Below are positions 1-64,000 of a stretch of DNA of 64,000 nucleotides, one piece after another (position 1 is the first letter of the stretch; every line of letters begins with the position of its first letter). Below the pieces are notes generated by a model. It had not been told where the DNA came from and made no database searches. It was given only the letters and a program-made list of their open reading frames with translations. A program made the position numbers and the translations under genes. Source of the stretch: Deferribacteraceae bacterium V6Fe1 (GTDB lineage Bacteria; Chrysiogenota; Deferribacteres; Deferribacterales; Deferrivibrionaceae); the NCBI GenBank assembly GCA_022813675.1, contig CP063375.1, positions 1 through 64,000 of the forward strand. The letters are read 5' to 3'.

Positions 1-3000
1 ATGGACTTTAGAACTTACGCAAAAGAGAATATTGTAATTTTTGACGGCGCTATGGGGACAACAATTCAGACCTACGAGCTCTCAGAAGAGGACTTTGGTG
101 GCTACCCCGGATGCAATGAATACTTGAATGTTTGCAATGAAAATATAATTTATGAAATTCATTCAAATTTTTTGAAGGCCGGTGCAAAGGTGTTGGAAAC
201 AAATACTTTTGGAGGCACAAGGCTTGTCCTCTCAGAATTTGGACTTGAGGATAGGGTATATGAGATAAATTTAAAAGGGGCGCAAATTGCAAGAAAAGCG
301 GCTGACAAATTTGGCTGTTTTGTGGCTGGATCAATGGGCCCAGGGACTAAACTTCCAAGTCTTGGCCATATTTCTTACGATGACCTTTATCAAATGTACA
401 AGGAACAAGCTAATGCACTTATTGATGGGGGTATCGACCTTTTTATAATAGAAACCTGCCAAGATATCCTGCAAGTAAAATCTGCCATTAACGCAGTATT
501 TGACACAATGAATGAAAAATATATCGATTTACCGGTAATGGTTTCAGTCACATTGGAGCAAAACGGCACTATGCTTTTAGGCTCGGATATTTCCGCTGTC
601 ATTGCATCCCTTGCCGATTATTCAATTTTTTCACTTGGCATAAACTGCTCACTCGGGCCTGACATGATGGAGAGATTTTTGGCTGACTTTAGGGCAAATT
701 TCAAATCCAAAATCTCTTGCATTCCAAACGCCGGATTACCAGAAACAGTAAATGGCAAATTCGTATATAACATGACACCGGATAAAATGGCTGATATAAT
801 GTACGATTTGGTTAAAAAATATGACATAGACATAGTAGGCGGATGCTGCGGCACCACTTACGAACATATCAAAAAAATCAGCGAAAAGTTACAAACTCTA
901 AAGCCTTCGGCTAAAGATGACAATTTTTCCGCAAAAGGGCTGGTATCAAGTCTTTACTCAAGCACAAGCCTCACACAAGACCCTCCTCCCGCACTTATAG
1001 GAGAAAGGGCAAATGCAAACGGAAGCAAAGCTTTTAGAGAATTGCTTTTAAAAGATGATTTTGACGGAATGTTAAAGGTAGCAAAAGACCAGGAAGGTGC
1101 TTCACATCTAATTGATGTATGTGTTGCATATGCGGGGCGAGATGAGATTAAAGACATCTCAAAATTTGTATCGATGCTGAATCAAAAATTAATTGCTCCC
1201 ATTGTAATAGATTCCACCGACCCAAATGCAATATTGGAATCTTTAAAGAGGTATGCAGGCAAACCGGTTATTAACTCAATAAACCTTGAAGATGGGGGGG
1301 AAAAGCTTCATCAAATATTAAAGATTGTAAAAAAATTCCCTGCTGCAGTCATCGCACTTACCATTGATGAAAAAGGGATGGCAATGGATGCAAAAAGCAA
1401 ATTTGACGTTGCCAAAAGGATTTATGACATATGGGTAAATGAATACAACCTAAATCCCGAAGATTTGGTATTTGACCCCCTAACTTTTTCAATAGGTAGC
1501 GGCGATAAAACATTAACATACGCTGCTCTTGAAACTATTGAAGCCATTAAAATGATTAAGCAAAACTTAAAAGGAGCAAAAACCGTCCTTGGAGTAAGCA
1601 ACGTGTCTTTTGGGCTTTCCGCCGACAGCAGGACAATTTTAAACTCCGTATTTTTATCAAGAGCTGTCAAGGCAGGGCTTGACATGGCAATTGTTCACGC
1701 AATCAAAGTAATACCTGAAACAAATCTAAACCCCGACGAATTGAAATTATGCAATAATCTAATTGACGGCAAAGAAAATGCCCTTGACCAATTTATAGAA
1801 TATTTTTCCAAGAGAGAAGGCACTTTCAAAGATAAAACGGTTGATGAAAACTTGCCTGACGAAGAAAAAATAAAGTCAAAACTGATAAAAGGGGATTTAA
1901 CAGAGCTTGAAAAAGTATTGGACAATCTCTTATTAAAATATAAACCTGTGCATATCATAAACGAAATACTTATGCCGGCGATGCAGCATGTAGGGGAGCT
2001 TTTTGGCAGCGGAAAGATGCTGCTCCCATTTGTTTTGCAATCTGCTGAGGTAATGAAAAAATCGGTAAACTATCTTGAAAGGTTTATGGAAAAAAATACG
2101 GCTGAAGTTAAAGGGAGAGTAGTCCTTGCCACAGTAAAAGGGGATGTTCACGATATAGGAAAAAATCTTGTGGATATTATATTAAGCAACAACGGTTATG
2201 AGGTATATAACCTTGGGATAAAGGTTGAAGTGCAAGATATGATTAAAAAGGCTCAGGAAGTAAACGCGGATGCAATTGGGATGAGCGGCCTTTTAGTCAA
2301 ATCAACACTTATAATGAAAGAAAACCTCCAAGAGATAAGTAAGCATAATATGAATCTTAAAATCCTATTAGGCGGAGCAGCCCTCACAGAAGGGTATGTG
2401 GCAAATGAGTGTGAGCCGATTATCCCTGGGGCAGTTTTCTATTGCAGGGATGCCTTTAATGCGATTACATATCTTTCGGGTGGAAAAGCAACTGTTAAAA
2501 AAGTTAAAAAATCTGGTAACGACGAAAAAATCATCATAAAATCAGAAAATACTCGGATAAACAGAGTAGCCAATATCGACGTCAACCCGCCTTTTATAGG
2601 CTACAAAATAGTAGATAACATTAAAATCAACGAATTTAGCAATTATATCAACAAATATACGCTATTTACCACAAGATGGGGCTTTAAGAAAAATAACATG
2701 ACCGAGAGTGAATTTGATAAAATTTTAAAGAATACAAATGATACTTTTAACCAAATGTTAGAAACAGTAATTATTGAAAATATCATAACCCCAAAGGTCA
2801 GTTACGGTTACTTTTACTGTAAAGCGGAAAATAATTCTTTGAAGATTTATGATGAATCGAAAACAGAGATAGCAATATTTCAATTTCCAAGACAAACCAA
2901 AGAGCCGTATCTTTGTCTCTCAGACTATTTTAAAGAGGATGAATTTGATATTTTACCTATGCAGGTAGTAACTATCGGTGAAAAAACAGTAGAATTTTGT

Positions 3001-3354
3001 AAAAAACTTCATGATGAGTCCAAATACAAAGATTATTTTCTTTATCACGGACTTTTTACAGAGATTACTGAGGCATTAGCAGAATATTGGCATCTTAAAA
3101 TAAGAAAAGAGTTAAAGATTGATAATGAATATGATAAAAATATTGAATCAATCTTAAGGCAAAAGTATCAAGGTAAAAGATACAGCTTCGGCTATCCGTC
3201 ATGTCCTGACTTACAAGGGAATGAAACTATAGGGAAGTTGTTAAATATGAAATCAATCGGTGTAAACCTTACGGAGACATTTTTGATGGTGCCTGAATTT
3301 TCTACAAGCGCAATCATCCTTTACAATCCTTACGCGGAGTATTTTACGGAGTAA
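1..3354 (+). CDS. metH: Cobalamin-dependent methionine synthase
   Basis: Transfers a methyl group from methyltetrahydrofolate to homocysteine through cobalamin to make methionine in the cytosol. The 1117 residues hold all four MetH modules. A homocysteine-binding barrel (about 1-300) has zinc cysteines C216, C282 and C283 (GGCCGT). A pterin-binding barrel follows (about 325-600, starting near GERANANGSKAF). The cobalamin module (about 620-850) has the cobalt-ligand motif DVHDIGKN with H717. The reactivation domain (about 870-1117) carries the RYSFGYPSCPD signature. It is about 110 residues shorter than the E. coli enzyme, mostly in linkers and the last domain. The window begins exactly at the ATG, so any upstream riboswitch is out of view. 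The esterase gene follows 2 bases after the stop codon. Confidence 0.96.
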   Translation: MDFRTYAKENIVIFDGAMGTTIQTYELSEEDFGGYPGCNEYLNVCNENIIYEIHSNFLKAGAKVLETNTFGGTRLVLSEFGLEDRVYEINLKGAQIARKAADKFGCFVAGSMGPGTKLPSLGHISYDDLYQMYKEQANALIDGGIDLFIIETCQDILQVKSAINAVFDTMNEKYIDLPVMVSVTLEQNGTMLLGSDISAVIASLADYSIFSLGINCSLGPDMMERFLADFRANFKSKISCIPNAGLPETVNGKFVYNMTPDKMADIMYDLVKKYDIDIVGGCCGTTYEHIKKISEKLQTLKPSAKDDNFSAKGLVSSLYSSTSLTQDPPPALIGERANANGSKAFRELLLKDDFDGMLKVAKDQEGASHLIDVCVAYAGRDEIKDISKFVSMLNQKLIAPIVIDSTDPNAILESLKRYAGKPVINSINLEDGGEKLHQILKIVKKFPAAVIALTIDEKGMAMDAKSKFDVAKRIYDIWVNEYNLNPEDLVFDPLTFSIGSGDKTLTYAALETIEAIKMIKQNLKGAKTVLGVSNVSFGLSADSRTILNSVFLSRAVKAGLDMAIVHAIKVIPETNLNPDELKLCNNLIDGKENALDQFIEYFSKREGTFKDKTVDENLPDEEKIKSKLIKGDLTELEKVLDNLLLKYKPVHIINEILMPAMQHVGELFGSGKMLLPFVLQSAEVMKKSVNYLERFMEKNTAEVKGRVVLATVKGDVHDIGKNLVDIILSNNGYEVYNLGIKVEVQDMIKKAQEVNADAIGMSGLLVKSTLIMKENLQEISKHNMNLKILLGGAALTEGYVANECEPIIPGAVFYCRDAFNAITYLSGGKATVKKVKKSGNDEKIIIKSENTRINRVANIDVNPPFIGYKIVDNIKINEFSNYINKYTLFTTRWGFKKNNMTESEFDKILKNTNDTFNQMLETVIIENIITPKVSYGYFYCKAENNSLKIYDESKTEIAIFQFPRQTKEPYLCLSDYFKEDEFDILPMQVVTIGEKTVEFCKKLHDESKYKDYFLYHGLFTEITEALAEYWHLKIRKELKIDNEYDKNIESILRQKYQGKRYSFGYPSCPDLQGNETIGKLLNMKSIGVNLTETFLMVPEFSTSAIILYNPYAEYFTE

Positions 3355-3356
3355 AT

Positions 3357-4130
3357 ATGTTTTTTAATAGAAAGAAGGTAGCATTATCGCTGGGCAGCGG
3401 CTCGGCAAAAGGGCTTGCACATATCGGGGTAATTGATGCTTTGATTGAAAAAAAATACCAGATTACAGCTATTGCTGGCTCAAGTATAGGTGCAGTTATC
3501 GGCGCTTACTACGCATTTGGCAAACTTGACGATTACAAAAAATATGTTTTGTCATTAGACAAGAGGAAGGTATTTTCACTTTTTGATTTTAACCTATTCC
3601 CTTCCAAAGGGCTCATGGATGGAGATAAAATTTGTAAATTTTTAATGTCCACATTAGGCGAGCAAAACATTGAGGATGCAGATATTAAGCTAATGATAGT
3701 TGCTACTGACCTTAATACTGGTGAACCGATTGTTTTCGAAAAAGGGAGCCTCATCGATGCAATCAGAGCAAGTATTTCTATTCCCGGCATATTTACCCCT
3801 GCAACGATTGGCAGTAAAATCTACGTCGATGGTGCAGTAAGTATGCCTTTACCTAACGAAGTTTTAAGGGAAAAAGGTTATAAAAAAGTAATTTCGGTAA
3901 ACCTTAACAAACATCTCTCAAACAATATTAATGGTGATTTGCCTAATATCATCACGACATTTTATAAATCATTCAGTATTATGAATTATTACCAAACGAT
4001 GTACTCATTGGAGTGTCATCCACCAAAAATTTTAATAGAGCCTGACCTTAAAAATATAGGGATGTTTGATTACCATAAAGCAAAAGATATTATAGAAAAG
4101 GGATACAGGTCTGCATTAAAAGTTATTTAG
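3357..4130 (+). CDS. Patatin-like phospholipase (RssA/NTE-type)
   Basis: A predicted serine lipid acyl hydrolase of the bacterial patatin family, 257 residues. The oxyanion-hole glycines are in GSGSAKG (13-19), the nucleophile elbow is GSSIG with Ser43, and the dyad aspartate is Asp158 in DGAV. These are the three expected patatin elements in the right order. No signal peptide or membrane segment is visible, so it is probably cytosolic. It starts 2 bases after metH, with a GGAG-like ribosome site inside the end of metH, so the two are probably cotranscribed. Its TAG stop shares its last base with the first base of the following tRNA-Arg. The substrate is unknown. Confidence 0.88.
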   Translation: MFFNRKKVALSLGSGSAKGLAHIGVIDALIEKKYQITAIAGSSIGAVIGAYYAFGKLDDYKKYVLSLDKRKVFSLFDFNLFPSKGLMDGDKICKFLMSTLGEQNIEDADIKLMIVATDLNTGEPIVFEKGSLIDAIRASISIPGIFTPATIGSKIYVDGAVSMPLPNEVLREKGYKKVISVNLNKHLSNNINGDLPNIITTFYKSFSIMNYYQTMYSLECHPPKILIEPDLKNIGMFDYHKAKDIIEKGYRSALKVI

Positions 4131-4203
4131 GGCGGTTAGCTCAGTTGGATAGAGCGTAGGTCTCCGGAACCTAAGGCCGGGAGTTCGATTCTCCCACCGC
4201 CCG
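4130..4203 (+). tRNA. tRNA-Arg (anticodon CCG)
   Basis: A full cloverleaf can be folded by eye. The 7-bp acceptor GGGCGGT pairs with ACCGCCC, with discriminator G. The D arm is GCTC/GAGC. The anticodon stem TAGGT/ACCTA encloses loop CTCCGGA, giving anticodon CCG. The T arm is GGGAG-TTCGATT-CTCCC. The first acceptor base is the G of the TAG stop codon of the esterase gene, so the genes overlap by one base. CCA is not encoded. It reads the arginine codon CGG. Confidence 0.95.
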
Positions 4204-4233
4204 TAAATTTTATTCTTTTAAAAAGGAGCGCAA

Positions 4234-5004
4234 ATGAAGACACATCTCATTTTCTTTTCACCTACAGGGACTACAAAAACAATCCTTGAAAATATTGCAA
4301 AAGGGATAGGAGGACAGCCAAAAATTTATGACACCACTCCCGCTTGCTCTGACATAAATATCACTGTCAATGAAGGCGTAGCAGTCCTCGGCATACCGGT
4401 CTACGCGGGCAGAGTCCCCATCATTGCGGCAGAAAGAATTAAAAATATAAAAGGGGATAACATCCCTGCAGTTGTAGTAGCAGTGTATGGGAATAGAGCT
4501 TATGAAGATGCCCTTGTGGAGCTGCGAGATATAATTTCTAAGGCTGGTTTTAAGGTGATAGCGGGCGGAGCTTTTGTGGGCGAACATTCTTATTCAAGCA
4601 AAGAAAAACCGATAGCTATTAACAGACCTGATGATAATGATAAGCATATAGCTTTTAATTTTGGAAAAGAGATAGCCCAAAAATTAGCTCAAGGGGATTT
4701 AAGCACACCTTATATGAAAGGGAATGTTCCATACAAAGAGCGTATAGGGATAAAAGGTGCAACCCCTGTAACAAAATTTAACATTTGTAAACTGTGCGGC
4801 ACATGTAGCACAGTCTGTCCAACTGACGCTATCACTATAAACACCAAAGCAATATCCAACCCCGAAAAATGTATAATGTGTTGCGCTTGCATTAAAAAAT
4901 GCCCTAAACAAGCGCGCTATATTGCCACAAAAGCAACTCTTGAGAGAATCGAAATGCTTTATAAAAATTGTCAGTTAAGAAAAGAGCCTGAAATATTTAT
5001 TTAA
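4234..5004 (+). CDS. EFR1-type flavodoxin-ferredoxin fusion
   Basis: An electron-transfer protein of 256 residues joining a flavodoxin-like FMN fold and a 2[4Fe-4S] ferredoxin. The N-terminus FFSPTGTTKTI is the phosphate-binding loop of flavodoxins. The C-terminal part has two CxxCxxCxxxCP clusters, the first at C185, C188, C191 and C195 and the second about 20 residues later. This order matches the EFR1 ferrodoxin family. A clear AAGGAG lies 7 bases before the ATG. It stands alone after tRNA-Arg, and no obvious partner gene is adjacent. The redox partner is unknown. Confidence 0.85.
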   Translation: MKTHLIFFSPTGTTKTILENIAKGIGGQPKIYDTTPACSDINITVNEGVAVLGIPVYAGRVPIIAAERIKNIKGDNIPAVVVAVYGNRAYEDALVELRDIISKAGFKVIAGGAFVGEHSYSSKEKPIAINRPDDNDKHIAFNFGKEIAQKLAQGDLSTPYMKGNVPYKERIGIKGATPVTKFNICKLCGTCSTVCPTDAITINTKAISNPEKCIMCCACIKKCPKQARYIATKATLERIEMLYKNCQLRKEPEIFI

Positions 5005-5031
5005 GACTTTAACAATCCCGCTATACAAAAA

Positions 5032-5051
5032 ATTTTAGTAGAATACTAAAA
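5032..5051 (+). terminator. Possible terminator hairpin
   Basis: An 8-bp perfect inverted repeat, TTTTAGTA with TACTAAAA, is separated by 4 bases (an a-free core of GAA) and lies 30 bases after the flavodoxin-ferredoxin stop. It is all A/T except for two G-C pairs and has no clear U tail, so termination is a guess. Confidence 0.3.
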
Positions 5052-5127
5052 ATGACTGTAACGTTAAAGCCATAGTGTCTCTACCAAACTTCACCTTCTT
5101 CCGCCCTTTTGGCAATTTTTCACTCGC
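5035..5127 (-). pseudogene. Possible HsdS N-terminal remnant
   Basis: In the frame starting at 5124 the strand reads SEKLPKGRKKVKFG before diverging and stopping. Type I restriction specificity subunits often begin with M-S-E-K-L-P-K-G-W-K-x-V-K-F-G, so this looks like the first 15 codons of an hsdS gene. A GGAGGGG ribosome site lies at about 5132-5138, and the codon where ATG is expected is GCG. It follows the RhuM/Fic pseudogene by 15 bases, the usual place for hsdS in cassettes of this kind. The match is short, so the call is tentative. Confidence 0.3.
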
Positions 5128-5141
5128 TTTTCCCCTCCACT

Positions 5142-6090
5142 TTAACTTTCAAACGAGATAAAATTCATTATTAGTTTTTTCAGTTGCTCTTTTTGGTCTG
5201 CAGGGCTTGCAGCCACAAGATAGCAAAGAGCAAGTTAAGGTATTGCTGTTAAATTTGCTAAAAAGCTCTTTTTTTGAGAGATTTTCATATAAAAATTGCA
5301 AAAATAAAAGAGCGCCGATTCGCTTGTTGCCATCTACAAAAGGGTGATTTTTTATAACTAACCTCCAAAGCTTTGGTAAATTGTATTTAAGGCACTTTCA
5401 AATAGTCCTCTATCCCTTTCAACGCCAAAAATCTCTGAGGCTTCGCCTCTTTGCAAAAGATACTCTTTTAGCTCTTTTATCGCCTCTTTTGCTTCTTCAT
5501 AACTTATCTTTTTTCTCTCTTTTCTTGTGATTTTAGCATCAATCTTTCCTGTGTCATACTCTTCAATCCATTGCCAAACCAAAGCGTATTTTTCTATGAT
5601 TTCAAGCAAGCCTTTTGCTTCTTTGGCTGATAGGGAAGGTGTGTTGATATTTTCTTTTATAAATTTTATGGTATTTTCAAGCTCGTTTAACTTTTCTTGC
5701 GTCAGTCTCTTTTCATTTATCACATAACCTTTTATAAGGTAGTTTTTTAATACATTTGTTGCCCAGATTCTAAATTGGGTGGCTTTTTTGGAGTTTACGC
5801 GGTATCCAACAGCTATGATTACATCAAGGCTGTATGTAATAGACAATTCTTCTCATAACTTTACGTTCACCTTCTATTTGAACTGTTTCCATTTTGGAAA
5901 CAGTTGCCTCAGGTTGCAATTCCCCAGTAGAAAAAATATTTTTTATATGTTTTGATACAGCAGCTTTTTGGACATCAAACAGGTGTGCAATCTGATTAAG
6001 GCTTAGCCAGATTGTCTCTTCTTTTAACTGCACTTCTATTTTTTTATCTTTGTCTTCAAAAATTAAAAGTTGGTTAGTATCGTTCATCAT
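5142..6090 (-). pseudogene. RhuM family / Fic (DOC) domain protein, broken
   Basis: Remains of a RhuM-family gene (Virulence_RhuM domain plus C-terminal Fic/DOC fold), which in many genomes sits inside type I restriction loci. The 5' piece (6090-5824) has the winged-helix-like start WLSLNQIAHLFDVQKAAVSKHI. After a frameshift near 5840 the next piece (to 5358) has SLDVIIAVGYRVNSK, a RhuM hallmark. After a second lesion near 5357, which also removes about 20 expected residues, a third frame encodes the Fic motif HPFVDGNKRIGA (5346-5311). A third shift near 5235 leads to LVAASPADQKEQLKKLIMNF and a natural stop at 5142. Three lesions mean the gene is dead, although individual pieces still form open frames of 88 and 162 codons. 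Confidence 0.85.
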
Positions 6091-6236
6091 TTAACCTTCC
6101 TTATTTATTTCTATCTTTTCCAAATTTTCAAATATAAGCTTGTTTAATCTCTCTTCCTCTTTTAACCGTACTAAAAGCTCAGCAATTTTTCATAAAAATC
6201 CTCAAAAGATTCTTGATTTTGTGTTTTCTTCGCCAT
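6091..6236 (-). pseudogene. Short remnant, possibly HsdM ends joined
   Basis: With one base restored in a run of five A's near 6190, this stretch reads about 48 residues, from MAKKTQNQESFED to LLVRLKEEERLNKLIFENLEKIE, and stops just before the RhuM pseudogene. The start resembles many HsdM methyltransferase N-termini and the end resembles their helical C-termini, as if about 1.4 kb of the middle were deleted. A GAGGG ribosome site precedes the ATG at 6236. It could instead be an unrelated small gene. The identification rests on general family resemblance only. Confidence 0.3.
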
Positions 6237-6440
6237 TTGACTGACCCTCTATTTTTCTCATTATTCTATCATAATTTTAACAAAATATACTTTTAATTAA
6301 AATATATTCTTAACTTTTAAAGAAATTATCTTCTATACATCAAAATATGGTTTGGTAGCACTAAGAGTATATTTATGCATTACCGTACGTCGGATGGAAC
6401 AAGGACGCAAATAATGGGGTGATGGCAGTTTTTTTTACAG
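6237..6440. other. Intergenic stretch without recognised gene
   Basis: About 200 AT-rich bases lie between the restriction-locus remnant and the tRNA-Leu promoter. No open frame with a ribosome site, hairpin or repeat was seen. A local patch of higher GC around 6380-6420 contrasts with its neighbours and may be leftover from a deleted gene. Confidence 0.4.
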
Positions 6441-6469
6441 TTGACAAATAAGCAGAAAACTCCTATAAA
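6441..6469 (+). promoter_or_regulatory. Sigma-70 promoter of tRNA-Leu
   Basis: A perfect -35 TTGACA (6441-6446), a 17-base spacer and -10 TATAAA (6464-6469) lie 31 bases upstream of the tRNA-Leu 5' end. Spacing and distance fit a strong stable-RNA promoter. Confidence 0.75.
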
Positions 6470-6499
6470 CCGCTGAAAACCAAACAGATAAGCTCTATC

Positions 6500-6585
6500 G
6501 CCCAAGTGGTGGAATTGGTAGACACGCAGGATTCAGGATCCTGTGGCTATAATAGGCTGTGGGGGTTCAAGTCCCCCCTTGGGCA
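6500..6585 (+). tRNA. tRNA-Leu (anticodon CAG)
   Basis: A class II tRNA of 86 bases. Acceptor GCCCAAG pairs with CTTGGGC, with discriminator A. The anticodon stem CAGGA/TCCTG encloses loop TTCAGGA, giving anticodon CAG. A long variable arm follows, then the T arm GGGGG-TTCAAGT-CCCCC. CCA is not encoded. It has its own promoter immediately upstream. Confidence 0.95.
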
Positions 6586-6602
6586 TATTAAATTCCATAT
6601 TT

Positions 6603-7997
6603 TCAGCAAACTGGAAGGAAAATCTCAAATGTAGTCCCGCTTTCACTGCTTGAAAAGCAATGTATTGCTCCGTCGTGCTTTTTAAGTATTGAGTGAGCAA
6701 GTGATAGCCCTATCCCCTCACCCCCCTCTTTTGTGCTATAAAACGGATCAAAAATCTTAGTTATATTTTCATCTTTAATACCACAGCCACTGTCTGTTAT
6801 TGAAATTTTTATATAATTCCCTTTTTCTAAGTCATATTTATTATTTTCTGACATATTGACCTTTTTTGAATCTATTATCAGCTCTCCGCCCAAAGGCATT
6901 GACTCCATTGCATTATCAATAATATTTTTGAAAACTAATTCAATTTGCCCTCTGTCAAAGCTACAAGTTGTTGATGTCTGCATATTATTTTTTACATCAT
7001 ATTTCACATAATCAAGGATATCATAACAAATATTAGATACAACCGCTTCAATATTCTGTGGTATCTTTTTACTATAACCACCTTTAGAAAAGGTTAATAA
7101 CTTACCGGTAAGTTTCCTCACTTCATCAATAAGGTTTTCGACTTTTTCTAAAGTTTCTTTGGTTGCTGTTTCCTGAGTGTTGAATTTCGCTATTGCCACA
7201 TAGTTGAAAATACCTGTCATAAGGTTATTAAAATTGTGCGCGATACCTGCCGCCAAATACCCTAAAGAATCAAGTTTTGAAACCAAATCGATTTTCTTTT
7301 GCATACATTTCAGATCAGTAACATCCCTTATAAATGCTACCAATGTGCCATCCGGCATTTTTTTGGAGTTAGACTGAATGGTAATAATAGTGCCATCTGC
7401 TCTTCTTATCTGGCGCTCTGAAATTACTGATTCACCTTTTTCCAAAAGGTCATACCTTAAAGGGCTCTCTTTTAGCGAATCTTCAGTAAAAAGTGTCGAA
7501 ATACTTTTGTTTAAGATTTTTTTAACAGAATAACCGGTTATATCTTCAATTTTGTCATTTGCATAAATAATATTGCCCTTAGAATCCCCCATCAAAAAAC
7601 ATTCAGGTGCCAAATCGATTATAGATTTAAAAGTTTTTTCACTTCCAGCCAACTCGGCTTTTGCCATTTCGATATCGGTAATATCTGTTGCAAGGCCAAT
7701 CACCCCAGTCTGTCTGTCTTTATCTTCAAAATAAGGGGAAAAAACTACATCAAAACACAGCTCATTGAGATTAATTTTTTTTCTAATTGTTTCCCCTTCA
7801 AGTGCTGTTTTGACGGAATGAATTATTTCAGGATAGTCTTTATAGACATCATAGACTGAAAGACCAACAATCTCACCTGCCTTAAGTCCCAGCCTTTTTA
7901 AAGCCAAACCCTCAGAAAGCACAAACTTACCATCTAAATCTATAAGGAAAATTACGCCATGAATATTTTTTAAAATAAAACTCAGTTGTTCTTTCAT
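6603..7997 (-). CDS. PAS-domain sensor histidine kinase
   Basis: A cytoplasmic two-component kinase of 464 residues with no membrane segment. Two PAS domains (about 1-110 and 120-235, the second with the NDKIEDITGYS signature) precede a dimerisation and phosphoacceptor helix with AGIAHNFNN, where His254 is the phosphorylation site. An ATPase domain follows with N box NIIDNAMESM, G1 DSGCGIKD and G2 GEGIGLSLA. There is no receiver domain and no response-regulator gene beside it, so its partner is elsewhere. It is transcribed toward tRNA-Leu and divergently from the PHP gene. The H-box type (GGIAHDFNN class) is shared with the other kinases in the window. Confidence 0.9.
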   Translation of the reverse strand: MKEQLSFILKNIHGVIFLIDLDGKFVLSEGLALKRLGLKAGEIVGLSVYDVYKDYPEIIHSVKTALEGETIRKKINLNELCFDVVFSPYFEDKDRQTGVIGLATDITDIEMAKAELAGSEKTFKSIIDLAPECFLMGDSKGNIIYANDKIEDITGYSVKKILNKSISTLFTEDSLKESPLRYDLLEKGESVISERQIRRADGTIITIQSNSKKMPDGTLVAFIRDVTDLKCMQKKIDLVSKLDSLGYLAAGIAHNFNNLMTGIFNYVAIAKFNTQETATKETLEKVENLIDEVRKLTGKLLTFSKGGYSKKIPQNIEAVVSNICYDILDYVKYDVKNNMQTSTTCSFDRGQIELVFKNIIDNAMESMPLGGELIIDSKKVNMSENNKYDLEKGNYIKISITDSGCGIKDENITKIFDPFYSTKEGGEGIGLSLAHSILKKHDGAIHCFSSSESGTTFEIFLPVC

Positions 7998-8149
7998 ATA
8001 ATAAACTATTGTAATTTTAATTGTTATACAAGACTTTTTTAGTTAATATTTACAAAGAAGGATAATTTTAGTTTACAACTTTGCTTGACTAAAACAAGGC
8101 TGTATATTATGGATTAGAAAAAATAACTCTTGTATAAAGGAAAATACAG

Positions 8150-8980
8150 ATGATTGATTTACATACACATTCAACCTACTCTGACGGAACTTTTACCCCA
8201 GAAAAATTATGTAGACTTGCAGAGACTAAAAACATAAAAATATTGGCACTGACTGACCATGATACTATAGACGGCATTGATGACTTTTTATGCTGTGAAT
8301 CTAATCTTAAAAAAATACCGGGTGTTGAAATAAGCCTTGAAATTAAAAATGGAACTTTTCATATGTTGGGCTTGTTCGTTAATCACAAATACGGACCATT
8401 AAGAGAAAATCTGAGCAGGCTAAAAACTTATCGTAAGCAGAGAAATGAAAAAATATTAAACAAGCTATCTGATTTTTTTCATGAAAAGATAACACAAGAG
8501 CAGATATCACATGATAACAAAGGGGAGTTAGGACGTCCGCATATTGCCAAATTCCTAGTAAAAAAAGGTATAGTATCATCTGTTGAAGAAGCATTTGAAA
8601 AATATTTAGCAAAAGGAAAGCCTTTTTACGAAAGCAAAGAAAAGCTCAATACTGACGACGCTATCAAATTAATTATTGAATCAGGTGGAATCCCGGTAAT
8701 TGCACATCCGATAACTTTGGGGCTTGATAATGAAAAGTTTGACACCTTTATAAGACAATTAGTGGACTTAGGATTAAAAGGGATAGAAGCGATATGTCCG
8801 CTGCATTCAAAAGAGGATTGCAAACATTATATAGAAATTGCCAAAAAGTATGACTTGCTTGTTACAGGCGGGAGCGACTTCCACGGAGATAATAAGGACA
8901 ATGTTACCCTTGGCAATTTAGGTAGTTGTACGTTACCAGCAGAATACCTTAATAAGATTGAAAAAATAAAAGGCAGGTAA
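8150..8980 (+). CDS. PHP-domain phosphoesterase
   Basis: A metal-dependent phosphoesterase of the polymerase-and-histidinol-phosphatase superfamily, 276 residues, close in length and layout to the YciV/RNase AM group that hydrolyses nucleoside bisphosphates or trims RNA 5' ends. Metal ligands are visible as DLHTHSTYSDG at the N-terminus, LTDHDT near 40, PVIAHP near 185 and a terminal GGSDFHGD. No signal peptide. An AAGGAAA ribosome site precedes the ATG. It is a single gene, divergent from the kinase and ended by a hairpin that overlaps its stop codon. The exact substrate cannot be decided from sequence. Confidence 0.82.
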   Translation: MIDLHTHSTYSDGTFTPEKLCRLAETKNIKILALTDHDTIDGIDDFLCCESNLKKIPGVEISLEIKNGTFHMLGLFVNHKYGPLRENLSRLKTYRKQRNEKILNKLSDFFHEKITQEQISHDNKGELGRPHIAKFLVKKGIVSSVEEAFEKYLAKGKPFYESKEKLNTDDAIKLIIESGGIPVIAHPITLGLDNEKFDTFIRQLVDLGLKGIEAICPLHSKEDCKHYIEIAKKYDLLVTGGSDFHGDNKDNVTLGNLGSCTLPAEYLNKIEKIKGR

Positions 8981-8991
8981 CCCTGCCTTTT
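8968..8991. terminator. Bidirectional terminator
   Basis: A 10-bp perfect stem, AAAAGGCAGG with CCTGCCTTTT, has a 4-base TAAC loop. It gives a T-run on both strands and serves both converging genes. The plus-strand stop (8978-8980) lies in the loop and the minus-strand stop (8990-8992) at the foot of the stem. Confidence 0.85.
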
Positions 8992-11320
8992 AACTTTCTA
9001 TATATTTTTCAATATTGTCTCTCATAACCCATATTCCACAAGGGCAGACACCGGCACAAATACCACACCCAATACATTTATTAGAATCACTTAAATATTC
9101 AAAGTTGCCATCAGATTTCTCTATCCTGCTAATTGCCTGCTCGGGGCAAACTTCTTCACAGAAATGACAATCACGACAAAAACCGCAACTCATACACCTT
9201 TTTGTTTCATCCTCTGTCTGCATTTTAGAAACAGCCTGAGCATTCATAGGGTGATAATACTCATTTTTTACTTTATCCTGAGGTATCTTAGGTGCTTTCT
9301 CAAATTTGCTGAGCGCTATCCCTTTAAACATTCTATCTATATTTAAGGCTACCTTTCTGCCGTCACCAAGTGCATGGGTAAAAAGACCCAATTTTATTGC
9401 ATCCCCCGGCACAAATATCTTTGGATTAACAGTTGACTGTAAATATTCATTGATTAACACTCTTCCCTTCTCATCCAGGTATTCCCTTTCAAGCATTGAG
9501 AAATCAGGCCTGTCCCCGATAGACACAATAACGGTATCTGCAGGTATCAAAGTGCCATCTTTCAGCACGACCCCTTTATCAGTGATCTTTTCGGTAAAGC
9601 AAGGCCATAATATTTCAGCGCCTAATTTTTTGGCATGCTCAATCTCTTTTTCAAAAGCAGCAGGTTTTTGAATATCAATAGCTACAACTTTTTCTGCACC
9701 CATTTCATAAGCACCAATCACCACATCCATCCCGGCATTGCCCGCACCGATTACCACAACATTTTTTCCAACTTTTGGTTTTTCACCTTTATTTATTGCC
9801 TTTAAGAAATCAAGCCCTTTGACAAGCCTCTCACTCCCTTCAACAGGCAAAACAATCGGATTATGAGCCCCCACAGCCAAGACTATTGCGTCAAACTCTT
9901 TATCAAGCTCTTTTAACTTTTTCTTGTCAACGTTAACATTTGTATGGGCAATCACCCCGGTATCAAGCACTCTCTGAATCTCAGTCTCAAGAATCTTTCT
10001 ATCGAGTCTTTCTTCGGGAATAACCTGCATTAACTTACCGCCAAGCACACTGTCTTTTTCAAACACTTCAACATGATAGCCCATAAGTCTCAACTGATAA
10101 GCACAAGCAAGGCCTGATGCACCTGAGCCGATTACCGCTACCTTTTCATCTTTTGTGGTTTCACATTTTTTTGCTTTAATTTCAGCACTCAATAGTCCTA
10201 ATTCTTTAATTCTTACAGGCAAATCTACATACAATCTTGTACACTCATCCATGCAAAGGTTTGGACATACCTGCCCACAAACTGATGCAGGAAAAGGACT
10301 ATAATCAAGCACTAACTCTAAAGCCTCTTTAACTTTATCCTGTCTAAGCAAAGAAATCCTTTTTTGAGTGGGGATATACGTAGGGCAGTTATATTCACAA
10401 GGTGCTGAATAATTGGCATTTAACCATTCAGGGTATCTTAACCTTAAATCTTTCCTTTCTACAAACTCTGCTACTTCGTAGTTATCATAAAGCAAATCTC
10501 CGAATATCCCACCTTCAACCCACTTGTTTTTCCTAAATTCATTTATTGCCATAAAAGACTTGTGTGCTCTCTCTTCATATGTCTTTGCAACAATCTTTTT
10601 CCAATCTTTTCTTTTTGAAATCTTACCGAGTGCGCCAGGCCTTTCAATTTTCTCTAAAAAGACAGGTAGATTTTTATCCAAAAATTCCCAGTCATCATCA
10701 GTTAAATCCATCAACCACACATCATCTGATAAATCCTTCACATTCCCCCTAACATAAATCGTCCCGCCTACCATGCCAACACAGCTTCTGTAGCCTAAAA
10801 CAGATTCCATCTCCTCACAGTCATATCCGCAGACGACCGCAATCCCACCACCCATAAATTCAAAGCTAAAAGAACCGGTATTTTTTAATACCCAAAATTC
10901 AGGTCTTGGAAACTTCGGGTCATATTTCATCATAGCACCTGAGCGAGTGCCGACGCGCCCACCTATAAAAATTTTACCGGTTGCAGCGCAATGAGCTGTG
11001 GTATCGCCTCCATCACCTTTAACAATAATTTCGGCTCCGGCATTAAGCCAGCCGACATCTGCCGGAGCTGGACCATCCACAATAATCGTAGTCCCCTGCA
11101 TCCCCATCGAACCAACTCTCTGACCCGGATTTTTGACTACAAATTTTAATGGTTTCCCATCTTTTGACCACAACGGCCCACCAATGTCATGCTGGCCGCA
11201 GCCATCCACAACTATTTCATTAATCCCTTTATCCAAAGCTTGATATATTTCTTGCAAAAGAGTTTGTGTAGAAATCCTTTTGCCATTTCTTATCCCTTCA
11301 ATATAAATCTTCTTACTCAT
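8990..11320 (-). CDS. Glutamate synthase GXGXG domain fused to FAD oxidoreductase with ferredoxin tail
   Basis: Third piece of a split glutamate synthase, 776 residues. The first about 250 residues are the GXGXG beta-helix (GGDTTAHCAATGKIFIGG), which in classical GltB is the C-terminal domain. Next comes a GltD-like unit with the cysteine motif NCPTYIPTQ, FAD site VIGSGASGLACAYQL and NAD(P) site VVIGAGNAGMDV. It delivers reducing equivalents to the FMN domain. The tail has two [4Fe-4S] motifs, RCMSCGFCRDCHFCEEVCP and CIGCGICAGVCPCG. I chose the ATG at 11320, which has GGGGGATT 6 bases upstream and begins MSKKIYIEG, rather than an in-frame start 7 codons earlier that would overlap the previous gene. 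It is the last gene of the three-gene operon. Confidence 0.88.
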   Translation of the reverse strand: MSKKIYIEGIRNGKRISTQTLLQEIYQALDKGINEIVVDGCGQHDIGGPLWSKDGKPLKFVVKNPGQRVGSMGMQGTTIIVDGPAPADVGWLNAGAEIIVKGDGGDTTAHCAATGKIFIGGRVGTRSGAMMKYDPKFPRPEFWVLKNTGSFSFEFMGGGIAVVCGYDCEEMESVLGYRSCVGMVGGTIYVRGNVKDLSDDVWLMDLTDDDWEFLDKNLPVFLEKIERPGALGKISKRKDWKKIVAKTYEERAHKSFMAINEFRKNKWVEGGIFGDLLYDNYEVAEFVERKDLRLRYPEWLNANYSAPCEYNCPTYIPTQKRISLLRQDKVKEALELVLDYSPFPASVCGQVCPNLCMDECTRLYVDLPVRIKELGLLSAEIKAKKCETTKDEKVAVIGSGASGLACAYQLRLMGYHVEVFEKDSVLGGKLMQVIPEERLDRKILETEIQRVLDTGVIAHTNVNVDKKKLKELDKEFDAIVLAVGAHNPIVLPVEGSERLVKGLDFLKAINKGEKPKVGKNVVVIGAGNAGMDVVIGAYEMGAEKVVAIDIQKPAAFEKEIEHAKKLGAEILWPCFTEKITDKGVVLKDGTLIPADTVIVSIGDRPDFSMLEREYLDEKGRVLINEYLQSTVNPKIFVPGDAIKLGLFTHALGDGRKVALNIDRMFKGIALSKFEKAPKIPQDKVKNEYYHPMNAQAVSKMQTEDETKRCMSCGFCRDCHFCEEVCPEQAISRIEKSDGNFEYLSDSNKCIGCGICAGVCPCGIWVMRDNIEKYIES

Positions 11321-11334
11321 CACAATCCCCCAAG

Positions 11335-12978
11335 TTAACAAGCATAATTTATATCTAATCTTTCAGCTACAGACTTATCTGTGGAGATAAGTGCATCAGA
11401 TCTGCCCACAGGCAAAGAGCTGTTACCTACAGGTGCCATCAATTTTTTAAGCTCATGGTCAACTGCGATAAAGTAATTTACAATATTTTCAGCGACTTTA
11501 TCTATATCGAGCCTTTTAACAAGTGTCGGATTTTGAGTACATATACCTACCGGACAAAGCCCTGTATTGCATGCATTACATTTGCCCATATCATTGCCTA
11601 CACAGCCTGCCAATTGGAGCATAAGTTTGCCGGTAAATATCCCGTTTGCACCGAGGCAAATCATTTTAAAAGCATCCGCTGCCAAGTTCCAATTCTTACC
11701 CATTCCACCTGCTGCCCAAAGAGGTATCTGCCCTTGTTTACCTTGGTGAAGTGCAGCTTTGTAGCAGTCTCTTAACTTTGAAACAATCGGATGACCGGTA
11801 TGATCAAGGGATATTTCATGAGCGGCACCGGTACCACCATCTATACCGTCAAGAAAGAATCCTCCTACGATATTATACGGGTCTCGTAATAAGTTATTGT
11901 AAACTGAAACACTTGTAGCACTTGCTGCCACCTTTATCGCAACAGGCACCCTAAATTTAAACGCAGCGTTAAAAGATAGAAACATCTTCTGGACACTTTC
12001 CTCTATCGAATAAAGCCCTTGATGGTTTGGAGGGCTCAAAAGGTCGGCCTTAGGCACACCTCTAATCTCTTGAATATGCTTGGCAACCTTTTTTGCCATC
12101 AAAAGCCCGCCATCTCCGGGTTTTGCACCTTGACCTATTTTTATAAGCACACCTGCAGGATCTTCCACCATATGAGGCATAGCATTTACAATTCTGTTCC
12201 ACCCAAAGTGACCTGAGGCTATTTGCAAAATAATATATTTCAAAAATCTTGATTTTAGAAGCCTGACAGGGACTCCACCTTCACCTGAGCACATCCTGAT
12301 AGGGATGCCAACCTCTTCATTTAGATATGCAGTAGCTATGGCAAGAGCTTCCCACATCCTCCAAGAAAGCGCACCAATAGACATATCTCCAATAATAATC
12401 GGATAAATCCATCTAACCGGCGGGAGATTATTTTTTAATACCAGTCTCCCACTGCTGTCAACCTCAAGAGGAATCTCATCCGGAGCAAGTACTCTTCCAA
12501 AGGGTGCTCTCATGTCAAAAGTATGCCTCTGCGCATCTAATGATGGGTCAGTCATCTGAGAAATTCTACCCACTTTGATTTTATCCAATGTCCTGCCATC
12601 AGTTTCAAGATTTGAGCGACCTCCCCTTTTAAATGGGTCGGCAACAGTTGCCCTATATTTTGCCTGAAATCTATGATCGGAGTTTCTGACAGGCTTAATG
12701 GCATCATTAGGGCACACCTTTTCACAAATCCCACAACCTCTGCAAAAATTATATTCACTTATAACCTGCTTGATTACAGGTATCGTCTGAAAATATACCT
12801 TTGGATTAGGCGTAATATCTTCGCTTACTACTTTTCTTCTTTTCTCTACCTTTGCTTCAATAGCCTGAAACGGGCAGGAAGCAACACACTTGCCACACAA
12901 AGTACATCTGTCGTGTTTATAATCTATTTGCCAAAACAAATCATCTTTTGCCAGTTGATTAACTTTTACTGTTGCCAT
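11335..12978 (-). CDS. Glutamate synthase FMN-binding domain protein with N-terminal ferredoxin
   Basis: The synthase subunit that adds ammonia to 2-oxoglutarate and reduces the product on FMN, 547 residues. Residues about 20-100 carry two [4Fe-4S] motifs, CTLCGKCVASCP and CRGCGICEKVCP. The rest is the Glu_synthase barrel with GEGGVPVRLL, a glycine-rich KPGDGGLL segment, GGFFLDGIDGGTGAAHEIS and the cysteine cluster near CNACNTGLCPVGICTQ. This arrangement follows archaeal and short single-domain forms rather than the 1500-residue GltB. Its ATG lies inside the amidotransferase gene (13-base overlap) with GGAGG just before it, so translation is probably coupled. Confidence 0.9.
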   Translation of the reverse strand: MATVKVNQLAKDDLFWQIDYKHDRCTLCGKCVASCPFQAIEAKVEKRRKVVSEDITPNPKVYFQTIPVIKQVISEYNFCRGCGICEKVCPNDAIKPVRNSDHRFQAKYRATVADPFKRGGRSNLETDGRTLDKIKVGRISQMTDPSLDAQRHTFDMRAPFGRVLAPDEIPLEVDSSGRLVLKNNLPPVRWIYPIIIGDMSIGALSWRMWEALAIATAYLNEEVGIPIRMCSGEGGVPVRLLKSRFLKYIILQIASGHFGWNRIVNAMPHMVEDPAGVLIKIGQGAKPGDGGLLMAKKVAKHIQEIRGVPKADLLSPPNHQGLYSIEESVQKMFLSFNAAFKFRVPVAIKVAASATSVSVYNNLLRDPYNIVGGFFLDGIDGGTGAAHEISLDHTGHPIVSKLRDCYKAALHQGKQGQIPLWAAGGMGKNWNLAADAFKMICLGANGIFTGKLMLQLAGCVGNDMGKCNACNTGLCPVGICTQNPTLVKRLDIDKVAENIVNYFIAVDHELKKLMAPVGNSSLPVGRSDALISTDKSVAERLDINYAC

Positions 12979-14072
12979 CTTACTACCTCCAGCTCATCAT
13001 TAATCACTACCATCTCCCTTTCTCCGGGATAAATATCATCCTGCCAGTTACGATTCGGTAAAATATCATTAATTCCGGTAACTTCAGAAGTTATGACCAC
13101 GGTATTTTCATCTCTACCAACCACAACAGGTCTTAATTTTTTTGAATCACAACATGTAAATAATGTTCCATCAGGCAAAACGCCAATAATGGTATTTGGC
13201 CCATTTATTTCCAAATGAGCAAGACTAGCCCTGATATTTGCAAGGATATGCCCGTCCTCCCTTTGAGAAAGCTCTTCAAAAGGGATAGGGGTAATTGTGT
13301 GCTTATAATAAATTAAAGGCCACTTAAGCTTTTTATGCACATAATGCAAAGTATATAAAAAACACTGCGAGTCAGACTCAAAACCTATGTAACCTTTATA
13401 AAGTTTCTTCTGTAAATTTTTATTTTTCTCATAAAATGTATTTTCACCGTTTGCAAGTGCAGTGTAACCTTGCAGAAAAAACGGATGCGCAGCATATCTT
13501 ACAATGTCATAATTAGTATTTTGCCTGCATTGAGCTGTAATAATTTTAGCCTTAAAATGATCATTTTCTTCCCAAAGGTTAAAATATTCGCCGATATCTG
13601 ACGGGTCACCAATCTCTTTAAGCGTCAAAACATCAGGCCAAAACGAGTAAACATAACCAAGATCCTGAGTCTCTAGCTCATGCCTAATTGCAAGGCGCAT
13701 ATCCACCAAAAGTTCCTCTTTCTCTTCTTGCGGAGCATAATTATACAACTTTGGATATTGATACACTTGAAATACGTAGTTTGGCATCGGCTCAATCTTA
13801 AGCCCAGGTTTTGGAAAAACTTGGGGAGCCCATTGAAAAAGTCTAACAAACCCCTTTTTATGCAATATATCTTCAGCTATTTTTATCCCTTCGTCAGTGC
13901 AAGCCATCGACAAGATAGGAAGCCCCTTATAACCCTCAAACACTCCCCCCAAATCTTGCATTATCATAGCAAAACCAGAGTTATCATGCCCTTTTTGTTG
14001 AGACCTCATTAACCTTAAGGCGACAGAAGGGTGTATATACTCTTTAGATTTTATTGCCCCAATTCGACACAT
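12966..14072 (-). CDS. Glutamate synthase class II glutamine amidotransferase subunit
   Basis: Hydrolyses glutamine to supply ammonia for glutamate synthesis; first gene of the split operon, 368 residues. The start is set by chemistry. The ATG at 14072 gives Met-Cys-Arg-Ile-Gly, so removal of Met exposes Cys as the N-terminal nucleophile, as required for this family. GGAGG lies 6 bases upstream. A TTG two codons earlier would bury the Cys. Family features include QQKGHDNSGFA (about residues 25-35) and HLEINGPNTIIGVLPDG. It lacks the synthase and GXGXG domains, which are separate genes downstream. A promoter and a palindrome lie just upstream. Confidence 0.9.
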   Translation of the reverse strand: MCRIGAIKSKEYIHPSVALRLMRSQQKGHDNSGFAMIMQDLGGVFEGYKGLPILSMACTDEGIKIAEDILHKKGFVRLFQWAPQVFPKPGLKIEPMPNYVFQVYQYPKLYNYAPQEEKEELLVDMRLAIRHELETQDLGYVYSFWPDVLTLKEIGDPSDIGEYFNLWEENDHFKAKIITAQCRQNTNYDIVRYAAHPFFLQGYTALANGENTFYEKNKNLQKKLYKGYIGFESDSQCFLYTLHYVHKKLKWPLIYYKHTITPIPFEELSQREDGHILANIRASLAHLEINGPNTIIGVLPDGTLFTCCDSKKLRPVVVGRDENTVVITSEVTGINDILPNRNWQDDIYPGEREMVVINDELEVVRWQQ

Positions 14073-14090
14073 TGACAACCTCCATGTACT

Positions 14091-14100
14091 TTGTATACAA
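14091..14100. promoter_or_regulatory. Palindrome in glutamate synthase leader
   Basis: TTGTATACAA, a perfect 10-base palindrome, begins 1 base after the predicted -10 box and so sits over the expected transcription start. GntR-type repressors often use GTATAC-centred sites, but no binding protein can be assigned. Confidence 0.35.
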
Positions 14101-14101
14101 T

Positions 14102-14130
14102 CTTATATTATAAGGCAAAATAAAGGTCAA
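14102..14130 (-). promoter_or_regulatory. Promoter of the glutamate synthase operon
   Basis: On the minus strand, -35 TTGACC (14130-14125), a 17-base spacer and -10 TATAAG (14107-14102) each match consensus in 5 of 6 positions, about 30 bases before the ATG at 14072. Confidence 0.55.
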
Positions 14131-14333
14131 GAATAATTTTATTAGGAAAGAATATCAAATATGTTTGCTTTATTATAGTTAATTGCTAAATCTTCTAATG
14201 CCAAATACCTAAAACAATATATCCAATATTTTAACTATAAGTATATTACACTATTAACTCTTGATAATATTATAAAATTTAAACCAATAGTTGGCCAAAT
14301 ACTTTAGAAAAAAATACGATAAGATTGAGGAAG

Positions 14334-15188
14334 CTAATTCTTAACCAAAATCAGTAAGCCTAAGAAAATAAGGAACATCCCTATTACGCTAAAGATAGCA
14401 GGAGATTCACCCAAAACGGTTATCCCCAAAAACGTTGCTGTCAAAGGCTCAGCCAGAGACAAAGTGGCAGTTTCGGACACTTTAATCAATCTCAAGCCTC
14501 TTGCAAATAAAAAATATGACACAGCCGTAGCAAACAACCCCAAATGAACAACAACCACCAAACCTTTCAAAGAAAATATCGGCGACAAGTCGTTAAAAAA
14601 CAAAACCGGAAGTAAGAAAAATGCTCCTCCTAAAAAGAGTACTCCCATTACTGCATTTGCACTATGCTCTTTTAACAATTCTTTACTCGATAAAGTATAT
14701 AGAGTATAAGAAAGTCCGGCACCAAGACAAAGCAATATACCTGTCAAATTAAATTTCGTCTCACCTTGTAGCATTTCTATACCTATAAAAAATATCCCCA
14801 ATACACCTAATAAAGTAGAAATTAACCAAACCCTCCCCAATGTTTCTTTATAGATAATTTTAGAAAGCACCCCTGCAAAAATAGGTGAACTCCCTATCCC
14901 AACCATAGTACCAACTGCCACTCCGGCTTCTTTGACCCCATAAAAAAAACTTAATTGATAAAGCGCCACAGTAACAATACCCAGAAAAGTAATTTTTAAG
15001 TTCCATTTTGACGAACTTTTAAAGTCTTGCCTGATTATTGCATAGGCAAACAATATAATCCCGCCAAGCAATATTCTAAAAGCTCCTATTACTGAAGATG
15101 ACAAACCCTCAGGCGCAATTCCTTGAGATGTCCCTGTCGTCCCCCAAAGCATAGCTGCCAAAATTACTAATAAATAACCCTTATTCAT
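14334..15188 (-). CDS. EamA family (DMT superfamily) transporter
   Basis: An inner-membrane protein of 284 residues with about ten hydrophobic segments arranged as two repeated EamA halves. The first half opens with LVILAAMLWGTTGTSQGI and the second with LTGILLCLGAGLSYTLYTLSSKELL. Family members export amino acids, metabolites or drugs; nothing here defines the substrate. Its neighbours (glutamate synthase, serA) are amino-acid genes, a weak hint. It is transcribed away from serA. A 260-base AT-rich gap without visible genes separates it from the glutamate synthase operon. Confidence 0.85.
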   Translation of the reverse strand: MNKGYLLVILAAMLWGTTGTSQGIAPEGLSSSVIGAFRILLGGIILFAYAIIRQDFKSSSKWNLKITFLGIVTVALYQLSFFYGVKEAGVAVGTMVGIGSSPIFAGVLSKIIYKETLGRVWLISTLLGVLGIFFIGIEMLQGETKFNLTGILLCLGAGLSYTLYTLSSKELLKEHSANAVMGVLFLGGAFFLLPVLFFNDLSPIFSLKGLVVVVHLGLFATAVSYFLFARGLRLIKVSETATLSLAEPLTATFLGITVLGESPAIFSVIGMFLIFLGLLILVKN

Positions 15189-15250
15189 AAATCCTCACGG
15201 TTGTTATTCTACTAAAAAGAAGTTTAATGTCAAATATAATAAAAATATAA

Positions 15251-15279
15251 TTGATTAAATATACCGATTTTGTTATCTA
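15251..15279 (+). promoter_or_regulatory. Promoter of serA
   Basis: TTGATT (15251-15256), 17 bases, then TATCTA (15274-15279), about 29 bases before the serA ATG at 15308. Confidence 0.45.
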
Positions 15280-15307
15280 AAATCAAAACATATCAGAGAG
15301 GTATAAG

Positions 15308-16930
15308 ATGGCAAAGTTTAAAATATTAATCACTGACAACATAGCCCAAGAAGGGTTGGATATTTTGGATAGGGAAGAAAGTGTAGAATATGAGATAAAA
15401 CCCGGCATAAAAAATGAAGATTTAAAACCTATCATCGGCAATTACGATGCAATAATCACAAGAAGCGGCACAACCGTTACGGAAGATTTAATAGAAAATC
15501 CCGGAAAACTAAAAATCATAGGTAGAGCAGGAGTTGGTCTTGATAATGTCGACATTGAGGCAGCCAGCAAAAAAGGGATAATCGTAATGAATGCTCCTAC
15601 CGGAAACACATTGGCTGCAACGGAGCTCACTATGGGGATGATGCTTGCTGCAGCAAGAAAGATACCTCTTGCAAATAATTCTCTCAAATCAGGAGAATGG
15701 GACAGAAAACGTTTTATGGGGATACAATTATACAATAAGACTCTCGGTGTTGTCGGCTTGGGTAGAATTGGTAGCAATGTGGCAATCAGGGCAAAAAGTT
15801 TTGGAATGAAAGTAATTGCTTACGATCCATACATCAAAAGGACAAAGGCAGAATCTTTAGGGGTAAAACTATACGACAAACTTGAAGATTTACTAAAAGA
15901 AGTTGATATTATCACTTTTCACACTCCGCTCACAAACGAAACCCATAATATGATTACGGAAAAACACATAAATATGATGAAAGATGGCGTAATAATCGTC
16001 AACTGTGCAAGGGGCGGAATAGTAAATGAAGAAGATTTATACAATGCAGCAAAAAGTGGGAAAATATTCTCTGCAGCAATAGATGTTTTCGAAAAAGAGC
16101 CGGCAACCGACAACAAACTCTTAACTTTAGACAACATTTTTGTGACCCCACATATCGGCGCAAACACGCATGAAGGGCAAAAAGGGGTTGCTGTCATAAT
16201 CGCCGAGCAGATAATCAATGCACTTCATGGCAAATCTTATCTAAACGCCGTAAATATACCTTTTATGAAATCCCAACTACCCGAAGAGCTACAAAACTAT
16301 TTTGATATTGCCGAAAAAATGGCAAAACTTTCCGCTCAAATCGTAAAAGGGAGACCTGAAGAGATAAAAATTACTTTAGTTGGTAAAAAGTTTGAAGAAG
16401 ATGTTTGTGAAAGAACATTCGATGTGCCTTTCTCATACCAACCTTACACCGTAGCTGCATTAAAAGGTTTCTTGGAAGTATCTCTTAAAGAAACAATCTC
16501 TTATATCAACGCATCTTACTTTGCAAAAGACAGAAACATACTTGTCAGTGAAACCAAAACGGATTCTTACAGAAAATACAATGACATAGTAGTACTAAGC
16601 GTAAAAACAGATCAACAAGAGCTTACCGTGGGTGGGACAGTTTTTGCCGACAATGTCGGAAGAATCGTATTCATAGATGACTTTAGAATAGATGTCGTGC
16701 CGACAGGCACACTCCTTTACTTTAGAAATGTTGACAGACCAGGAGTAATAGGAAAAGTGGGCACAATTCTTGGTGCTAACCAAATTAATATAGCCGGATT
16801 TGAATTATCAAGGCAGAAAGGCGGAGAAGCAATGGCGTTTGTTTCTGTTGATAACAAAATTCCAAAATCTGTTATAAATGAAATAATTGCCATAGATGGT
16901 ATGATTGAGGCAAAAGTAGTCGAGGTATAA
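15308..16930 (+). CDS. serA: D-3-phosphoglycerate dehydrogenase
   Basis: First step of serine synthesis, oxidising 3-phosphoglycerate with NAD+. The 540 residues fit the long (type I) form: split catalytic domain, Rossmann domain with VVGLGRIGSNVA (about 145-157), signature VNCARGGIVNE, catalytic His in TPHIGANTHE, an ASB intervening domain (about 320-450) and a C-terminal ACT domain beginning near RNVDRPGVIGKVG, which usually gives serine feedback control. A GAGAGG ribosome site lies before the ATG. The stop overlaps the yjbQ start by one base (TAATG), indicating coupled translation. Confidence 0.96.
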   Translation: MAKFKILITDNIAQEGLDILDREESVEYEIKPGIKNEDLKPIIGNYDAIITRSGTTVTEDLIENPGKLKIIGRAGVGLDNVDIEAASKKGIIVMNAPTGNTLAATELTMGMMLAAARKIPLANNSLKSGEWDRKRFMGIQLYNKTLGVVGLGRIGSNVAIRAKSFGMKVIAYDPYIKRTKAESLGVKLYDKLEDLLKEVDIITFHTPLTNETHNMITEKHINMMKDGVIIVNCARGGIVNEEDLYNAAKSGKIFSAAIDVFEKEPATDNKLLTLDNIFVTPHIGANTHEGQKGVAVIIAEQIINALHGKSYLNAVNIPFMKSQLPEELQNYFDIAEKMAKLSAQIVKGRPEEIKITLVGKKFEEDVCERTFDVPFSYQPYTVAALKGFLEVSLKETISYINASYFAKDRNILVSETKTDSYRKYNDIVVLSVKTDQQELTVGGTVFADNVGRIVFIDDFRIDVVPTGTLLYFRNVDRPGVIGKVGTILGANQINIAGFELSRQKGGEAMAFVSVDNKIPKSVINEIIAIDGMIEAKVVEV

Positions 16931-17322
16931 TGCTTTTCACACTTGAAGTAAAGACTTCAAAAAGGGTTGAACTTATTGACATTACAAATTTAATTTACGA
17001 AAAGCTTAAATTATCGGGTGTAGAAAATGGTCTATGCACCATCTACACCCCACATACTACCTGTGCAATTACAATTAACGAAAATGCTGACCCCGCCGTA
17101 AAATCGGATATAATTAAATTTTTAAATGAAAAAATTCCTCAAAATTTCCCTTTCAAGCACTATGAAGGGAACTCTGATGCTCATATCAAGTCATCCCTTG
17201 TAGGATGCTCAGAAGCGGTAATCATTGAAAATAAAAAACTTTTACTTGGTACTTGGCAAGGTATCTATTTCTGCGAATTTGACGGTCCTCGTGTTAGAAA
17301 AATCTACGTTAAGTTTCATTGA
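16930..17322 (+). CDS. YjbQ family protein (UPF0047)
   Basis: A small cytosolic protein of 130 residues of the YjbQ family, some members of which show weak thiamine-phosphate synthase activity. Family marks are the PHTTCAITINENADP segment with the conserved histidine, a second histidine in FKHYEGNSDAH, and the terminal LGTWQGIYFCEFDGPR. Full family length. It is translationally coupled to serA. The biological role is unsettled in the family, and the link with serA suggests only cotranscription. Confidence 0.88.
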   Translation: MLFTLEVKTSKRVELIDITNLIYEKLKLSGVENGLCTIYTPHTTCAITINENADPAVKSDIIKFLNEKIPQNFPFKHYEGNSDAHIKSSLVGCSEAVIIENKKLLLGTWQGIYFCEFDGPRVRKIYVKFH

Positions 17323-17352
17323 TTTTAAAATTAATTGCAGTATAATTTTATT

Positions 17353-20109
17353 ATGAAAAAATTATTTTTATTTATACTATTTACACTTATTACAATTAGT
17401 GCATTTGCAGAACATGGTGTAATTAAAGTCGGAGTTTACAACAATCCGCCTCTATCAATCATTAATGGAAATAATGTTACCGGCTTTGCACCTGAAATAT
17501 TCAAATATATAGCAAGGAAAGAGGCTATTGATTACACCTTCGTCATTGATAGTTTTAACAATCTTTATAATAAAATCCAAAATAATGAAATAGATATTTT
17601 ACTGCCTATTGGCTACTCTTCTAACAGATTAGAATTTATGAGTTTTACAGAAGAGCCAATTTTTACGAACTGGGGGCAAATTATAGCCAATAAAAATTCC
17701 AAAATTAAATCTATAATTGACCTTGAAAATAAGAAAATTGCACTAATTGAGAATGATATTTTTTATAAAGGTGAAAATGCCCTCGAAAGCATATTAAAAT
17801 CATTCAGCATAACATATACACCTATTAAAGAGGAGGATTATCCTAAAATTGCAAAATTGGTATCGGATGGTAAAGTCGATGCAGGACTGGTCAGCCGGAT
17901 ATTTGTCCCGCAAATAAACTCCACCGATATTGAAATTACCAATATTATTCTAAGACCTATAAATGTTCACTTTGCTTTTTCCAAAAATCTGAGTCTTGAC
18001 ATAAAAAATAAAATAAACAGCCAAATTAAAGAATTAAAAAATAACAGAGACTCATTTTACTACATAAAACTCAACGAACTGTTTGCAAAAACAAATAGCA
18101 ATTATAAATATATTTATAAAACTTTAGGAATTGTATTTTTCTCATTAATAGTTGCCATAATAATTGCCTTAATTTCAAGGATTCAAGTGCAAATAAAAAC
18201 CAAAGAGTTAAAAAATGCTCTAAAAAAAGCATTGGAAAATAAAAATAAATTAAACACATTTATAAATGCCATGCCTGATGTGGCTTTTGTGCTGGACAAA
18301 GATGGTAATTACATAGAAGTATTCTCGTCAAATGATGATTTGCTATACGACCTTAAAGAAAATCTGCTTGGTAAAAATATAAACGAAATACTGCCTAATG
18401 ACATTGTAGATATAGCAACAAATGCTATAAAACATTGTATTCAAGATAAAAAAACACTCTCACTTGAATATGAGCTTGACGTTATTGGAGGGAAAAAAAT
18501 CTTTGAGGGGAGAATTAGCCCGATTGATAAATTTGATGACAACGAATATGTATTATTTTTAGCCCTTGATATTACTGAAAGAAAAAAACTTGAAAGCGAA
18601 ATAAGGTATGAAAGGGACAGATTTCAGACAATTTTAAAATCGATTGCAGATGCTGTATTGGTCATAGACAAAGACAAAAACATAACATTCATAAACAAAA
18701 CCTGCGAGAAACTTTTGGAAAAATCTTACAAAGAAATTATCGGCAAACCATTTGCAGAGGAAATAATACTAAAAACAATAGACAATCAACCTTATACTCT
18801 CCCTTTTGATGACATATTTTACAAAGGGCTCATGGGGAATTTAATTACAGACTGCAAACTGATTAATAAAAACGGAAAGGAATTCTTAATTGAGGACAGT
18901 CTTGCACCGCTTTACGACGCTAAAAGTCAGATTAATGGAGCCGTCATAATATTTTCAGATGTTACGACACGTAAAAAAATGGAAGAAGAAATCGCAAAAA
19001 GACAGTATCTTGATTCAATCGGAAGGGTTGCAGGTGGTATCGCACACGATTTTAACAATTACCTTGCTGCCATAAGCAGCTATGTAAGTATGTGTAAACT
19101 TACAGACAAAAGGCCTGAAAAAGAAGTACTCGATTCGCTTGAAAATATTTTAAAAAGGGCAACTAACCTCACAAGGCAATTAATTACCTTTTCAAAAGGT
19201 GGCTCACCAGTCAAAAAACCTGAAGATATAAAAGAATTATTAGAAGAAACTGCCAACTTTGCCCTTTCAGGGACTGCTATAACTGTTAACTTTGATTACG
19301 AAGAAAATCTTCCACCGGCACTAATAGATAGTGACCAATTTTCTCAGGTAATAACAAACATAATAATCAACGCCAAAGAGGCTATGAACAATAAAGGGGA
19401 AATAGATATCAAAGTAAGAAAAATTGATTTTAATCATTTGAATGTATATGAGATGCCTGCCGGTACATATCTTGAAATAACTATAAAAGATTATGGGCCA
19501 GGGATGTCAAAAGAGATCAAAGAAAAGATATTTGACCCTTTCTTTACCACTAAATCTACAGGAAGCGGTCTCGGGCTTGCCACTTCATACTCAATCATTA
19601 ACAAACATAAAGGGAAATTGTTAGTTTATTCTGAGCCAGGTAAAGGTGCAGAATTTAAAATTTTGATAAAGGCAGCAGAAATACAAAAAATACCAAACAG
19701 TAATTCGGCTTTAAACATAGAGATATCAAAATATGACCTGAAAATTCTGTATTTGGATGACGAAGAATCGTTAAGAGACTCTATCAGCCTGCTATTAAGC
19801 ACTTTGGGCTGTAAAGTTGATGTGGCCAAAAACGGTGATGAAGCCATAGAACTTTTCAAAAAAAATAAATACGATTTGGCTATTTTAGATTTAACAATCA
19901 AACAAGGCCTGAGCGGAAAAGAAGCTGCAGAAGAAATATTAAAACTTAAAAAAGATTCTTATCTTGTGGTCACTTCCGGCTATTCTGATGATGATATTGT
20001 GGCCAATTACAAAAATTACGGATTTAAAGATTATTTAAGCAAGCCGTTTACGCTTAATAATATAGTAAATATTTTGGAAAATTACTTAAAAATAAGTCAG
20101 CACGACTAA
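17353..20109 (+). CDS. Hybrid histidine kinase with periplasmic solute-binding sensor
   Basis: A membrane sensor of 918 residues. A signal peptide (1-19, ending AFA) leads into a SBP_bac_3 amino-acid-binding-type domain (about 20-240, GVYNNPPLSI), then one membrane helix (about 258-280). Two PAS domains follow (about 295-420 and 425-545), then a phosphoacceptor helix with GGIAHDFNN (His565), an ATPase domain (DYGPGMS, GSGLGLATS) and a C-terminal receiver with phosphorylatable Asp846 in LAILDLTI. The ATG at 17353 was preferred over an upstream TTG because it starts the signal peptide; the ribosome site is poor. The last 24 bases overlap the convergent cupin regulator gene. The ligand is unknown. 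Confidence 0.9.
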   Translation: MKKLFLFILFTLITISAFAEHGVIKVGVYNNPPLSIINGNNVTGFAPEIFKYIARKEAIDYTFVIDSFNNLYNKIQNNEIDILLPIGYSSNRLEFMSFTEEPIFTNWGQIIANKNSKIKSIIDLENKKIALIENDIFYKGENALESILKSFSITYTPIKEEDYPKIAKLVSDGKVDAGLVSRIFVPQINSTDIEITNIILRPINVHFAFSKNLSLDIKNKINSQIKELKNNRDSFYYIKLNELFAKTNSNYKYIYKTLGIVFFSLIVAIIIALISRIQVQIKTKELKNALKKALENKNKLNTFINAMPDVAFVLDKDGNYIEVFSSNDDLLYDLKENLLGKNINEILPNDIVDIATNAIKHCIQDKKTLSLEYELDVIGGKKIFEGRISPIDKFDDNEYVLFLALDITERKKLESEIRYERDRFQTILKSIADAVLVIDKDKNITFINKTCEKLLEKSYKEIIGKPFAEEIILKTIDNQPYTLPFDDIFYKGLMGNLITDCKLINKNGKEFLIEDSLAPLYDAKSQINGAVIIFSDVTTRKKMEEEIAKRQYLDSIGRVAGGIAHDFNNYLAAISSYVSMCKLTDKRPEKEVLDSLENILKRATNLTRQLITFSKGGSPVKKPEDIKELLEETANFALSGTAITVNFDYEENLPPALIDSDQFSQVITNIIINAKEAMNNKGEIDIKVRKIDFNHLNVYEMPAGTYLEITIKDYGPGMSKEIKEKIFDPFFTTKSTGSGLGLATSYSIINKHKGKLLVYSEPGKGAEFKILIKAAEIQKIPNSNSALNIEISKYDLKILYLDDEESLRDSISLLLSTLGCKVDVAKNGDEAIELFKKNKYDLAILDLTIKQGLSGKEAAEEILKLKKDSYLVVTSGYSDDDIVANYKNYGFKDYLSKPFTLNNIVNILENYLKISQHD

Positions 20110-20637
20110 GCCTTTTGCCGTTTTTTCATAGCGATTAATGTAGCTATGACCTTGATTGGCATTAAAATTTATATATTCATCTTCTGACACATCATATTCA
20201 CTGCCATCCACAGCTATTGTCAATACGCCCTCAGTAACAATAATAAGCTCTTTCGGGTTACCTTCATGAGCTTCAGCGTCATACCTTGTATCGGGAGATA
20301 TTTCCATAAAATATATTTCATAACTTCTTTTTGGGTCGAAAGGGACTACCGGGTAAACTCTATATTTACCATCAATCTCCGACAACACATTTTTGGATTT
20401 AAGCTTGCCGATGCGCACTTCACTGTCACACTTTACAAGAAGTGACGTAAAAGATACCTTTAGTCCGTTTGCAATCTTCCAAATTGTGGCAATGGTGGGT
20501 ATCGAATTTCCCGTCTCTATTTGCCTTAACATACTCTTACTTACGCCGGTAATATTAGCTAATTGATCAAGGCTTAAATCTCGTTCAACCCTAATCTTCT
20601 TTAAATTTTCGGCAATCTCATTACATATTTGTTCCAT
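20086..20637 (-). CDS. XRE-family regulator with cupin domain
   Basis: A DNA-binding regulator of 183 residues. A helix-turn-helix (about 10-65, LDQLANITGVSKSMLRQIE) is followed by a C-terminal cupin_2 barrel (about 105-180). This architecture usually senses a small molecule and often controls an adjacent transporter. I place the start at the ATG at 20637, with AAGGAG 8 bases upstream, not at earlier in-frame codons. It is divergent from azlCD with a 91-base spacer, so it is the likely regulator of that pair. Its 3' end overlaps the upstream kinase gene by 24 bases on the opposite strand. Confidence 0.88.
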   Translation of the reverse strand: MEQICNEIAENLKKIRVERDLSLDQLANITGVSKSMLRQIETGNSIPTIATIWKIANGLKVSFTSLLVKCDSEVRIGKLKSKNVLSEIDGKYRVYPVVPFDPKRSYEIYFMEISPDTRYDAEAHEGNPKELIIVTEGVLTIAVDGSEYDVSEDEYINFNANQGHSYINRYEKTAKGLVVLTYF

Positions 20638-20649
20638 ATAACAATCTCC

Positions 20650-20678
20650 TTGACAATATATTACACATACATTATACG
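20650..20678 (+). promoter_or_regulatory. Promoter of azlCD
   Basis: A perfect TTGACA (20650-20655), a 17-base spacer and TATACG (20673-20678), 51 bases before the azlC ATG, in the gap shared with the divergent cupin regulator. Confidence 0.5.
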
Positions 20679-20728
20679 TTATATTATATTTTTGTTTCAT
20701 ATATTGCAATAATTAATAAGGAAAACAT

Positions 20729-21409
20729 ATGAAAGATTTTCTCAAAGGTGCAAAAGACGTAGCCCCATTTATAACGGGTGTTTCCCCTTTCGGCTTAATT
20801 TACGGGCTAACTGCAGCGCAATCCGACCTTACTTTTATACAATCAGTTACAATGTCTCAGATTATTTTTGCAGGTGCATCCCAAATAGCATTGATTGAGC
20901 AGCTCAAGAATAACAGCTCATTTATAGTAATTATCGCTACCGTGTTTATGATAAACCTGAGAATGGCAATGTATAGTGCCTCGCTCTCACCACATTTCAG
21001 TCATTTAAACACTCTTAAAAAAATGTTTTTATCATACTTTCTTGTTGACCAATCATATGCAATATCGATTTCAGAATTTACAAAAAATGATAACACGAAT
21101 AGGGCATTATATTATTTTGGGGCAGGCATTGTAATGTGGACTGTCTGGCAAATTTCAACAATTGTTGGTATCTTAATCGGCACAAGTATCCCAAAATCTT
21201 TTTCCCTCGAATTTGCTATACCGCTTACATTCCTTGCTCTATTAACCAATTTTTTATCAAAAAAACATTTTGTCATAACTGCACTTACCAGTGCCTTTTT
21301 AATGGTCTTATTAAAAACATTACCCTTAAATCTCGGATTTTTTGTGGCAGTTTTTGGCGGAGTATTTGCCGGACAATTTTATAAAAGGATTAATCATGAA
21401 AAACTATAA
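20729..21409 (+). CDS. azlC: AzlC family branched-chain amino acid exporter, large subunit
   Basis: An inner-membrane protein of 226 residues with the AzlC fold. The N-terminal GVSPFGLIYGLTAAQ and QIIFAGASQIALIEQL are the family signatures, and about seven hydrophobic segments follow. With AzlD it forms an exporter of branched-chain amino acids or analogues. The downstream azlD start lies 14 bases inside this gene. The divergent XRE-cupin gene is the expected regulator. Confidence 0.9.
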   Translation: MKDFLKGAKDVAPFITGVSPFGLIYGLTAAQSDLTFIQSVTMSQIIFAGASQIALIEQLKNNSSFIVIIATVFMINLRMAMYSASLSPHFSHLNTLKKMFLSYFLVDQSYAISISEFTKNDNTNRALYYFGAGIVMWTVWQISTIVGILIGTSIPKSFSLEFAIPLTFLALLTNFLSKKHFVITALTSAFLMVLLKTLPLNLGFFVAVFGGVFAGQFYKRINHEKL

Positions 21410-21722
21410 TAATACTGAAGTGTGGGTTATTATCATCGCAAGCGGAATATTGACATACCTAATCAGGCTGTCATTCATTAAATTTGCTAACGAAAGTTTT
21501 ATAAACAAGGCTAAAGAATTTCTAAGCTTTATGCCGGCAAGCATATTTGCCGCAATTGTCGTAAGCGGAATATTTTCAAACGGGATTAAAGATATCTCTT
21601 TTGGCAACTTTAAAATTTACGCATCCATCGTCGCCCTGTTAATCGCACTGAAATTTAAAAATGCAATTGTTACCATATTGTCAGGGCTTATTGTAGTTTG
21701 GACATTAAACTATTTATTTTAA
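21396..21722 (+). CDS. azlD: AzlD family branched-chain amino acid exporter, small subunit
   Basis: A small membrane partner of AzlC, 108 residues with about four hydrophobic segments, the first VWVIIIASGILTYLIRLSF. I chose the ATG at 21396 (MKNYNNTEV), preceded by AAGGA, over a start 18 codons earlier whose extra residues read like shifted azlC sequence. It overlaps azlC by 14 bases. It ends 2 bases before the convergent rmuC gene, with no visible hairpin between them. Confidence 0.87.
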   Translation: MKNYNNTEVWVIIIASGILTYLIRLSFIKFANESFINKAKEFLSFMPASIFAAIVVSGIFSNGIKDISFGNFKIYASIVALLIALKFKNAIVTILSGLIVVWTLNYLF

Positions 21723-21724
21723 AA

Positions 21725-23203
21725 CTAAACAATATCCTCAATCTCTTTTGCCGAGTCAACCTCCACCCCTTCTAATGCCTTTTGAATCTTTCGAGTCCTT
21801 ACTCCTACCAAATCATCTATATTATCACCGGCTTCCTTTATCTTCTTCTGTGCTTTTTCAAGCACCGCACCAAATTTTGTAAACTCAGATTTTACCACTG
21901 CCAAAAGATTCATTACCTTGTGAGCTGATTTTTCCACGGTTAATGTTTTAAATCCCATTTGAAGACTATTTAAAAATGCCGCCATTGTAGTAGGCCCAGT
22001 GATAACCACCTTGTAATCTTTCTGTATACTTTCAAAAAGACCATTTATCCTTAATACCTCAGAATACAAACCCTCAAAAGGCAAAAATAAGATTGCAAAG
22101 TCCGTTGTAAAAGGCACTTCAATATATTTTGTAGAAATGTCTTTGGCCGACTGTCTTACCCTATTTTCAAGCTGCTTTGTAGCTTCTTGAATTTGAGACA
22201 AATCCCCTTTTTCAACACTGTCAAGAAGTCTGTAATAATCTTCCACGGGAAATTTTGAGTCGATTGGGAGTAAAACAGGGCTTTCACCATCATTGCCCGG
22301 AAGTTTTACGGCAAACTCAACCACATCATTTGAATTAGGCTTTGTCTTAACATTTTCCTCATACTGCCCGGCATGGAGTATCTGCTCCAATATTCGTCTC
22401 AATTGTATCTCCCCAATTATCCCCCTGCTTTTTACATTGGTTAAAGCTTTTTTTAAATCCCCTACTCCGTTTGCCAAACTTTGCATCTCACCAAGCCCTT
22501 TATGCACCTGCTCCAATCTCTCACTTACCACCTTAAAAGAATTGGCTAACCTTATTTCAAGTGTCTCGTGTAGCTTTTCATCTACTGTTTTTCTCATCTC
22601 TTCAAGCTTCTTCTCATTATCAGCCCTAAGCTTGTCAAGCATATCTTCCAAAGTCTTCCTAACCTTTTCCAAATTATTGTCAACAACATCTTCAAATGAC
22701 TTCAAAGATTTATTTAAATCATCTTTTGAAGCTGTAAGCTCAATCTTAAGTGTATTTGTCAGCTCTTTTATCATAAGAGCAACTGTTTCCGTAAATTTAT
22801 CCTGTGAATTTTTTATCTCTTTCAAAGAATCTTTAACAATATCTTGCAAAAACAATCCTCTTTCTTCCCCTTTTTTCAAATCTTCCGAAAGTTTATTGTT
22901 AAAATCGTTAAAACCGTTTCTTTGATTTTCTATTAATATCTTAATTTGGCCGCTGTTTATCTCTGAAAGGTTTTTAAAAGAGTTTTGATTTTCCTCTCTG
23001 AAACTTCTAAAATTATTATTCAAATCATCACGAATATCTTTTAAATTGCCCCTAATGTTTTCTTCTACCCCTCTCTGACGCTCAAAAATACTATCAAGTC
23101 TGTCTTTAAGAAAAGAGCCTTTATTTAAAAGAAATAGAAATATCAAAATATTTGTCAATAAGATTACACTTAAAAGGATAAACCCTATATTAAAAATCTC
23201 CAT
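21725..23203 (-). CDS. rmuC: DNA recombination protein RmuC
   Basis: A RmuC-family protein of 492 residues. An N-terminal membrane helix (about 5-27) anchors a long coiled coil (about 30-250, rich in Lys and Glu), followed by the conserved nuclease-like domain with RGIIGEIQLRRILEQIL, LPIDSKFPVEDYYRLLD and the closing VGVRTRKIQKALEGVE. The family limits DNA inversions and is thought to act as a nuclease. It lies 19 bases after the unknown membrane-protein gene on the same strand, so the two are probably cotranscribed. Long reading frames on the opposite strand are a by-product of its coiled-coil composition. Confidence 0.93.
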   Translation of the reverse strand: MEIFNIGFILLSVILLTNILIFLFLLNKGSFLKDRLDSIFERQRGVEENIRGNLKDIRDDLNNNFRSFREENQNSFKNLSEINSGQIKILIENQRNGFNDFNNKLSEDLKKGEERGLFLQDIVKDSLKEIKNSQDKFTETVALMIKELTNTLKIELTASKDDLNKSLKSFEDVVDNNLEKVRKTLEDMLDKLRADNEKKLEEMRKTVDEKLHETLEIRLANSFKVVSERLEQVHKGLGEMQSLANGVGDLKKALTNVKSRGIIGEIQLRRILEQILHAGQYEENVKTKPNSNDVVEFAVKLPGNDGESPVLLPIDSKFPVEDYYRLLDSVEKGDLSQIQEATKQLENRVRQSAKDISTKYIEVPFTTDFAILFLPFEGLYSEVLRINGLFESIQKDYKVVITGPTTMAAFLNSLQMGFKTLTVEKSAHKVMNLLAVVKSEFTKFGAVLEKAQKKIKEAGDNIDDLVGVRTRKIQKALEGVEVDSAKEIEDIV

Positions 23204-23222
23204 ATTGCCTCCACCTTTTTAA

Positions 23223-24686
23223 TCAATCACTCTTTTTAACTATGACATTATCTTCACTAAGGGGGATTTCTATCCTTTTAATCCCCTTTTTGGTCATGAC
23301 AATCCTGACTTTAAATAAAAAATGTCTGTCAAATGTCTTAAATTCTCCTACAAGATTTATATGATACACCTTGGAAGCATCCACTTTTTTGACGTTGCAC
23401 CCTTCAACAAAGTAAAGGTTTGACTTAGGGTCATCCATTTTCCTTGTAAAATCTTCAATATCAAATCTCATAATATCATTAAGCCCTTCTATTCTATCTT
23501 TGAAAGCGCTTTTTATTATATTGTTATTCAGCTTAACTTTCCTTTCATATTTTAATACATTTTCCCCTAAAAACCATGTAGATAGCGAAGAAGAAGTATT
23601 TTGCAACCGTTTATTGATAACTTCATTCGGCAACTCACCATCTTTTACAAATACTACCCTCTCTTTATAAAAACCAAAAAGTTTTAACCTTTCGATATTG
23701 TAAATTTTATTTTTAAAATCGTATACCCGCTTTGAAATAAATGTCCTATCAAAGACACTCCTGAAAAAATCCTTTATTCTGTCTTTAAACATGTAACTAA
23801 TTACAAGAGCAATAAAAAAAGATGTAGTAAAATTACCGTATTTGTATTGAGCCACAAAGGCTGCCCCTGTAGCAAATATCATTGAAATACCAGCTGCAAT
23901 AGCGTATGCAAAATGCCTAAGCTCGGTAGAGCCTGATTTCTTTTTAAGCTTTAAAAAAAGAATATTATAAAAATACTTCTTATATACCGAATATTTATAA
24001 AGTAAGAATTCATTGTTTAATTCATCTTTTGTAACATAAGACATCCCTTTTAATCGTCTGTACTCAACCTCTTTTGTTAAAATAGTACTAACTTTTTCAC
24101 AAGCTTTATCCATATTTTTCGATAAAATATCAAAAATTCTTACCAAATATATACTTACGACAAAACTTGTATATTCGTCAGTAAATAACAAAAGCTCACT
24201 TAATTTTTTATTGTCGATGACCTCGGCATAACTTGCCATCTCTTTGACAGCAGCCCGAAAATAAGCCACATCTTCAACAAAACTGTCTATTGATTTATCT
24301 GCCCCACCGCCTTTTTTAAAAGCCTTAGTATAATCCCTCAGGTATGACCTGAATGCACAAGCTGAAATTTTGACTTCATAGTTTATATGGTTAAAGATAA
24401 TATCAATGTTGGAATTTTTCTTTTTCAAAATTTCTGTGATATTTATCACCCTATTTGTAATGTTTCTCAAATTATCTTTAGGCGTTATAAGCCTCAAATA
24501 GCTATACATATTCCCATAAAATTTATCTTTAGGATAAGTATTTTCATCAATTCCGAGGTTTTTTGGGATAAACAGGTATAAGCTAATATCGTACTCCGTT
24601 TTCTTGGCATCCGGATTTATAAGATAACCAAGTTTAATTTCAAATTGCGACCTGTCGTGTATCCTTACTAATTCATCAATATTCAT
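23223..24686 (-). CDS. Uncharacterised membrane protein upstream of rmuC
   Basis: A protein of 487 residues that I do not recognise as a named family. It starts with about 255 soluble residues, has two membrane helices at roughly 263-300 (FAYAIAAGISMIFATGAAFV and the following FFIALVISYMF), then a basic, probably cytoplasmic C-terminal half. No catalytic motif stands out. The long soluble flanks and one helical hairpin resemble regulatory or scaffold proteins more than transporters. It is upstream of rmuC in the same operon and divergent from the MltD-like gene. No signal peptide. Confidence 0.7.
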   Translation of the reverse strand: MNIDELVRIHDRSQFEIKLGYLINPDAKKTEYDISLYLFIPKNLGIDENTYPKDKFYGNMYSYLRLITPKDNLRNITNRVINITEILKKKNSNIDIIFNHINYEVKISACAFRSYLRDYTKAFKKGGGADKSIDSFVEDVAYFRAAVKEMASYAEVIDNKKLSELLLFTDEYTSFVVSIYLVRIFDILSKNMDKACEKVSTILTKEVEYRRLKGMSYVTKDELNNEFLLYKYSVYKKYFYNILFLKLKKKSGSTELRHFAYAIAAGISMIFATGAAFVAQYKYGNFTTSFFIALVISYMFKDRIKDFFRSVFDRTFISKRVYDFKNKIYNIERLKLFGFYKERVVFVKDGELPNEVINKRLQNTSSSLSTWFLGENVLKYERKVKLNNNIIKSAFKDRIEGLNDIMRFDIEDFTRKMDDPKSNLYFVEGCNVKKVDASKVYHINLVGEFKTFDRHFLFKVRIVMTKKGIKRIEIPLSEDNVIVKKSD

Positions 24687-24813
24687 TTTACCCTCTTTTA
24701 GTTTGAGAAATTATAGTATAACAAAAAAAACATTCAAGGAATAAAATTTTTTCAAAAAATCTGAAAAGAGATTTTATTTGCAAAAACAAAATCTTTTGTA
24801 TATAAGGTGTGTG

Positions 24814-26394
24814 ATGAGAGTTTTAATAATAATTTGCTTTATTGCTATATCCGCGTGTGCTCCGATAAGAAGTAGTTTCAACAGTAAACCGGCCGTGGAC
24901 AATGCTACGGTCACTACGGATATTCAAGAAAATATAAAAAAGAAGGTCGTTGAAGATTTTACACTTGAGACCCTTTATGCTCCTTCTTTTGATGTAGATG
25001 GCTATTTATTTGATGAACAAGAGCTTGTCTTAAACTACGAGTATGTAATAAAATCCAACAGATACGATATACCACCTGTAATCACTCCAAGAGTAAGGTA
25101 TTATTTGGATATGTACACAAAAAAATACCCCGCTTCATTTCAAAATTTTCTCGAAAGGTCAAACAAATATATCTACCTTGTAAAAGATATACTAAAACGT
25201 GAAGGGCTTCCTTTGCAATTGGCAATCTTACCTTTTGCTGAGAGTGGCTATAATACGGACGCTTATTCATATGTTGGTGCCGGCGGAATGTGGCAGTTTA
25301 TGCCATCTACAGGGAAAATTTACGGATTAGATATCAACTATTGGGTGGACGAAAGACGTGACTTTGAAAAAGCAACAATAGCCGCTGCCAAACATCTCAA
25401 ATACTTGTATGAAAATCTCGGTGATTGGTATCTGGCTATTGCAGCTTACAATGCAGGCTTTTATAAAGTATATTACGGAACAAAAAAGTATAACACAAAA
25501 GATTTCTTTAAGCTTGCCGAAAAGAAATATTTGAAATATGAAACTAAAGATTACGTCCCTAAATTTATAGCATTATCTATCATTTATTATAACTACATCG
25601 AATATGGTTTTGACTCCCCTTCTACATCGCCTTTATTTTACGAAAAAATAAATTTAAAACAACCTGTAAATTTATATGTGATAGCCGACTTAATTAATAC
25701 CGACATAGATACATTAAAGGAGCTAAATCCTGACCTTAAAAAGCCTATTACACCTCCGAATGATGAATATAATTTGAAAGTCCCATATGGCACCAAATCT
25801 TTTTTGGTAGAAAAAATTGCAAAAATGTCACCGAGTGAACTGCTAAAGGTTAAAATTTACAAAGCAAAACAGGGTGAGTACGTAAAAGATATTGCAAAGA
25901 AGTTTAAATCTAACGAAGACGACATAATGAAAGTCAACGGTTTAAAGTATAGTAGAATCTTATACAATACTTATCTTTTTATCCCTGAAAACGGTTTTAT
26001 GCAAACAGCTTTTGCCGATGACTTTATTGAAGATGTTAAAATATATGCGCCAAAAGTCCATATCGTCAAAAGCGGAGAATCTCTTTACACTATTGCCCAC
26101 AAATATGGGCTGACATTAAACGATGTAATGAAAAACAATAGAGATATAAATCCCAGATTAATAAGGCCGGGGCAACCTATTATAATCTCACAGAATGATA
26201 ATCAAAAAACTTTAAAGAGGCGAAAATCTTATTCACCCACAAGAAAACTAATAAATGGGCAATATATTGTGCAGTCCGGTGATACGCTATGGGATATTGC
26301 AAGAGATTTTAAGACTTCAGTGGATAAACTTATGGAGATTAATAACTTAAAAACTGCAGAATTAAAACCCGGAGAAAAACTAAGTATCAACTGA
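24814..26394 (+). CDS. mltD: Membrane-bound lytic transglycosylase with LysM repeats (MltD-like)
   Basis: A cell-wall hydrolase of 526 residues that cleaves peptidoglycan glycan strands. A lipoprotein signal MRVLIIICFIAISAC gives lipidation at Cys15 if the start is the ATG at 24814 (AAGGTG just upstream); an earlier TTG would spoil the signal. The SLT domain (about 120-255) has the catalytic Glu in LPFAESGYN and the GGMWQFMPSTG motif. Three LysM-type repeats follow, at about 345-390 (weakest), 420-465 and 480-526 (YIVQSGDTLWDIA). Layout and length match MltD. It is monocistronic. Confidence 0.92.
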   Translation: MRVLIIICFIAISACAPIRSSFNSKPAVDNATVTTDIQENIKKKVVEDFTLETLYAPSFDVDGYLFDEQELVLNYEYVIKSNRYDIPPVITPRVRYYLDMYTKKYPASFQNFLERSNKYIYLVKDILKREGLPLQLAILPFAESGYNTDAYSYVGAGGMWQFMPSTGKIYGLDINYWVDERRDFEKATIAAAKHLKYLYENLGDWYLAIAAYNAGFYKVYYGTKKYNTKDFFKLAEKKYLKYETKDYVPKFIALSIIYYNYIEYGFDSPSTSPLFYEKINLKQPVNLYVIADLINTDIDTLKELNPDLKKPITPPNDEYNLKVPYGTKSFLVEKIAKMSPSELLKVKIYKAKQGEYVKDIAKKFKSNEDDIMKVNGLKYSRILYNTYLFIPENGFMQTAFADDFIEDVKIYAPKVHIVKSGESLYTIAHKYGLTLNDVMKNNRDINPRLIRPGQPIIISQNDNQKTLKRRKSYSPTRKLINGQYIVQSGDTLWDIARDFKTSVDKLMEINNLKTAELKPGEKLSIN

Positions 26395-26449
26395 TTTTAT
26401 TTTAGTGATTTTTAGTTTGGCGCTCACAACATCTCCCAAACAATTTCTG

Positions 26450-27262
26450 TTACTTTTTAGATTTTGGATCTAAGATATCCCTCAGCCCTTCACCTAAAAG
26501 ATTATACCCCAAAACAGTTACAAGTATTGCTATCCCCGGGTAAAGGGAAAGCCACCAGGCAAACATTATATTATCTTTTCCTGAAGTAAGAATATTGCCC
26601 CAAGATGGCGTAGGAGGCTGGACACCAAGTCCAAGAAAGCTTAATGCGGACTCTGTCAATATCGCTCCGGCAACCCCCAAAGTAGCCGTTACAAATATAG
26701 GGGAAGCCACATTTGGCAATATATGTTTGAAAAGTATTTTTGAATTCTTTAGCCCCTGCACTTTTGCCGCAATAATAAAACTTCTTTGCTTTATACTCAT
26801 CGTCTCAGCCCTGACAAGCCTTGCTACCCCCATCCAACTTGTAAGCCCAATAATAACCATTACATTGGTCAAAGATGGTGACAAAAACGCAATTACGGCC
26901 AAAATCAGAAAAAATGACGGGAAGCAAAGCATAATATCCACAAAACGCATAACAATCGTATCTACAACACCGCCATAATAACCGGAAATTAAACCAAGCA
27001 CAGTGCCTATGGCAACTGATATAAAAACAGCAACAAAGCCCACGAAGAGGGAAACCCTTGTACCATAAATCACTCTACTAAAAACATCCCTTCCAAGCTC
27101 GTCCGTCCCAAAAATATGATTTGAAGAGGGAGCTTGAAATATTTCCTTAACATTTATAGTTGTAGGGTCGTAAGGAGCAATTAGCGGTGCAAAAATAGAC
27201 ACAAGTATAAAAAACAAAACTATGAAAAATCCTGCCCAAAACAAAAAATTTTTCTTTTTCAT
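26450..27262 (-). CDS. Peptide/nickel ABC transporter permease, DppC-type
   Basis: A second inner-membrane permease, 270 residues with about six helices. It contains the BPD_transp_1 domain with the EAA-like loop AAKVQGLKNSKILFKHILPN and an N-terminal HIFGTDELGRDVFSRV, both typical of DppC/OppC. It is the last gene of the parA-to-dppC operon and its ATG overlaps the dppB stop by one base. It pairs with DppB and needs ATPases, which are not in this cluster; one orphan ATPase lies at 57570-58514. Confidence 0.9.
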   Translation of the reverse strand: MKKKNFLFWAGFFIVLFFILVSIFAPLIAPYDPTTINVKEIFQAPSSNHIFGTDELGRDVFSRVIYGTRVSLFVGFVAVFISVAIGTVLGLISGYYGGVVDTIVMRFVDIMLCFPSFFLILAVIAFLSPSLTNVMVIIGLTSWMGVARLVRAETMSIKQRSFIIAAKVQGLKNSKILFKHILPNVASPIFVTATLGVAGAILTESALSFLGLGVQPPTPSWGNILTSGKDNIMFAWWLSLYPGIAILVTVLGYNLLGEGLRDILDPKSKK

Positions 27263-28245
27263 TATGACTTTTTCCTGTATCTAATTCTCGGATCAACTAC
27301 AGCATACATGATATCCGCAAGTAAATTCCCCAAAAGCGTCAAAAATGCACCAATAACCAATATACCCATAATAACGGGATAATCGCGCATCATTACGGAT
27401 TGGTAAAAAAGTTGCCCCATCCCGGGGATACTAAAAATTGACTCGAAAATCACACTACCGCCGATAAGACCAGGTATAGATAAACCCAAAATAGTAACTA
27501 CAGGGAGAAGCGCATTTTTTAAGGCATGTTTGAATATAATTTTATTCTCAGGTATCCCTCTTGCCCTTGCTGCCAAAATATAATCTTCATTTAGCACATC
27601 AAGCATGCTATTGCGAGAAAATCTGCTTAACCCTGCAAGTGAGCCAAACACAGATAAAGCGACAGGCAAAAAAGCGTGTTTTACAATGTCTGCAATCTTG
27701 CCAAAAAACGTAAGCTCTGCAAAATTGTATGAAGTAAGGCCTGAAATCGGTAATATCCCTAATATTACCCCAAAATAGTACATACATAAAAGTGCGAGCC
27801 AAAAAGTCGGTATCGCAAAACCTACAAAAACAAATATTGTCAAGGCCTTATCAAATACACTATCTTTCATATATGCCGATAAAACACCAAGTGGCAATGC
27901 AATAATAAATACTAAAGCCAGTGAGGCAATATTTAACCACAAAGTTACTGGCAATCGTTCCAAGACCTTATCGATTACCTTTTTTCTGTCCTGTGAAAAA
28001 GACTCACCAAAGTCAAACTTTACAAACTTTTTTAGCCATAATAGATACTGCACATGAACAGGTTTATCAAGGTTATACATCTTGACGAATTTGTCCCTTG
28101 CAGTTTCGGAAACCTTCGGATTCATTGAGGATAAAAATTGCGTAGGGTCGCCCGGAGCAAGATGAATTACGATAAAGCTTATGAAAGTAATCCCTATAAT
28201 AAGCGGAATCATTCCAATAAGTCTTTTTATCAGGTAAATAAGCAT
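27262..28245 (-). CDS. Peptide/nickel ABC transporter permease, DppB-type
   Basis: An inner-membrane permease of 327 residues with the typical DppB start [20 protein letters not shown], the long periplasmic loop, and the coupling loop [20 protein letters not shown]. The closing segment [20 protein letters not shown] is a DppB hallmark. It lies 8 bases after the binding-protein gene and overlaps the dppC start. Substrate class (peptide, nickel or other) cannot be set from the permease. Confidence 0.92.
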
Positions 28246-28252
28246 ATTTTAC

Positions 28253-29893
28253 CTACTGTGTGAAAATGTATTTTCTGTTTTCCTTTTTCACGTACCACTT
28301 AATAAAATTATGCATCAAGCCGGCAGGTGCAGGCTCAACATTTTCAAATCTGTTATTTAAGGCAATTAATGACTCCCCAACATATAAAAACGTATAAGGC
28401 TGTTCTTCTGCAAGTATCTCTTGTATCTTATCGTATATCGCTTTTCTCTTTTCAAAATCAAACTCGACCCTTCCTTCTTCGATAAGCTTATCCACTTCGC
28501 TATTTTGATAACAGATGAAATTCAAATTTTTCCCTTCACACTTTGAAGAGTGCCAAATATCGTATAAATCAGGCTCAAGAGGGATAGACCAGCCTAAAAT
28601 TACCGCATCAAAATCTCTTTTATCAATATATTCGTTTATAAAAGTAGCCCACTCTAAGATTCTGATATCAACCTTTGCTCCAATCTTAGACCAACTGTTT
28701 TGCAAAATTTCGGCTACCATACTTCTTGAAGAATTACCCTGATTAGTAATAATCGTAAACTTTAACTTTAAGCCATCTTTTTCCAATATTCCGTCATTAT
28801 CAGTATCCTTAAAGCCGGCTTCAGCCAAAAGGGATTTTGCTTTTTCTATATTATACTCATATTTTTTAACATTTGGGTTATACCAAGGACTTGTAGGCTT
28901 GTATGGCCCTGTTGCCTTTTGACCGAGACCAAACAAAACACCCTCAATGATATCATCTTTTGGAGTGGCATATGTGAGTGCTTGCCTTACCCTTTTGTCT
29001 TTGAAAAGCGGGTTTTTCAAATTGTACCCAACATAGGTATAAGAGTTTGATAAATATTTATATTTATTAAATTTATCGTTGAATCTCGGATTGTCCGTCT
29101 GCTTTGCAAATTGCAGAGGGCTTAAACCCATCATATCAATAGTCCCATTCAAAAGTTCAAGAAACATTGTTGCTGAATCGGGAATTATCCGATACACATA
29201 CCTTTCGATATTAGGTCTTCCTTCAAAATATTCTTCATTTGCCACAAGCGTTATTGAGTTGCCGGGCTTCCACTCTAAAAATTTATAGGGGCCTGTGCCG
29301 ACAGGTTTTCTCTGTAAAGGGGATTTAGTAATTTCAACCCCTTTCAAAAGATGGGAAGGTAATATTGACGTCGTCCAACTTGCAAGAGCGGGAGCGTAAG
29401 CCTGTTTGTAAAAAACCTTAACCGTATAATTATCGGGAGTCTCGATATGATCGACTATTCTAAAATCAGAATCGTAAGCCGTTGGTGTCTTATCATCAAC
29501 TATCAGCTCATAGGTAAATTTGACATCCTCAGATGTAAAAGGGGTGCCGTCATGCCATTTAATCCCTTTTTTCAAGTTGAAGGTAATTACCTTTTTATCT
29601 TCCGAAACAGAATAGTTTTCAGCCAAATCACCAACTAATTTTAGATTTTTGTCATACTTCAAAAGTCCGTTATATATCCACGAGGCTACAGAATGAGAAG
29701 AGCTATCAGTGGCAAGGATAGGGATAAGGTTACTGGCGTCACCTATTGACCCATCAACCAATGCATCCCCGTAAGTTTTGGCTACTGCCGCCAAACCAGT
29801 TTTGCTCTTTGCTTCACCTTTATCAGAGTTTTCCGAGCAGCCAAAAACAGCTATAAAAACAAGTAAAATGAGAAGGCAAATTTGCCTTTTCAT
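28253..29893 (-). CDS. ABC transporter substrate-binding lipoprotein, family 5
   Basis: An extracytoplasmic peptide- or oligosaccharide-binding lipoprotein of 546 residues. Signal peptide MKRQICLLILLVFIAVFGC gives a lipidated Cys19, followed by the SBP_bac_5 fold with VITFNLKKGIKWHDGTPFTSEDV and the terminal NFIKWYVK segment. Length is typical. Its ATG overlaps the secG stop by one base (TAATG), so it lies inside the par-tpiA-secG operon. It supplies substrate to the two permeases downstream. Confidence 0.92.
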   Translation of the reverse strand: MKRQICLLILLVFIAVFGCSENSDKGEAKSKTGLAAVAKTYGDALVDGSIGDASNLIPILATDSSSHSVASWIYNGLLKYDKNLKLVGDLAENYSVSEDKKVITFNLKKGIKWHDGTPFTSEDVKFTYELIVDDKTPTAYDSDFRIVDHIETPDNYTVKVFYKQAYAPALASWTTSILPSHLLKGVEITKSPLQRKPVGTGPYKFLEWKPGNSITLVANEEYFEGRPNIERYVYRIIPDSATMFLELLNGTIDMMGLSPLQFAKQTDNPRFNDKFNKYKYLSNSYTYVGYNLKNPLFKDKRVRQALTYATPKDDIIEGVLFGLGQKATGPYKPTSPWYNPNVKKYEYNIEKAKSLLAEAGFKDTDNDGILEKDGLKLKFTIITNQGNSSRSMVAEILQNSWSKIGAKVDIRILEWATFINEYIDKRDFDAVILGWSIPLEPDLYDIWHSSKCEGKNLNFICYQNSEVDKLIEEGRVEFDFEKRKAIYDKIQEILAEEQPYTFLYVGESLIALNNRFENVEPAPAGLMHNFIKWYVKKENRKYIFTQ

Positions 29894-30213
29894 TATTTAC
29901 TTTCTAACGGCACTTGCGGAGTAGTATTTTGCTCACCAATAGGTGCAGCAGCTGCCGGCAACTTATTGGTAATCGAATTGCCTGTCCCCTTTGAAGAAAT
30001 TACTGTCAGTGCAATAGATGTAAAAAAGAATATAACTACAAGTATAGTAGTTATCTTATTCATAATATTGGCAGGAGAAACAGAGCCAAATATGTCGGAA
30101 GAGCCAGCACCAAATGCCTCGCTAAGGCTTGAACCCTTCCCTGATTGCAAAAGTACTGCGATAATCAATAAAATAGATACAAAAATATGAAACCCTAATA
30201 TTACCGGATACAT
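29893..30213 (-). CDS. secG: Preprotein translocase subunit SecG
   Basis: A small integral membrane subunit of the SecYEG channel, 106 residues with two hydrophobic helices (about 5-22 and 52-72) joined by the glycine-rich loop QSGKGSSLSEAFGAGSSDIFG, the SecG signature. The C-terminal tail is low in complexity and Ala/Pro rich. It is 8 bases after tpiA, the common bacterial tpiA-secG pair. Confidence 0.94.
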   Translation of the reverse strand: MYPVILGFHIFVSILLIIAVLLQSGKGSSLSEAFGAGSSDIFGSVSPANIMNKITTILVVIFFFTSIALTVISSKGTGNSITNKLPAAAAPIGEQNTTPQVPLESK

Positions 30214-30221
30214 TTATCACC

Positions 30222-30971
30222 TCAATAATTAATTATTTTTGCAAATGAATCAGCCTTTAAGCTCGCTCCACCTACAAGAGCACCGTTAATATTTTCCATA
30301 GCCATAAGCTCAGAAATATTTTCGGGTTTTACACTACCCCCATACAATATTCTTACATTATCTGCAAGAGCTTTGTTGTATTTTTTGCCAAGAAAATTTC
30401 TAATTGCCTTATGCATACTCTCCGCATCATCACTCGATGCTGTTTTCCCTGTGCCGATTGCCCATACAGGCTCATATGCGATTGTTATAATTTCCATATC
30501 TTTTTCAGAGATACCCTCAAGGCCGAGCCCGACTTGAGCAGTAACAACCTCTTCATGCACCCCGGCTACTCTCTGCTCCAATGTTTCCCCAACACAAAAA
30601 ATAACAGGAAATTTATGTGCAACAGCCGCTTTAATCTTTTTATTAATAACTTCATCCGTTTCATGAAAAATCATACGTCTTTCGGAATGCCCTACAATAG
30701 AACCTGCCACACCAATATTTTTAAGCATTTCTATGGAAACTTCCCCTGTAAAAGCGCCTGAATCTTCATAATAGAAATTTTGGGCATATACCTTAATATT
30801 TGAATCTTTTGCAATCTTACCAAGCTCAGATAAATACACAAAAGACGGGGCGATAATAACATCTTTTTGCTCAGTATTATAATTCAACTTTGTCAGACTA
30901 TTGACCAAATCAGCCGCTTCACCAAAGCCAAGATTCATCTTCCAGTTGCCGGCAATGACCGATCTTCTCAT
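30222..30971 (-). CDS. tpiA: Triosephosphate isomerase
   Basis: Interconverts dihydroxyacetone phosphate and glyceraldehyde 3-phosphate; 249 residues when started at the ATG at 30971. This start gives the canonical MRRSVIAGNWKMN with catalytic Lys11, and GAGGG lies 6 bases upstream; a longer frame would run into the bactofilin gene. Catalytic His is in VGHSERR, catalytic Glu in IAYEPVWAIGTGK, and the phosphate grip is in ILYGGSVKPEN. It follows the bactofilin gene directly. Confidence 0.96.
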   Translation of the reverse strand: MRRSVIAGNWKMNLGFGEAADLVNSLTKLNYNTEQKDVIIAPSFVYLSELGKIAKDSNIKVYAQNFYYEDSGAFTGEVSIEMLKNIGVAGSIVGHSERRMIFHETDEVINKKIKAAVAHKFPVIFCVGETLEQRVAGVHEEVVTAQVGLGLEGISEKDMEIITIAYEPVWAIGTGKTASSDDAESMHKAIRNFLGKKYNKALADNVRILYGGSVKPENISELMAMENINGALVGGASLKADSFAKIINY

Positions 30972-30972
30972 A

Positions 30973-31344
30973 TTAACCCTCTTTTGTAACATTTGTGCCG
31001 GGCTTAGCACTCATAATACATTGTCCGTCAAACATTACCCCTTCTTCAATAGATATGGCAGGGGTGTTTATGGTTCCTTTTACAATCGCAGGTTTTAAAA
31101 GCTCTACTTTTGTAGCTGCTTTTATGGTGCCGTCAAACTTACCGGATATTTTAATAACGCCCGCCTCTATCTCAGCCTTAACATTTCCTGAATTTGCTAT
31201 TACAAGGGTATCCTTTGTTTTGACATTCCCTTCAAAATCACCATCGATTCTAACTAATCCGTCAAAAATCAGTGTCCCGTTAAATTTGGTATTTGTGCCT
31301 AAAAAAGCATTAATATCGTTTACTTCACCTTTTGGTTTAATCAT
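30973..31344 (-). CDS. Bactofilin (polymer-forming cytoskeletal protein)
   Basis: A bactofilin of 123 residues. The central DUF583 beta-helix (about 15-110) shows short repeating strands, for example FNGTLIFDGLVRIDGDFEG and KISGKFDGTIKAATKVE, flanked by short disordered ends. Bactofilins polymerise without nucleotide and in some bacteria scaffold the ParABS machinery or cell-wall enzymes. Its ATG lies 8 bases inside parB and its stop is 1 base before tpiA, so it is embedded in the operon, which supports a link to chromosome segregation. Confidence 0.9.
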   Translation of the reverse strand: MIKPKGEVNDINAFLGTNTKFNGTLIFDGLVRIDGDFEGNVKTKDTLVIANSGNVKAEIEAGVIKISGKFDGTIKAATKVELLKPAIVKGTINTPAISIEEGVMFDGQCIMSAKPGTNVTKEG

Positions 31345-32191
31345 TTTGACCCCTTATTAAATTAATGATAGTATCTAACTCCTCATTGGAGTTAAACTTT
31401 ATCTCTATTGTGCCACCTTTTTTCCCTGTTTTAATATTTACCTTTGCCCTAAAAAATGATTCAAACTCACTCTTTAAAGATTGAATAAAAACATCCTCTT
31501 TTTGTTCACTAATATCTTTATTCTCACCTTTTTTTATTCTCTTAACAAGATATTCAGTTTCCCTGACACTCAAATCCTTTTTGACTACTACCTTAAAAGC
31601 TTCAACAATTTCCGAACTGTTTTCAAGGCCCAAAAGCGCTCTTGCGTGCCCCTCGGTGATAATATTTTTAGATATCGCTTCAATTACTTCACGTGGCAAC
31701 TTTAAAAGCCTTAAAATATTTGCAACGGCACTTCTGCTTTTGCCAACTATTTTAGATAACTCTTCCTGCGTATAAGAAAATTTCTCCATCAAATTTTTAT
31801 AGGCATTGGCAAGCTCTACGGGGTTTAAATCTTCCCTCTGTATGTTTTCAATAAGCGCCAATTCAAGCTGCTCTTTTTCGTCAGAAATATCCCTTATAAT
31901 GACAGGAATCTTCTTGAGCCCCGCCAGACCTGAAGCTCTCCAACGACGTTCACCTGCAATTATGGTATACTTATCACCGGTTTTTGTAACTATTATAGGT
32001 TGCACGAGCCCCCTGCTTTTTATAGACTCAGCAAGCTCATTAAGTTTGTCCGAATCAAAAATCTTCCTAGGCTGATCCTGATTTGGAATAATATCCGTAA
32101 TATCAAGCTCGATCGGATTTTTTTTATTAACAGCAGTGTCATCTTTTGGAATAAGGGTTTCAAGCCCTCTACCTAACGGATTTTTTCTCAT
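31337..32191 (-). CDS. parB: Chromosome-partitioning protein ParB
   Basis: A parS-binding CTPase of 284 residues. The N-terminal domain has RKNPLGRGLETLIP, then LVQPIIVTKTGDKYTIIAGERRWRA with the GERR CTP-binding box. The central helix-turn-helix includes YTQEELSKIVGKSRSAVANILRLL, and the C-terminal dimerisation part is near 240-284. The start lies 23 bases inside parA and the end overlaps the bactofilin gene by 8. No parS-like palindrome was found in the window. Confidence 0.96.
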   Translation of the reverse strand: MRKNPLGRGLETLIPKDDTAVNKKNPIELDITDIIPNQDQPRKIFDSDKLNELAESIKSRGLVQPIIVTKTGDKYTIIAGERRWRASGLAGLKKIPVIIRDISDEKEQLELALIENIQREDLNPVELANAYKNLMEKFSYTQEELSKIVGKSRSAVANILRLLKLPREVIEAISKNIITEGHARALLGLENSSEIVEAFKVVVKKDLSVRETEYLVKRIKKGENKDISEQKEDVFIQSLKSEFESFFRAKVNIKTGKKGGTIEIKFNSNEELDTIINLIRGQND

Positions 32192-32951
32192 TTATCCTTC
32201 CAAGAAGTTCTTTTGCAAGCTCAATATAGCTTTCTGCACCTTTGCATTTTATATCGTAGTCCAAAATAGGTTGCCCATAACTCGGAGCCTCACTAAGCTT
32301 GACATTTCTGGGGATAATCGTTTTTAAAAGTTTCTCCCTGAAATAACTTCTTACCTGCTTATAAACCTCTTTTGACAAATTGTTTCTCGGATCATACATC
32401 GTCAATAAAATCCCTTCAAGTTCAAGATTTTGATTTAAGCTCTCCCTAATAAGCTTTACAGTGTTCAAAAGCTGACTTAAGCCTTCAAGAGCGTAATACT
32501 CACATTGAAGAGGTATCAACACACTATCGGCTGCCGTTAAAGAATTTACAGTCAAAAGTCCCAAAGATGGGGGGCAATCTATAATTATCACATCAAATTC
32601 TTCCTTTATGGACTCCAAACACCTTTTCAATCTTGTCTCTCTTGACAAAACAGTCACAAGCTCTATTTCCGCAGCAGTTAAATCTATCTTGCTTGGGATA
32701 ATTGATAAATTCTCCACTTTAGTCTTAAACATTACATCTTTGACAGGGATGTTATCAATAATGACATTATAGACGCTTTTCTCAAGCTCAGAAGGGATAA
32801 AACCCAACCCGCTAGTTGCATTCCCTTGGGGGTCCATATCAACTAACAGCACACGCGCCTCAGCAAAGGCCAAAGATGCCGCCAAATTTACACTCGTAGT
32901 AGTTTTACCTACTCCACCTTTTTGATTTGCTATCGCAATTATTTTACCCAT
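32169..32951 (-). CDS. parA: Chromosome-partitioning ATPase ParA (Soj)
   Basis: A Walker-type partition ATPase of 260 residues. The deviant Walker A KGGVGKTT lies at 10-17, then VDMDPQGNATSG, Walker B VIIIDCPPSLG and the C-terminal SEAPSYGQPI. The ATG at 32951 gives the family start MGKIIAIANQKGG; another ATG 4 codons upstream is possible, and neither has a good ribosome site. First gene of the eight-gene operon. Confidence 0.95.
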   Translation of the reverse strand: MGKIIAIANQKGGVGKTTTSVNLAASLAFAEARVLLVDMDPQGNATSGLGFIPSELEKSVYNVIIDNIPVKDVMFKTKVENLSIIPSKIDLTAAEIELVTVLSRETRLKRCLESIKEEFDVIIIDCPPSLGLLTVNSLTAADSVLIPLQCEYYALEGLSQLLNTVKLIRESLNQNLELEGILLTMYDPRNNLSKEVYKQVRSYFREKLLKTIIPRNVKLSEAPSYGQPILDYDIKCKGAESYIELAKELLGRINEKKSVR

Positions 32952-33066
32952 AACTTTATACATTTAAAATATTAGTAATCAAAAATCAAGACAAAGAAAT
33001 AATTTATATTATGTTTTTCAAAAACTATGCTGATTATCATTGCGTTGAAGCTGTTTTATTTTTAGC

Positions 33067-34893
33067 TCAACGCTGCCTGTTGCTCAACAAAACTATATCT
33101 TTTAACACATTTGACGTCTTTGCATCCATCCATCTTTTATAAAAATCTTTACCGTTTACCACCTGCGCAATTGCAGATAATGCTTTCAAATGAAAATTCC
33201 TCTCATCCATACTGCCGATGAGTATAAATACCACATTGATTTTCTTGTTGTCCTGAAAGATTACCCCTTTTCTGTTTCTTATAATTACAACATCAAAAAT
33301 ATTTTCCCCGTCAATTATTATATGAGGGATAGCAATATTTTCACCCAATACGCTAGTATATCTCTTCTCTTTTTCGCAAAGTAAGTCATATATCTTCCCT
33401 GCAGGAATATTAAGCCTGTTGCCTAATTTTTCCGACACCTCTTTATAAAGCTCTTCAAAAGTCATACTATCTTCAAAGTCAAACACAAGAGCTTTTTTCA
33501 CCAATTTATCAAACCTATCCTCTTTAATCGCATCCCTTTCCTGTAAAATATTTCTAAGCTCCTTTTCAAGCTTTACACCTGCAAACTCTTTGTTTAAAAC
33601 TCGTTCAATGACGTGCAATAATGCATACTCCTGCTTTCGCCTCTTTCTTCCATAGAATAAATATACAATCAAACTGATAATCACAAAGACTAATGTTGCC
33701 AAAATCGCATCTTTACCAAGCTCAAAAATAAGAAAAATGTATATAAAAATGCCAATAATCTGCAAATAGGGATAAAGAGGGGCTTTGTAATGGGGCTTAT
33801 AGTTTGTCAGCCTACTTTCCCGCATAATTATAACGGACAAATTAGCAAGTATATAAGTTAAAATCAGTGAAGTAGAAGCTACTTCTACAAGTATGTTTAA
33901 ATTTAGAAACAGCCCTGATATAATCAATAATCCCGTAATAGCTATCGACATAACTGGGGTTTTGTATTTCGAAGATACCTTTTCAAATATTTCCGGAAAC
34001 ATTTTATCTTTGCTTAAGGCATACGGATATCTTGAGGCTGACATAATACCGACATTTGATGCCGAAACAAACCCTATGAGTGCTGCTATGGAGAGCAATA
34101 TCCTACCCTTTTTGCCCAAAACTGCAAAACCGGCATCTGAAATAGGGGTCATAGAGTGAACAAGGACATTACCTTTTAAAATTCCTACCGTTAAAAAAAC
34201 TAATAATGTATAAAAAATACTGATTATTATCAGAGCTAAAATCATCCCCTTAGGCAAATGTTTGGCATCCTCAGCCTCTTCGGCCAAACTTGCAACTTTC
34301 AACAACCCTCCATAAGACACAAATACAAATCCTGCGGTAGACATAATACTACCTAAATCCCCTTTAAAAACAGTCGTAAAGTTAGTAATATCTACATATT
34401 CCATAGAATAAAAGACAAAAATTGTTAAGATTGTAAATAAAGTAAATACCAGAAATACTTGTATACTTCCTGCCTTTGTAACGCCCCTGTAATTAATTAT
34501 CAAAAATATCACACATATTGCAGTGCCAATAATTCTCGGGTCAATTGATAAAAATAAAACAGCATAAGTTGATAAACCCACTAATGCAAAAGTAGTCTTG
34601 AAGATAAGGGAAAACCAACTTAATATTCCAGCTACAGTCCCCACTCCGGCACCAAGGCTTCTTGTTACAAAAAAATAGCCACCACCGGCTTTTGGCATTG
34701 CTGTCACAAGCTCGGAAATACTTAAAACACCCGGAATCGACATTAATCCTGCCAAAAAATAAGCCATTACCACAGAAGCACCGCATCTGCCATAAGCAAC
34801 TCCCGGCAATAAAAATATCCCGGAGCTTACCATTGCACCTGCAGCGATACTGAATATATCGATAAATTTAAGCTCTTTTGCCAATTTCCCCAT
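33067..34893 (-). CDS. Amino acid permease (APC) fused to PTS EIIA-like domain
   Basis: A protein of 608 residues. The N-terminal 430 residues form a 12-helix APC-type transporter, with the family start FSIAAGAMVSSGIFLLPG. The cytoplasmic part (about 430-608) looks like a type 2 EIIA domain: SVLGENIAIPHIII aligns with the phosphorylated-His loop of EIIA-Fru/PtsN, followed by KINVVFILIGSMDERNFHLKALSAIAQV. The permease could therefore be gated by phosphorylation of that histidine, an inference. It lies 83 bases after the GntR regulator on the same strand. The substrate is unknown. Confidence 0.87.
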   Translation of the reverse strand: MGKLAKELKFIDIFSIAAGAMVSSGIFLLPGVAYGRCGASVVMAYFLAGLMSIPGVLSISELVTAMPKAGGGYFFVTRSLGAGVGTVAGILSWFSLIFKTTFALVGLSTYAVLFLSIDPRIIGTAICVIFLIINYRGVTKAGSIQVFLVFTLFTILTIFVFYSMEYVDITNFTTVFKGDLGSIMSTAGFVFVSYGGLLKVASLAEEAEDAKHLPKGMILALIIISIFYTLLVFLTVGILKGNVLVHSMTPISDAGFAVLGKKGRILLSIAALIGFVSASNVGIMSASRYPYALSKDKMFPEIFEKVSSKYKTPVMSIAITGLLIISGLFLNLNILVEVASTSLILTYILANLSVIIMRESRLTNYKPHYKAPLYPYLQIIGIFIYIFLIFELGKDAILATLVFVIISLIVYLFYGRKRRKQEYALLHVIERVLNKEFAGVKLEKELRNILQERDAIKEDRFDKLVKKALVFDFEDSMTFEELYKEVSEKLGNRLNIPAGKIYDLLCEKEKRYTSVLGENIAIPHIIIDGENIFDVVIIRNRKGVIFQDNKKINVVFILIGSMDERNFHLKALSAIAQVVNGKDFYKRWMDAKTSNVLKDIVLLSNRQR

Positions 34894-34976
34894 AAGTATT
34901 TATACAAGAAGAAATAATGCTTTTCAAGAAATGTTTGAAGATTAATAAAATGCTTACTTCAAAATCTACAAATCAG

Positions 34977-35687
34977 CTAATCCCTTTTAAAAACCTTACC
35001 AAGCTCTTTAAAAATATAATCCATATGCAGATTCATAGCATTATAAGCGGCTAAAGGCTTACCGTCTTTGATGGCATTAAATATTGCAGAGTGCTGGTTA
35101 AAAAGTTCTTCGTGGCTCCTTTCATCGGTGTACATTCTCGAGCGCACTTCATAACTTACCTTTTCAATCCATTCGTAAATATTGTTCATAATATGTATCA
35201 ACAAAACATTATGGGTAGCATAACTGATGGTGGAGTGAAAGTTTGCATCTGAAATATATCCAATCTGCCCATAATCTTTTGCATCTTTCATTTCATTTAA
35301 ATACTCTTGCATCTGCTCAATCTCTTTTTCATTAGCTCGCTCGGCTGCGGTATAAGCTGCCCAAGTTTCAAGAATACGCCTTACCTCCATCAAATCAAAG
35401 ATGGCATTGTCCTTTCTCGTAAATTCCTCAAGAAAGCCATCAAAAGCTTCTGATGTAGCAACTTTCACATAAGTGCCATCCCCTTGAATTTGCTCCAAAA
35501 AGCCTTGAGCCTCAAGCTTTTGTAATGCTTCTCTAATAGATGGCCTGCTGACTCCAAGGGTTACAGCGAGCTCCCTTTCCGGCGGCAATTTTTCGCCTGG
35601 TTTCAATTTCCCTGTTAAAATTAACTCTTTAATTTGATCATATATTTCATCACTTATCTTTTTAGGCTTTATCTTTTTAAAAAGCAT
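34977..35687 (-). CDS. GntR/FadR-family transcriptional regulator
   Basis: A DNA-binding regulator of 236 residues. The N-terminal winged helix has ISDEIYDQIKELILTGKLKPGEKLPPERELA and the recognition helix SRPSIREALQKLE. The C-terminal all-helical FCD domain (about 85-230) has the metal-binding FHSTISYATHN. The ATG at 35687 has AAGGAG 10 bases upstream inside the end of the upstream gene; an earlier ATG would lack one. Third gene after glcD and glcF, like LldR with lactate genes. Predicted PdhR-type operators lie at both lactate promoters in the window. Confidence 0.9.
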   Translation of the reverse strand: MLFKKIKPKKISDEIYDQIKELILTGKLKPGEKLPPERELAVTLGVSRPSIREALQKLEAQGFLEQIQGDGTYVKVATSEAFDGFLEEFTRKDNAIFDLMEVRRILETWAAYTAAERANEKEIEQMQEYLNEMKDAKDYGQIGYISDANFHSTISYATHNVLLIHIMNNIYEWIEKVSYEVRSRMYTDERSHEELFNQHSAIFNAIKDGKPLAAYNAMNLHMDYIFKELGKVFKRD

Positions 35688-36912
35688 TGTTTTTAAGCTC
35701 CTTGGCATAATAAACTATCGGATGCTCTACCGTGGCCTGGCTACCGACTTCTACAATTGCATCAGTCAATTGCATAGCACAGCCAGGGCATGGAGTAAAT
35801 ATTTTTTTGACATTTTTACTTTTTACTTCCTCAGCCTTACTCATCCCCACAGCCTTTGAATCATCATATTTTTTCATATTAAAAGTCCCGCCAAAACCGC
35901 AGCAGCTTTGATTTTCAAGTACAACAAAATCCCCTTGAATATTTTCTTCCAAGTGTTTTTTCAAGTTAGCCTTTTTTGGACTTAGATAATGGCAAGGGGT
36001 ATGAAGTGAAAATTTTTCGTCTAAATTCACGTCAAATTTTACATTCAATACTTCATCAAGAAACATCAAAATATCATAAAAATGCTTGTTAGGGCTTTTC
36101 TCTGTAACCTTTGGCCCCATTTCACTAAGAGCATACTGGCATGTAGGGCAGCAGGTAATCACATATTCGCAGTCTCTTTTATTTATGTCATCCAAATTTT
36201 CGTTAACCATTTTTTTATAAGTTTCAAGCTCACCAAGTGTTGCAGCAGGTATACCGCAGCATTTATTTACTTCTGGCACATAAACGCTCACACCAAAGTG
36301 GTTAAGGACACTTATTATCCCTTCCCCCCATTCGGGAAATATAAAATTTGCCGCACAGCCTGGATAGAAATAGACTTCCATCTTTTCATTTTGCGCCTTG
36401 TGAAACCCGCCGTGAGTCTTAGAAAAAGGTTTTTTTGCAATTTGCTTAACATTTCTTTTGGAGAATGACCCTAAAATTGGCTTGAAAATATCATTCTTTA
36501 CCCTTTTGGCGCCAAACTTCATCCCTATATGCATCAAAGGTGCTATCTTTGCCAAAAGCTCGGGCTTTTCCATCACAATTTTTAAAATAGCCTTACCCCA
36601 TGAGGGGAGCTTTTCTATTTTTCTCAAAACGGCTTTTGCTTTTAAAAATATCTCATCCGTCTTAACTCCGCTCGGACAATTTTCCTTACACCTGCCGCAT
36701 AAGATACAATAATCAAGATGTTTTAAAATTTTTGTGGCATTTTCCAGCCTCCCTTCATACACGGACTCAATAAGGGAAATTTTACCCCTTGCAACTGTAC
36801 TTTCAAGTAAATCTTTCTGATACAAAGGGCAATGTGCCTGACATGTGCCGCACTTCATACATTGCAGCACTAGCTCTTCTAACTCTTTCAGCTCTTTTAT
36901 TAATTCATCCAT
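35677..36912 (-). CDS. Fe-S subunit of lactate/glycolate oxidase (GlcF-type)
   Basis: An electron-transfer subunit of 411 residues that carries electrons from the flavin subunit toward quinone. Two [4Fe-4S] motifs, CMKCGTCQAHCPLY and CILCGRCKENCPSG, are followed by two CCG domains (FYPGCAANF ... CCGIPA and HTPCHYL ... CCGFGG). Its ATG is directly adjacent to the glcD stop, and its end overlaps the regulator gene by 11 bases. Substrate preference between glycolate and D-lactate is not decidable here. Confidence 0.9.
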   Translation of the reverse strand: MDELIKELKELEELVLQCMKCGTCQAHCPLYQKDLLESTVARGKISLIESVYEGRLENATKILKHLDYCILCGRCKENCPSGVKTDEIFLKAKAVLRKIEKLPSWGKAILKIVMEKPELLAKIAPLMHIGMKFGAKRVKNDIFKPILGSFSKRNVKQIAKKPFSKTHGGFHKAQNEKMEVYFYPGCAANFIFPEWGEGIISVLNHFGVSVYVPEVNKCCGIPAATLGELETYKKMVNENLDDINKRDCEYVITCCPTCQYALSEMGPKVTEKSPNKHFYDILMFLDEVLNVKFDVNLDEKFSLHTPCHYLSPKKANLKKHLEENIQGDFVVLENQSCCGFGGTFNMKKYDDSKAVGMSKAEEVKSKNVKKIFTPCPGCAMQLTDAIVEVGSQATVEHPIVYYAKELKNNAF

Positions 36913-38289
36913 TTATAACCCCATCTTATGCGGATTTAAAAGATTTTGCGGGTCAACCCCTTTTTTGAGCTTTTTCATATACTCTATAGTCCCACTACCT
37001 ACTTCCATTTCGAGATATTTTGCCTTTGCAAACCCTACACCGTGCTCACCGCTCAAAGTCCCGTCAAGCTCAAGGGCTTTTGCAAATATCTCATCAATTG
37101 CCTTTTCAACCCTTACCATCTCCTCTTTATCCCTTTTATCCGTTAAAATTGTAGGGTGCAGATTCCCATCACCAGCATGTCCAAATGTACCGATAACAAG
37201 ATTATATTTATTTTTAATGTCGTTAATTGCCTTCATCATTTCAGGTATTTTACTTCTGACAACAGTAGCATCCTCTAAAATCAAGGTTGGTTTAAGCCTC
37301 GCAAGGCTGCTTAAAGCCTTTCTTCTTGCTTCCCACAATTTATCTCTCTCTTGAGCAGTCTCAGCAACTTTAATGTTACCACCTAATTTTATACAGATAT
37401 CTTTTACTGCTTCAAAGTCTTCCAAAACTTGAGCTTCGTGCCCGTCCAACTCAATTAACAAAAGAGCATCCGCATTAGTCGGCAAGCCTATCTTTGTGGC
37501 CTCTTCCACTGTTTTTATTGTAAAGCTATCTAACAACTCAAGAGTCGCTGGTAAAATTTTAGCAGCTATTATTTCAGAAACCGTTTCACATGCCTTGATT
37601 ACGTCATCATAAATAACCAACATAGATTTGCTGAATTTTGGTTTAGGGATTAATTTTAGAACAAACTTTGTCATTATACCAAGCAAACCTTCCGAAGAAA
37701 TCATTAAGCCTGGCAGATTAAGGCCTGTGACGAGCTTAACTGTCTTGCCTCCCCCTTTCACATAATTGCCATCCATATCGTAAAAATCAACACCCATCAA
37801 ATAATCTTTGGTAACACCGTATTTTAGACCTCTCAACCCCCCGGCATTTTCAGCCACATTGCCACCTATCGTTGAGATATTCACACTACCCGGGTCAGGT
37901 GGGTAAAAAAGTCCCTTTTTTATGGCAGCATTAGCCAAATTAGCTGTCACAACACCTGCCTCGACAACAGCATACATGTCATTTTCGTTTATTTCCAAAA
38001 TTTTATTAAGGCATGTAGTAAGCAGCACGCACCCTTTTTTAACAGGCACAGTCCCACCACTCAAATTAGTCCCTGCACCCCTTGTGACAATTGGGATATT
38101 TTCATCTTTACATATATTGATAATATATTTTATCTGCTCTTCATTTTGAGGCTTCACGACTATATCGGGCTGCACGGGCTCTGCAGAAAATGCGTCATAA
38201 CTGTAGCACATCGTGTCTTCCGGCTCAGTAAAGCAATTGTTTTTACCTAAGATACTCTCAAACTTTTTTATCAGGGCATTATTAAGCAT
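36913..38289 (-). CDS. FAD-linked D-lactate/glycolate dehydrogenase (GlcD-type)
   Basis: A flavin subunit of 458 residues of the vanillyl-alcohol oxidase family. The FAD_binding_4 domain includes IPIVTRGAGTNLSGG and PDPGSVNISTIGGNVAENAGG. The C-terminal catalytic domain includes GTFGHAGDGNLHPT and the terminal GVDPQNLLNPHKMG. It oxidises 2-hydroxy acids, most likely D-lactate or glycolate given the neighbouring GlcF and LutC/LutB genes. First gene of the minus-strand operon. Promoter and operator lie between its start and the IS element. Confidence 0.92.
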   Translation of the reverse strand: MLNNALIKKFESILGKNNCFTEPEDTMCYSYDAFSAEPVQPDIVVKPQNEEQIKYIINICKDENIPIVTRGAGTNLSGGTVPVKKGCVLLTTCLNKILEINENDMYAVVEAGVVTANLANAAIKKGLFYPPDPGSVNISTIGGNVAENAGGLRGLKYGVTKDYLMGVDFYDMDGNYVKGGGKTVKLVTGLNLPGLMISSEGLLGIMTKFVLKLIPKPKFSKSMLVIYDDVIKACETVSEIIAAKILPATLELLDSFTIKTVEEATKIGLPTNADALLLIELDGHEAQVLEDFEAVKDICIKLGGNIKVAETAQERDKLWEARRKALSSLARLKPTLILEDATVVRSKIPEMMKAINDIKNKYNLVIGTFGHAGDGNLHPTILTDKRDKEEMVRVEKAIDEIFAKALELDGTLSGEHGVGFAKAKYLEMEVGSGTIEYMKKLKKGVDPQNLLNPHKMGL

Positions 38290-38329
38290 TATGCAACCTC
38301 ACTTTTTATCAAACATACAACTACCAAAA

Positions 38330-38344
38330 ATTGGTATTACCATT
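38330..38344. promoter_or_regulatory. Predicted GntR/FadR-type operator upstream of glcD
   Basis: ATTGGT-ATT-ACCATT matches the PdhR-type consensus ATTGGTnnnACCAAT with one mismatch. It lies 2 bases downstream of the -10 box. A third half-site, TACCAA at 38322-38327, forms a second overlapping inverted pair with TTGGTA (38331-38336). Confidence 0.6.
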
Positions 38345-38346
38345 TT

Positions 38347-38375
38347 TAAATACATTCCAAAAGCATTCAAGTCAA
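38347..38375 (-). promoter_or_regulatory. Promoter of glcD operon
   Basis: On the minus strand, -35 TTGACT (38375-38370), a 17-base spacer and -10 TATTTA (38352-38347). The first two bases of the -35 box lie inside the target duplication of the IS, so the element landed at its upstream edge. Confidence 0.55.
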
Positions 38376-38382
38376 CATAAAT
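38374..38382. repeat. IS target-site duplication, left copy
   Basis: AACATAAAT immediately outside the left inverted repeat, identical to the right copy at 39803-39811. Confidence 0.85.
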
Positions 38383-38403
38383 CTGTAGTCTCCCCGTTTT
38401 TTT
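38383..38403 (+). repeat. IS left inverted repeat
   Basis: 21 bases ending in seven T's; 19 of 21 match the reverse complement of 39782-39802. Its last base is also the final base (minus strand) of the transposase stop codon. Confidence 0.88.
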
Positions 38404-39653
38404 CATACTATATGGCATAGTGAACTTTTTGGGAACAAGAAATCTTCTATTGTCAGTTGTTTTAGTTTATTTTTCTTTCGTCGCCTGTGAAGATATAATG
38501 TCTTAACTCCAGCAAAAATATTTCTTACACCCCTTAAAAGTGTATAATAAATAAACTGAGGTCGTTTCTTCTTTTCGGGTTTTGAGGCAAGAACTACTTC
38601 TTCTCGTAATATTTCATCTTCATTAATATCAACCAGTACAGACCAAGCAAGCATTACTGCACCAAGCATTGACCTTATTGAATTAAAATTTCTTATTATT
38701 GATTTCTCTATGCCAAAGCCTTGCTTTTCAAATCTATAACTTTCTTCTACTCCCCAACGTCTATAATAGCCACGTATTCTCCTCTTAATTTCTTCTGATT
38801 TACTTAAATGTCCATTGGTTAAAAATATATGGGATTCTTTATTAAATTCTCCTTTATGTGATATTAGGGTGACAGGATATAATTTTGATTTAATTTCTAT
38901 AAAGCATTTCAAATATCCATATCTAAAATGTTTTCCGTTTTTATATCTTCTATTTATAGATTTATTTAACTCTTCAATATTTACGCTTTTCCCTTTATAA
39001 ATTAAATGACGGTTGGTCTTCATTCTCACAATAAAACTTAAACATTCTTTTAGGAAATAGCCAAGATAAGCTCCATTATCATAGCCCCTATCCATTACCC
39101 ATAAGCCTTTTTTACCAACATTAGTTACAAAACTTTCTACACTTTTTAAGCCTTCTGTATTAGCACTCTTAAAATCTTTACTCTCTGTGCTGTACATCCC
39201 AAGATAAGCAGGATAAGTTTGATTACTTTTGTCATCAAATAAACTTATCTGATTCAAATAATAACCCTCGAGATATTTACCTGTGCTACCATCTCTCACT
39301 TTACAGGACTGCTCAAAATTATTAGCAAATAAATGGCTTATATCTCCATCATCAAGGGCTATTATTGTACTATCATCTACTTTAGTAGATGCTTGTGATA
39401 ATAAATAATCATTAGCTAATTCAAGTAAATTAGTCTTACCCTCAAGATGATTAAACAAACGTTTCATAGTGTTTTTAAGTTTTATTTTCTCATTCAGGCT
39501 TCTTGATATTTCAGTAATGTTACAATTTCCTGTTATTAATACCCCTGATACTAGTTCCAGAATGAATTTACCATATGGTAGACTTACCTTACCTTCAAAG
39601 TTATGGACCATTACTCTAATTTTTCCCTTCACTTTTTTTAATAATTCAGTCAT
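38403..39653 (-). CDS. IS4-family transposase
   Basis: A DDE transposase of 416 residues. Acidic residues consistent with the triad are D101 (ALDDGD), D188 (WVMDRGYDN) and E303 (RRWGVEESY). The last lies in the IS4 signature Y-(2)-R-(3)-E-(6)-K, which is complete here. AGAGGTG precedes the ATG. No frameshift or internal stop is seen, so the enzyme is probably functional. It is transcribed in the same direction as glcD, with its stop codon touching the left inverted repeat. Confidence 0.93.
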   Translation of the reverse strand: MTELLKKVKGKIRVMVHNFEGKVSLPYGKFILELVSGVLITGNCNITEISRSLNEKIKLKNTMKRLFNHLEGKTNLLELANDYLLSQASTKVDDSTIIALDDGDISHLFANNFEQSCKVRDGSTGKYLEGYYLNQISLFDDKSNQTYPAYLGMYSTESKDFKSANTEGLKSVESFVTNVGKKGLWVMDRGYDNGAYLGYFLKECLSFIVRMKTNRHLIYKGKSVNIEELNKSINRRYKNGKHFRYGYLKCFIEIKSKLYPVTLISHKGEFNKESHIFLTNGHLSKSEEIKRRIRGYYRRWGVEESYRFEKQGFGIEKSIIRNFNSIRSMLGAVMLAWSVLVDINEDEILREEVVLASKPEKKKRPQFIYYTLLRGVRNIFAGVKTLYLHRRRKKNKLKQLTIEDFLFPKSSLCHIV

Positions 39654-39781
39654 AATTAAACACCTCTTTTTGTTTGGTTGTTAGTTGTTTATGCAAATTC
39701 AACTATACCAGCGAAAAGAGGTACTTACAACTATTTTATTACAATTTCTTACATAAAACCAATCAGTTACATAATTCCATT

Positions 39782-39802
39782 AAAAAAACGGGGAGACTGC
39801 AA
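39782..39802 (-). repeat. IS right inverted repeat
   Basis: Reverse complement reads TTGCAGTCTCCCCG followed by seven T's; two mismatches to the left end. Confidence 0.88.
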
Positions 39803-39811
39803 AACATAAAT
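39803..39811. repeat. IS target-site duplication, right copy
   Basis: AACATAAAT immediately outside the right inverted repeat, identical to the left copy at 38374-38382. Confidence 0.85.
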
Positions 39812-39843
39812 GTTAACAGAAAAAAGTTTCGGCAAACTAAGTG

Positions 39844-39873
39844 TTGACAATAACCAAACTTAGCAATTATATT
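39844..39873 (+). promoter_or_regulatory. Promoter of lutC operon
   Basis: A perfect TTGACA (39844-39849) with TTATAT at 39867-39872 (17-base spacer) or TATATT at 39868-39873 (18 bases). The gene starts at 39902. The predicted operator overlaps the -10 region. Confidence 0.55.
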
Positions 39874-39885
39874 GGTATAACCAAT
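39871..39885. promoter_or_regulatory. Predicted GntR/FadR-type operator upstream of lutC
   Basis: ATTGGT-ATA-ACCAAT matches the PdhR-type consensus (inverted TTGGT/ACCAA with a 3-base centre) exactly. It begins within the -10 box, a position where a bound repressor would block initiation. Confidence 0.65.
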
Positions 39886-39901
39886 TTCATTGGAGTAAAT
39901 T

Positions 39902-40393
39902 ATGACTAATACAGAAGCCCTTTTGGAAAAATTCATAGAAAAAGCCGAAACAGAGCAGACGAGCTGTATTAAAATCGACAAAGAAGCATTTAAGAACATT
40001 TTAAGGGAGCAAAATTTTGATTTTGTAAATCTTAACACCCCATTTAAGTCGTTTAACAAAGGGTGTGAGTTTGATGAAGCTGGGATAAAAAATGCAATCG
40101 TTGGTGCTGATTTTGCCATTGCAGAAACAGGGACATCGGTTATAGACAGTACTGATGAAAAAATCAGATTGGCAACCACTTTGGCTGAAAATTTATTTAT
40201 TGCACTCCACTCATCAAACATAGTGGCAAAGCTCGAAAATATAGTTTCCTATATGAACGAGAAAAACAGTGCAGATAATGCATACCTCGCATTCATTACT
40301 GGTCCCAGCAGGACAGCAGACATTGAAAGGGTCTTGACAATCGGTGTGCACGGACCTGTTTCACTTACTTGCTACATTATACAAGATTTGTAG
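39902..40393 (+). CDS. lutC: LutC/LldG family lactate-utilisation protein
   Basis: A LUD-domain protein of 163 residues, somewhat shorter than the usual 200-240 for LutC. Family marks are GADFAIAETGTSVI near the middle and the closing FITGPSRTADIERVLTIGVHGP. With LutA and LutB it forms the L-lactate oxidising complex. It is followed 9 bases later by the LutB-LutA fusion gene. It starts downstream of a promoter with an embedded operator, opposite the glcD operon in the original layout. Confidence 0.9.
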   Translation: MTNTEALLEKFIEKAETEQTSCIKIDKEAFKNILREQNFDFVNLNTPFKSFNKGCEFDEAGIKNAIVGADFAIAETGTSVIDSTDEKIRLATTLAENLFIALHSSNIVAKLENIVSYMNEKNSADNAYLAFITGPSRTADIERVLTIGVHGPVSLTCYIIQDL

Positions 40394-40402
40394 GAGCAAA
40401 AA

Positions 40403-42538
40403 ATGAAAATAAAGCAGGCAGTAAAAAAGAAATTAAACGACAAAATACTTTATACAAACCTTAAAAATTTTGCTTCCAATTATAAGCTATCAAGACAAAA
40501 TGCTCTTTCAGGCCTGGACTTTCTCAAGCTTAGAAATGACATTTACAAGTCAAAAGATTTCAGCAAAGAAGAGATACTAGCTCTTTTTGAAGAATTCAAA
40601 CAGCATGTGGAGAAATCCGGGTGCACGGTTTTACACGCAGAAGATGGACTAGCGGCTAACAGATTGATTACTCAAATATGCAAAAAACATAACGCAGAAT
40701 ATGTTGTTAAATCTAAATCGATGACAAGCGAAGAGATAAAGCTCAATCACTACCTCGAAAAGCAAGGGCTCAAACCGATTGAGACTGACTTGGGTGAATG
40801 GATTTTACAAATTGCAGGGGAGCATCCGTCACATATGGTTATGCCTGCAATACACAAGACAAGACAGCAGGTAGCAAAAATTTTTGAGAAACACACAGGG
40901 GAAAAAATTGACCCTGATGACATAGACAAAATGGTCAAAATTGCCAGAAAATATTTGAGAGAATATTATTTTAAAGCCACAGTCGGAATAACAGGAGCAA
41001 ATATCGCAGTGGCATCCACAGGCACTATCGGCATAGTCACAAACGAAGGGAATGCAAGACTATCTTCCACTGTCCCGCCTGTGCATATAGTGCTGGTGGG
41101 ATATGAAAAGCTTGTAAAAAATTTTTCAGATGCAATGAAGATTATACGGCTGCTACCAAAAAGTGCTACCGGACAAAACATAAGCACATACGTAACATGG
41201 ATAAAAGGCTCAAATCCTTCATTTAAAAGCGATACAGGGAATAAACACACATACTATATATTTTTGGATAATGGCAGATTAAGCTTCTTTGAGCACCCAT
41301 TTTTAAAGGACGCCTTAAAATGTATTCGGTGCGGCTCATGCGCAAACGTCTGCCCTGCCTATGAAATGGTTGGCGGCCACGTGTTCGGAGATATTTATAT
41401 CGGTGCAATTGGGCTAATATTGACATCAATGCTGCATGATGAAAAAAAAGCCAAGGAGATACTGACTCTTTGCATCGGGTGTAAGGCATGCTCTTTCAAC
41501 TGCCCTGCCGGGATAGATTTACAGTCTATTATCTCCGACTTAAATGTTTATATGGGTAAAAAATATTTTATTAATCCCGTCAAAAAGTTTGTTTACTCTG
41601 CTGTAATGAAAAATCCATCTGTTTTCAAAACTGCAATGAAGGCGGCTGCTTTTATCCAAAAACCTATGCTTACTGAAACAAAGGAAAATCTCAAAAATCT
41701 ACCCTATATACCAAAAGAGCACAATTTTAGAAAATTACCTTCAATCAAAACAAAGACATTTAGTGAGCTTTTTAAAGAAAAAAAACTTGATGAATTTAAA
41801 TCTTCCAAAAAGGTATTTTTCTACCCGGGGTGTGCAGTGGAATACTTTTTCCCCGAAATAGGGGTATCGATGGTAGAGCTTTTACAAAAAACGGGCTATC
41901 AAGTAGATATCCCTAAGACTCAAGTCTGTTGCGGTCTGCCTGCAATACACGCAGGGGACGGACAAAGCGGCAAAAAAACAATATTAAAAAACATAAAATA
42001 TATGGGTAATCCTGATGAATATGAGGCATTTTTGGTTTTATGTCCAAGCTGCGGAATGGCGATAAAAGAAGATTTTAAAAAATATACCCTTGACTACATT
42101 GCAGAATTCAAAAAATCGGAAAAAATAGGCAAAAAGGTAATGTCATTTGCTAATTTCCTAAAAATACAAAATATCGGCTTTCAATGTGATGGAAACATAA
42201 AATATACCTATCACACCCCTTGCCATCAAGGCAGAGGATTAGGATTTATGCCGGAAGAATTTTTAAAGGAGATATTTGGTCAAAATTTTATCCCGTTAAA
42301 AGACAGTGATGTCTGTTGTGGCTTCGGAGGCTCATTTTCTGTGGATTATCCCGGAATTTCCTCAGGAATACTTGACAAAAAGATAGAAAATATCCTTAAC
42401 ACAAAAGCTGACTGTCTGCTAACCGACTGCCCAGGCTGTATAATGCAGATTGATGGCGGTCTCAAACAAAAAGGGATAAATGTCAAAGTGAAACATTTAA
42501 GTCAAATCTTGAATGACTTGAAAATGATAAAAAATTAA
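40403..42538 (+). CDS. LutB-LutA fusion (L-lactate dehydrogenase Fe-S protein)
   Basis: A single chain of 711 residues joining two normally separate subunits. Residues 1-300 are the LUD domain of LutB/LldF (HPSHMVMPAIHKTR, SSTVPPVHIVLVGYEKLV). Then come two [4Fe-4S] motifs, CIRCGSCANVCPAYE and CIGCKACSFNCPAG. The last about 240 residues are a LutA/LldE-like pair of CCG domains: FYPGCAVEYFFPE ... CCGLPAIHAG and HTPCHQG ... CCGFGGSF. With LutC it should oxidise L-lactate to pyruvate. TAGGAGC precedes the ATG. It is the last gene of the plus-strand operon. Confidence 0.9.
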   Translation: MKIKQAVKKKLNDKILYTNLKNFASNYKLSRQNALSGLDFLKLRNDIYKSKDFSKEEILALFEEFKQHVEKSGCTVLHAEDGLAANRLITQICKKHNAEYVVKSKSMTSEEIKLNHYLEKQGLKPIETDLGEWILQIAGEHPSHMVMPAIHKTRQQVAKIFEKHTGEKIDPDDIDKMVKIARKYLREYYFKATVGITGANIAVASTGTIGIVTNEGNARLSSTVPPVHIVLVGYEKLVKNFSDAMKIIRLLPKSATGQNISTYVTWIKGSNPSFKSDTGNKHTYYIFLDNGRLSFFEHPFLKDALKCIRCGSCANVCPAYEMVGGHVFGDIYIGAIGLILTSMLHDEKKAKEILTLCIGCKACSFNCPAGIDLQSIISDLNVYMGKKYFINPVKKFVYSAVMKNPSVFKTAMKAAAFIQKPMLTETKENLKNLPYIPKEHNFRKLPSIKTKTFSELFKEKKLDEFKSSKKVFFYPGCAVEYFFPEIGVSMVELLQKTGYQVDIPKTQVCCGLPAIHAGDGQSGKKTILKNIKYMGNPDEYEAFLVLCPSCGMAIKEDFKKYTLDYIAEFKKSEKIGKKVMSFANFLKIQNIGFQCDGNIKYTYHTPCHQGRGLGFMPEEFLKEIFGQNFIPLKDSDVCCGFGGSFSVDYPGISSGILDKKIENILNTKADCLLTDCPGCIMQIDGGLKQKGINVKVKHLSQILNDLKMIKN

Positions 42539-42605
42539 CAAAAATATTTCGGTTACTTTATTTTTGTGTTAGACTATAATATAAATAATTAAGCAGGGTA
42601 ACTGT

Positions 42606-45164
42606 TTGCAAAAGTTTATTATCAATTTATTCCTAACCGTTTTGTTTTTGCTATCCTTGGCAATAATGACATATTTCTATATTGACAAGCAGTCTTATGA
42701 GAATTTGATAAAAAACTACAACTCAAAAATTATTAGTGAGTTTGAGTCAGGCTATAAAAGCATCTATAATGTCTTTGAAAATACAAGCAAAACACTTTAT
42801 TCTGCTTATATTACAAACAATGAAATACTTGAGATGCTGAATAAGGGGATGTATTTAAAAGAGGATGAAGATAAGTACAGAAAACTTTTAGAGGCAAAGT
42901 TTAGCAACATTTACGAAAAATTAAAAAAAATTGGCTTTACCCAAATCCATTTTCACACAAGTGACGGATATAGCTTTTTAAGAATGCATAATCCTAACAA
43001 ACATGGTGACTACCTTGCTGATACCAGACCAACAATAAAGCAAATTATACATGAGCATAAGTATATTTCAGGCTATGAAGTAGGGGTGCACGAAGGTGGA
43101 TTTAGATTTATTTTCCCGCTTTTTTACAATGATATTTATATCGGCAGTGTAGAAACAAGCGCCCCTATAGAAAATTATTTGAAATACCTTTCAAATGAGC
43201 TCAAAAGTCAATTTACTGTTATATATCATGGGGATGCACTCAAATCTATAGACAAATCTTTAATTGATAAAAAATTTAAAAAAATATCTGAAAGTAATGA
43301 CCTTTACTTTGACATAAATTTGCCAAACAATATTCTCGATAAGGATGCATTGGAAGCTGTAAAAAAAGACCTTAATGAGCGCTACTCCCAAGAAAGGTCC
43401 TTTATCATAAATTTCGAAAAAGATAAAAATATGCATTCACTGATTTTTATCCCTTTAAGTGGAGTTGATGGTCGTCATATAGGACACATAGTAAAACATA
43501 TAGACTCCCCCGAGCTTGGAGTAATCAAAAGGGATTTCTATTACAAAATAATCTCTTCCTCTACAATTTTTATTTTTATAACCATATTTATAATATTTGT
43601 AATATTAAAAAATAGAAAACTCTCAAAAGAGATTACTTTAAGAAAAAATATTCAAGAAAGATTGGAAGACGCTAATAAAAAGTTTGAAATAGTAATAAAA
43701 AGCAGCGGACAAATTATATATGACTACGACGTTGATACCGATGAAATAAATAGATTTGGAGCGATACAAGAAACACTCGGCTATAATGAAGAGGAGTTCG
43801 CATCCGGAATCTATGAAAATTTTAAACAGTTTTATCACCCCGAAGATATGGAAAATGTGAAAAAATTTATTGAAAAGCTTATTGCAACAAAAGGTAAAGG
43901 GCAAATTACTTATAGATTGAAAAGAAAGGATGGAAATTATTCGACCATTCAGGATGAATCAACATTTACTTATTTTGATAACAAACGTCATATATTCGGT
44001 GTAATGAAAGATATCACTGAAAAACTGGCAATGGAAGAACATTTAAAGCGTGCTCAGCAGTTAGAGGCTATTGGAATCCTTGCCGGTGGGATAGCTCACG
44101 ACTTTAACAATTATTTGTCAGGTATTTACAACTACCTTGAAGTTTTAAAGCTCAGTTGTCAAGACCCAAAAATCGATGCAATTACAGAGAAAATACTCAA
44201 ATCCTTTGATAGGGCAAAAAGCCTTACAAATCAGCTACTTACATTTTCAAAGGGGGGCGAGCCGGTTATAAAGATATTTAATGTAAAAAAATTAATCGAA
44301 AACATTGCAGATTTTGCATTGAGCGGCTCAAGCTTAAAGTATGAAATTACAAGCAGTGATGATTTGTTGTGTTGTCTGGGGGATGAAAACCAAATTGGAC
44401 AAGTTATAGAAAATATCTTGATTAATGCCAGACAGGCGGTTGAATCAAGTGGCGAAATAAAAATCCAACTTAAAAATATCTCTAAACACGAGGCAATAAG
44501 CTTTTTTAATAATAAAAATCTTGAAAAGGACGCTTATATTTTAATTTCTATTTCTGATACCGGTAAAGGGATAAGTAAAGAAAATTTGGATAAAATCTTT
44601 CAGCCGTTTTTCACCACAAAATCTAAGGGGCACGGTCTTGGGCTTTCAATAGCTTACAATATTGTCAAAAAACACAACGGGGATATAATTGTAAACTCAT
44701 CGCCAAATACCGGAACTACATTTTATGTCGCACTTGAGGCAACATATGAAAAATGTCAAAATATCGACGTAAAAATTGAGTCAAAACCTAAAAATAAGCT
44801 AAACATCCTTATAATGGATGACGAAGAAGAGATACTTGACTCCCTTTCACAACTCATAGACATCTTGGGATACAATGCCATCTGCGCAAAAAATGGCAAT
44901 GAAGCCATTGAAATTTATAAAAGATATAAAGATCAAGGGGAAAAGATAGACTTATGCATTCTCGATGTTACCATAAAAGGCGGAATGGGTGGAAAAGAAA
45001 CAATTGAAAATCTGCTCAAAATTGACAAAGATGCCAAAGCTATTGTCTCAAGCGGTTACTCGGATGATGAAATTATGGCACATCCTCAAAAATACGGATT
45101 TTGCGGCTCGTTGCAGAAACCTTTTAAAATTGAAGATATAACAAAAATGCTAAAAGATATATAA
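42606..45164 (+). CDS. Hybrid histidine kinase with dCache-type sensor
   Basis: A membrane kinase of 852 residues. An N-terminal helix (about 5-25) and a second helix (about 310-332) enclose a large periplasmic sensor with LRMHNPNKHGDYLADTRPT, typical of the dCache_3 group. A PAS domain follows (about 360-480), then GGIAHDFNN with His498, an ATPase domain (SDTGKGISKE, GHGLGLSIA) and a receiver with Asp787 in CILDVTIKGG. The start is a TTG with a weak GGGT ribosome site; the first ATG lies inside the first helix. A TATAAT at 42575-42580 suggests its own promoter. The ligand is unknown. Confidence 0.88.
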   Translation: MQKFIINLFLTVLFLLSLAIMTYFYIDKQSYENLIKNYNSKIISEFESGYKSIYNVFENTSKTLYSAYITNNEILEMLNKGMYLKEDEDKYRKLLEAKFSNIYEKLKKIGFTQIHFHTSDGYSFLRMHNPNKHGDYLADTRPTIKQIIHEHKYISGYEVGVHEGGFRFIFPLFYNDIYIGSVETSAPIENYLKYLSNELKSQFTVIYHGDALKSIDKSLIDKKFKKISESNDLYFDINLPNNILDKDALEAVKKDLNERYSQERSFIINFEKDKNMHSLIFIPLSGVDGRHIGHIVKHIDSPELGVIKRDFYYKIISSSTIFIFITIFIIFVILKNRKLSKEITLRKNIQERLEDANKKFEIVIKSSGQIIYDYDVDTDEINRFGAIQETLGYNEEEFASGIYENFKQFYHPEDMENVKKFIEKLIATKGKGQITYRLKRKDGNYSTIQDESTFTYFDNKRHIFGVMKDITEKLAMEEHLKRAQQLEAIGILAGGIAHDFNNYLSGIYNYLEVLKLSCQDPKIDAITEKILKSFDRAKSLTNQLLTFSKGGEPVIKIFNVKKLIENIADFALSGSSLKYEITSSDDLLCCLGDENQIGQVIENILINARQAVESSGEIKIQLKNISKHEAISFFNNKNLEKDAYILISISDTGKGISKENLDKIFQPFFTTKSKGHGLGLSIAYNIVKKHNGDIIVNSSPNTGTTFYVALEATYEKCQNIDVKIESKPKNKLNILIMDDEEEILDSLSQLIDILGYNAICAKNGNEAIEIYKRYKDQGEKIDLCILDVTIKGGMGGKETIENLLKIDKDAKAIVSSGYSDDEIMAHPQKYGFCGSLQKPFKIEDITKMLKDI

Positions 45165-45246
45165 AACAAGTAACAATACCGTAAAATAATTGATACTTTG
45201 ATTTATTACAAATTGACTTCTTTTCATTAATAAATTAATAATAAAT

Positions 45247-46377
45247 ATGAAATTAAATAAATATTCCGTCGTATTTGTGATGCTCTGTGCCACCCTTTTC
45301 TATGCGATTGCTGCCAATGAGATTTCAAAAACAATAATAATTTTTAATTTAACCACAATCACTGTAATATCCCTCATTGTGATCTCAGAGGATAGGAAAA
45401 CCAAAAATTCAAACTTAGCAAAATTCATTGGCTATCTGAAAATCCCTATTGTTGTCCATAATCAAAATGGTGATATCATATTGACAAATGACACCGCCAA
45501 GTCGGTTATAGATGAAAAAAACATAAATGAATTAATTAATAACAAGTCCAATGAAGCTCAATCTCAAAAAATTGTCATTATAAAAACACAAAAAGGCTTA
45601 AAGAAATTCAATATAGATACGGTGGCTATTGAAAAGGATAAATCGCTAAGCTATTTTACGGATATTTCAGAGCTCAATGAACTAAAAAAACAAATTTATA
45701 TGGCTCAAAATCAGGCTGCGATAGGACTTTTGACCTCCGGGCTGAGTCATGATTTCAAAAATATACTTCAAAATATAAACATTTATCTATCTTTAATAAA
45801 ACAAAGTAAAAACTATGAAGATATAGCCGCATACTGCAATACTATAAAGCAGCTTGTGGATGACTCCAATTCATTTATAAAAAGTATTCTTGATCTTTCA
45901 AAAAACCAAAATAAAGAATTTGAAAAGATTAACTTAAACAATTTTTTAAAAGAAACCATGTCTATCATTGAAAAAACTTCAACCGTTAAGACAACTATTT
46001 CTTATATGAACTTTGCTACGGAAGTAAACATTACCACCATCCCTTCAATGCTCAGACAGATACTCATAAATCTTTCTCAAAATGCCCTTGAGGCTCTCAA
46101 AGATTCAGAGTCAGGCCTGATAAGTATTACTGTTGAAAAAATAAGTATTAAATTGATTGATTTTATTAGAATCGACTTAAAAGATAACGGTAAAGGGATA
46201 AAAAAAGAAGACCTCGATAAAATTTTCAGCCCATTTTATACTACTAACAAAATCTCTGGCACTGGGCTTGGCCTTACAATGGCAAAGATTCTTATAAAAG
46301 AGCTTGGAGGATTTATCGAGGCGGACAGCAAAATTGGAGAGTGGACATGTTTCTCAATATATCTGCCGATACGCTAA
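45247..46377 (+). CDS. Membrane histidine kinase, NtrB/ZraS-like core
   Basis: A kinase of 376 residues with two short N-terminal helices (about 8-22 and 27-45) and a degenerate PAS-like linker (about 55-150). The phosphoacceptor helix has SGLSHDFKN with His168. The ATPase domain has N box NLSQNALEAL, G1 DNGKGIKKED and G2 GTGLGLTMA. No receiver domain. The glnE start lies 31 bases inside its end, so the two are coupled. That coupling hints at nitrogen control, as with NtrB, but the sensor part does not prove it. Confidence 0.87.
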   Translation: MKLNKYSVVFVMLCATLFYAIAANEISKTIIIFNLTTITVISLIVISEDRKTKNSNLAKFIGYLKIPIVVHNQNGDIILTNDTAKSVIDEKNINELINNKSNEAQSQKIVIIKTQKGLKKFNIDTVAIEKDKSLSYFTDISELNELKKQIYMAQNQAAIGLLTSGLSHDFKNILQNINIYLSLIKQSKNYEDIAAYCNTIKQLVDDSNSFIKSILDLSKNQNKEFEKINLNNFLKETMSIIEKTSTVKTTISYMNFATEVNITTIPSMLRQILINLSQNALEALKDSESGLISITVEKISIKLIDFIRIDLKDNGKGIKKEDLDKIFSPFYTTNKISGTGLGLTMAKILIKELGGFIEADSKIGEWTCFSIYLPIR

Positions 46378-49160
46378 GAGCAAATTTCGATAGCTATATC
46401 AATACGGTTTTCAAGCATTCCCTTTTTTTAAAAAATTTCTTTAATAAATATAAATTATATAAAGAGATAGTCATTGAAAAGCTTATTAAGGAAAGGTCTG
46501 TAAAAGAAATTTTAGATGACTTTAAAAGTGTTGACTATTTAAATTTGAATGAAAATGAATTTCTAAGCTTTATCAGAAAAATTAAATATCAAGAATACCT
46601 TGTTATTGCCATTAAGGATTTGTGTTTATCTTGTCCCATAAAAGAGTTAACCGCTCATATCTCATCGTTTGCCAAGGCTGCCTTAGAAGTGGCATATGAG
46701 TATGCTCTCAACCAATTAAAACTTGAATACGGGAATCCTCTTGATGAAAATGGAAATGAGATCGGCTTTTGCGTACTTGCCCTTGGGAAATTCGGAGGAT
46801 GGGAGCTGAATTTTAGCTCTGATATTGACATTATTTATGTTTATGAAACAGAAAAAGGGAATTGCAGCAAAGCTAACATATCTGTCCATGAGTTTTTCTG
46901 TAAACTCGGAGAAAAGATAAAATATCTTCTTAACGAAAGGACGGAAGACGGAATAGTATACAGGGTTGATTTAAGATTAAGACCAGACGGTGATATCGGG
47001 GATATAGCTCTCCCTTTGAGAAGCTATGAAATATATTATGAAACATACGGACAAAGCTGGGAAAGGATGATGCTACTAAAAGCTTTACCTGTAGCTGGAA
47101 GTGCGGAATTGGGCTTAAAGTTTCTTGATAGTGTGAAACCTTTTGTTTTCAGAAGAAGTATAGACACAAGACTGATAGATGACCTTATCAACATTAAATC
47201 AAAAATTAACAGCAGAGTAAAATTTAAAAAACAAGATAAAAATGTAAAATTGGGCTATGGCGGGATAAGAGAGATAGAGTTTGTTGTCCAGAGTACGCAA
47301 ATATTATATTACCCTAAAGACAATAACATCTTTAATCGCAACACACTTACTTCCCTTGAGATATTTAAAGAGAAAAAAGTATTCCCTGACAAAGATATCG
47401 ATGATTTGATAAAAAGTTACAACTTTTTAAGAAAGCTCGAGCACATGGCTCAAATAGAGCTTGAGCAGCAAACACATGTTGTCCCGGAAAAATCGGAAAA
47501 TTATCAAAATTATCTCGAGAGGTGCGGTTTTAAAACCAAAGATGAATTTGAAAAAAAGTATACGGAAGTAACCTCAAGGGTAAACAGTATTTTCGAAAAC
47601 ATCTTAAAAAATGAGTCAGGTGACTCAAACGATTTGTTTCTATTTGACGAAGAATTGCAGCTTTCTGACATGGCAGCCATTTTAAAAGGTTTAAATATTA
47701 ATAAACCTCAGGAGTGTGCCGAAATATTGGATAATATAATAAAAGGGAAAGGGAGAAAAAAGAGATTTGCAAAAGATAGAGAATTGCTAAAAAAAATATT
47801 AAGCCTTCTCGTAAAAGAGCTTGCCGATATAAAAGATCCGGTAGAAACTTTAAAAAATTTTGAAAGATTTTTTTCAGTCACCACTTCAATATATCTATTT
47901 TATGATATTTTTTCCGAGTCAGGCACATTTTTAAAGAAACTCGTAAATATTTTTTCCCTAAGTCCGTATCTTTCAAATACTATTATTCGAAATAACAATG
48001 TGCTTGATTACATTTACGACCCCAAACCATACAGTTACAACCACCATGAGCTTTGTGGCCAACTTTTCCAAATAGCTGAAAATGCCGGAAATATTGAGTA
48101 TGAATATGAACTAATAAGAAGAGCACACCAAGAGCTTGTCTTTAATCTCGGATATGCTTACATAAATAAAGATGTAAACGTAATTCAGCTGACAACAAAC
48201 CTTACAAACCTTGCAAAAGCCTGCATATGCCTGGCTTTAAGAAGGGAGTTTGATATCCTTAAGGAAAAGTATGGCAACCCTGCCATAAATGATAAATTTT
48301 GTGATTTCTTGGTCATAGGGATGGGGAAACTTGGAAGCTATGAAATGAGCTTTGGTTCTGACCTTGATATTATCGTACTTTATGAAGATAAAGGCTACAC
48401 TGACGGAAAAATATCTATCACCAACCAAGAGTTCTACTCAAAGCTTATTCAAAGAGCAATTTCATATCTGAGCACTCAGACAGTGTTTGGATATTTATAC
48501 AAAATAGATATGAGATTGCGTCCAAGCGGCTCTTCAGGGACGTTGGTAACGACATTGGACTCTTTTAGAGAATACCAAAAAAATAAAGCTATGTTGTGGG
48601 AAAAACAGGCACTTATTCGAGCCAGTGTAATCAATGAAGATTCTGCAATTTCCAATACTTTCAAAGAGATAAAAGATGAGACCCTTTACAGTGGTAGTAT
48701 CACAAGCGAGCAAATCGAAGAAATATACGACATGAGACTCAGAATAGAAAGGGAAAAAGGCTCACCGGCCACAAAAAACGATATTAAATCAGGCTACGGA
48801 GGGTTGATTGATATTGAGTTTGCTGTTCAAATGCTGCTATTAAAATACGGTCATGCTTTTCCACAAATAAGAAAAACAAATACTCATAGTGCATTACATG
48901 AGCTGAAAAAAGCAGAGCTGATAAAAAGTAGAGATTTTTATGCACTTCACAACAGCTACTTATTTTTTAGAAATCTTGAAAATTTGATAAGAGTTTATAA
49001 AAACTCATCATCTTCGGTATTGCCCAAAGATGATGAAACCCTTGAAAAATTAAGTACATTTTTCGGTTATAAGCAAAATGGAGCAGAAAAGTTAATGAAC
49101 GAATATCTCACGGCGAGAAAATCTGTCAGAGCGGCATTTAACAGGCTATTTGGCAAATGA
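46347..49160 (+). CDS. glnE: Glutamine synthetase adenylyltransferase/adenylyl-removing enzyme
   Basis: A bifunctional regulator of 937 residues that adenylylates and deadenylylates glutamine synthetase in response to PII and glutamine. Two nucleotidyltransferase cores are present: ALGKFGGWELNFSSDIDIIY (about 145-165) and GMGKLGSYEMSFGSDLDII (about 655-675), each followed by the GlnD-like helical domain with GYGGIREIEF or GYGGLIDIEF. I chose the ATG at 46347, with GGAGAG upstream, over a GTG two codons earlier. Its start overlaps the kinase gene by 31 bases, and its stop overlaps the ThiE-like gene. Confidence 0.94.
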   Translation: MFLNISADTLRANFDSYINTVFKHSLFLKNFFNKYKLYKEIVIEKLIKERSVKEILDDFKSVDYLNLNENEFLSFIRKIKYQEYLVIAIKDLCLSCPIKELTAHISSFAKAALEVAYEYALNQLKLEYGNPLDENGNEIGFCVLALGKFGGWELNFSSDIDIIYVYETEKGNCSKANISVHEFFCKLGEKIKYLLNERTEDGIVYRVDLRLRPDGDIGDIALPLRSYEIYYETYGQSWERMMLLKALPVAGSAELGLKFLDSVKPFVFRRSIDTRLIDDLINIKSKINSRVKFKKQDKNVKLGYGGIREIEFVVQSTQILYYPKDNNIFNRNTLTSLEIFKEKKVFPDKDIDDLIKSYNFLRKLEHMAQIELEQQTHVVPEKSENYQNYLERCGFKTKDEFEKKYTEVTSRVNSIFENILKNESGDSNDLFLFDEELQLSDMAAILKGLNINKPQECAEILDNIIKGKGRKKRFAKDRELLKKILSLLVKELADIKDPVETLKNFERFFSVTTSIYLFYDIFSESGTFLKKLVNIFSLSPYLSNTIIRNNNVLDYIYDPKPYSYNHHELCGQLFQIAENAGNIEYEYELIRRAHQELVFNLGYAYINKDVNVIQLTTNLTNLAKACICLALRREFDILKEKYGNPAINDKFCDFLVIGMGKLGSYEMSFGSDLDIIVLYEDKGYTDGKISITNQEFYSKLIQRAISYLSTQTVFGYLYKIDMRLRPSGSSGTLVTTLDSFREYQKNKAMLWEKQALIRASVINEDSAISNTFKEIKDETLYSGSITSEQIEEIYDMRLRIEREKGSPATKNDIKSGYGGLIDIEFAVQMLLLKYGHAFPQIRKTNTHSALHELKKAELIKSRDFYALHNSYLFFRNLENLIRVYKNSSSSVLPKDDETLEKLSTFFGYKQNGAEKLMNEYLTARKSVRAAFNRLFGK

Positions 49161-49708
49161 TTATGAATGAAGTTATTTTTATTCTTAATTATGAGTCATT
49201 TAAAGATAGACTCTTTGATATTGCACTCAAGGCAGCGCCTTACGCCGATAAGATTTGGTTTAGAATCAAGTCTGAAAGTACGGCTGTAATCTTCAAATTG
49301 GCAAAAGAGCTTAGAAATATTTTACCTGATAAGTATCTTATCCTCTCAGAGAGACCGGAAATAGCGCATATTTTAAACTATAATGCAGTTCATCTTAATC
49401 ACACCTGTTCAAAACTGATTTGTCTAAAAAAGATATTTACCAAATTGGATTTTGGCTATTCTGCCCACACTATTGCTGAAATTAAAGAAAAACAAGAGTT
49501 TGATTACTTTACATTGAGTCCCATTTTTATGACAGATAAACCATACGAAGTAAAACCTTTAGGGGTAATAGATGTGAGTAGTATAAACAAAAAAATTTAT
49601 GCGCTCGGTGGTATTAACATTTCAAACGTAAATAGCTTAAAAAATAAGGGATACTCAGGCATTGCCGGAATATCCCTTTATAAGTATATTGAAAGTATTA
49701 AAAAATAG
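49157..49708 (+). CDS. ThiE/TenI-like thiamine phosphate synthase family protein
   Basis: A TIM-barrel protein of 183 residues related to thiamine phosphate synthase. Recognisable parts are NAVHLNH, DYFTLSPIFMTDKP and YALGGINISNVNSL, which occupy the places of the ThiE motifs, but the usual aspartate after the VHLG segment and the TxTK loop are altered, as in TenI-type proteins. It is shorter than ThiE (about 210). ATGA overlap with glnE suggests coupling; another ATG 2 codons on is equally possible. Catalysis is uncertain. Confidence 0.72.
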   Translation: MIMNEVIFILNYESFKDRLFDIALKAAPYADKIWFRIKSESTAVIFKLAKELRNILPDKYLILSERPEIAHILNYNAVHLNHTCSKLICLKKIFTKLDFGYSAHTIAEIKEKQEFDYFTLSPIFMTDKPYEVKPLGVIDVSSINKKIYALGGINISNVNSLKNKGYSGIAGISLYKYIESIKK

Positions 49709-49713
49709 TTGAC

Positions 49714-50499
49714 TTAACCGTGAAAACCAAGTCTCTTTGAAATCTCCCTCGCATATTTCTGAACAACAGGGAGGATTTCATTATTCATCCTTTCATAGCT
49801 CATTCTACAAGCCGGGCCTGTAACACTAAGAGCTGCAACAGGGACACCCAAATAGTCCTTAACTGGGACAGCTATACATCTGACAGAATCTTCAAATTCT
49901 TCATCATCAAAAGCGTAGTCCTTTTCCGCTACAATTTTGAGATGTTTTTTAAGCTCAGGTAAAGATGTAATAGTATTGTCTGTATATCTCTTTAATCTTG
50001 CGCCCATGTAGACTTTGTTTATCTCCTCTTCTGAGGCATAGGCAAGCTGAATTTTACCAATAGCGGTGCAGTAAGCAGGCGCATCTTTGCCTACCCTGGA
50101 AACAATCCTTACTGTCTGGTCAGCCTCAACTATATCAAGATATATTACGGCACCTTCACGCAAAATACCTATATAAACAGACTCCTTTGTCTCAGCTACA
50201 ATCTTTTCCATAAAAGGTTTTGCAAGCTTCAACAGCCCAAGCTTATTGACAAACTTCTGCCCAAGATTAAAAATCCCGATACCAAGCCTGTAGTTTTCGG
50301 TAAACTGATTTTGCTCGATATAGCCGCGAGACTCAAGAGTAGCAAGAAGTCTAAAAACGTTATTTTTATGCAGCCCCAAAGTCTTACTCAGCTCAGTCAC
50401 TCCGTATTCTTCCCTCTTCTCTGAAGTCCTGAAAACTTCAAAAAGTTGAAGTGCATGATAAACCGACTGTACAAGTTTTACATTTTGTTTATTAGCCAT
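49714..50499 (-). CDS. IclR-family transcriptional regulator
   Basis: A regulator of 261 residues. The N-terminal winged helix has VTELSKTLGLHKNNVFRLLATLESRGYIEQ, and the C-terminal GAF-like effector domain has APAYCTAIGKIQLAYASEEE and DDEEFEDSVRCIAVPVKDY, both IclR signatures. It is divergent from the bd-like operon with a 264-base gap, so it is the nearest candidate regulator. IclR proteins usually sense organic acids, and the effector cannot be told. Confidence 0.92.
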   Translation of the reverse strand: MANKQNVKLVQSVYHALQLFEVFRTSEKREEYGVTELSKTLGLHKNNVFRLLATLESRGYIEQNQFTENYRLGIGIFNLGQKFVNKLGLLKLAKPFMEKIVAETKESVYIGILREGAVIYLDIVEADQTVRIVSRVGKDAPAYCTAIGKIQLAYASEEEINKVYMGARLKRYTDNTITSLPELKKHLKIVAEKDYAFDDEEFEDSVRCIAVPVKDYLGVPVAALSVTGPACRMSYERMNNEILPVVQKYAREISKRLGFHG

Positions 50500-50705
50500 T
50501 ATTTCTCTCCATAACTATAATTTATAATCAATAAAATTTGTTAACAAAATATACCATCAAAATAGAACACTGTCAAATTTTAAATAGCATAAAATTGCAA
50601 AAATTTTAAAAAAATCTATTTTGCCTCGCACATCAATAAAATTTTTTAAAATGAGTGTTATAATTTAACATTACATATACAAATAAAGAATATATATCAA
50701 AAACC

Positions 50706-50734
50706 TTGCGAGCCTTACATTTAACATATATAAT
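50706..50734 (+). promoter_or_regulatory. Promoter of the bd-like operon
   Basis: TTGCGA (50706-50711), 17 bases, then a perfect TATAAT (50729-50734), 29 bases before the ATG at 50764. A second TATAAT at 50659-50664 has no good -35 partner. Confidence 0.5.
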
Positions 50735-50763
50735 ATATTTATGAAATATTCAAGGAGGCAAAA

Positions 50764-52041
50764 ATGAATTATCCCATTTGGATAAGCGAAGCATTATCAG
50801 GAGCACAGCTAATTGCAATTATAGCTGTTTTTCACGTATTTATCTCGCATTTTGCAGTAGGTATGGGGCTGTATGTTGTATTAACTGAAAAGATTGCCAT
50901 CAAATCAGGCAACTTAGAAGAAAAAGTATTTGTAAAAAAGAGCAGTGCGCTAATTCTGCTGATTTCTGCAGTGTTAGGAGCACTCACCGGCGTAGGGATA
51001 TGGTTTAGCATAGCTCTTGTGTCCCCCGCCGGAACAGCTGCCTTAATACATATTTTCGTATGGGGGTGGGCAACCGAGTGGATATTCTTTGTCCTTGAAA
51101 TATTTGCTATCCTTGCTTACTACTACACATGGAATAAGGTTTCCGACAGTACACACGTCTTTTTAGGATGGCTATATTTTATCGGAGCATGGATGAGTCT
51201 TGCTATCATAGCCGGAATTATTGCATTTCAATTAACTCCTGGCACTTACCTTGAGGATAAAAGCTTCTGGGGGGCATTTTTCAATCCCACTTACTTCCCT
51301 TCTGTTGTAGGAAGAACAGGAATATCTTTTGTTTTGGCAGGGATATATGCCACACTTGTGCTTTCATTTACCAAAAATAAAGAGATAAAGGTAAAATATG
51401 GCAGATTTACGGGATATTTTATAATTGCGGGAGCTGTCCTAACATTTTTGGGGATGTATTGGTGGGTACAGGCAATACCTGAAGAGGTTAGAGAGCAATT
51501 CTTAGGCGGCAATGAGATTTTATCAAGCTTCTACAATAACTCTATTTACCTTACGATAGCCCTTATAGTCCTTGCAGCCATTTTCACGCTCGCTATTCCA
51601 AAATACATGAATATTGCATTTGCATTAGTCCTTCTCATATTAGGTCAGGCTAGTTTTGGCTATTATGAATTTACAAGAGAAAGGGTCAGAAAGCCTTATG
51701 TAATTAGAGATTTTATGTACTCTAACGGCATATTGAAAAATGAAGTGGAAAAGATTAAACAGGTAGGTTTTTTAAATTACGATAAATGGGCTACCGTAGG
51801 ACAGCCAAACGACGAAATCGGTAAAGGACGAAGGATATACAACTCTCAATGCAGAATCTGCCATATGCCGCAAGGTTTTAACGAAATGTATTCCAAGGTG
51901 GAGGGGCTCACAGCTGAAGACCTTTACGGTATGCTTGACGATTTGGATGCCAATCCGCTTATGCCTCCTTTTGCAGGAAACGATGCAGACAAACAGGCTC
52001 TTTCAAAATATCTCGAAAAAATAGGTCAAGGGGGTAAATAA
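50764..52041 (+). CDS. Cytochrome bd-like (CydA-related) subunit with C-terminal cytochrome c
   Basis: An integral membrane protein of 425 residues with about eight to nine helices and a C-terminal c-type cytochrome. The first helix has VFHVFISHFAVG; His24 is in the place of the heme-ligand His19 of E. coli CydA. The third helix has ATEWIFFVLEIFA with E105 and E112, resembling the CydA E99/E107 pair but one residue closer. The place of CydA His186 (FPSVVGRTGISF) lacks a histidine. No quinol Q-loop is obvious. The tail has CRICH (C363-H367) and a likely Met ligand in MPPF (M400). AAGGAGG precedes the ATG. It is likely a terminal or electron-accepting reductase; substrate unknown. Confidence 0.8.
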   Translation: MNYPIWISEALSGAQLIAIIAVFHVFISHFAVGMGLYVVLTEKIAIKSGNLEEKVFVKKSSALILLISAVLGALTGVGIWFSIALVSPAGTAALIHIFVWGWATEWIFFVLEIFAILAYYYTWNKVSDSTHVFLGWLYFIGAWMSLAIIAGIIAFQLTPGTYLEDKSFWGAFFNPTYFPSVVGRTGISFVLAGIYATLVLSFTKNKEIKVKYGRFTGYFIIAGAVLTFLGMYWWVQAIPEEVREQFLGGNEILSSFYNNSIYLTIALIVLAAIFTLAIPKYMNIAFALVLLILGQASFGYYEFTRERVRKPYVIRDFMYSNGILKNEVEKIKQVGFLNYDKWATVGQPNDEIGKGRRIYNSQCRICHMPQGFNEMYSKVEGLTAEDLYGMLDDLDANPLMPPFAGNDADKQALSKYLEKIGQGGK

Positions 52042-53138
52042 TGGAAAATATATTAATTCCTGCTTTCTCATCTGTTCCTTTATCTTCACCAACCTGGCTG
52101 TTTGTATTTTTTCTCGTATTCACTTTCTTTTTGCACATTCTGTTTGTAAACCTTACCCTTGGCGGGACAATTCTGCTTTTGGTATCAAAATACATCAGCA
52201 AAGTTTTTGGAAACAACACATATGACGAAATAGCCGAAGAGATAGGCTACCTTAATACATTCAACATATCTTTTGCAGTCACCTTAGGTGTAGCACCTTT
52301 ACTTTTTTTACAAACTATGTATGAAAACTTCTTTTACACATCATCAATTCTACTGTCTTGGAAATGGCTTTTTGTCCTTGCAGCCATTATTTTCGCATAT
52401 TATTTTTACTACCTCTACAAATTTAAGCCTTGGTATATTAAATTTTCCGGAGGGAAAGGGATAATTTTCATAGTTTTTGCAGCAATTATGTTTCTCTATG
52501 TTGCACTTATATTTGTGACAAATACTACCCTCTCAATGCAGCCGGAGCTTTGGGCGGAAGTATATACGGGCAAAATTTCCGCTTTCAGTGTCAAAACATT
52601 GGTGCCAAGGCTTATTCATTTTGTATTAGCAGCGATAGCTTTTAGCGGGTTATTTCTTATGGTGTATTCAAAATTCAGAAAAAACTACTCGGCAACGCTT
52701 AAAGACACAATGTATAATTTCGGGAAAAAAGCATTTTTCTACACAACATTAGCTCAAATCATAGTCGGCATTTGGTTTCTATTCTCTCATGAAAAAGATA
52801 TCTATATGCTTCTCATGGGGAAAAATATTGTCGGAACACTCTTCTTGTTAATCTCAATAGTTCTTACAGTTTTTGCCCTTTTTTATGTATACAAAAACAA
52901 AGAAAATATTTTTACACTTAGCGCTCTTGTACTTTTAATCATAGCCTCAATGGTAATAGTAAGAAGAGTCGTTGAAACGGGCTTTTTTGAAAAATACTTT
53001 AAATTAAGTGAGTTAAACGCCGAGCCATATTGGGGGATTTTTGCAATTTTTGCTATACTTTTGGTCTCGCTTTTAGTTGTAATATATTATTCGCTCAAAA
53101 GAATTGTCAAAGATATGAAAAACAAAGCGGGGGCTTAG
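52041..53138 (+). CDS. Second CydA-like membrane subunit
   Basis: A membrane protein of 365 residues with about nine helices. Helix 1 has FFLHILFVNLTLGG, very close to the CydA FHFLFVPLTLG segment, with His32 at the CydA His19 place. Another helix has RLIHFVLAAIAFSG with His193 at the CydA His186 place. The glutamate pair seen in the first subunit is missing. It is not a normal CydB. Its start overlaps the first gene by one base (TAATG). It should form a heterodimer with the first subunit and probably holds heme b. It ends against the convergent RluA-family gene, overlapping it by 4 bases. Confidence 0.75.
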   Translation: MENILIPAFSSVPLSSPTWLFVFFLVFTFFLHILFVNLTLGGTILLLVSKYISKVFGNNTYDEIAEEIGYLNTFNISFAVTLGVAPLLFLQTMYENFFYTSSILLSWKWLFVLAAIIFAYYFYYLYKFKPWYIKFSGGKGIIFIVFAAIMFLYVALIFVTNTTLSMQPELWAEVYTGKISAFSVKTLVPRLIHFVLAAIAFSGLFLMVYSKFRKNYSATLKDTMYNFGKKAFFYTTLAQIIVGIWFLFSHEKDIYMLLMGKNIVGTLFLLISIVLTVFALFYVYKNKENIFTLSALVLLIIASMVIVRRVVETGFFEKYFKLSELNAEPYWGIFAIFAILLVSLLVVIYYSLKRIVKDMKNKAGA

Positions 53139-53806
53139 CTTCCGCTTGCTCTAAAAATGTCCCACGGCCACTCTTTTGGCAGACCTACACTAAAAGTCAT
53201 TTTTTCTTTTTTTATGGGGTGGACAAGCTCCACCTCTTTATGAATCAGTGCTATTTTGTTTTTACCATATTTGGTTTTACTGCCATATTTGACATCCCCC
53301 ACCACAGGGTTTCCGATATATGAAAACTGCCCTCTTATCTGATGATATCTGCCTGTTAAAAGCTTTATCTTTACAAGACTCACCCCTTTTGCTCTTCCCA
53401 AAACCTCATATTCAAGTTCGCACTTTTTATAGCCATCTTTTTGAATTTCAGAAATCTCCGTCCTAAAGTCATTATGTTTAAGGTAATGAACCAACTTGCC
53501 TTTCAGATCTTTTAAACTACCCTCAACTACAGCAAAATATGTTTTATCAAATTCACCCTTTTTAATACTTTCATTCAATCTCTTTAACGCTTTTTCTGTT
53601 TTTGCCAAAACCACTATACCGCCGGTCATCAAATCTAATCTATGAACAGCATGCAAAAAAACATTGCCTGGCTTATCATATTTTTTCTTTAACCATTCTT
53701 TCACTTGGTCTTCCAAATTATCAAAATGCTCTAAGGACTTTTGGGTGGCAACCCCAAAAGGTTTGTATGCTACTATTAAATGATTGTCATAATATATAAT
53801 TTTCAT
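53135..53806 (-). CDS. RluA-family pseudouridine synthase
   Basis: Converts uridine to pseudouridine in rRNA or tRNA; 223 residues. The catalytic segment HAVHRLDLMTGGIVVLAK contains the active Asp. In place of the usual DTSG it has MTGG, a small deviation. Other family marks are LLTGRYHQIRGQFSYIGNPVVGDVKYG and ALIHKEVELVHP. The S4 domain is absent. Its ATG overlaps the stop of the methyltransferase gene (ATGA), so the two RNA-modification genes are coupled. Confidence 0.9.
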   Translation of the reverse strand: MKIIYYDNHLIVAYKPFGVATQKSLEHFDNLEDQVKEWLKKKYDKPGNVFLHAVHRLDLMTGGIVVLAKTEKALKRLNESIKKGEFDKTYFAVVEGSLKDLKGKLVHYLKHNDFRTEISEIQKDGYKKCELEYEVLGRAKGVSLVKIKLLTGRYHQIRGQFSYIGNPVVGDVKYGSKTKYGKNKIALIHKEVELVHPIKKEKMTFSVGLPKEWPWDIFRASGS

Positions 53807-54636
53807 TTTGAAAGCCAGTAAGAAACTGCTCCTGAAGGTATTGGAAGTGTATCAGAACTTATCAAAAGCTCATGACTATTAAAGCTGCCTTTCTTAGTAC
53901 CTATGTAAGAGAAAAGTATATTTTCCAACACTTTTGGCGTAAATCCGGGGGTATGGCAAGAAAGAATAACATATCTACAATTATCGGACATAAGCTGAAC
54001 AACAAGCTCCATAATTTTACCCATATCCTTTTCTATTTTGAATACTTCACCTTTGCTCCCTCTGCCAAAAGTCGGCGGGTCCATCACAAAGCCGTCATAT
54101 TTGTTTCCTCGTTTTACTTCTCTCTTTAAGAATTTAATAACATCATCCGTAATCCATCTTACCCTGTTTATATCAAGCCTATTTAAATTTAAATTTACAT
54201 TCTCTTTCGCCCAGTCATTTATCTTTTGAGAAGCATCCACATGTGTAACAACAGCACCGACAGCAATTCCTGCTATTGTCGCACCACCGGTATAGCCGAA
54301 TAAATTTAAAATTTTATCATCTTTTTTTGAGTTTTTCTCAATCAGCTTCCACGTAGAAATATGCTCCGGGAAAATACCGATATGCCCAAAGTCCGTAAAT
54401 TTTAGTTTGAAAAGATAATTGTGATATTTAACAATCTTATGTTCGACTCTCTTGCCGCTAAACTGCCAAATATTCTTTTCACCTCTGTCAAAAGTGGCAC
54501 CTGCACTGCTCCATACTTTACTATCTTTTCCTTTTGGCCAAAATGCTTGAGCGCAAGGCCTATCTATTATCAAATCTCCAAGCTGTTCAAGTTTTCTCTC
54601 TTCCCCTGAATCCAAAACTTTATAAATATTTTCCAT
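53803..54636 (-). CDS. Class I SAM-dependent methyltransferase (RlmI/RlmK-like)
   Basis: A methyltransferase of 277 residues, probably acting on 23S rRNA. The SAM site is ILNLFGYTGGATIAGIAVG with the acidic end of strand 2 in VTHVDASQK, and motif IV is VMDPPTFGRGSKGE. The region resembles the C-terminal half of RlmI and RlmK, without the N-terminal PUA domain. It is followed by an RluA-type enzyme with overlapping start and stop. The exact target base is not decidable. Confidence 0.85.
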   Translation of the reverse strand: MENIYKVLDSGEERKLEQLGDLIIDRPCAQAFWPKGKDSKVWSSAGATFDRGEKNIWQFSGKRVEHKIVKYHNYLFKLKFTDFGHIGIFPEHISTWKLIEKNSKKDDKILNLFGYTGGATIAGIAVGAVVTHVDASQKINDWAKENVNLNLNRLDINRVRWITDDVIKFLKREVKRGNKYDGFVMDPPTFGRGSKGEVFKIEKDMGKIMELVVQLMSDNCRYVILSCHTPGFTPKVLENILFSYIGTKKGSFNSHELLISSDTLPIPSGAVSYWLSK

Positions 54637-54822
54637 ACATACCCTTCTGTAATTTTTTCAACAACTTCTAACATGTAATGAGTCAATGGGCAAATAATTT
54701 TTATTTTATTTGCATTATTGTGTAAACAACAAACACTATAAAAACAAACTGTATCGTGGTTTAAAACTATTTAGTTGATTTCATAGATTAAACATTTTAT
54801 CATGCTTGAAATGAGGTGATAT

Positions 54823-55446
54823 ATGAAAAAAATAATAATCATTGCTCTTATCGTTCAATTATTTTACGGATGCATGAAAAATGTAAATAATGCCAACTAT
54901 TCCGACATTGTCTTTAACCCTCAAAACAGTTTTTCCAGAGAATTGAAAGCGAAATACACAGACGAATTGAATCAGATAGCTCAAAAACTATCTGAGTATG
55001 GACTAAAAGTCCAACAGGACGGTTTAGGATTTACTAAAGGCTCTACATGCAAAGATTGTATTTATGATGAAGGTGATTTTTGGATGTTTATCTCCCTTGA
55101 GCATGCTTCTGTGGATGCGCAGAAAAACATAAATATCAAAATCAGAGGGATTAATGTCGCCCAAAAAATTGTAAAGGACACCTTTTTTGCACTAAAGGAT
55201 ATCGATTTAAACAAACTTTTGGCGGAAAAAAGTTTTAAGGGCTTTTTAATAAGCGGGACTTACGGAATATATGAAAACATTAACGAAAGAATCAAACCCA
55301 AAAATTATGAAACAGTGGATGTGTATATCCCTAAAAATACGCTTATTCAATACAAAAGCAACAACCTAAATCTAAATGAAATTTTAAATTACTCAAAAGG
55401 TTATGCAGCAAAATTTGGCAGCCAAAATTACGAAAAAGTATTTTAA
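54823..55446 (+). CDS. Uncharacterised lipoprotein
   Basis: A predicted lipoprotein of 207 residues. Signal MKKIIIIALIVQLFYGC gives lipidated Cys17. The mature part is soluble, with a Cys pair in STCKDCIYDEGDFW that could bind metal or form a disulfide. GAGGTGAT precedes the ATG. I recognise no family; the Lys/Asn-rich mature domain shows no repeat. It is monocistronic, ended by a strong hairpin shared with the convergent membrane-protein gene. Confidence 0.72.
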   Translation: MKKIIIIALIVQLFYGCMKNVNNANYSDIVFNPQNSFSRELKAKYTDELNQIAQKLSEYGLKVQQDGLGFTKGSTCKDCIYDEGDFWMFISLEHASVDAQKNINIKIRGINVAQKIVKDTFFALKDIDLNKLLAEKSFKGFLISGTYGIYENINERIKPKNYETVDVYIPKNTLIQYKSNNLNLNEILNYSKGYAAKFGSQNYEKVF

Positions 55447-55447
55447 A

Positions 55448-55472
55448 AAAGAAGGCCTTATCGGCCTTCTTT
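55448..55472. terminator. Bidirectional terminator
   Basis: A 10-bp perfect stem, AAAGAAGGCC with GGCCTTCTTT, with a 5-base TTATC loop and flanking T/A runs. It lies just after the lipoprotein stop and overlaps the last codons of the convergent gene, whose TAA falls in the loop. Confidence 0.85.
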
Positions 55473-56309
55473 CATAATTTTAAACAAATCTATCGGGGTC
55501 ACTCCGATTTGAGCAGCCATATCCTTCATTAAACTTTTTTCATCAAATTTTATCCCCGCCTTTTCGAGGTTGGCAAAAGCCGAATCTTTATCAAGACCAT
55601 ATTCATTGATTACACTTAAAATACTCTTTTTGCCCAATCCTGAGCCTTCGGCAGGTATCTTCTCTTCAATCTTAGAAATTTCAGGTTTTACTTCATCTAC
55701 ATCTGCCTCAATTTTGGCATCTTTAATTAAAAGGTAAATATCTTGGGGAGTTTTGTTATTTTTATTGGCAATCTGCAACAAAGTTTCATTTTCATTGTCA
55801 TATTTAATGGCATTTTTATTTAAAATTTCTTTTACCTTTTTAATATCCAAGCCCATTTTTTTAGCAAAATTTTTAAGCCCTACAAGCTCAGCATGCCCAA
55901 AAGGTGGTTCGCCATATTTGTCAGCCCAATAGTCATCCACATCGGACTGCCATATATAAAGGTCGCTAAAAGGGGAAGTTTTATAATATGCACCCATAAA
56001 AACAGCCGCAGTTATTATTAAAGCTACAACGAAATTCGGCGTAAACAATACAAAATTTTTAGCTTTGTTTTTCAAATACTGCATTATAGCTTTCCAGTTA
56101 AGATAGATATGTAAAATTGAAAAGATAAGAAATAACAGAGACGTTGCAGTGTGTAGCTCGCCGTACTGACTTTTGGTAAGTCCCAAAAGTTGCCACCCTC
56201 CCCAATATGCAACCCTCCCTTCAGGTACTATGATTAGAATAAGACCGGTGTAACACATAACTAAAAACGACAACAACGTTGTCAAAGATACAATTTTTCT
56301 AAAACTCAT
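55458..56309 (-). CDS. DUF4405-like membrane protein with repeated helical tail
   Basis: A membrane protein of 283 residues. Three to four helices (about 8-30, 52-75, 90-112) resemble the DUF4405 group, with paired histidines in ELHTATSLLFLIFSILHIYLN that could hold heme b. The soluble tail contains two similar units, about 148-205 (LKNFAKKMGLDIKKVKEILNK ... TPQDIYLLIK) and about 235-280 (INEYGLDKDSAFANLEKAGI ... TPIDLFKIMK). Function unknown; a quinone- or heme-linked role is an inference. Its last codons lie inside the terminator hairpin. Confidence 0.7.
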   Translation of the reverse strand: MSFRKIVSLTTLLSFLVMCYTGLILIIVPEGRVAYWGGWQLLGLTKSQYGELHTATSLLFLIFSILHIYLNWKAIMQYLKNKAKNFVLFTPNFVVALIITAAVFMGAYYKTSPFSDLYIWQSDVDDYWADKYGEPPFGHAELVGLKNFAKKMGLDIKKVKEILNKNAIKYDNENETLLQIANKNNKTPQDIYLLIKDAKIEADVDEVKPEISKIEEKIPAEGSGLGKKSILSVINEYGLDKDSAFANLEKAGIKFDEKSLMKDMAAQIGVTPIDLFKIMKEGR

Positions 56310-56482
56310 ACTTAACGCCTCCTTAAATTAGTTAACCTGAAAATGAGCAAAACCTATACCAAATATCATACTTTGAATTTATCACAGTTTTTATATATTG
56401 GCCGTATAAATTTTACACAATAAGTAACAAAGTTACACACAAAATTATAGCTTTATTTAGCTTAATAAGCTATTATTTTAAC

Positions 56483-57583
56483 ATGAAATCAGCTTTAAAT
56501 AGGATGCTAACATCTTTTTTACTTTCCGTGCATTATTTTAATAAAAACAACCTTATTCTCAATGCAGGCGCACTTACATTTTACTTTATTATATCTCTCG
56601 TCCCCGTATTTTTGCTGATTCTGACAATCTCAAACATTATTGCCATCTCAAACGAAGAAATTATTTTCAATATCCTCAACTCAATGAAAAATCTAAATGA
56701 AGAAGCTATTTCATTTTTTTATAAAATAATTGCCAATTCTAAAAATATAAATATTTTCTCTTTTGGGATTTCGGGCATTGTCTCAATTTTGTTAACATCT
56801 TTGTTATTTTCAAAAAGTCTGAACATCTCTTTTGTAAAAATTATGGACATAAAGCAGAAAAAAATAGCGGGGATATTAGTCCCTTTCTTGCTAAATATAT
56901 CAGGACTTGCAATCTTATTGACTGCACTTTTTCTAAAAGTCGGACTTTTACTCGTCCATAAATTACTTTTTAAATATGTAAATATTGATTTGGGCTATAT
57001 CGTCACAATCTTAACCAACCTTCTTTTAGCACCTAAACTACTGGTCTTTATAATAATTTTTCTCAGTTATTATTTCTTGTCCGGCAGAAAATTTTCATTT
57101 AAAATCTCATTTTTTATGGCCGTGTTATTCTCATTTACGGTTTATCTGCTTAACAGGCTTTATTTTGTCTTTATAAGCATAAATTACTATAAGGCAATCT
57201 ATGGGCAAATAGGGCTATTAATTTTTAGCCTTTACTGGCTCTATTTTATATTTATTTTCTATCTATTTTTTGTGCAGTTTGGAGCTTGTCTGACAGATTT
57301 CAAAATTTATACTACCAAATTTTGGATACAAAAGGGGAGAAAATTAAACAAACTATACAATAAGATTTTTCCAAAAAACTTGGATGAAAATTTTTTGTCG
57401 ATAGAAGATAAAGAAGACATCTTAAAACTTAAAGAAAACAGTTTTTTAATAGTCGAAGGATATATTAAGATTAAATATAATGGTAAGACAATACTCAAAC
57501 AAGCCGGAGATGTGGTAAAAATCGACAATGACAATATAGATAAAGTTGCAGATATCGCAAATTTGCAGGTTATCTGCTTATAG
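56483..57583 (+). CDS. YihY/BrkB family inner-membrane protein
   Basis: A membrane protein of 366 residues with about six helices in the first 270. It has the YihY pattern: NNLILNAGALTFYFIISLVP near residue 20, IYGQIGLLIFSLYWLYFIF near 245 and GACLTDF. The C-terminal 90 residues are soluble and Lys-rich. Despite older names (ribonuclease BN, virulence factor BrkB) the function is unclear. It converges on the ABC ATPase gene with a 14-base overlap. Confidence 0.87.
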   Translation: MKSALNRMLTSFLLSVHYFNKNNLILNAGALTFYFIISLVPVFLLILTISNIIAISNEEIIFNILNSMKNLNEEAISFFYKIIANSKNINIFSFGISGIVSILLTSLLFSKSLNISFVKIMDIKQKKIAGILVPFLLNISGLAILLTALFLKVGLLLVHKLLFKYVNIDLGYIVTILTNLLLAPKLLVFIIIFLSYYFLSGRKFSFKISFFMAVLFSFTVYLLNRLYFVFISINYYKAIYGQIGLLIFSLYWLYFIFIFYLFFVQFGACLTDFKIYTTKFWIQKGRKLNKLYNKIFPKNLDENFLSIEDKEDILKLKENSFLIVEGYIKIKYNGKTILKQAGDVVKIDNDNIDKVADIANLQVICL

Positions 57584-58514
57584 GATTAAAGCACTTATAA
57601 TTATTTTCAAATATAGGTTTTCTACTACCGCAAATCTCAAGTTTTCTTGGACATCTGTCATAGAAAATACACTTGTTATCATAAATATCGGTATTATACG
57701 TAATTTCACCGGGGATTGTTGTCAACATATCCTTCTTATCTTCGAGCGTAGGGATACAGCTATTTAAGAGCTCAGTATAAGGATGTCTGAATTTTTTTAT
57801 TTTCAAATCTTTCTTGCTAACTATTTCCAACACTTCTCCTGCATAAATCACCGCAACCCTGTCTGCAATATTACTAATCAGATTAAGGTCATGAGTTATA
57901 AAAAGTATACTTAAATCATAAGTGTCATTAAGATTTTTCAACAAATTTATAATACTTGGCTGCACGGTGACATCAAGAGCAGTGGTAGGCTCATCTGCTA
58001 TTAAAATTTCCGGATTGGTAGCAAGGGCAAGCGCTATCATTACCCTCTGATTCATCCCACCGCTTAAATTGTGGGGATAACTGTCAAGACGCTGCTCAGG
58101 CTGGTCAATTTCGACCTTTTTAAGCAACTCTATTGCAATCTTCTTTGCTTCGGCTTTATTTATATGGGGATTTGAATTTCTTATGGTTTCGATTATTTGA
58201 TTTTTGATTGTAAAAACGGGATTGAGGCAAGATGCAGGGTTTTGAAAAATCATGGAAATCTTTTTGCCACGGAACATATGGACATTCTTTTTATCAATTA
58301 CTGTGCCATCAAAAATTATATCTCCCGATACTTTTTTAATAGGAAAAGCAGTCAGCCCCAAAACAGTTTTCCCGAGGACGGTTTTCCCGCTTCCCGATTC
58401 ACCCACAAGACCTAAAATCTCACCACCATCAATAGTCAGGGAAATATTTCTCAAAATATGAATTCTTTTATTGATATTTTCCAAAATTACATTTAAATTT
58501 CTTACTTCCAACAT
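57570..58514 (-). CDS. Peptide ABC transporter ATPase (DppD/OppD-type), orphan
   Basis: An ATPase of 314 residues for a peptide or nickel importer. Walker A GESGSGKT, signature LSGGMNQRV, Walker B ILIADEPTTALDVT and H-loop ITHDL are present, and the cysteines CIFYDRCPRKLEICG in the oligo_HPY tail are typical for the family. I chose the ATG at 58514, which starts MLEVRNLNVIL; the longer frame begins inside the divergent gene region. No permeases or binding protein are adjacent; the set at 26450-29893 lacks ATPases and may use this one. Confidence 0.9.
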   Translation of the reverse strand: MLEVRNLNVILENINKRIHILRNISLTIDGGEILGLVGESGSGKTVLGKTVLGLTAFPIKKVSGDIIFDGTVIDKKNVHMFRGKKISMIFQNPASCLNPVFTIKNQIIETIRNSNPHINKAEAKKIAIELLKKVEIDQPEQRLDSYPHNLSGGMNQRVMIALALATNPEILIADEPTTALDVTVQPSIINLLKNLNDTYDLSILFITHDLNLISNIADRVAVIYAGEVLEIVSKKDLKIKKFRHPYTELLNSCIPTLEDKKDMLTTIPGEITYNTDIYDNKCIFYDRCPRKLEICGSRKPIFENNYKCFNPISR

Positions 58515-58564
58515 AGCAGAAAATAATATTTGAAAAAAATAAGAATGTCCATAGATTAAATTAC

Positions 58565-59110
58565 ATGACAAAAGCACTGATTTTTAATGATATATTTATA
58601 AATAACAATAAATTGGCAAAAATTTTGTCACCTTATTTTGAGTTTGAAATTTATGATAGACAAGAAAATATAAACCGCTTCCAGTGTCTAATTGGAATTG
58701 GAAGCGGTTGTTTCCAACTACTTGAAAAAGCCGAACAAAATAAATTTAAAAAGGATATCTTTCTGATTTCATGCTATCTTGATTTTGACAGGTTTTTGCA
58801 TTGGACACCGCAAGCAAGCCACGAAGAAATTGCCCTGAAGATAGGTATTGATAATGATATTGTTGACAAAAACTACTGTTTATCAAAGCTTGCGGGAAGA
58901 AAGTATTTTCTTGATAAGGATAAATTTAAATGCAGATTTCATTTAATTTATAGCCTTGATAACAAGATGTTTGACACAAACGATGCATTGAAGATTGTAG
59001 ATTTAATAGATTATCCAAGACTGCACGTCTTTGAAGAAGGCGGGTTTGCACCTATATTAAAATTTCCGGAGTATATCTCAAATCTAATTTCCGGGGAGTG
59101 TAAAGAATGA
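58565..59110 (+). CDS. Uncharacterised protein upstream of dnaG
   Basis: A cytosolic protein of 181 residues that I do not recognise. A central CLIGIGSGCFQLLEKA and a terminal HVFEEGGFAPILKFPEYI recall the nucleophile-elbow and catalytic-His regions of small alpha/beta hydrolases (BioH/BioG-like), but the canonical GxSxG spacing is not met. No signal peptide or membrane segment. Its stop overlaps the dnaG ATG by 4 bases, so it belongs to the dnaG-rpoD operon. Confidence 0.7.
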   Translation: MTKALIFNDIFINNNKLAKILSPYFEFEIYDRQENINRFQCLIGIGSGCFQLLEKAEQNKFKKDIFLISCYLDFDRFLHWTPQASHEEIALKIGIDNDIVDKNYCLSKLAGRKYFLDKDKFKCRFHLIYSLDNKMFDTNDALKIVDLIDYPRLHVFEEGGFAPILKFPEYISNLISGECKE

Positions 59111-60810
59111 TTCCTGACAGTGTAAGGGAAGAAATTTTAGAAAGAGTAAACATATTGGAGCTTATTGGTCAATATGTGGAGCTTAAAAAAAGCGGCAAAA
59201 ACTACATGGGGTTATGCCCGTTTCACCATGAAAAAACACCCTCTTTCAGTGTCAGTGAAGACAAAGGTTTGTTTCATTGTTTTGGGTGCGGAGCATCCGG
59301 AAATTCCATAGGATTTATAATGAAAATTCATAATTTTGATTTTGTCGAAGCCCTGGAATTTTTGGGTGAAAAATATGGAATAGAAGTCAGAAAAGAAGAG
59401 GTAAAAGGGAAAAAAGAGTTTCTAAGCATAAATGAATTCATCGTCAAAGAGGCAAAAAAGGCACTTTTTAGCTCAAAGAATAAAGTTGCACTTGATTATC
59501 TGCTTGGGAGAAATTTTAACACAGACACCATAGATGAATTTGACATCGGTTACATCCCTGAAGATTTTAACATAAATTACCTTTTAAAAAATTTTTCAAA
59601 AAATGAACTGTTTGACAGCGGAAACTTCTTTAGTAAGCAGGGGGCTTTGAAATTAAGATTTGAAGGAAGATTAATAATTCCCATAAAAAACGAATCAGGA
59701 AAAGTTGTGGGATTTTCAGGCAGAAGTCTTGATGGCACTATGCCAAAATATGTCAACTCTCCCGAGTCAAAGTTTTTTAAAAAGAGGGAGCTGCTTTATA
59801 ACCTAAATCTTGCCAAGCAACATATAAAAGAAAAAAATCAGTCAATCATAGTAGAGGGCTTTTTTGATGTAATAAGGCTTTATAAACATGGCTTTAAAAA
59901 TGTGGTTTCCCCTATGGGGACCTCCTTTACAAAGGAGCAGACGGCAATTTTAAAGAGATTCTCAGACGAAGGGGTAATAATATTTGATGGGGATGATGCG
60001 GGCATAAATGCCTCATTCAGAGCAATAGATAACTGTATCGCGTCTAATTTTTTTCCAAATGTAGTGTTTTTGCCAAAAGGGGAAGACCCTGACTCTATGC
60101 TTGATAAAAATGAAGATGAATTCAAAAAACTATTGCAAAAAAAGAAAGATATCCTAATTTTCCTTTTTACGCAAATGTATAAAAAATCGATAACAAATAA
60201 CCAAAGAAGGCAAAATTTAATGGATTTATACAAAAAGATTCAAAAGATAAATGACCCTTACAATCGCAATCACTACGAAGAAGAGTTGGCCAAAGTATTC
60301 AATATTGACAAAAGTATTCTTGAAGCCGAAGTAAAATCAAAACCATTGTTCAAAAAACAAAGTGACCCTAAAAATAGTAATATGTCATATATTTGCGAAG
60401 AAGAATTTATAACCTCACTTTTTAATCTTTCAGAGGATATTATTGATAACCTCATTAGCGACATTACTGAAGAAATGTTTGCAAATCAAAAAAATCGAAT
60501 TATTTTTAAAAAAGTTGTTGAAATTTTGCACAAAGATGGTAATATCGCTGTTCTTTTCAATGATATTGAACACGGGGAAATATTAGCCAACATGACTGCG
60601 AGAATGGACAGTAATACTGATTCCTACAAAAGTGCTTTGATAAATAAATATAAAATAATTAACAACTTTCTTGACCGTGAACGAAAGAGACTTATTAACC
60701 ACCTTTCTACAAACAAATTGGATGAAAAAGAGTCAATTAAAATTCTTAAAGACATACAAGATATCTTGGCAAGACAAAAACACGTAAATGCCAAACTTTC
60801 GGAGGTTTAA
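59107..60810 (+). CDS. dnaG: DNA primase
   Basis: Makes RNA primers at the replication fork; 567 residues. The CHC2 zinc finger is CPFHHEKTPSFSVSEDK ... CFGCGASG (about 38-66). The TOPRIM core has IIVEGFFDVIRLYKHG and VIIFDGDDAG (about 245-300). The DnaB-binding C-terminus (about 430-567) is short and divergent, as often in this part of the tree. ATGA overlap with the preceding gene; rpoD follows 3 bases later after a GGAGG. This dnaG-rpoD order is widespread. Confidence 0.96.
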   Translation: MIPDSVREEILERVNILELIGQYVELKKSGKNYMGLCPFHHEKTPSFSVSEDKGLFHCFGCGASGNSIGFIMKIHNFDFVEALEFLGEKYGIEVRKEEVKGKKEFLSINEFIVKEAKKALFSSKNKVALDYLLGRNFNTDTIDEFDIGYIPEDFNINYLLKNFSKNELFDSGNFFSKQGALKLRFEGRLIIPIKNESGKVVGFSGRSLDGTMPKYVNSPESKFFKKRELLYNLNLAKQHIKEKNQSIIVEGFFDVIRLYKHGFKNVVSPMGTSFTKEQTAILKRFSDEGVIIFDGDDAGINASFRAIDNCIASNFFPNVVFLPKGEDPDSMLDKNEDEFKKLLQKKKDILIFLFTQMYKKSITNNQRRQNLMDLYKKIQKINDPYNRNHYEEELAKVFNIDKSILEAEVKSKPLFKKQSDPKNSNMSYICEEEFITSLFNLSEDIIDNLISDITEEMFANQKNRIIFKKVVEILHKDGNIAVLFNDIEHGEILANMTARMDSNTDSYKSALINKYKIINNFLDRERKRLINHLSTNKLDEKESIKILKDIQDILARQKHVNAKLSEV

Positions 60811-60813
60811 CTT

Positions 60814-62616
60814 ATGGCAAAAAAGATTAAAATCCCTGAAGTAAAACAATTAATAGCTTTAGGGAAAGAGAACGGATTTATAACTTTTGATGAAATTAAT
60901 GAAATTTTACCTGAAGATGTATTAACCTCTGAGCTTTTGGATGAAGTAATGATGCTTCTTGCACAGCTTAAAATTGATGTAATTGACAACAAAAATAAAA
61001 AAAGCTCCATATTTACACCTCCGGATGAAGATGATGAGGATGCTGACTCAGATTTGGTAAGCGACGATGAAGAAGTTGAAAAAGAATCTCTTGCCACCGA
61101 TGACCCGGTAAGGCTTTACTTAAGAGAAATGGGAAATATCCCACTGTTAAGCAGAGAGGAAGAGGTAGAAGTCGCCAAAGAAATAGAAGAAGGGCAAAAA
61201 AAGGTAATAAAAAGTGTTTTATCCTTTCCGATGACTGCCCAAGAGATTATGGACATAGCTGAAAACATTAAAAACGGCGAAATGAGATTGAAAGACATTA
61301 TAAACCTTGATGACGATTTGGATTTGGAAAGCTCTGATATAGATTTTGAAGAGATGGAAGAGGACGAAATTAAGCTTTACAAGGATGAAAAAGAGGCTCA
61401 GATAAGGGCTCAATATGTCACTATATTAGAAGATATAGTGGAAAAGCTTAGAGCCAATATGACAAAAATCAAAAAAATGAAATCATCAAATATCAGTATC
61501 GACAATATACTTACATTAAAACAAGAAGTAAATGAAACCATAGAGGAGATTGCAACTAACCTATTAAATATTAAAGTAAATTATAATAGAATATGCGAAA
61601 TAGCCAATCAAATAAAATCTACCTATGAAGATATAAAAGATGCAGAATCTTCAGCGGTCAGAGTTTTAAGTATATTAAAATTCTCAAAAGATGAAGATAT
61701 TACTGAAATAACTACCGAAGCCGCGCAAGAAAAAGCGAAAAGCATGGGGCTTTCAAAAAGAGATACTGACCTTCTTTTGAAAAAATTGGACGAATCGAAA
61801 AAGACCATAGAAAACAAACTGAAAAGTCTTGGCTTTGATAAGACAGAGCTTGAAGTGATTTATGAAAGCCTTATAGAAGGTGAAAGAGATGCCGCTGAGG
61901 CAAAATCAAAATTAATCGAAGCAAATTTGAGATTGGTTGTAAGCATTGCCAAAAAATATACTAACAGAGGGCTGCAATTTTTAGACCTGATACAGGAAGG
62001 AAATATCGGCCTTATGAAAGCGGTTGAAAAGTTTGAGTATCAGAGAGGTTATAAATTTTCCACATATGCTACATGGTGGATAAGACAAGCTATCACAAGG
62101 GCTATAGCAGATCAAGCAAGGACTATCAGAATACCGGTTCATATGATTGAAACCATCAATAAAATGCTTAAAATACAAAGACAGCTTCATATCGAGACAG
62201 GTAGAGAACCAACCCCTGAAGAGATTGCAGAAAAGATGGAGATACCGGTTGATAAGGTTAAAAAAGTTTTAAAAATTGCTAAAGAACCTGTATCCCTTGA
62301 AACCCCTATTGGTGAAGATGAAGATAGTAATCTTGGGGACTTTATTGAAGACAAAAAAGCAAAAAATCCTCTTGATGAAGTTACATACTTGAAACTAAAA
62401 GAAAATACAAAACATATATTAGACACTCTGTCGCCAAGAGAAGCAAGTGTATTAAGGCTTAGATTTGGTATAGACTGCCCGTCTGACCACACTCTTGAAG
62501 AGGTAGGAAAAAGATTTAACGTAACAAGGGAAAGGATAAGACAGATTGAGGCAAAGGCTCTTAGAAAGCTTAGACACCCTACAAGAAGCAGAATATTAAA
62601 GACTTTCTTTGAGTAG
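60814..62616 (+). CDS. rpoD: Primary sigma factor RpoD
   Basis: The housekeeping sigma-70 subunit, 600 residues. Region 1.1 lies at the start, region 1.2 at [22 protein letters not shown] (about 93-115), and a non-conserved region of about 230 residues follows. Region 2 ([19 protein letters not shown] ... [14 protein letters not shown]) spans about 370-430, then region 3, and region 4 with the closing helix-turn-helix [26 protein letters not shown]. It supports the TTGACA/TATAAT promoters noted in the window. Cotranscribed with dnaG. Confidence 0.97.
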
Positions 62617-62669
62617 AGTAAGTTTTTGTAATTTGGTTTAAAAAATGTTATAATTTAGAGAAAAATTAG

Positions 62670-62700
62670 TTGACAATTATAAAAAAAATATTAATATAAC
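62670..62700 (+). promoter_or_regulatory. Promoter of the CAT-anticodon tRNA
   Basis: A perfect TTGACA at 62670-62675. The -10 is either TAATAT (62692-62697, 16-base spacer) or TATAAC (62695-62700, 19 bases). The tRNA 5' end is at 62717. Confidence 0.5.
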
Positions 62701-62716
62701 ACTCCGTTTTTCGGAA

Positions 62717-62790
62717 GGGCCAATAGCTCAGTTGGCTAGAGCCACCGGCTCATAACCGGTAGGTCCCAGGTTCGATTCCTGGTTGGCCCA
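62717..62790 (+). tRNA. tRNA with CAT anticodon (elongator Met or Ile2)
   Basis: Acceptor GGGCCAA pairs with TTGGCCC, with discriminator A. The D arm is GCTC/GAGC. The anticodon stem ACCGG/CCGGT has loop CTCATAA. The T arm is CCAGG-TTCGATT-CCTGG. It has a paired first acceptor position and lacks the three G-C pairs of an initiator, so it is an elongator Met or a lysidine-modified Ile2 tRNA; sequence alone does not decide. CCA is not encoded. Confidence 0.93.
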
Positions 62791-62831
62791 TTTTTTGAGT
62801 CACAATTAAAGTCGACTCATTTTGGATTGAT

Positions 62832-63935
62832 ATGTCAGTTGATATTATAAATATATTAAATTTCTTTGAAAAAAGTTTCTCGGATATTACAAGACAGTAT
62901 GAATGGGATAACAGTAATCGACAGATTATTGTTGATTACGGCAAGGTCAAAAAAGTTGCTTTGGCTTTAGACCCTACTAAACAGGTAATTAAAAAAGCAA
63001 TAGATAAGGGGTGTGAGTTGCTTATAACTCATCACCCCCTTTTTTTTGGCAAAATCAACTCGATAACAAAAGGTAACTTACTTTCCGACAAAATAATTGT
63101 TGCCATTCAAAACAAGCTTAATATAGCCTCATACCATACAAACCTCGACTTGGCTGATTTCAGTCTAAACGATTATCTTGCAGAAAAACTGGATGCACAA
63201 GTGATAGATGGGTTTATAAAAGAAGGGAGTGAAAAATATTATAAATTTGTCGTTTATACTCCTGTAGGCTACGAAAATAGAATAATCGAAGCATTTGACT
63301 TATCAGGCGCAGGGCATATTGGGAATTATAAAAAATGTACATTTTCAACAATCGGCACTGGGACATTTGAGCCGGGTGATAATACAAAGCCTTTTATAGG
63401 GGAGCACGGTGTTTTTGAAGAGGTAAAGGAAGCACGAATTGAGACAATAGTCCCTGAAAAAAACTTAAGCAGACTTGTCAAAAACGTTATCAATGCCCAC
63501 CCTTACGAAGAAGTTGCATATGATATTTATCCTATAGAAATCAGTAAAACTTACAGCCTTGGAAGGGTATGCAAACTCAGCAATAAAACTGATTTGAAGA
63601 GCTTTATCGGTCATATTTCTCAAAAATTGGACTGTGAAATTAAATACAATTTTTTTGACGACAACTTAATTTTTGACGAATTTGCCGTAGTGACAGGTAG
63701 CGGAGCATCACTTTGGAAACATTGCAAACAAAAAGGTATAAAGGTATTTTTGACAGGAGATTTAAAGCACCATGATGCACTCGACGCAAAGGAGGAAGGG
63801 GTTGTAATACTTGATGCAGGGCACTATTCTACTGAAAAAATATTTATGGAATACATACAAAAGGTATTAGAAACGAAATTTGGAATAGAAGTTATAATAA
63901 TCGATGAAGAAGAAAGCATAAAAATTTGGAGGTAG
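62832..63935 (+). CDS. NIF3-family dinuclear metal protein
   Basis: A NIF3/YbgI-type protein of 367 residues of unclear enzymatic role, often called GTP cyclohydrolase 1 type 2. Metal-binding parts are ITHHPLFFGKI (about 60-70), ASYHTNLDLADFSLNDYLA and, near the C-terminus, GDLKHHDALDA and DAGHYSTE. The long form has a PII-like insert (about 130-230, KFVVYTPVGYENRIIEAFD). No strong ribosome site is visible. The next gene starts 2 bases after the stop. Confidence 0.92.
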   Translation: MSVDIINILNFFEKSFSDITRQYEWDNSNRQIIVDYGKVKKVALALDPTKQVIKKAIDKGCELLITHHPLFFGKINSITKGNLLSDKIIVAIQNKLNIASYHTNLDLADFSLNDYLAEKLDAQVIDGFIKEGSEKYYKFVVYTPVGYENRIIEAFDLSGAGHIGNYKKCTFSTIGTGTFEPGDNTKPFIGEHGVFEEVKEARIETIVPEKNLSRLVKNVINAHPYEEVAYDIYPIEISKTYSLGRVCKLSNKTDLKSFIGHISQKLDCEIKYNFFDDNLIFDEFAVVTGSGASLWKHCKQKGIKVFLTGDLKHHDALDAKEEGVVILDAGHYSTEKIFMEYIQKVLETKFGIEVIIIDEEESIKIWR

Positions 63936-63937
63936 GT

Positions 63938-64000
63938 ATGCTACAAGAGCTTGAAAATTTAAGAATTTTACAAAAGATTGACAATCAAATCAATGATATA
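63938..64000 (+). CDS. C4 zinc-ribbon (CT398-type) protein, 5' end only
   Basis: The first 21 codons, MLQELENLRILQKIDNQIND and on, of a gene cut by the window edge. GGAGG lies just upstream, inside the end of the NIF3 gene. A Leu-rich coiled-coil start right after a NIF3-family gene is the usual place of the DUF164/CT398-type zinc-ribbon protein, so the call rests on context plus the short N-terminus. Confidence 0.55.
   Translation, partial: MLQELENLRILQKIDNQINDI

Follow-up and report, generated by a model that had tools for sequence, protein, structure and literature searches.

A side-by-side pair of CydA paralogues with a tethered heme c in a Deferribacteraceae genome: a candidate copper-free oxygen reductase of the cytochrome bd superfamily

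The window, that is, the whole stretch of 64,000 nucleotides that was analysed, belongs to the genome of Deferribacteraceae bacterium V6Fe1, which comprises 2.36 Mb in one contig. Two genes of this window are found on the same strand and overlap by one base within TAATG, as read directly from the sequence. We call their products subunits I and II, and their features are the following.

50752..50758, + strand: ribosome-binding site AAGGAGG preceding the subunit I gene (sequence read directly)
50764..52041, + strand: subunit I, a CydA paralogue of 425 residues with eight predicted TM helices and a C-terminal periplasmic monoheme cytochrome c (Pfam, hhalign, AlphaFold and PDB folds)
50833..50835, + strand: codon of H24 of subunit I, at the place of CydA H19, predicted high-spin heme ligand (hhalign and MAFFT register; 112/113 homologues)
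51076..51078, + strand: codon of E105 of subunit I, at the place of CydA E99, on the heme d side (hhalign and MAFFT; 112/113 homologues)
51097..51099, + strand: codon of E112 of subunit I, at the place of CydA E107, proton path (hhalign and MAFFT; 110/113 homologues)
51679..51681, + strand: codon of E306 of subunit I, at the place of CydA E445, predicted high-spin heme ligand (hhalign of C-terminal halves, E 6e-5; 112/112 homologues)
51814..52026, + strand: cytochrome c domain of subunit I (Pfam Cytochrome_CBB3)
51850-51864, + strand: CRICH motif of subunit I (C363RIC366H367; C363, C366 and H367 in 111/111 homologues)
51961-51963, + strand: Met400 of subunit I, within MPPF (109/109 homologues)
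52041..53138, + strand: subunit II, a second CydA paralogue of 365 residues with nine predicted long helices, its gene overlapping the stop of subunit I by one base (hhalign, AlphaFold and PDB folds)
52134..52136, + strand: codon of H32 of subunit II, at the place of CydA H19 (hhalign and MAFFT; 112/112 homologues)
52617..52619, + strand: codon of H193 of subunit II, at the place of CydA H186, predicted low-spin heme ligand (hhalign and MAFFT; co-occurrence with M304)
52950..52952, + strand: codon of M304 of subunit II, putative axial partner of H193 at a low-spin heme (present in 90 of 92 sequences with H193 and in none of 11 without; top-ranked column)

A functional link from the neighbours in the window was considered and dropped, as the divergent upstream gene for an IclR-type regulator and the other genes are common to the genus only. 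The pseudouridine synthase-like gene downstream of the pair is also genus-restricted and gives no functional hint. Further downstream, on the minus strand (55458-56309), the window encodes a DUF4405 membrane protein whose N-terminus is cytochrome-b561-like.

What our analyses show is homology, conservation of the ligands, a subunit I that has lost both H186 and the quinol loop, the co-occurrence of H193 and M304 in subunit II and operon links. Subunit I scored above the cut-off against Pfam PF01654 (E 4e-13) and also matched Cytochrome_CBB3 (E 2e-7). Subunit II as a single protein gave no significant match to Pfam, NCBIfam or PDB sequences, and neither a single-sequence genome scan with it as the query nor a phage search yielded anything useful. 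When whole genomes were searched in six frames, subunit II of the window's organism and of relatives gave a weak match to PF01654 (columns 7-231), with E-values down to 2e-5. Profile-profile comparisons with hhalign linked subunit II to subunit I (49 and 52 sequences, respectively; E 4e-14 over 283 columns), and both to a profile of 32 canonical CydA sequences (E 7e-12 for subunit I and 1e-5 for subunit II). In contrast, subunit II gave no signal against a CydB profile, and sequence homology to CydB was therefore rejected. From these alignments, AlphaFold produced confident models, with pLDDT values of 93 for subunit II and 92 for subunit I, and Foldseek ranked solved CydA chains first for both of them. 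The model of subunit II also resembles CydB folds, with TM scores of 0.67-0.69. The first-pass annotation had proposed that both genes are related to CydA, rather than being CydA and CydB, and that a placement of subunit II in a family unrelated to CydA would speak against its reading; the profile and structure comparisons agree with the former and did not yield the latter. Judging from these comparisons, subunits I and II are two CydA paralogues encoded side by side. In an unrooted tree limited to subunit I, subunit II and CydA, with 28 sequences each, each family forms one side of a branch, and the duplication that gave rise to the two subunits is thus old.

We next consider the ligands of subunit I. 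Escherichia coli CydA holds its low-spin heme b558 by His186 and Met393, while Glu445 and Glu99 are located at heme b595 and heme d, respectively (PMC6853902). The register that places H24, E105 and E112 of subunit I on H19, E99 and E107 of CydA is the same in two alignments obtained by different methods, i.e. hhalign and a three-family MAFFT alignment. When the C-terminal halves were compared separately, E306, R309 and P311 of subunit I fell on Glu445, Arg448 and Pro450 of CydA (ERVRKP in subunit I, EYGRQP in CydA). Among ~110 homologues, these high-spin ligands show little or no variation, and the same holds for the CxxCH motif and Met400, so the likeness is not due to chance; CxxCH and the Met residue are present in every subunit I homologue that is complete at its C-terminal end. 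At the place of CydA H186, the MAFFT alignment shows G183 and R184, with no His. The connection between helices 6 and 7 comprises ~15 residues in the AlphaFold model of subunit I, as opposed to ~140 in E. coli CydA, and the models of both subunits are devoid of a Q-loop. The residues that the first-pass annotation had picked out in subunit I, namely H24, E105, E112, CRICH and M400, are thus borne out by sequence and alignments, as is its remark that the equivalent of His186 is missing. Subunit I alone is predicted to carry every ligand of a bd-type high-spin diheme site. As it has this complete set for O2 and neither a b558 nor a quinol site, the tethered heme c would replace b558 as the point of electron entry.

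Subunit II shows a complementary pattern. Its H32, within the motif FLH32ILFVNLTLG, corresponds to His19 and its H193 to His186 of CydA in both types of alignments, and it has none of the glutamates of the CydA high-spin set; the first-pass annotation had noted both His residues and the lack of a glutamate pair. H32, R190, Y99, Y124 and Q91 are invariant or almost so. H193 and M304 are both present in 90 sequences of subunit II and both absent from 10; two sequences have the His residue only, and none has the Met residue only. Among all columns of the alignment, that of M304 best tracks H193 (90/92 versus 0/11, Fisher p 4e-13, the next column being at 2e-8), these p-values being descriptive only as they ignore shared ancestry. 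H193 was lost, and M304 with it, in Thermus, Methylosinus, one clade of Acidobacteriota and some others. When the tree was built with these two columns removed, the joint losses fell into about four clades, so that support for the pair is real yet limited, and the number of pairs in a tree-based test of independent pairs was too small for significance. Co-occurrence of this kind is the pattern expected for a His/Met heme, and heme b558 is indeed bound by one His and one Met residue (PMC6853902). The simplest reading is that a low-spin heme is held by H193 and M304 between helices 5 and 8 of subunit II in the window's lineage. M304 is in helix 8, whereas M393 of CydA is in helix 7; M259, which precedes helix 7 of subunit II, was considered as the counterpart of M393 and dropped because it is conserved in only 26 of 49 sequences.

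E306 of subunit I and M304 of subunit II had been overlooked in the first-pass annotation, which proposed an active site split between the two subunits. As E306 completes the O2 site within subunit I, we reject this split; the division would rather be between a high-spin site in subunit I and a low-spin site in subunit II. The two chains together would thus hold what canonical CydA holds in one.

We then determined the distribution of the pair. A scan with subunit I, using one genome per species, returned at least 449 relatives, of which 80 loci were kept. They belong to Deferribacterota, Methylomirabilota, Acidobacteriota, Desulfobulbaceae, Bacteroidota/Ignavibacteria, Calditrichota, Chloroflexota and others. 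Of 115 loci, 110 have the genes for the two subunits next to each other or within a single cluster, and the remaining five show one of the two only. Subunit II is present in 11 of 40 sampled relatives of the window's order and in 69 of 297 genomes of the Acidobacteriota phylum; a phylum search centred on Methylomirabilota covered two genomes only. The number of CxxCH motifs in subunit I is one (58 cases), two (26 cases) or eight (28 cases); the last group is mostly from Desulfobulbaceae, with a 450-residue multiheme extension. In those loci (L040, L042, L045, L051, L056, L087 and others, mostly Desulfobulbaceae), the gene for subunit II precedes that for subunit I, and the multiheme c extension of ~450 residues, with which subunit I totals eight CxxCH motifs in most cases, is weakly similar to cytochrome c7 and MtrC-type domains.

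Seven of the 20 Acidobacteriota loci that were read (L191-L194, L196, L197 and L199) have the order subunit II, Rieske protein, cytochrome b and subunit I on a single strand. The single CxxCH of subunit I represents the one c heme of each of these clusters, and no gene for a c-type cytochrome was found downstream of them within the stretches read. With no other c-type cytochrome in the cluster, the bc complex apparently reduces the tethered heme c directly, which would replace cytochrome c1. The first-pass annotation had suggested a soluble c-type donor instead of quinol. A c-type donor is indeed likely, given the genes found between those for the two subunits at the seven loci, but the first c heme is attached to subunit I, and the Rieske protein may be its direct reductant in those operons. 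A search of the accessible literature found no account of such an operon in Deferribacterota or Acidobacteriota.

Other loci show further arrangements. Three from Bacteroidota/Ignavibacteria (L036, L050 and L069) represent a three-gene version: cbb3 oxidase-like genes are upstream of two tandem genes for subunit I, which in turn precede that for subunit II. Several pairs are encoded on plasmids. On the Methylosinus plasmid pMSC49c (L019:8983-19317), the pair is accompanied by a small c-type cytochrome and a sensor kinase/response regulator pair; methanobactin (copper acquisition) genes are a few genes away, which suggests a use under copper shortage. In two Thermus thermophilus plasmids (L018 and L020), a gene for a metal ABC transporter substrate-binding protein directly 5' of the pair is found in both, and metal-transporter-like genes are divergent and upstream of the cluster at one of the Acidobacteriota loci (L194). 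On the Agrobacterium tumefaciens conjugative plasmid pLN1-183666 (L017), the pair is followed by a RegB/RegA-like two-component system. In a Candidatus Methylomirabilis MAG (L034), subunit I is 60% identical to that of the window, far above the values for other phyla, which suggests horizontal transfer with Deferribacterota. Finally, a genome of the same order, 73% complete, contains a remnant of subunit II with several stops, adjoining a short remnant of subunit I (L030, G022:C17:1-1011).

In the window's genome, our search found neither CydB nor a canonical CydA. It does encode a Rieske/cytochrome b pair along with c-type cytochromes: at 369.5-374.7 kb (L203:496-5727), the genes for the Rieske protein and a short cytochrome b adjoin a c-type cytochrome gene and two for large multiheme cytochromes. 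Judged by its gene content, this is an unusual bc-type complex. A cbb3 oxidase and a caa3-type oxidase are also encoded, and thus the enzyme formed by subunits I and II is not the organism's sole possible O2 sink. It may represent a third one, fed from the same cytochrome c level.

How does the pair relate to known systems? Murali, Gennis and Hemp are said to have described, in 2021, an OR-C family that bears a heme c on the CydA-like subunit. Papers citing that work state that the bd superfamily comprises the families qOR, OR-C and OR-N and that a quinol site is the mark of qOR. The pair probably belongs to the described OR-C family, which, in a likeness by description, has a CydA-like high-spin core, no quinol site and a heme c on the CydA-like subunit. 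CydAB of E. coli and Geobacillus shares the fold and the H19/E99/E107/E445 high-spin set with subunit I. It differs by its Q-loop, the H186/M393 low-spin heme in CydA and the CydB partner, all three of which are absent from our pair; conversely, the pair has a tethered heme c and, as its second subunit, a CydA paralogue rather than CydB. Two CydA paralogues per complex, as here, are also found in archaeal CydAA' and in OR-N CydAA' of Nitrospirota/Nitrospinota (PMC10839748, PMC12342949). These two papers describe no fused heme c for CydAA'/OR-N, whereas subunit I has one; OR-N proteins, compared here by description, are bd-like proteins without heme c, and the heme c motif sets subunit I apart from them. 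OR-N5 proteins are encoded downstream of alternative complex III genes (PMC12342949), a parallel to the Rieske/cytochrome b operon of the relatives of our pair. The cbb3 cytochrome c oxidase also reduces O2 with electrons from the cytochrome c level, and its own subunits likewise carry c hemes, but it has an unrelated heme-copper fold and needs copper. As OR-C and CydAA' are already in the literature, the new points are possibly the H193/M304 pair and the Rieske/cytochrome b operons.

We propose that subunits I and II form a heterodimer of the bd superfamily that reduces O2 without copper and receives electrons at the level of cytochrome c, a reading to which we give a probability of roughly 0.6. 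From the data above, we infer heme occupancy, the order of electron transfer and O2 as the physiological substrate. Electrons of the quinol pool would pass to a cytochrome bc complex, probably together with periplasmic c-type cytochromes in this organism. The C-terminal heme c of subunit I would be the next acceptor, and from there electrons would reach the high-spin diheme site of the same subunit (H24, E105, E112 and E306), at which O2 would be reduced to water. Subunit II would occupy the place that CydB has in CydAB, as a CydA paralogue that has lost its O2 site while retaining, in the window's lineage, that of a low-spin heme (H193/M304). A broader proposal, which we put forward tentatively and hold at slightly less than even odds, is that this is a widespread heme-only oxidase. 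A duplication would have split the sites of CydA, the diheme pair remaining in one paralogue and the H193/M304 heme in the other, and the c-type input would be swappable between mono-, di- and octaheme forms. Some Acidobacteriota would have a four-gene bc-bd quinol:O2 complex, with the heme c in the role of cytochrome c1.

Subunit II might instead be a heme-free scaffold in the same complex, with H193 and M304 as packing residues and electrons passing from heme c to subunit I only. Its resemblance to CydB folds is consistent with this, since CydB is a heme-free structural counterpart, and lineages without H193 and M304 exist while homologues of subunit I keep their ligands throughout. However, H193 is at the place of H186, it is coupled to one Met residue above all other columns, and the two form the b558-type ligand set; we therefore consider a scaffold role rather unlikely. 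It is a little less likely still that the complex is not mainly an O2 reductase and that its role is the reduction of another small molecule such as NO or peroxide, or electron exchange between quinone and c-type cytochromes, as put forward for bd-like proteins of nitrite oxidizers and anammox bacteria. The complex is found in mostly anaerobic groups, e.g. Deferribacterota and Desulfobulbaceae, the window's organism has its two other oxidases, and reverse electron transport was proposed for a bd-like protein of Nitrospina, Nitrospira and anammox bacteria (PMC3578206). Against this, all high-spin ligands and the E107 proton-path residue are kept, which would be unexpected if O2 chemistry had been abandoned, and bd enzymes of anaerobes can serve for O2 removal (PMC13186404). 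The literature search found no activity or heme analysis for this clade.

The archaeal CydAA' pair, according to what Murali et al. reportedly found in 2021, oxidizes quinol. With this precedent, one could envisage that our pair oxidizes quinol directly, at a quinol site of another kind and with the heme c as a side branch, and subunit II could bind quinone near H32. This appears improbable, as neither subunit has a Q-loop, the heme c and its Met residue are invariant, and bc genes are inserted between those for the two subunits in Acidobacteriota.

Bd oxidases are taught as quinol oxidases. If our main reading, an O2 reductase at the cytochrome c level, is true, the occurrence of such a copper-free oxidase across many phyla would change the way in which genomes are interpreted with regard to O2 use and tolerance, with the strongest effect for organisms that lack heme-copper oxidases or are short of copper. 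The predictions on E306, H193/M304 and the heme c, together with the operons of subunit II, Rieske, cytochrome b and subunit I genes, make the question of the electron donor directly testable.
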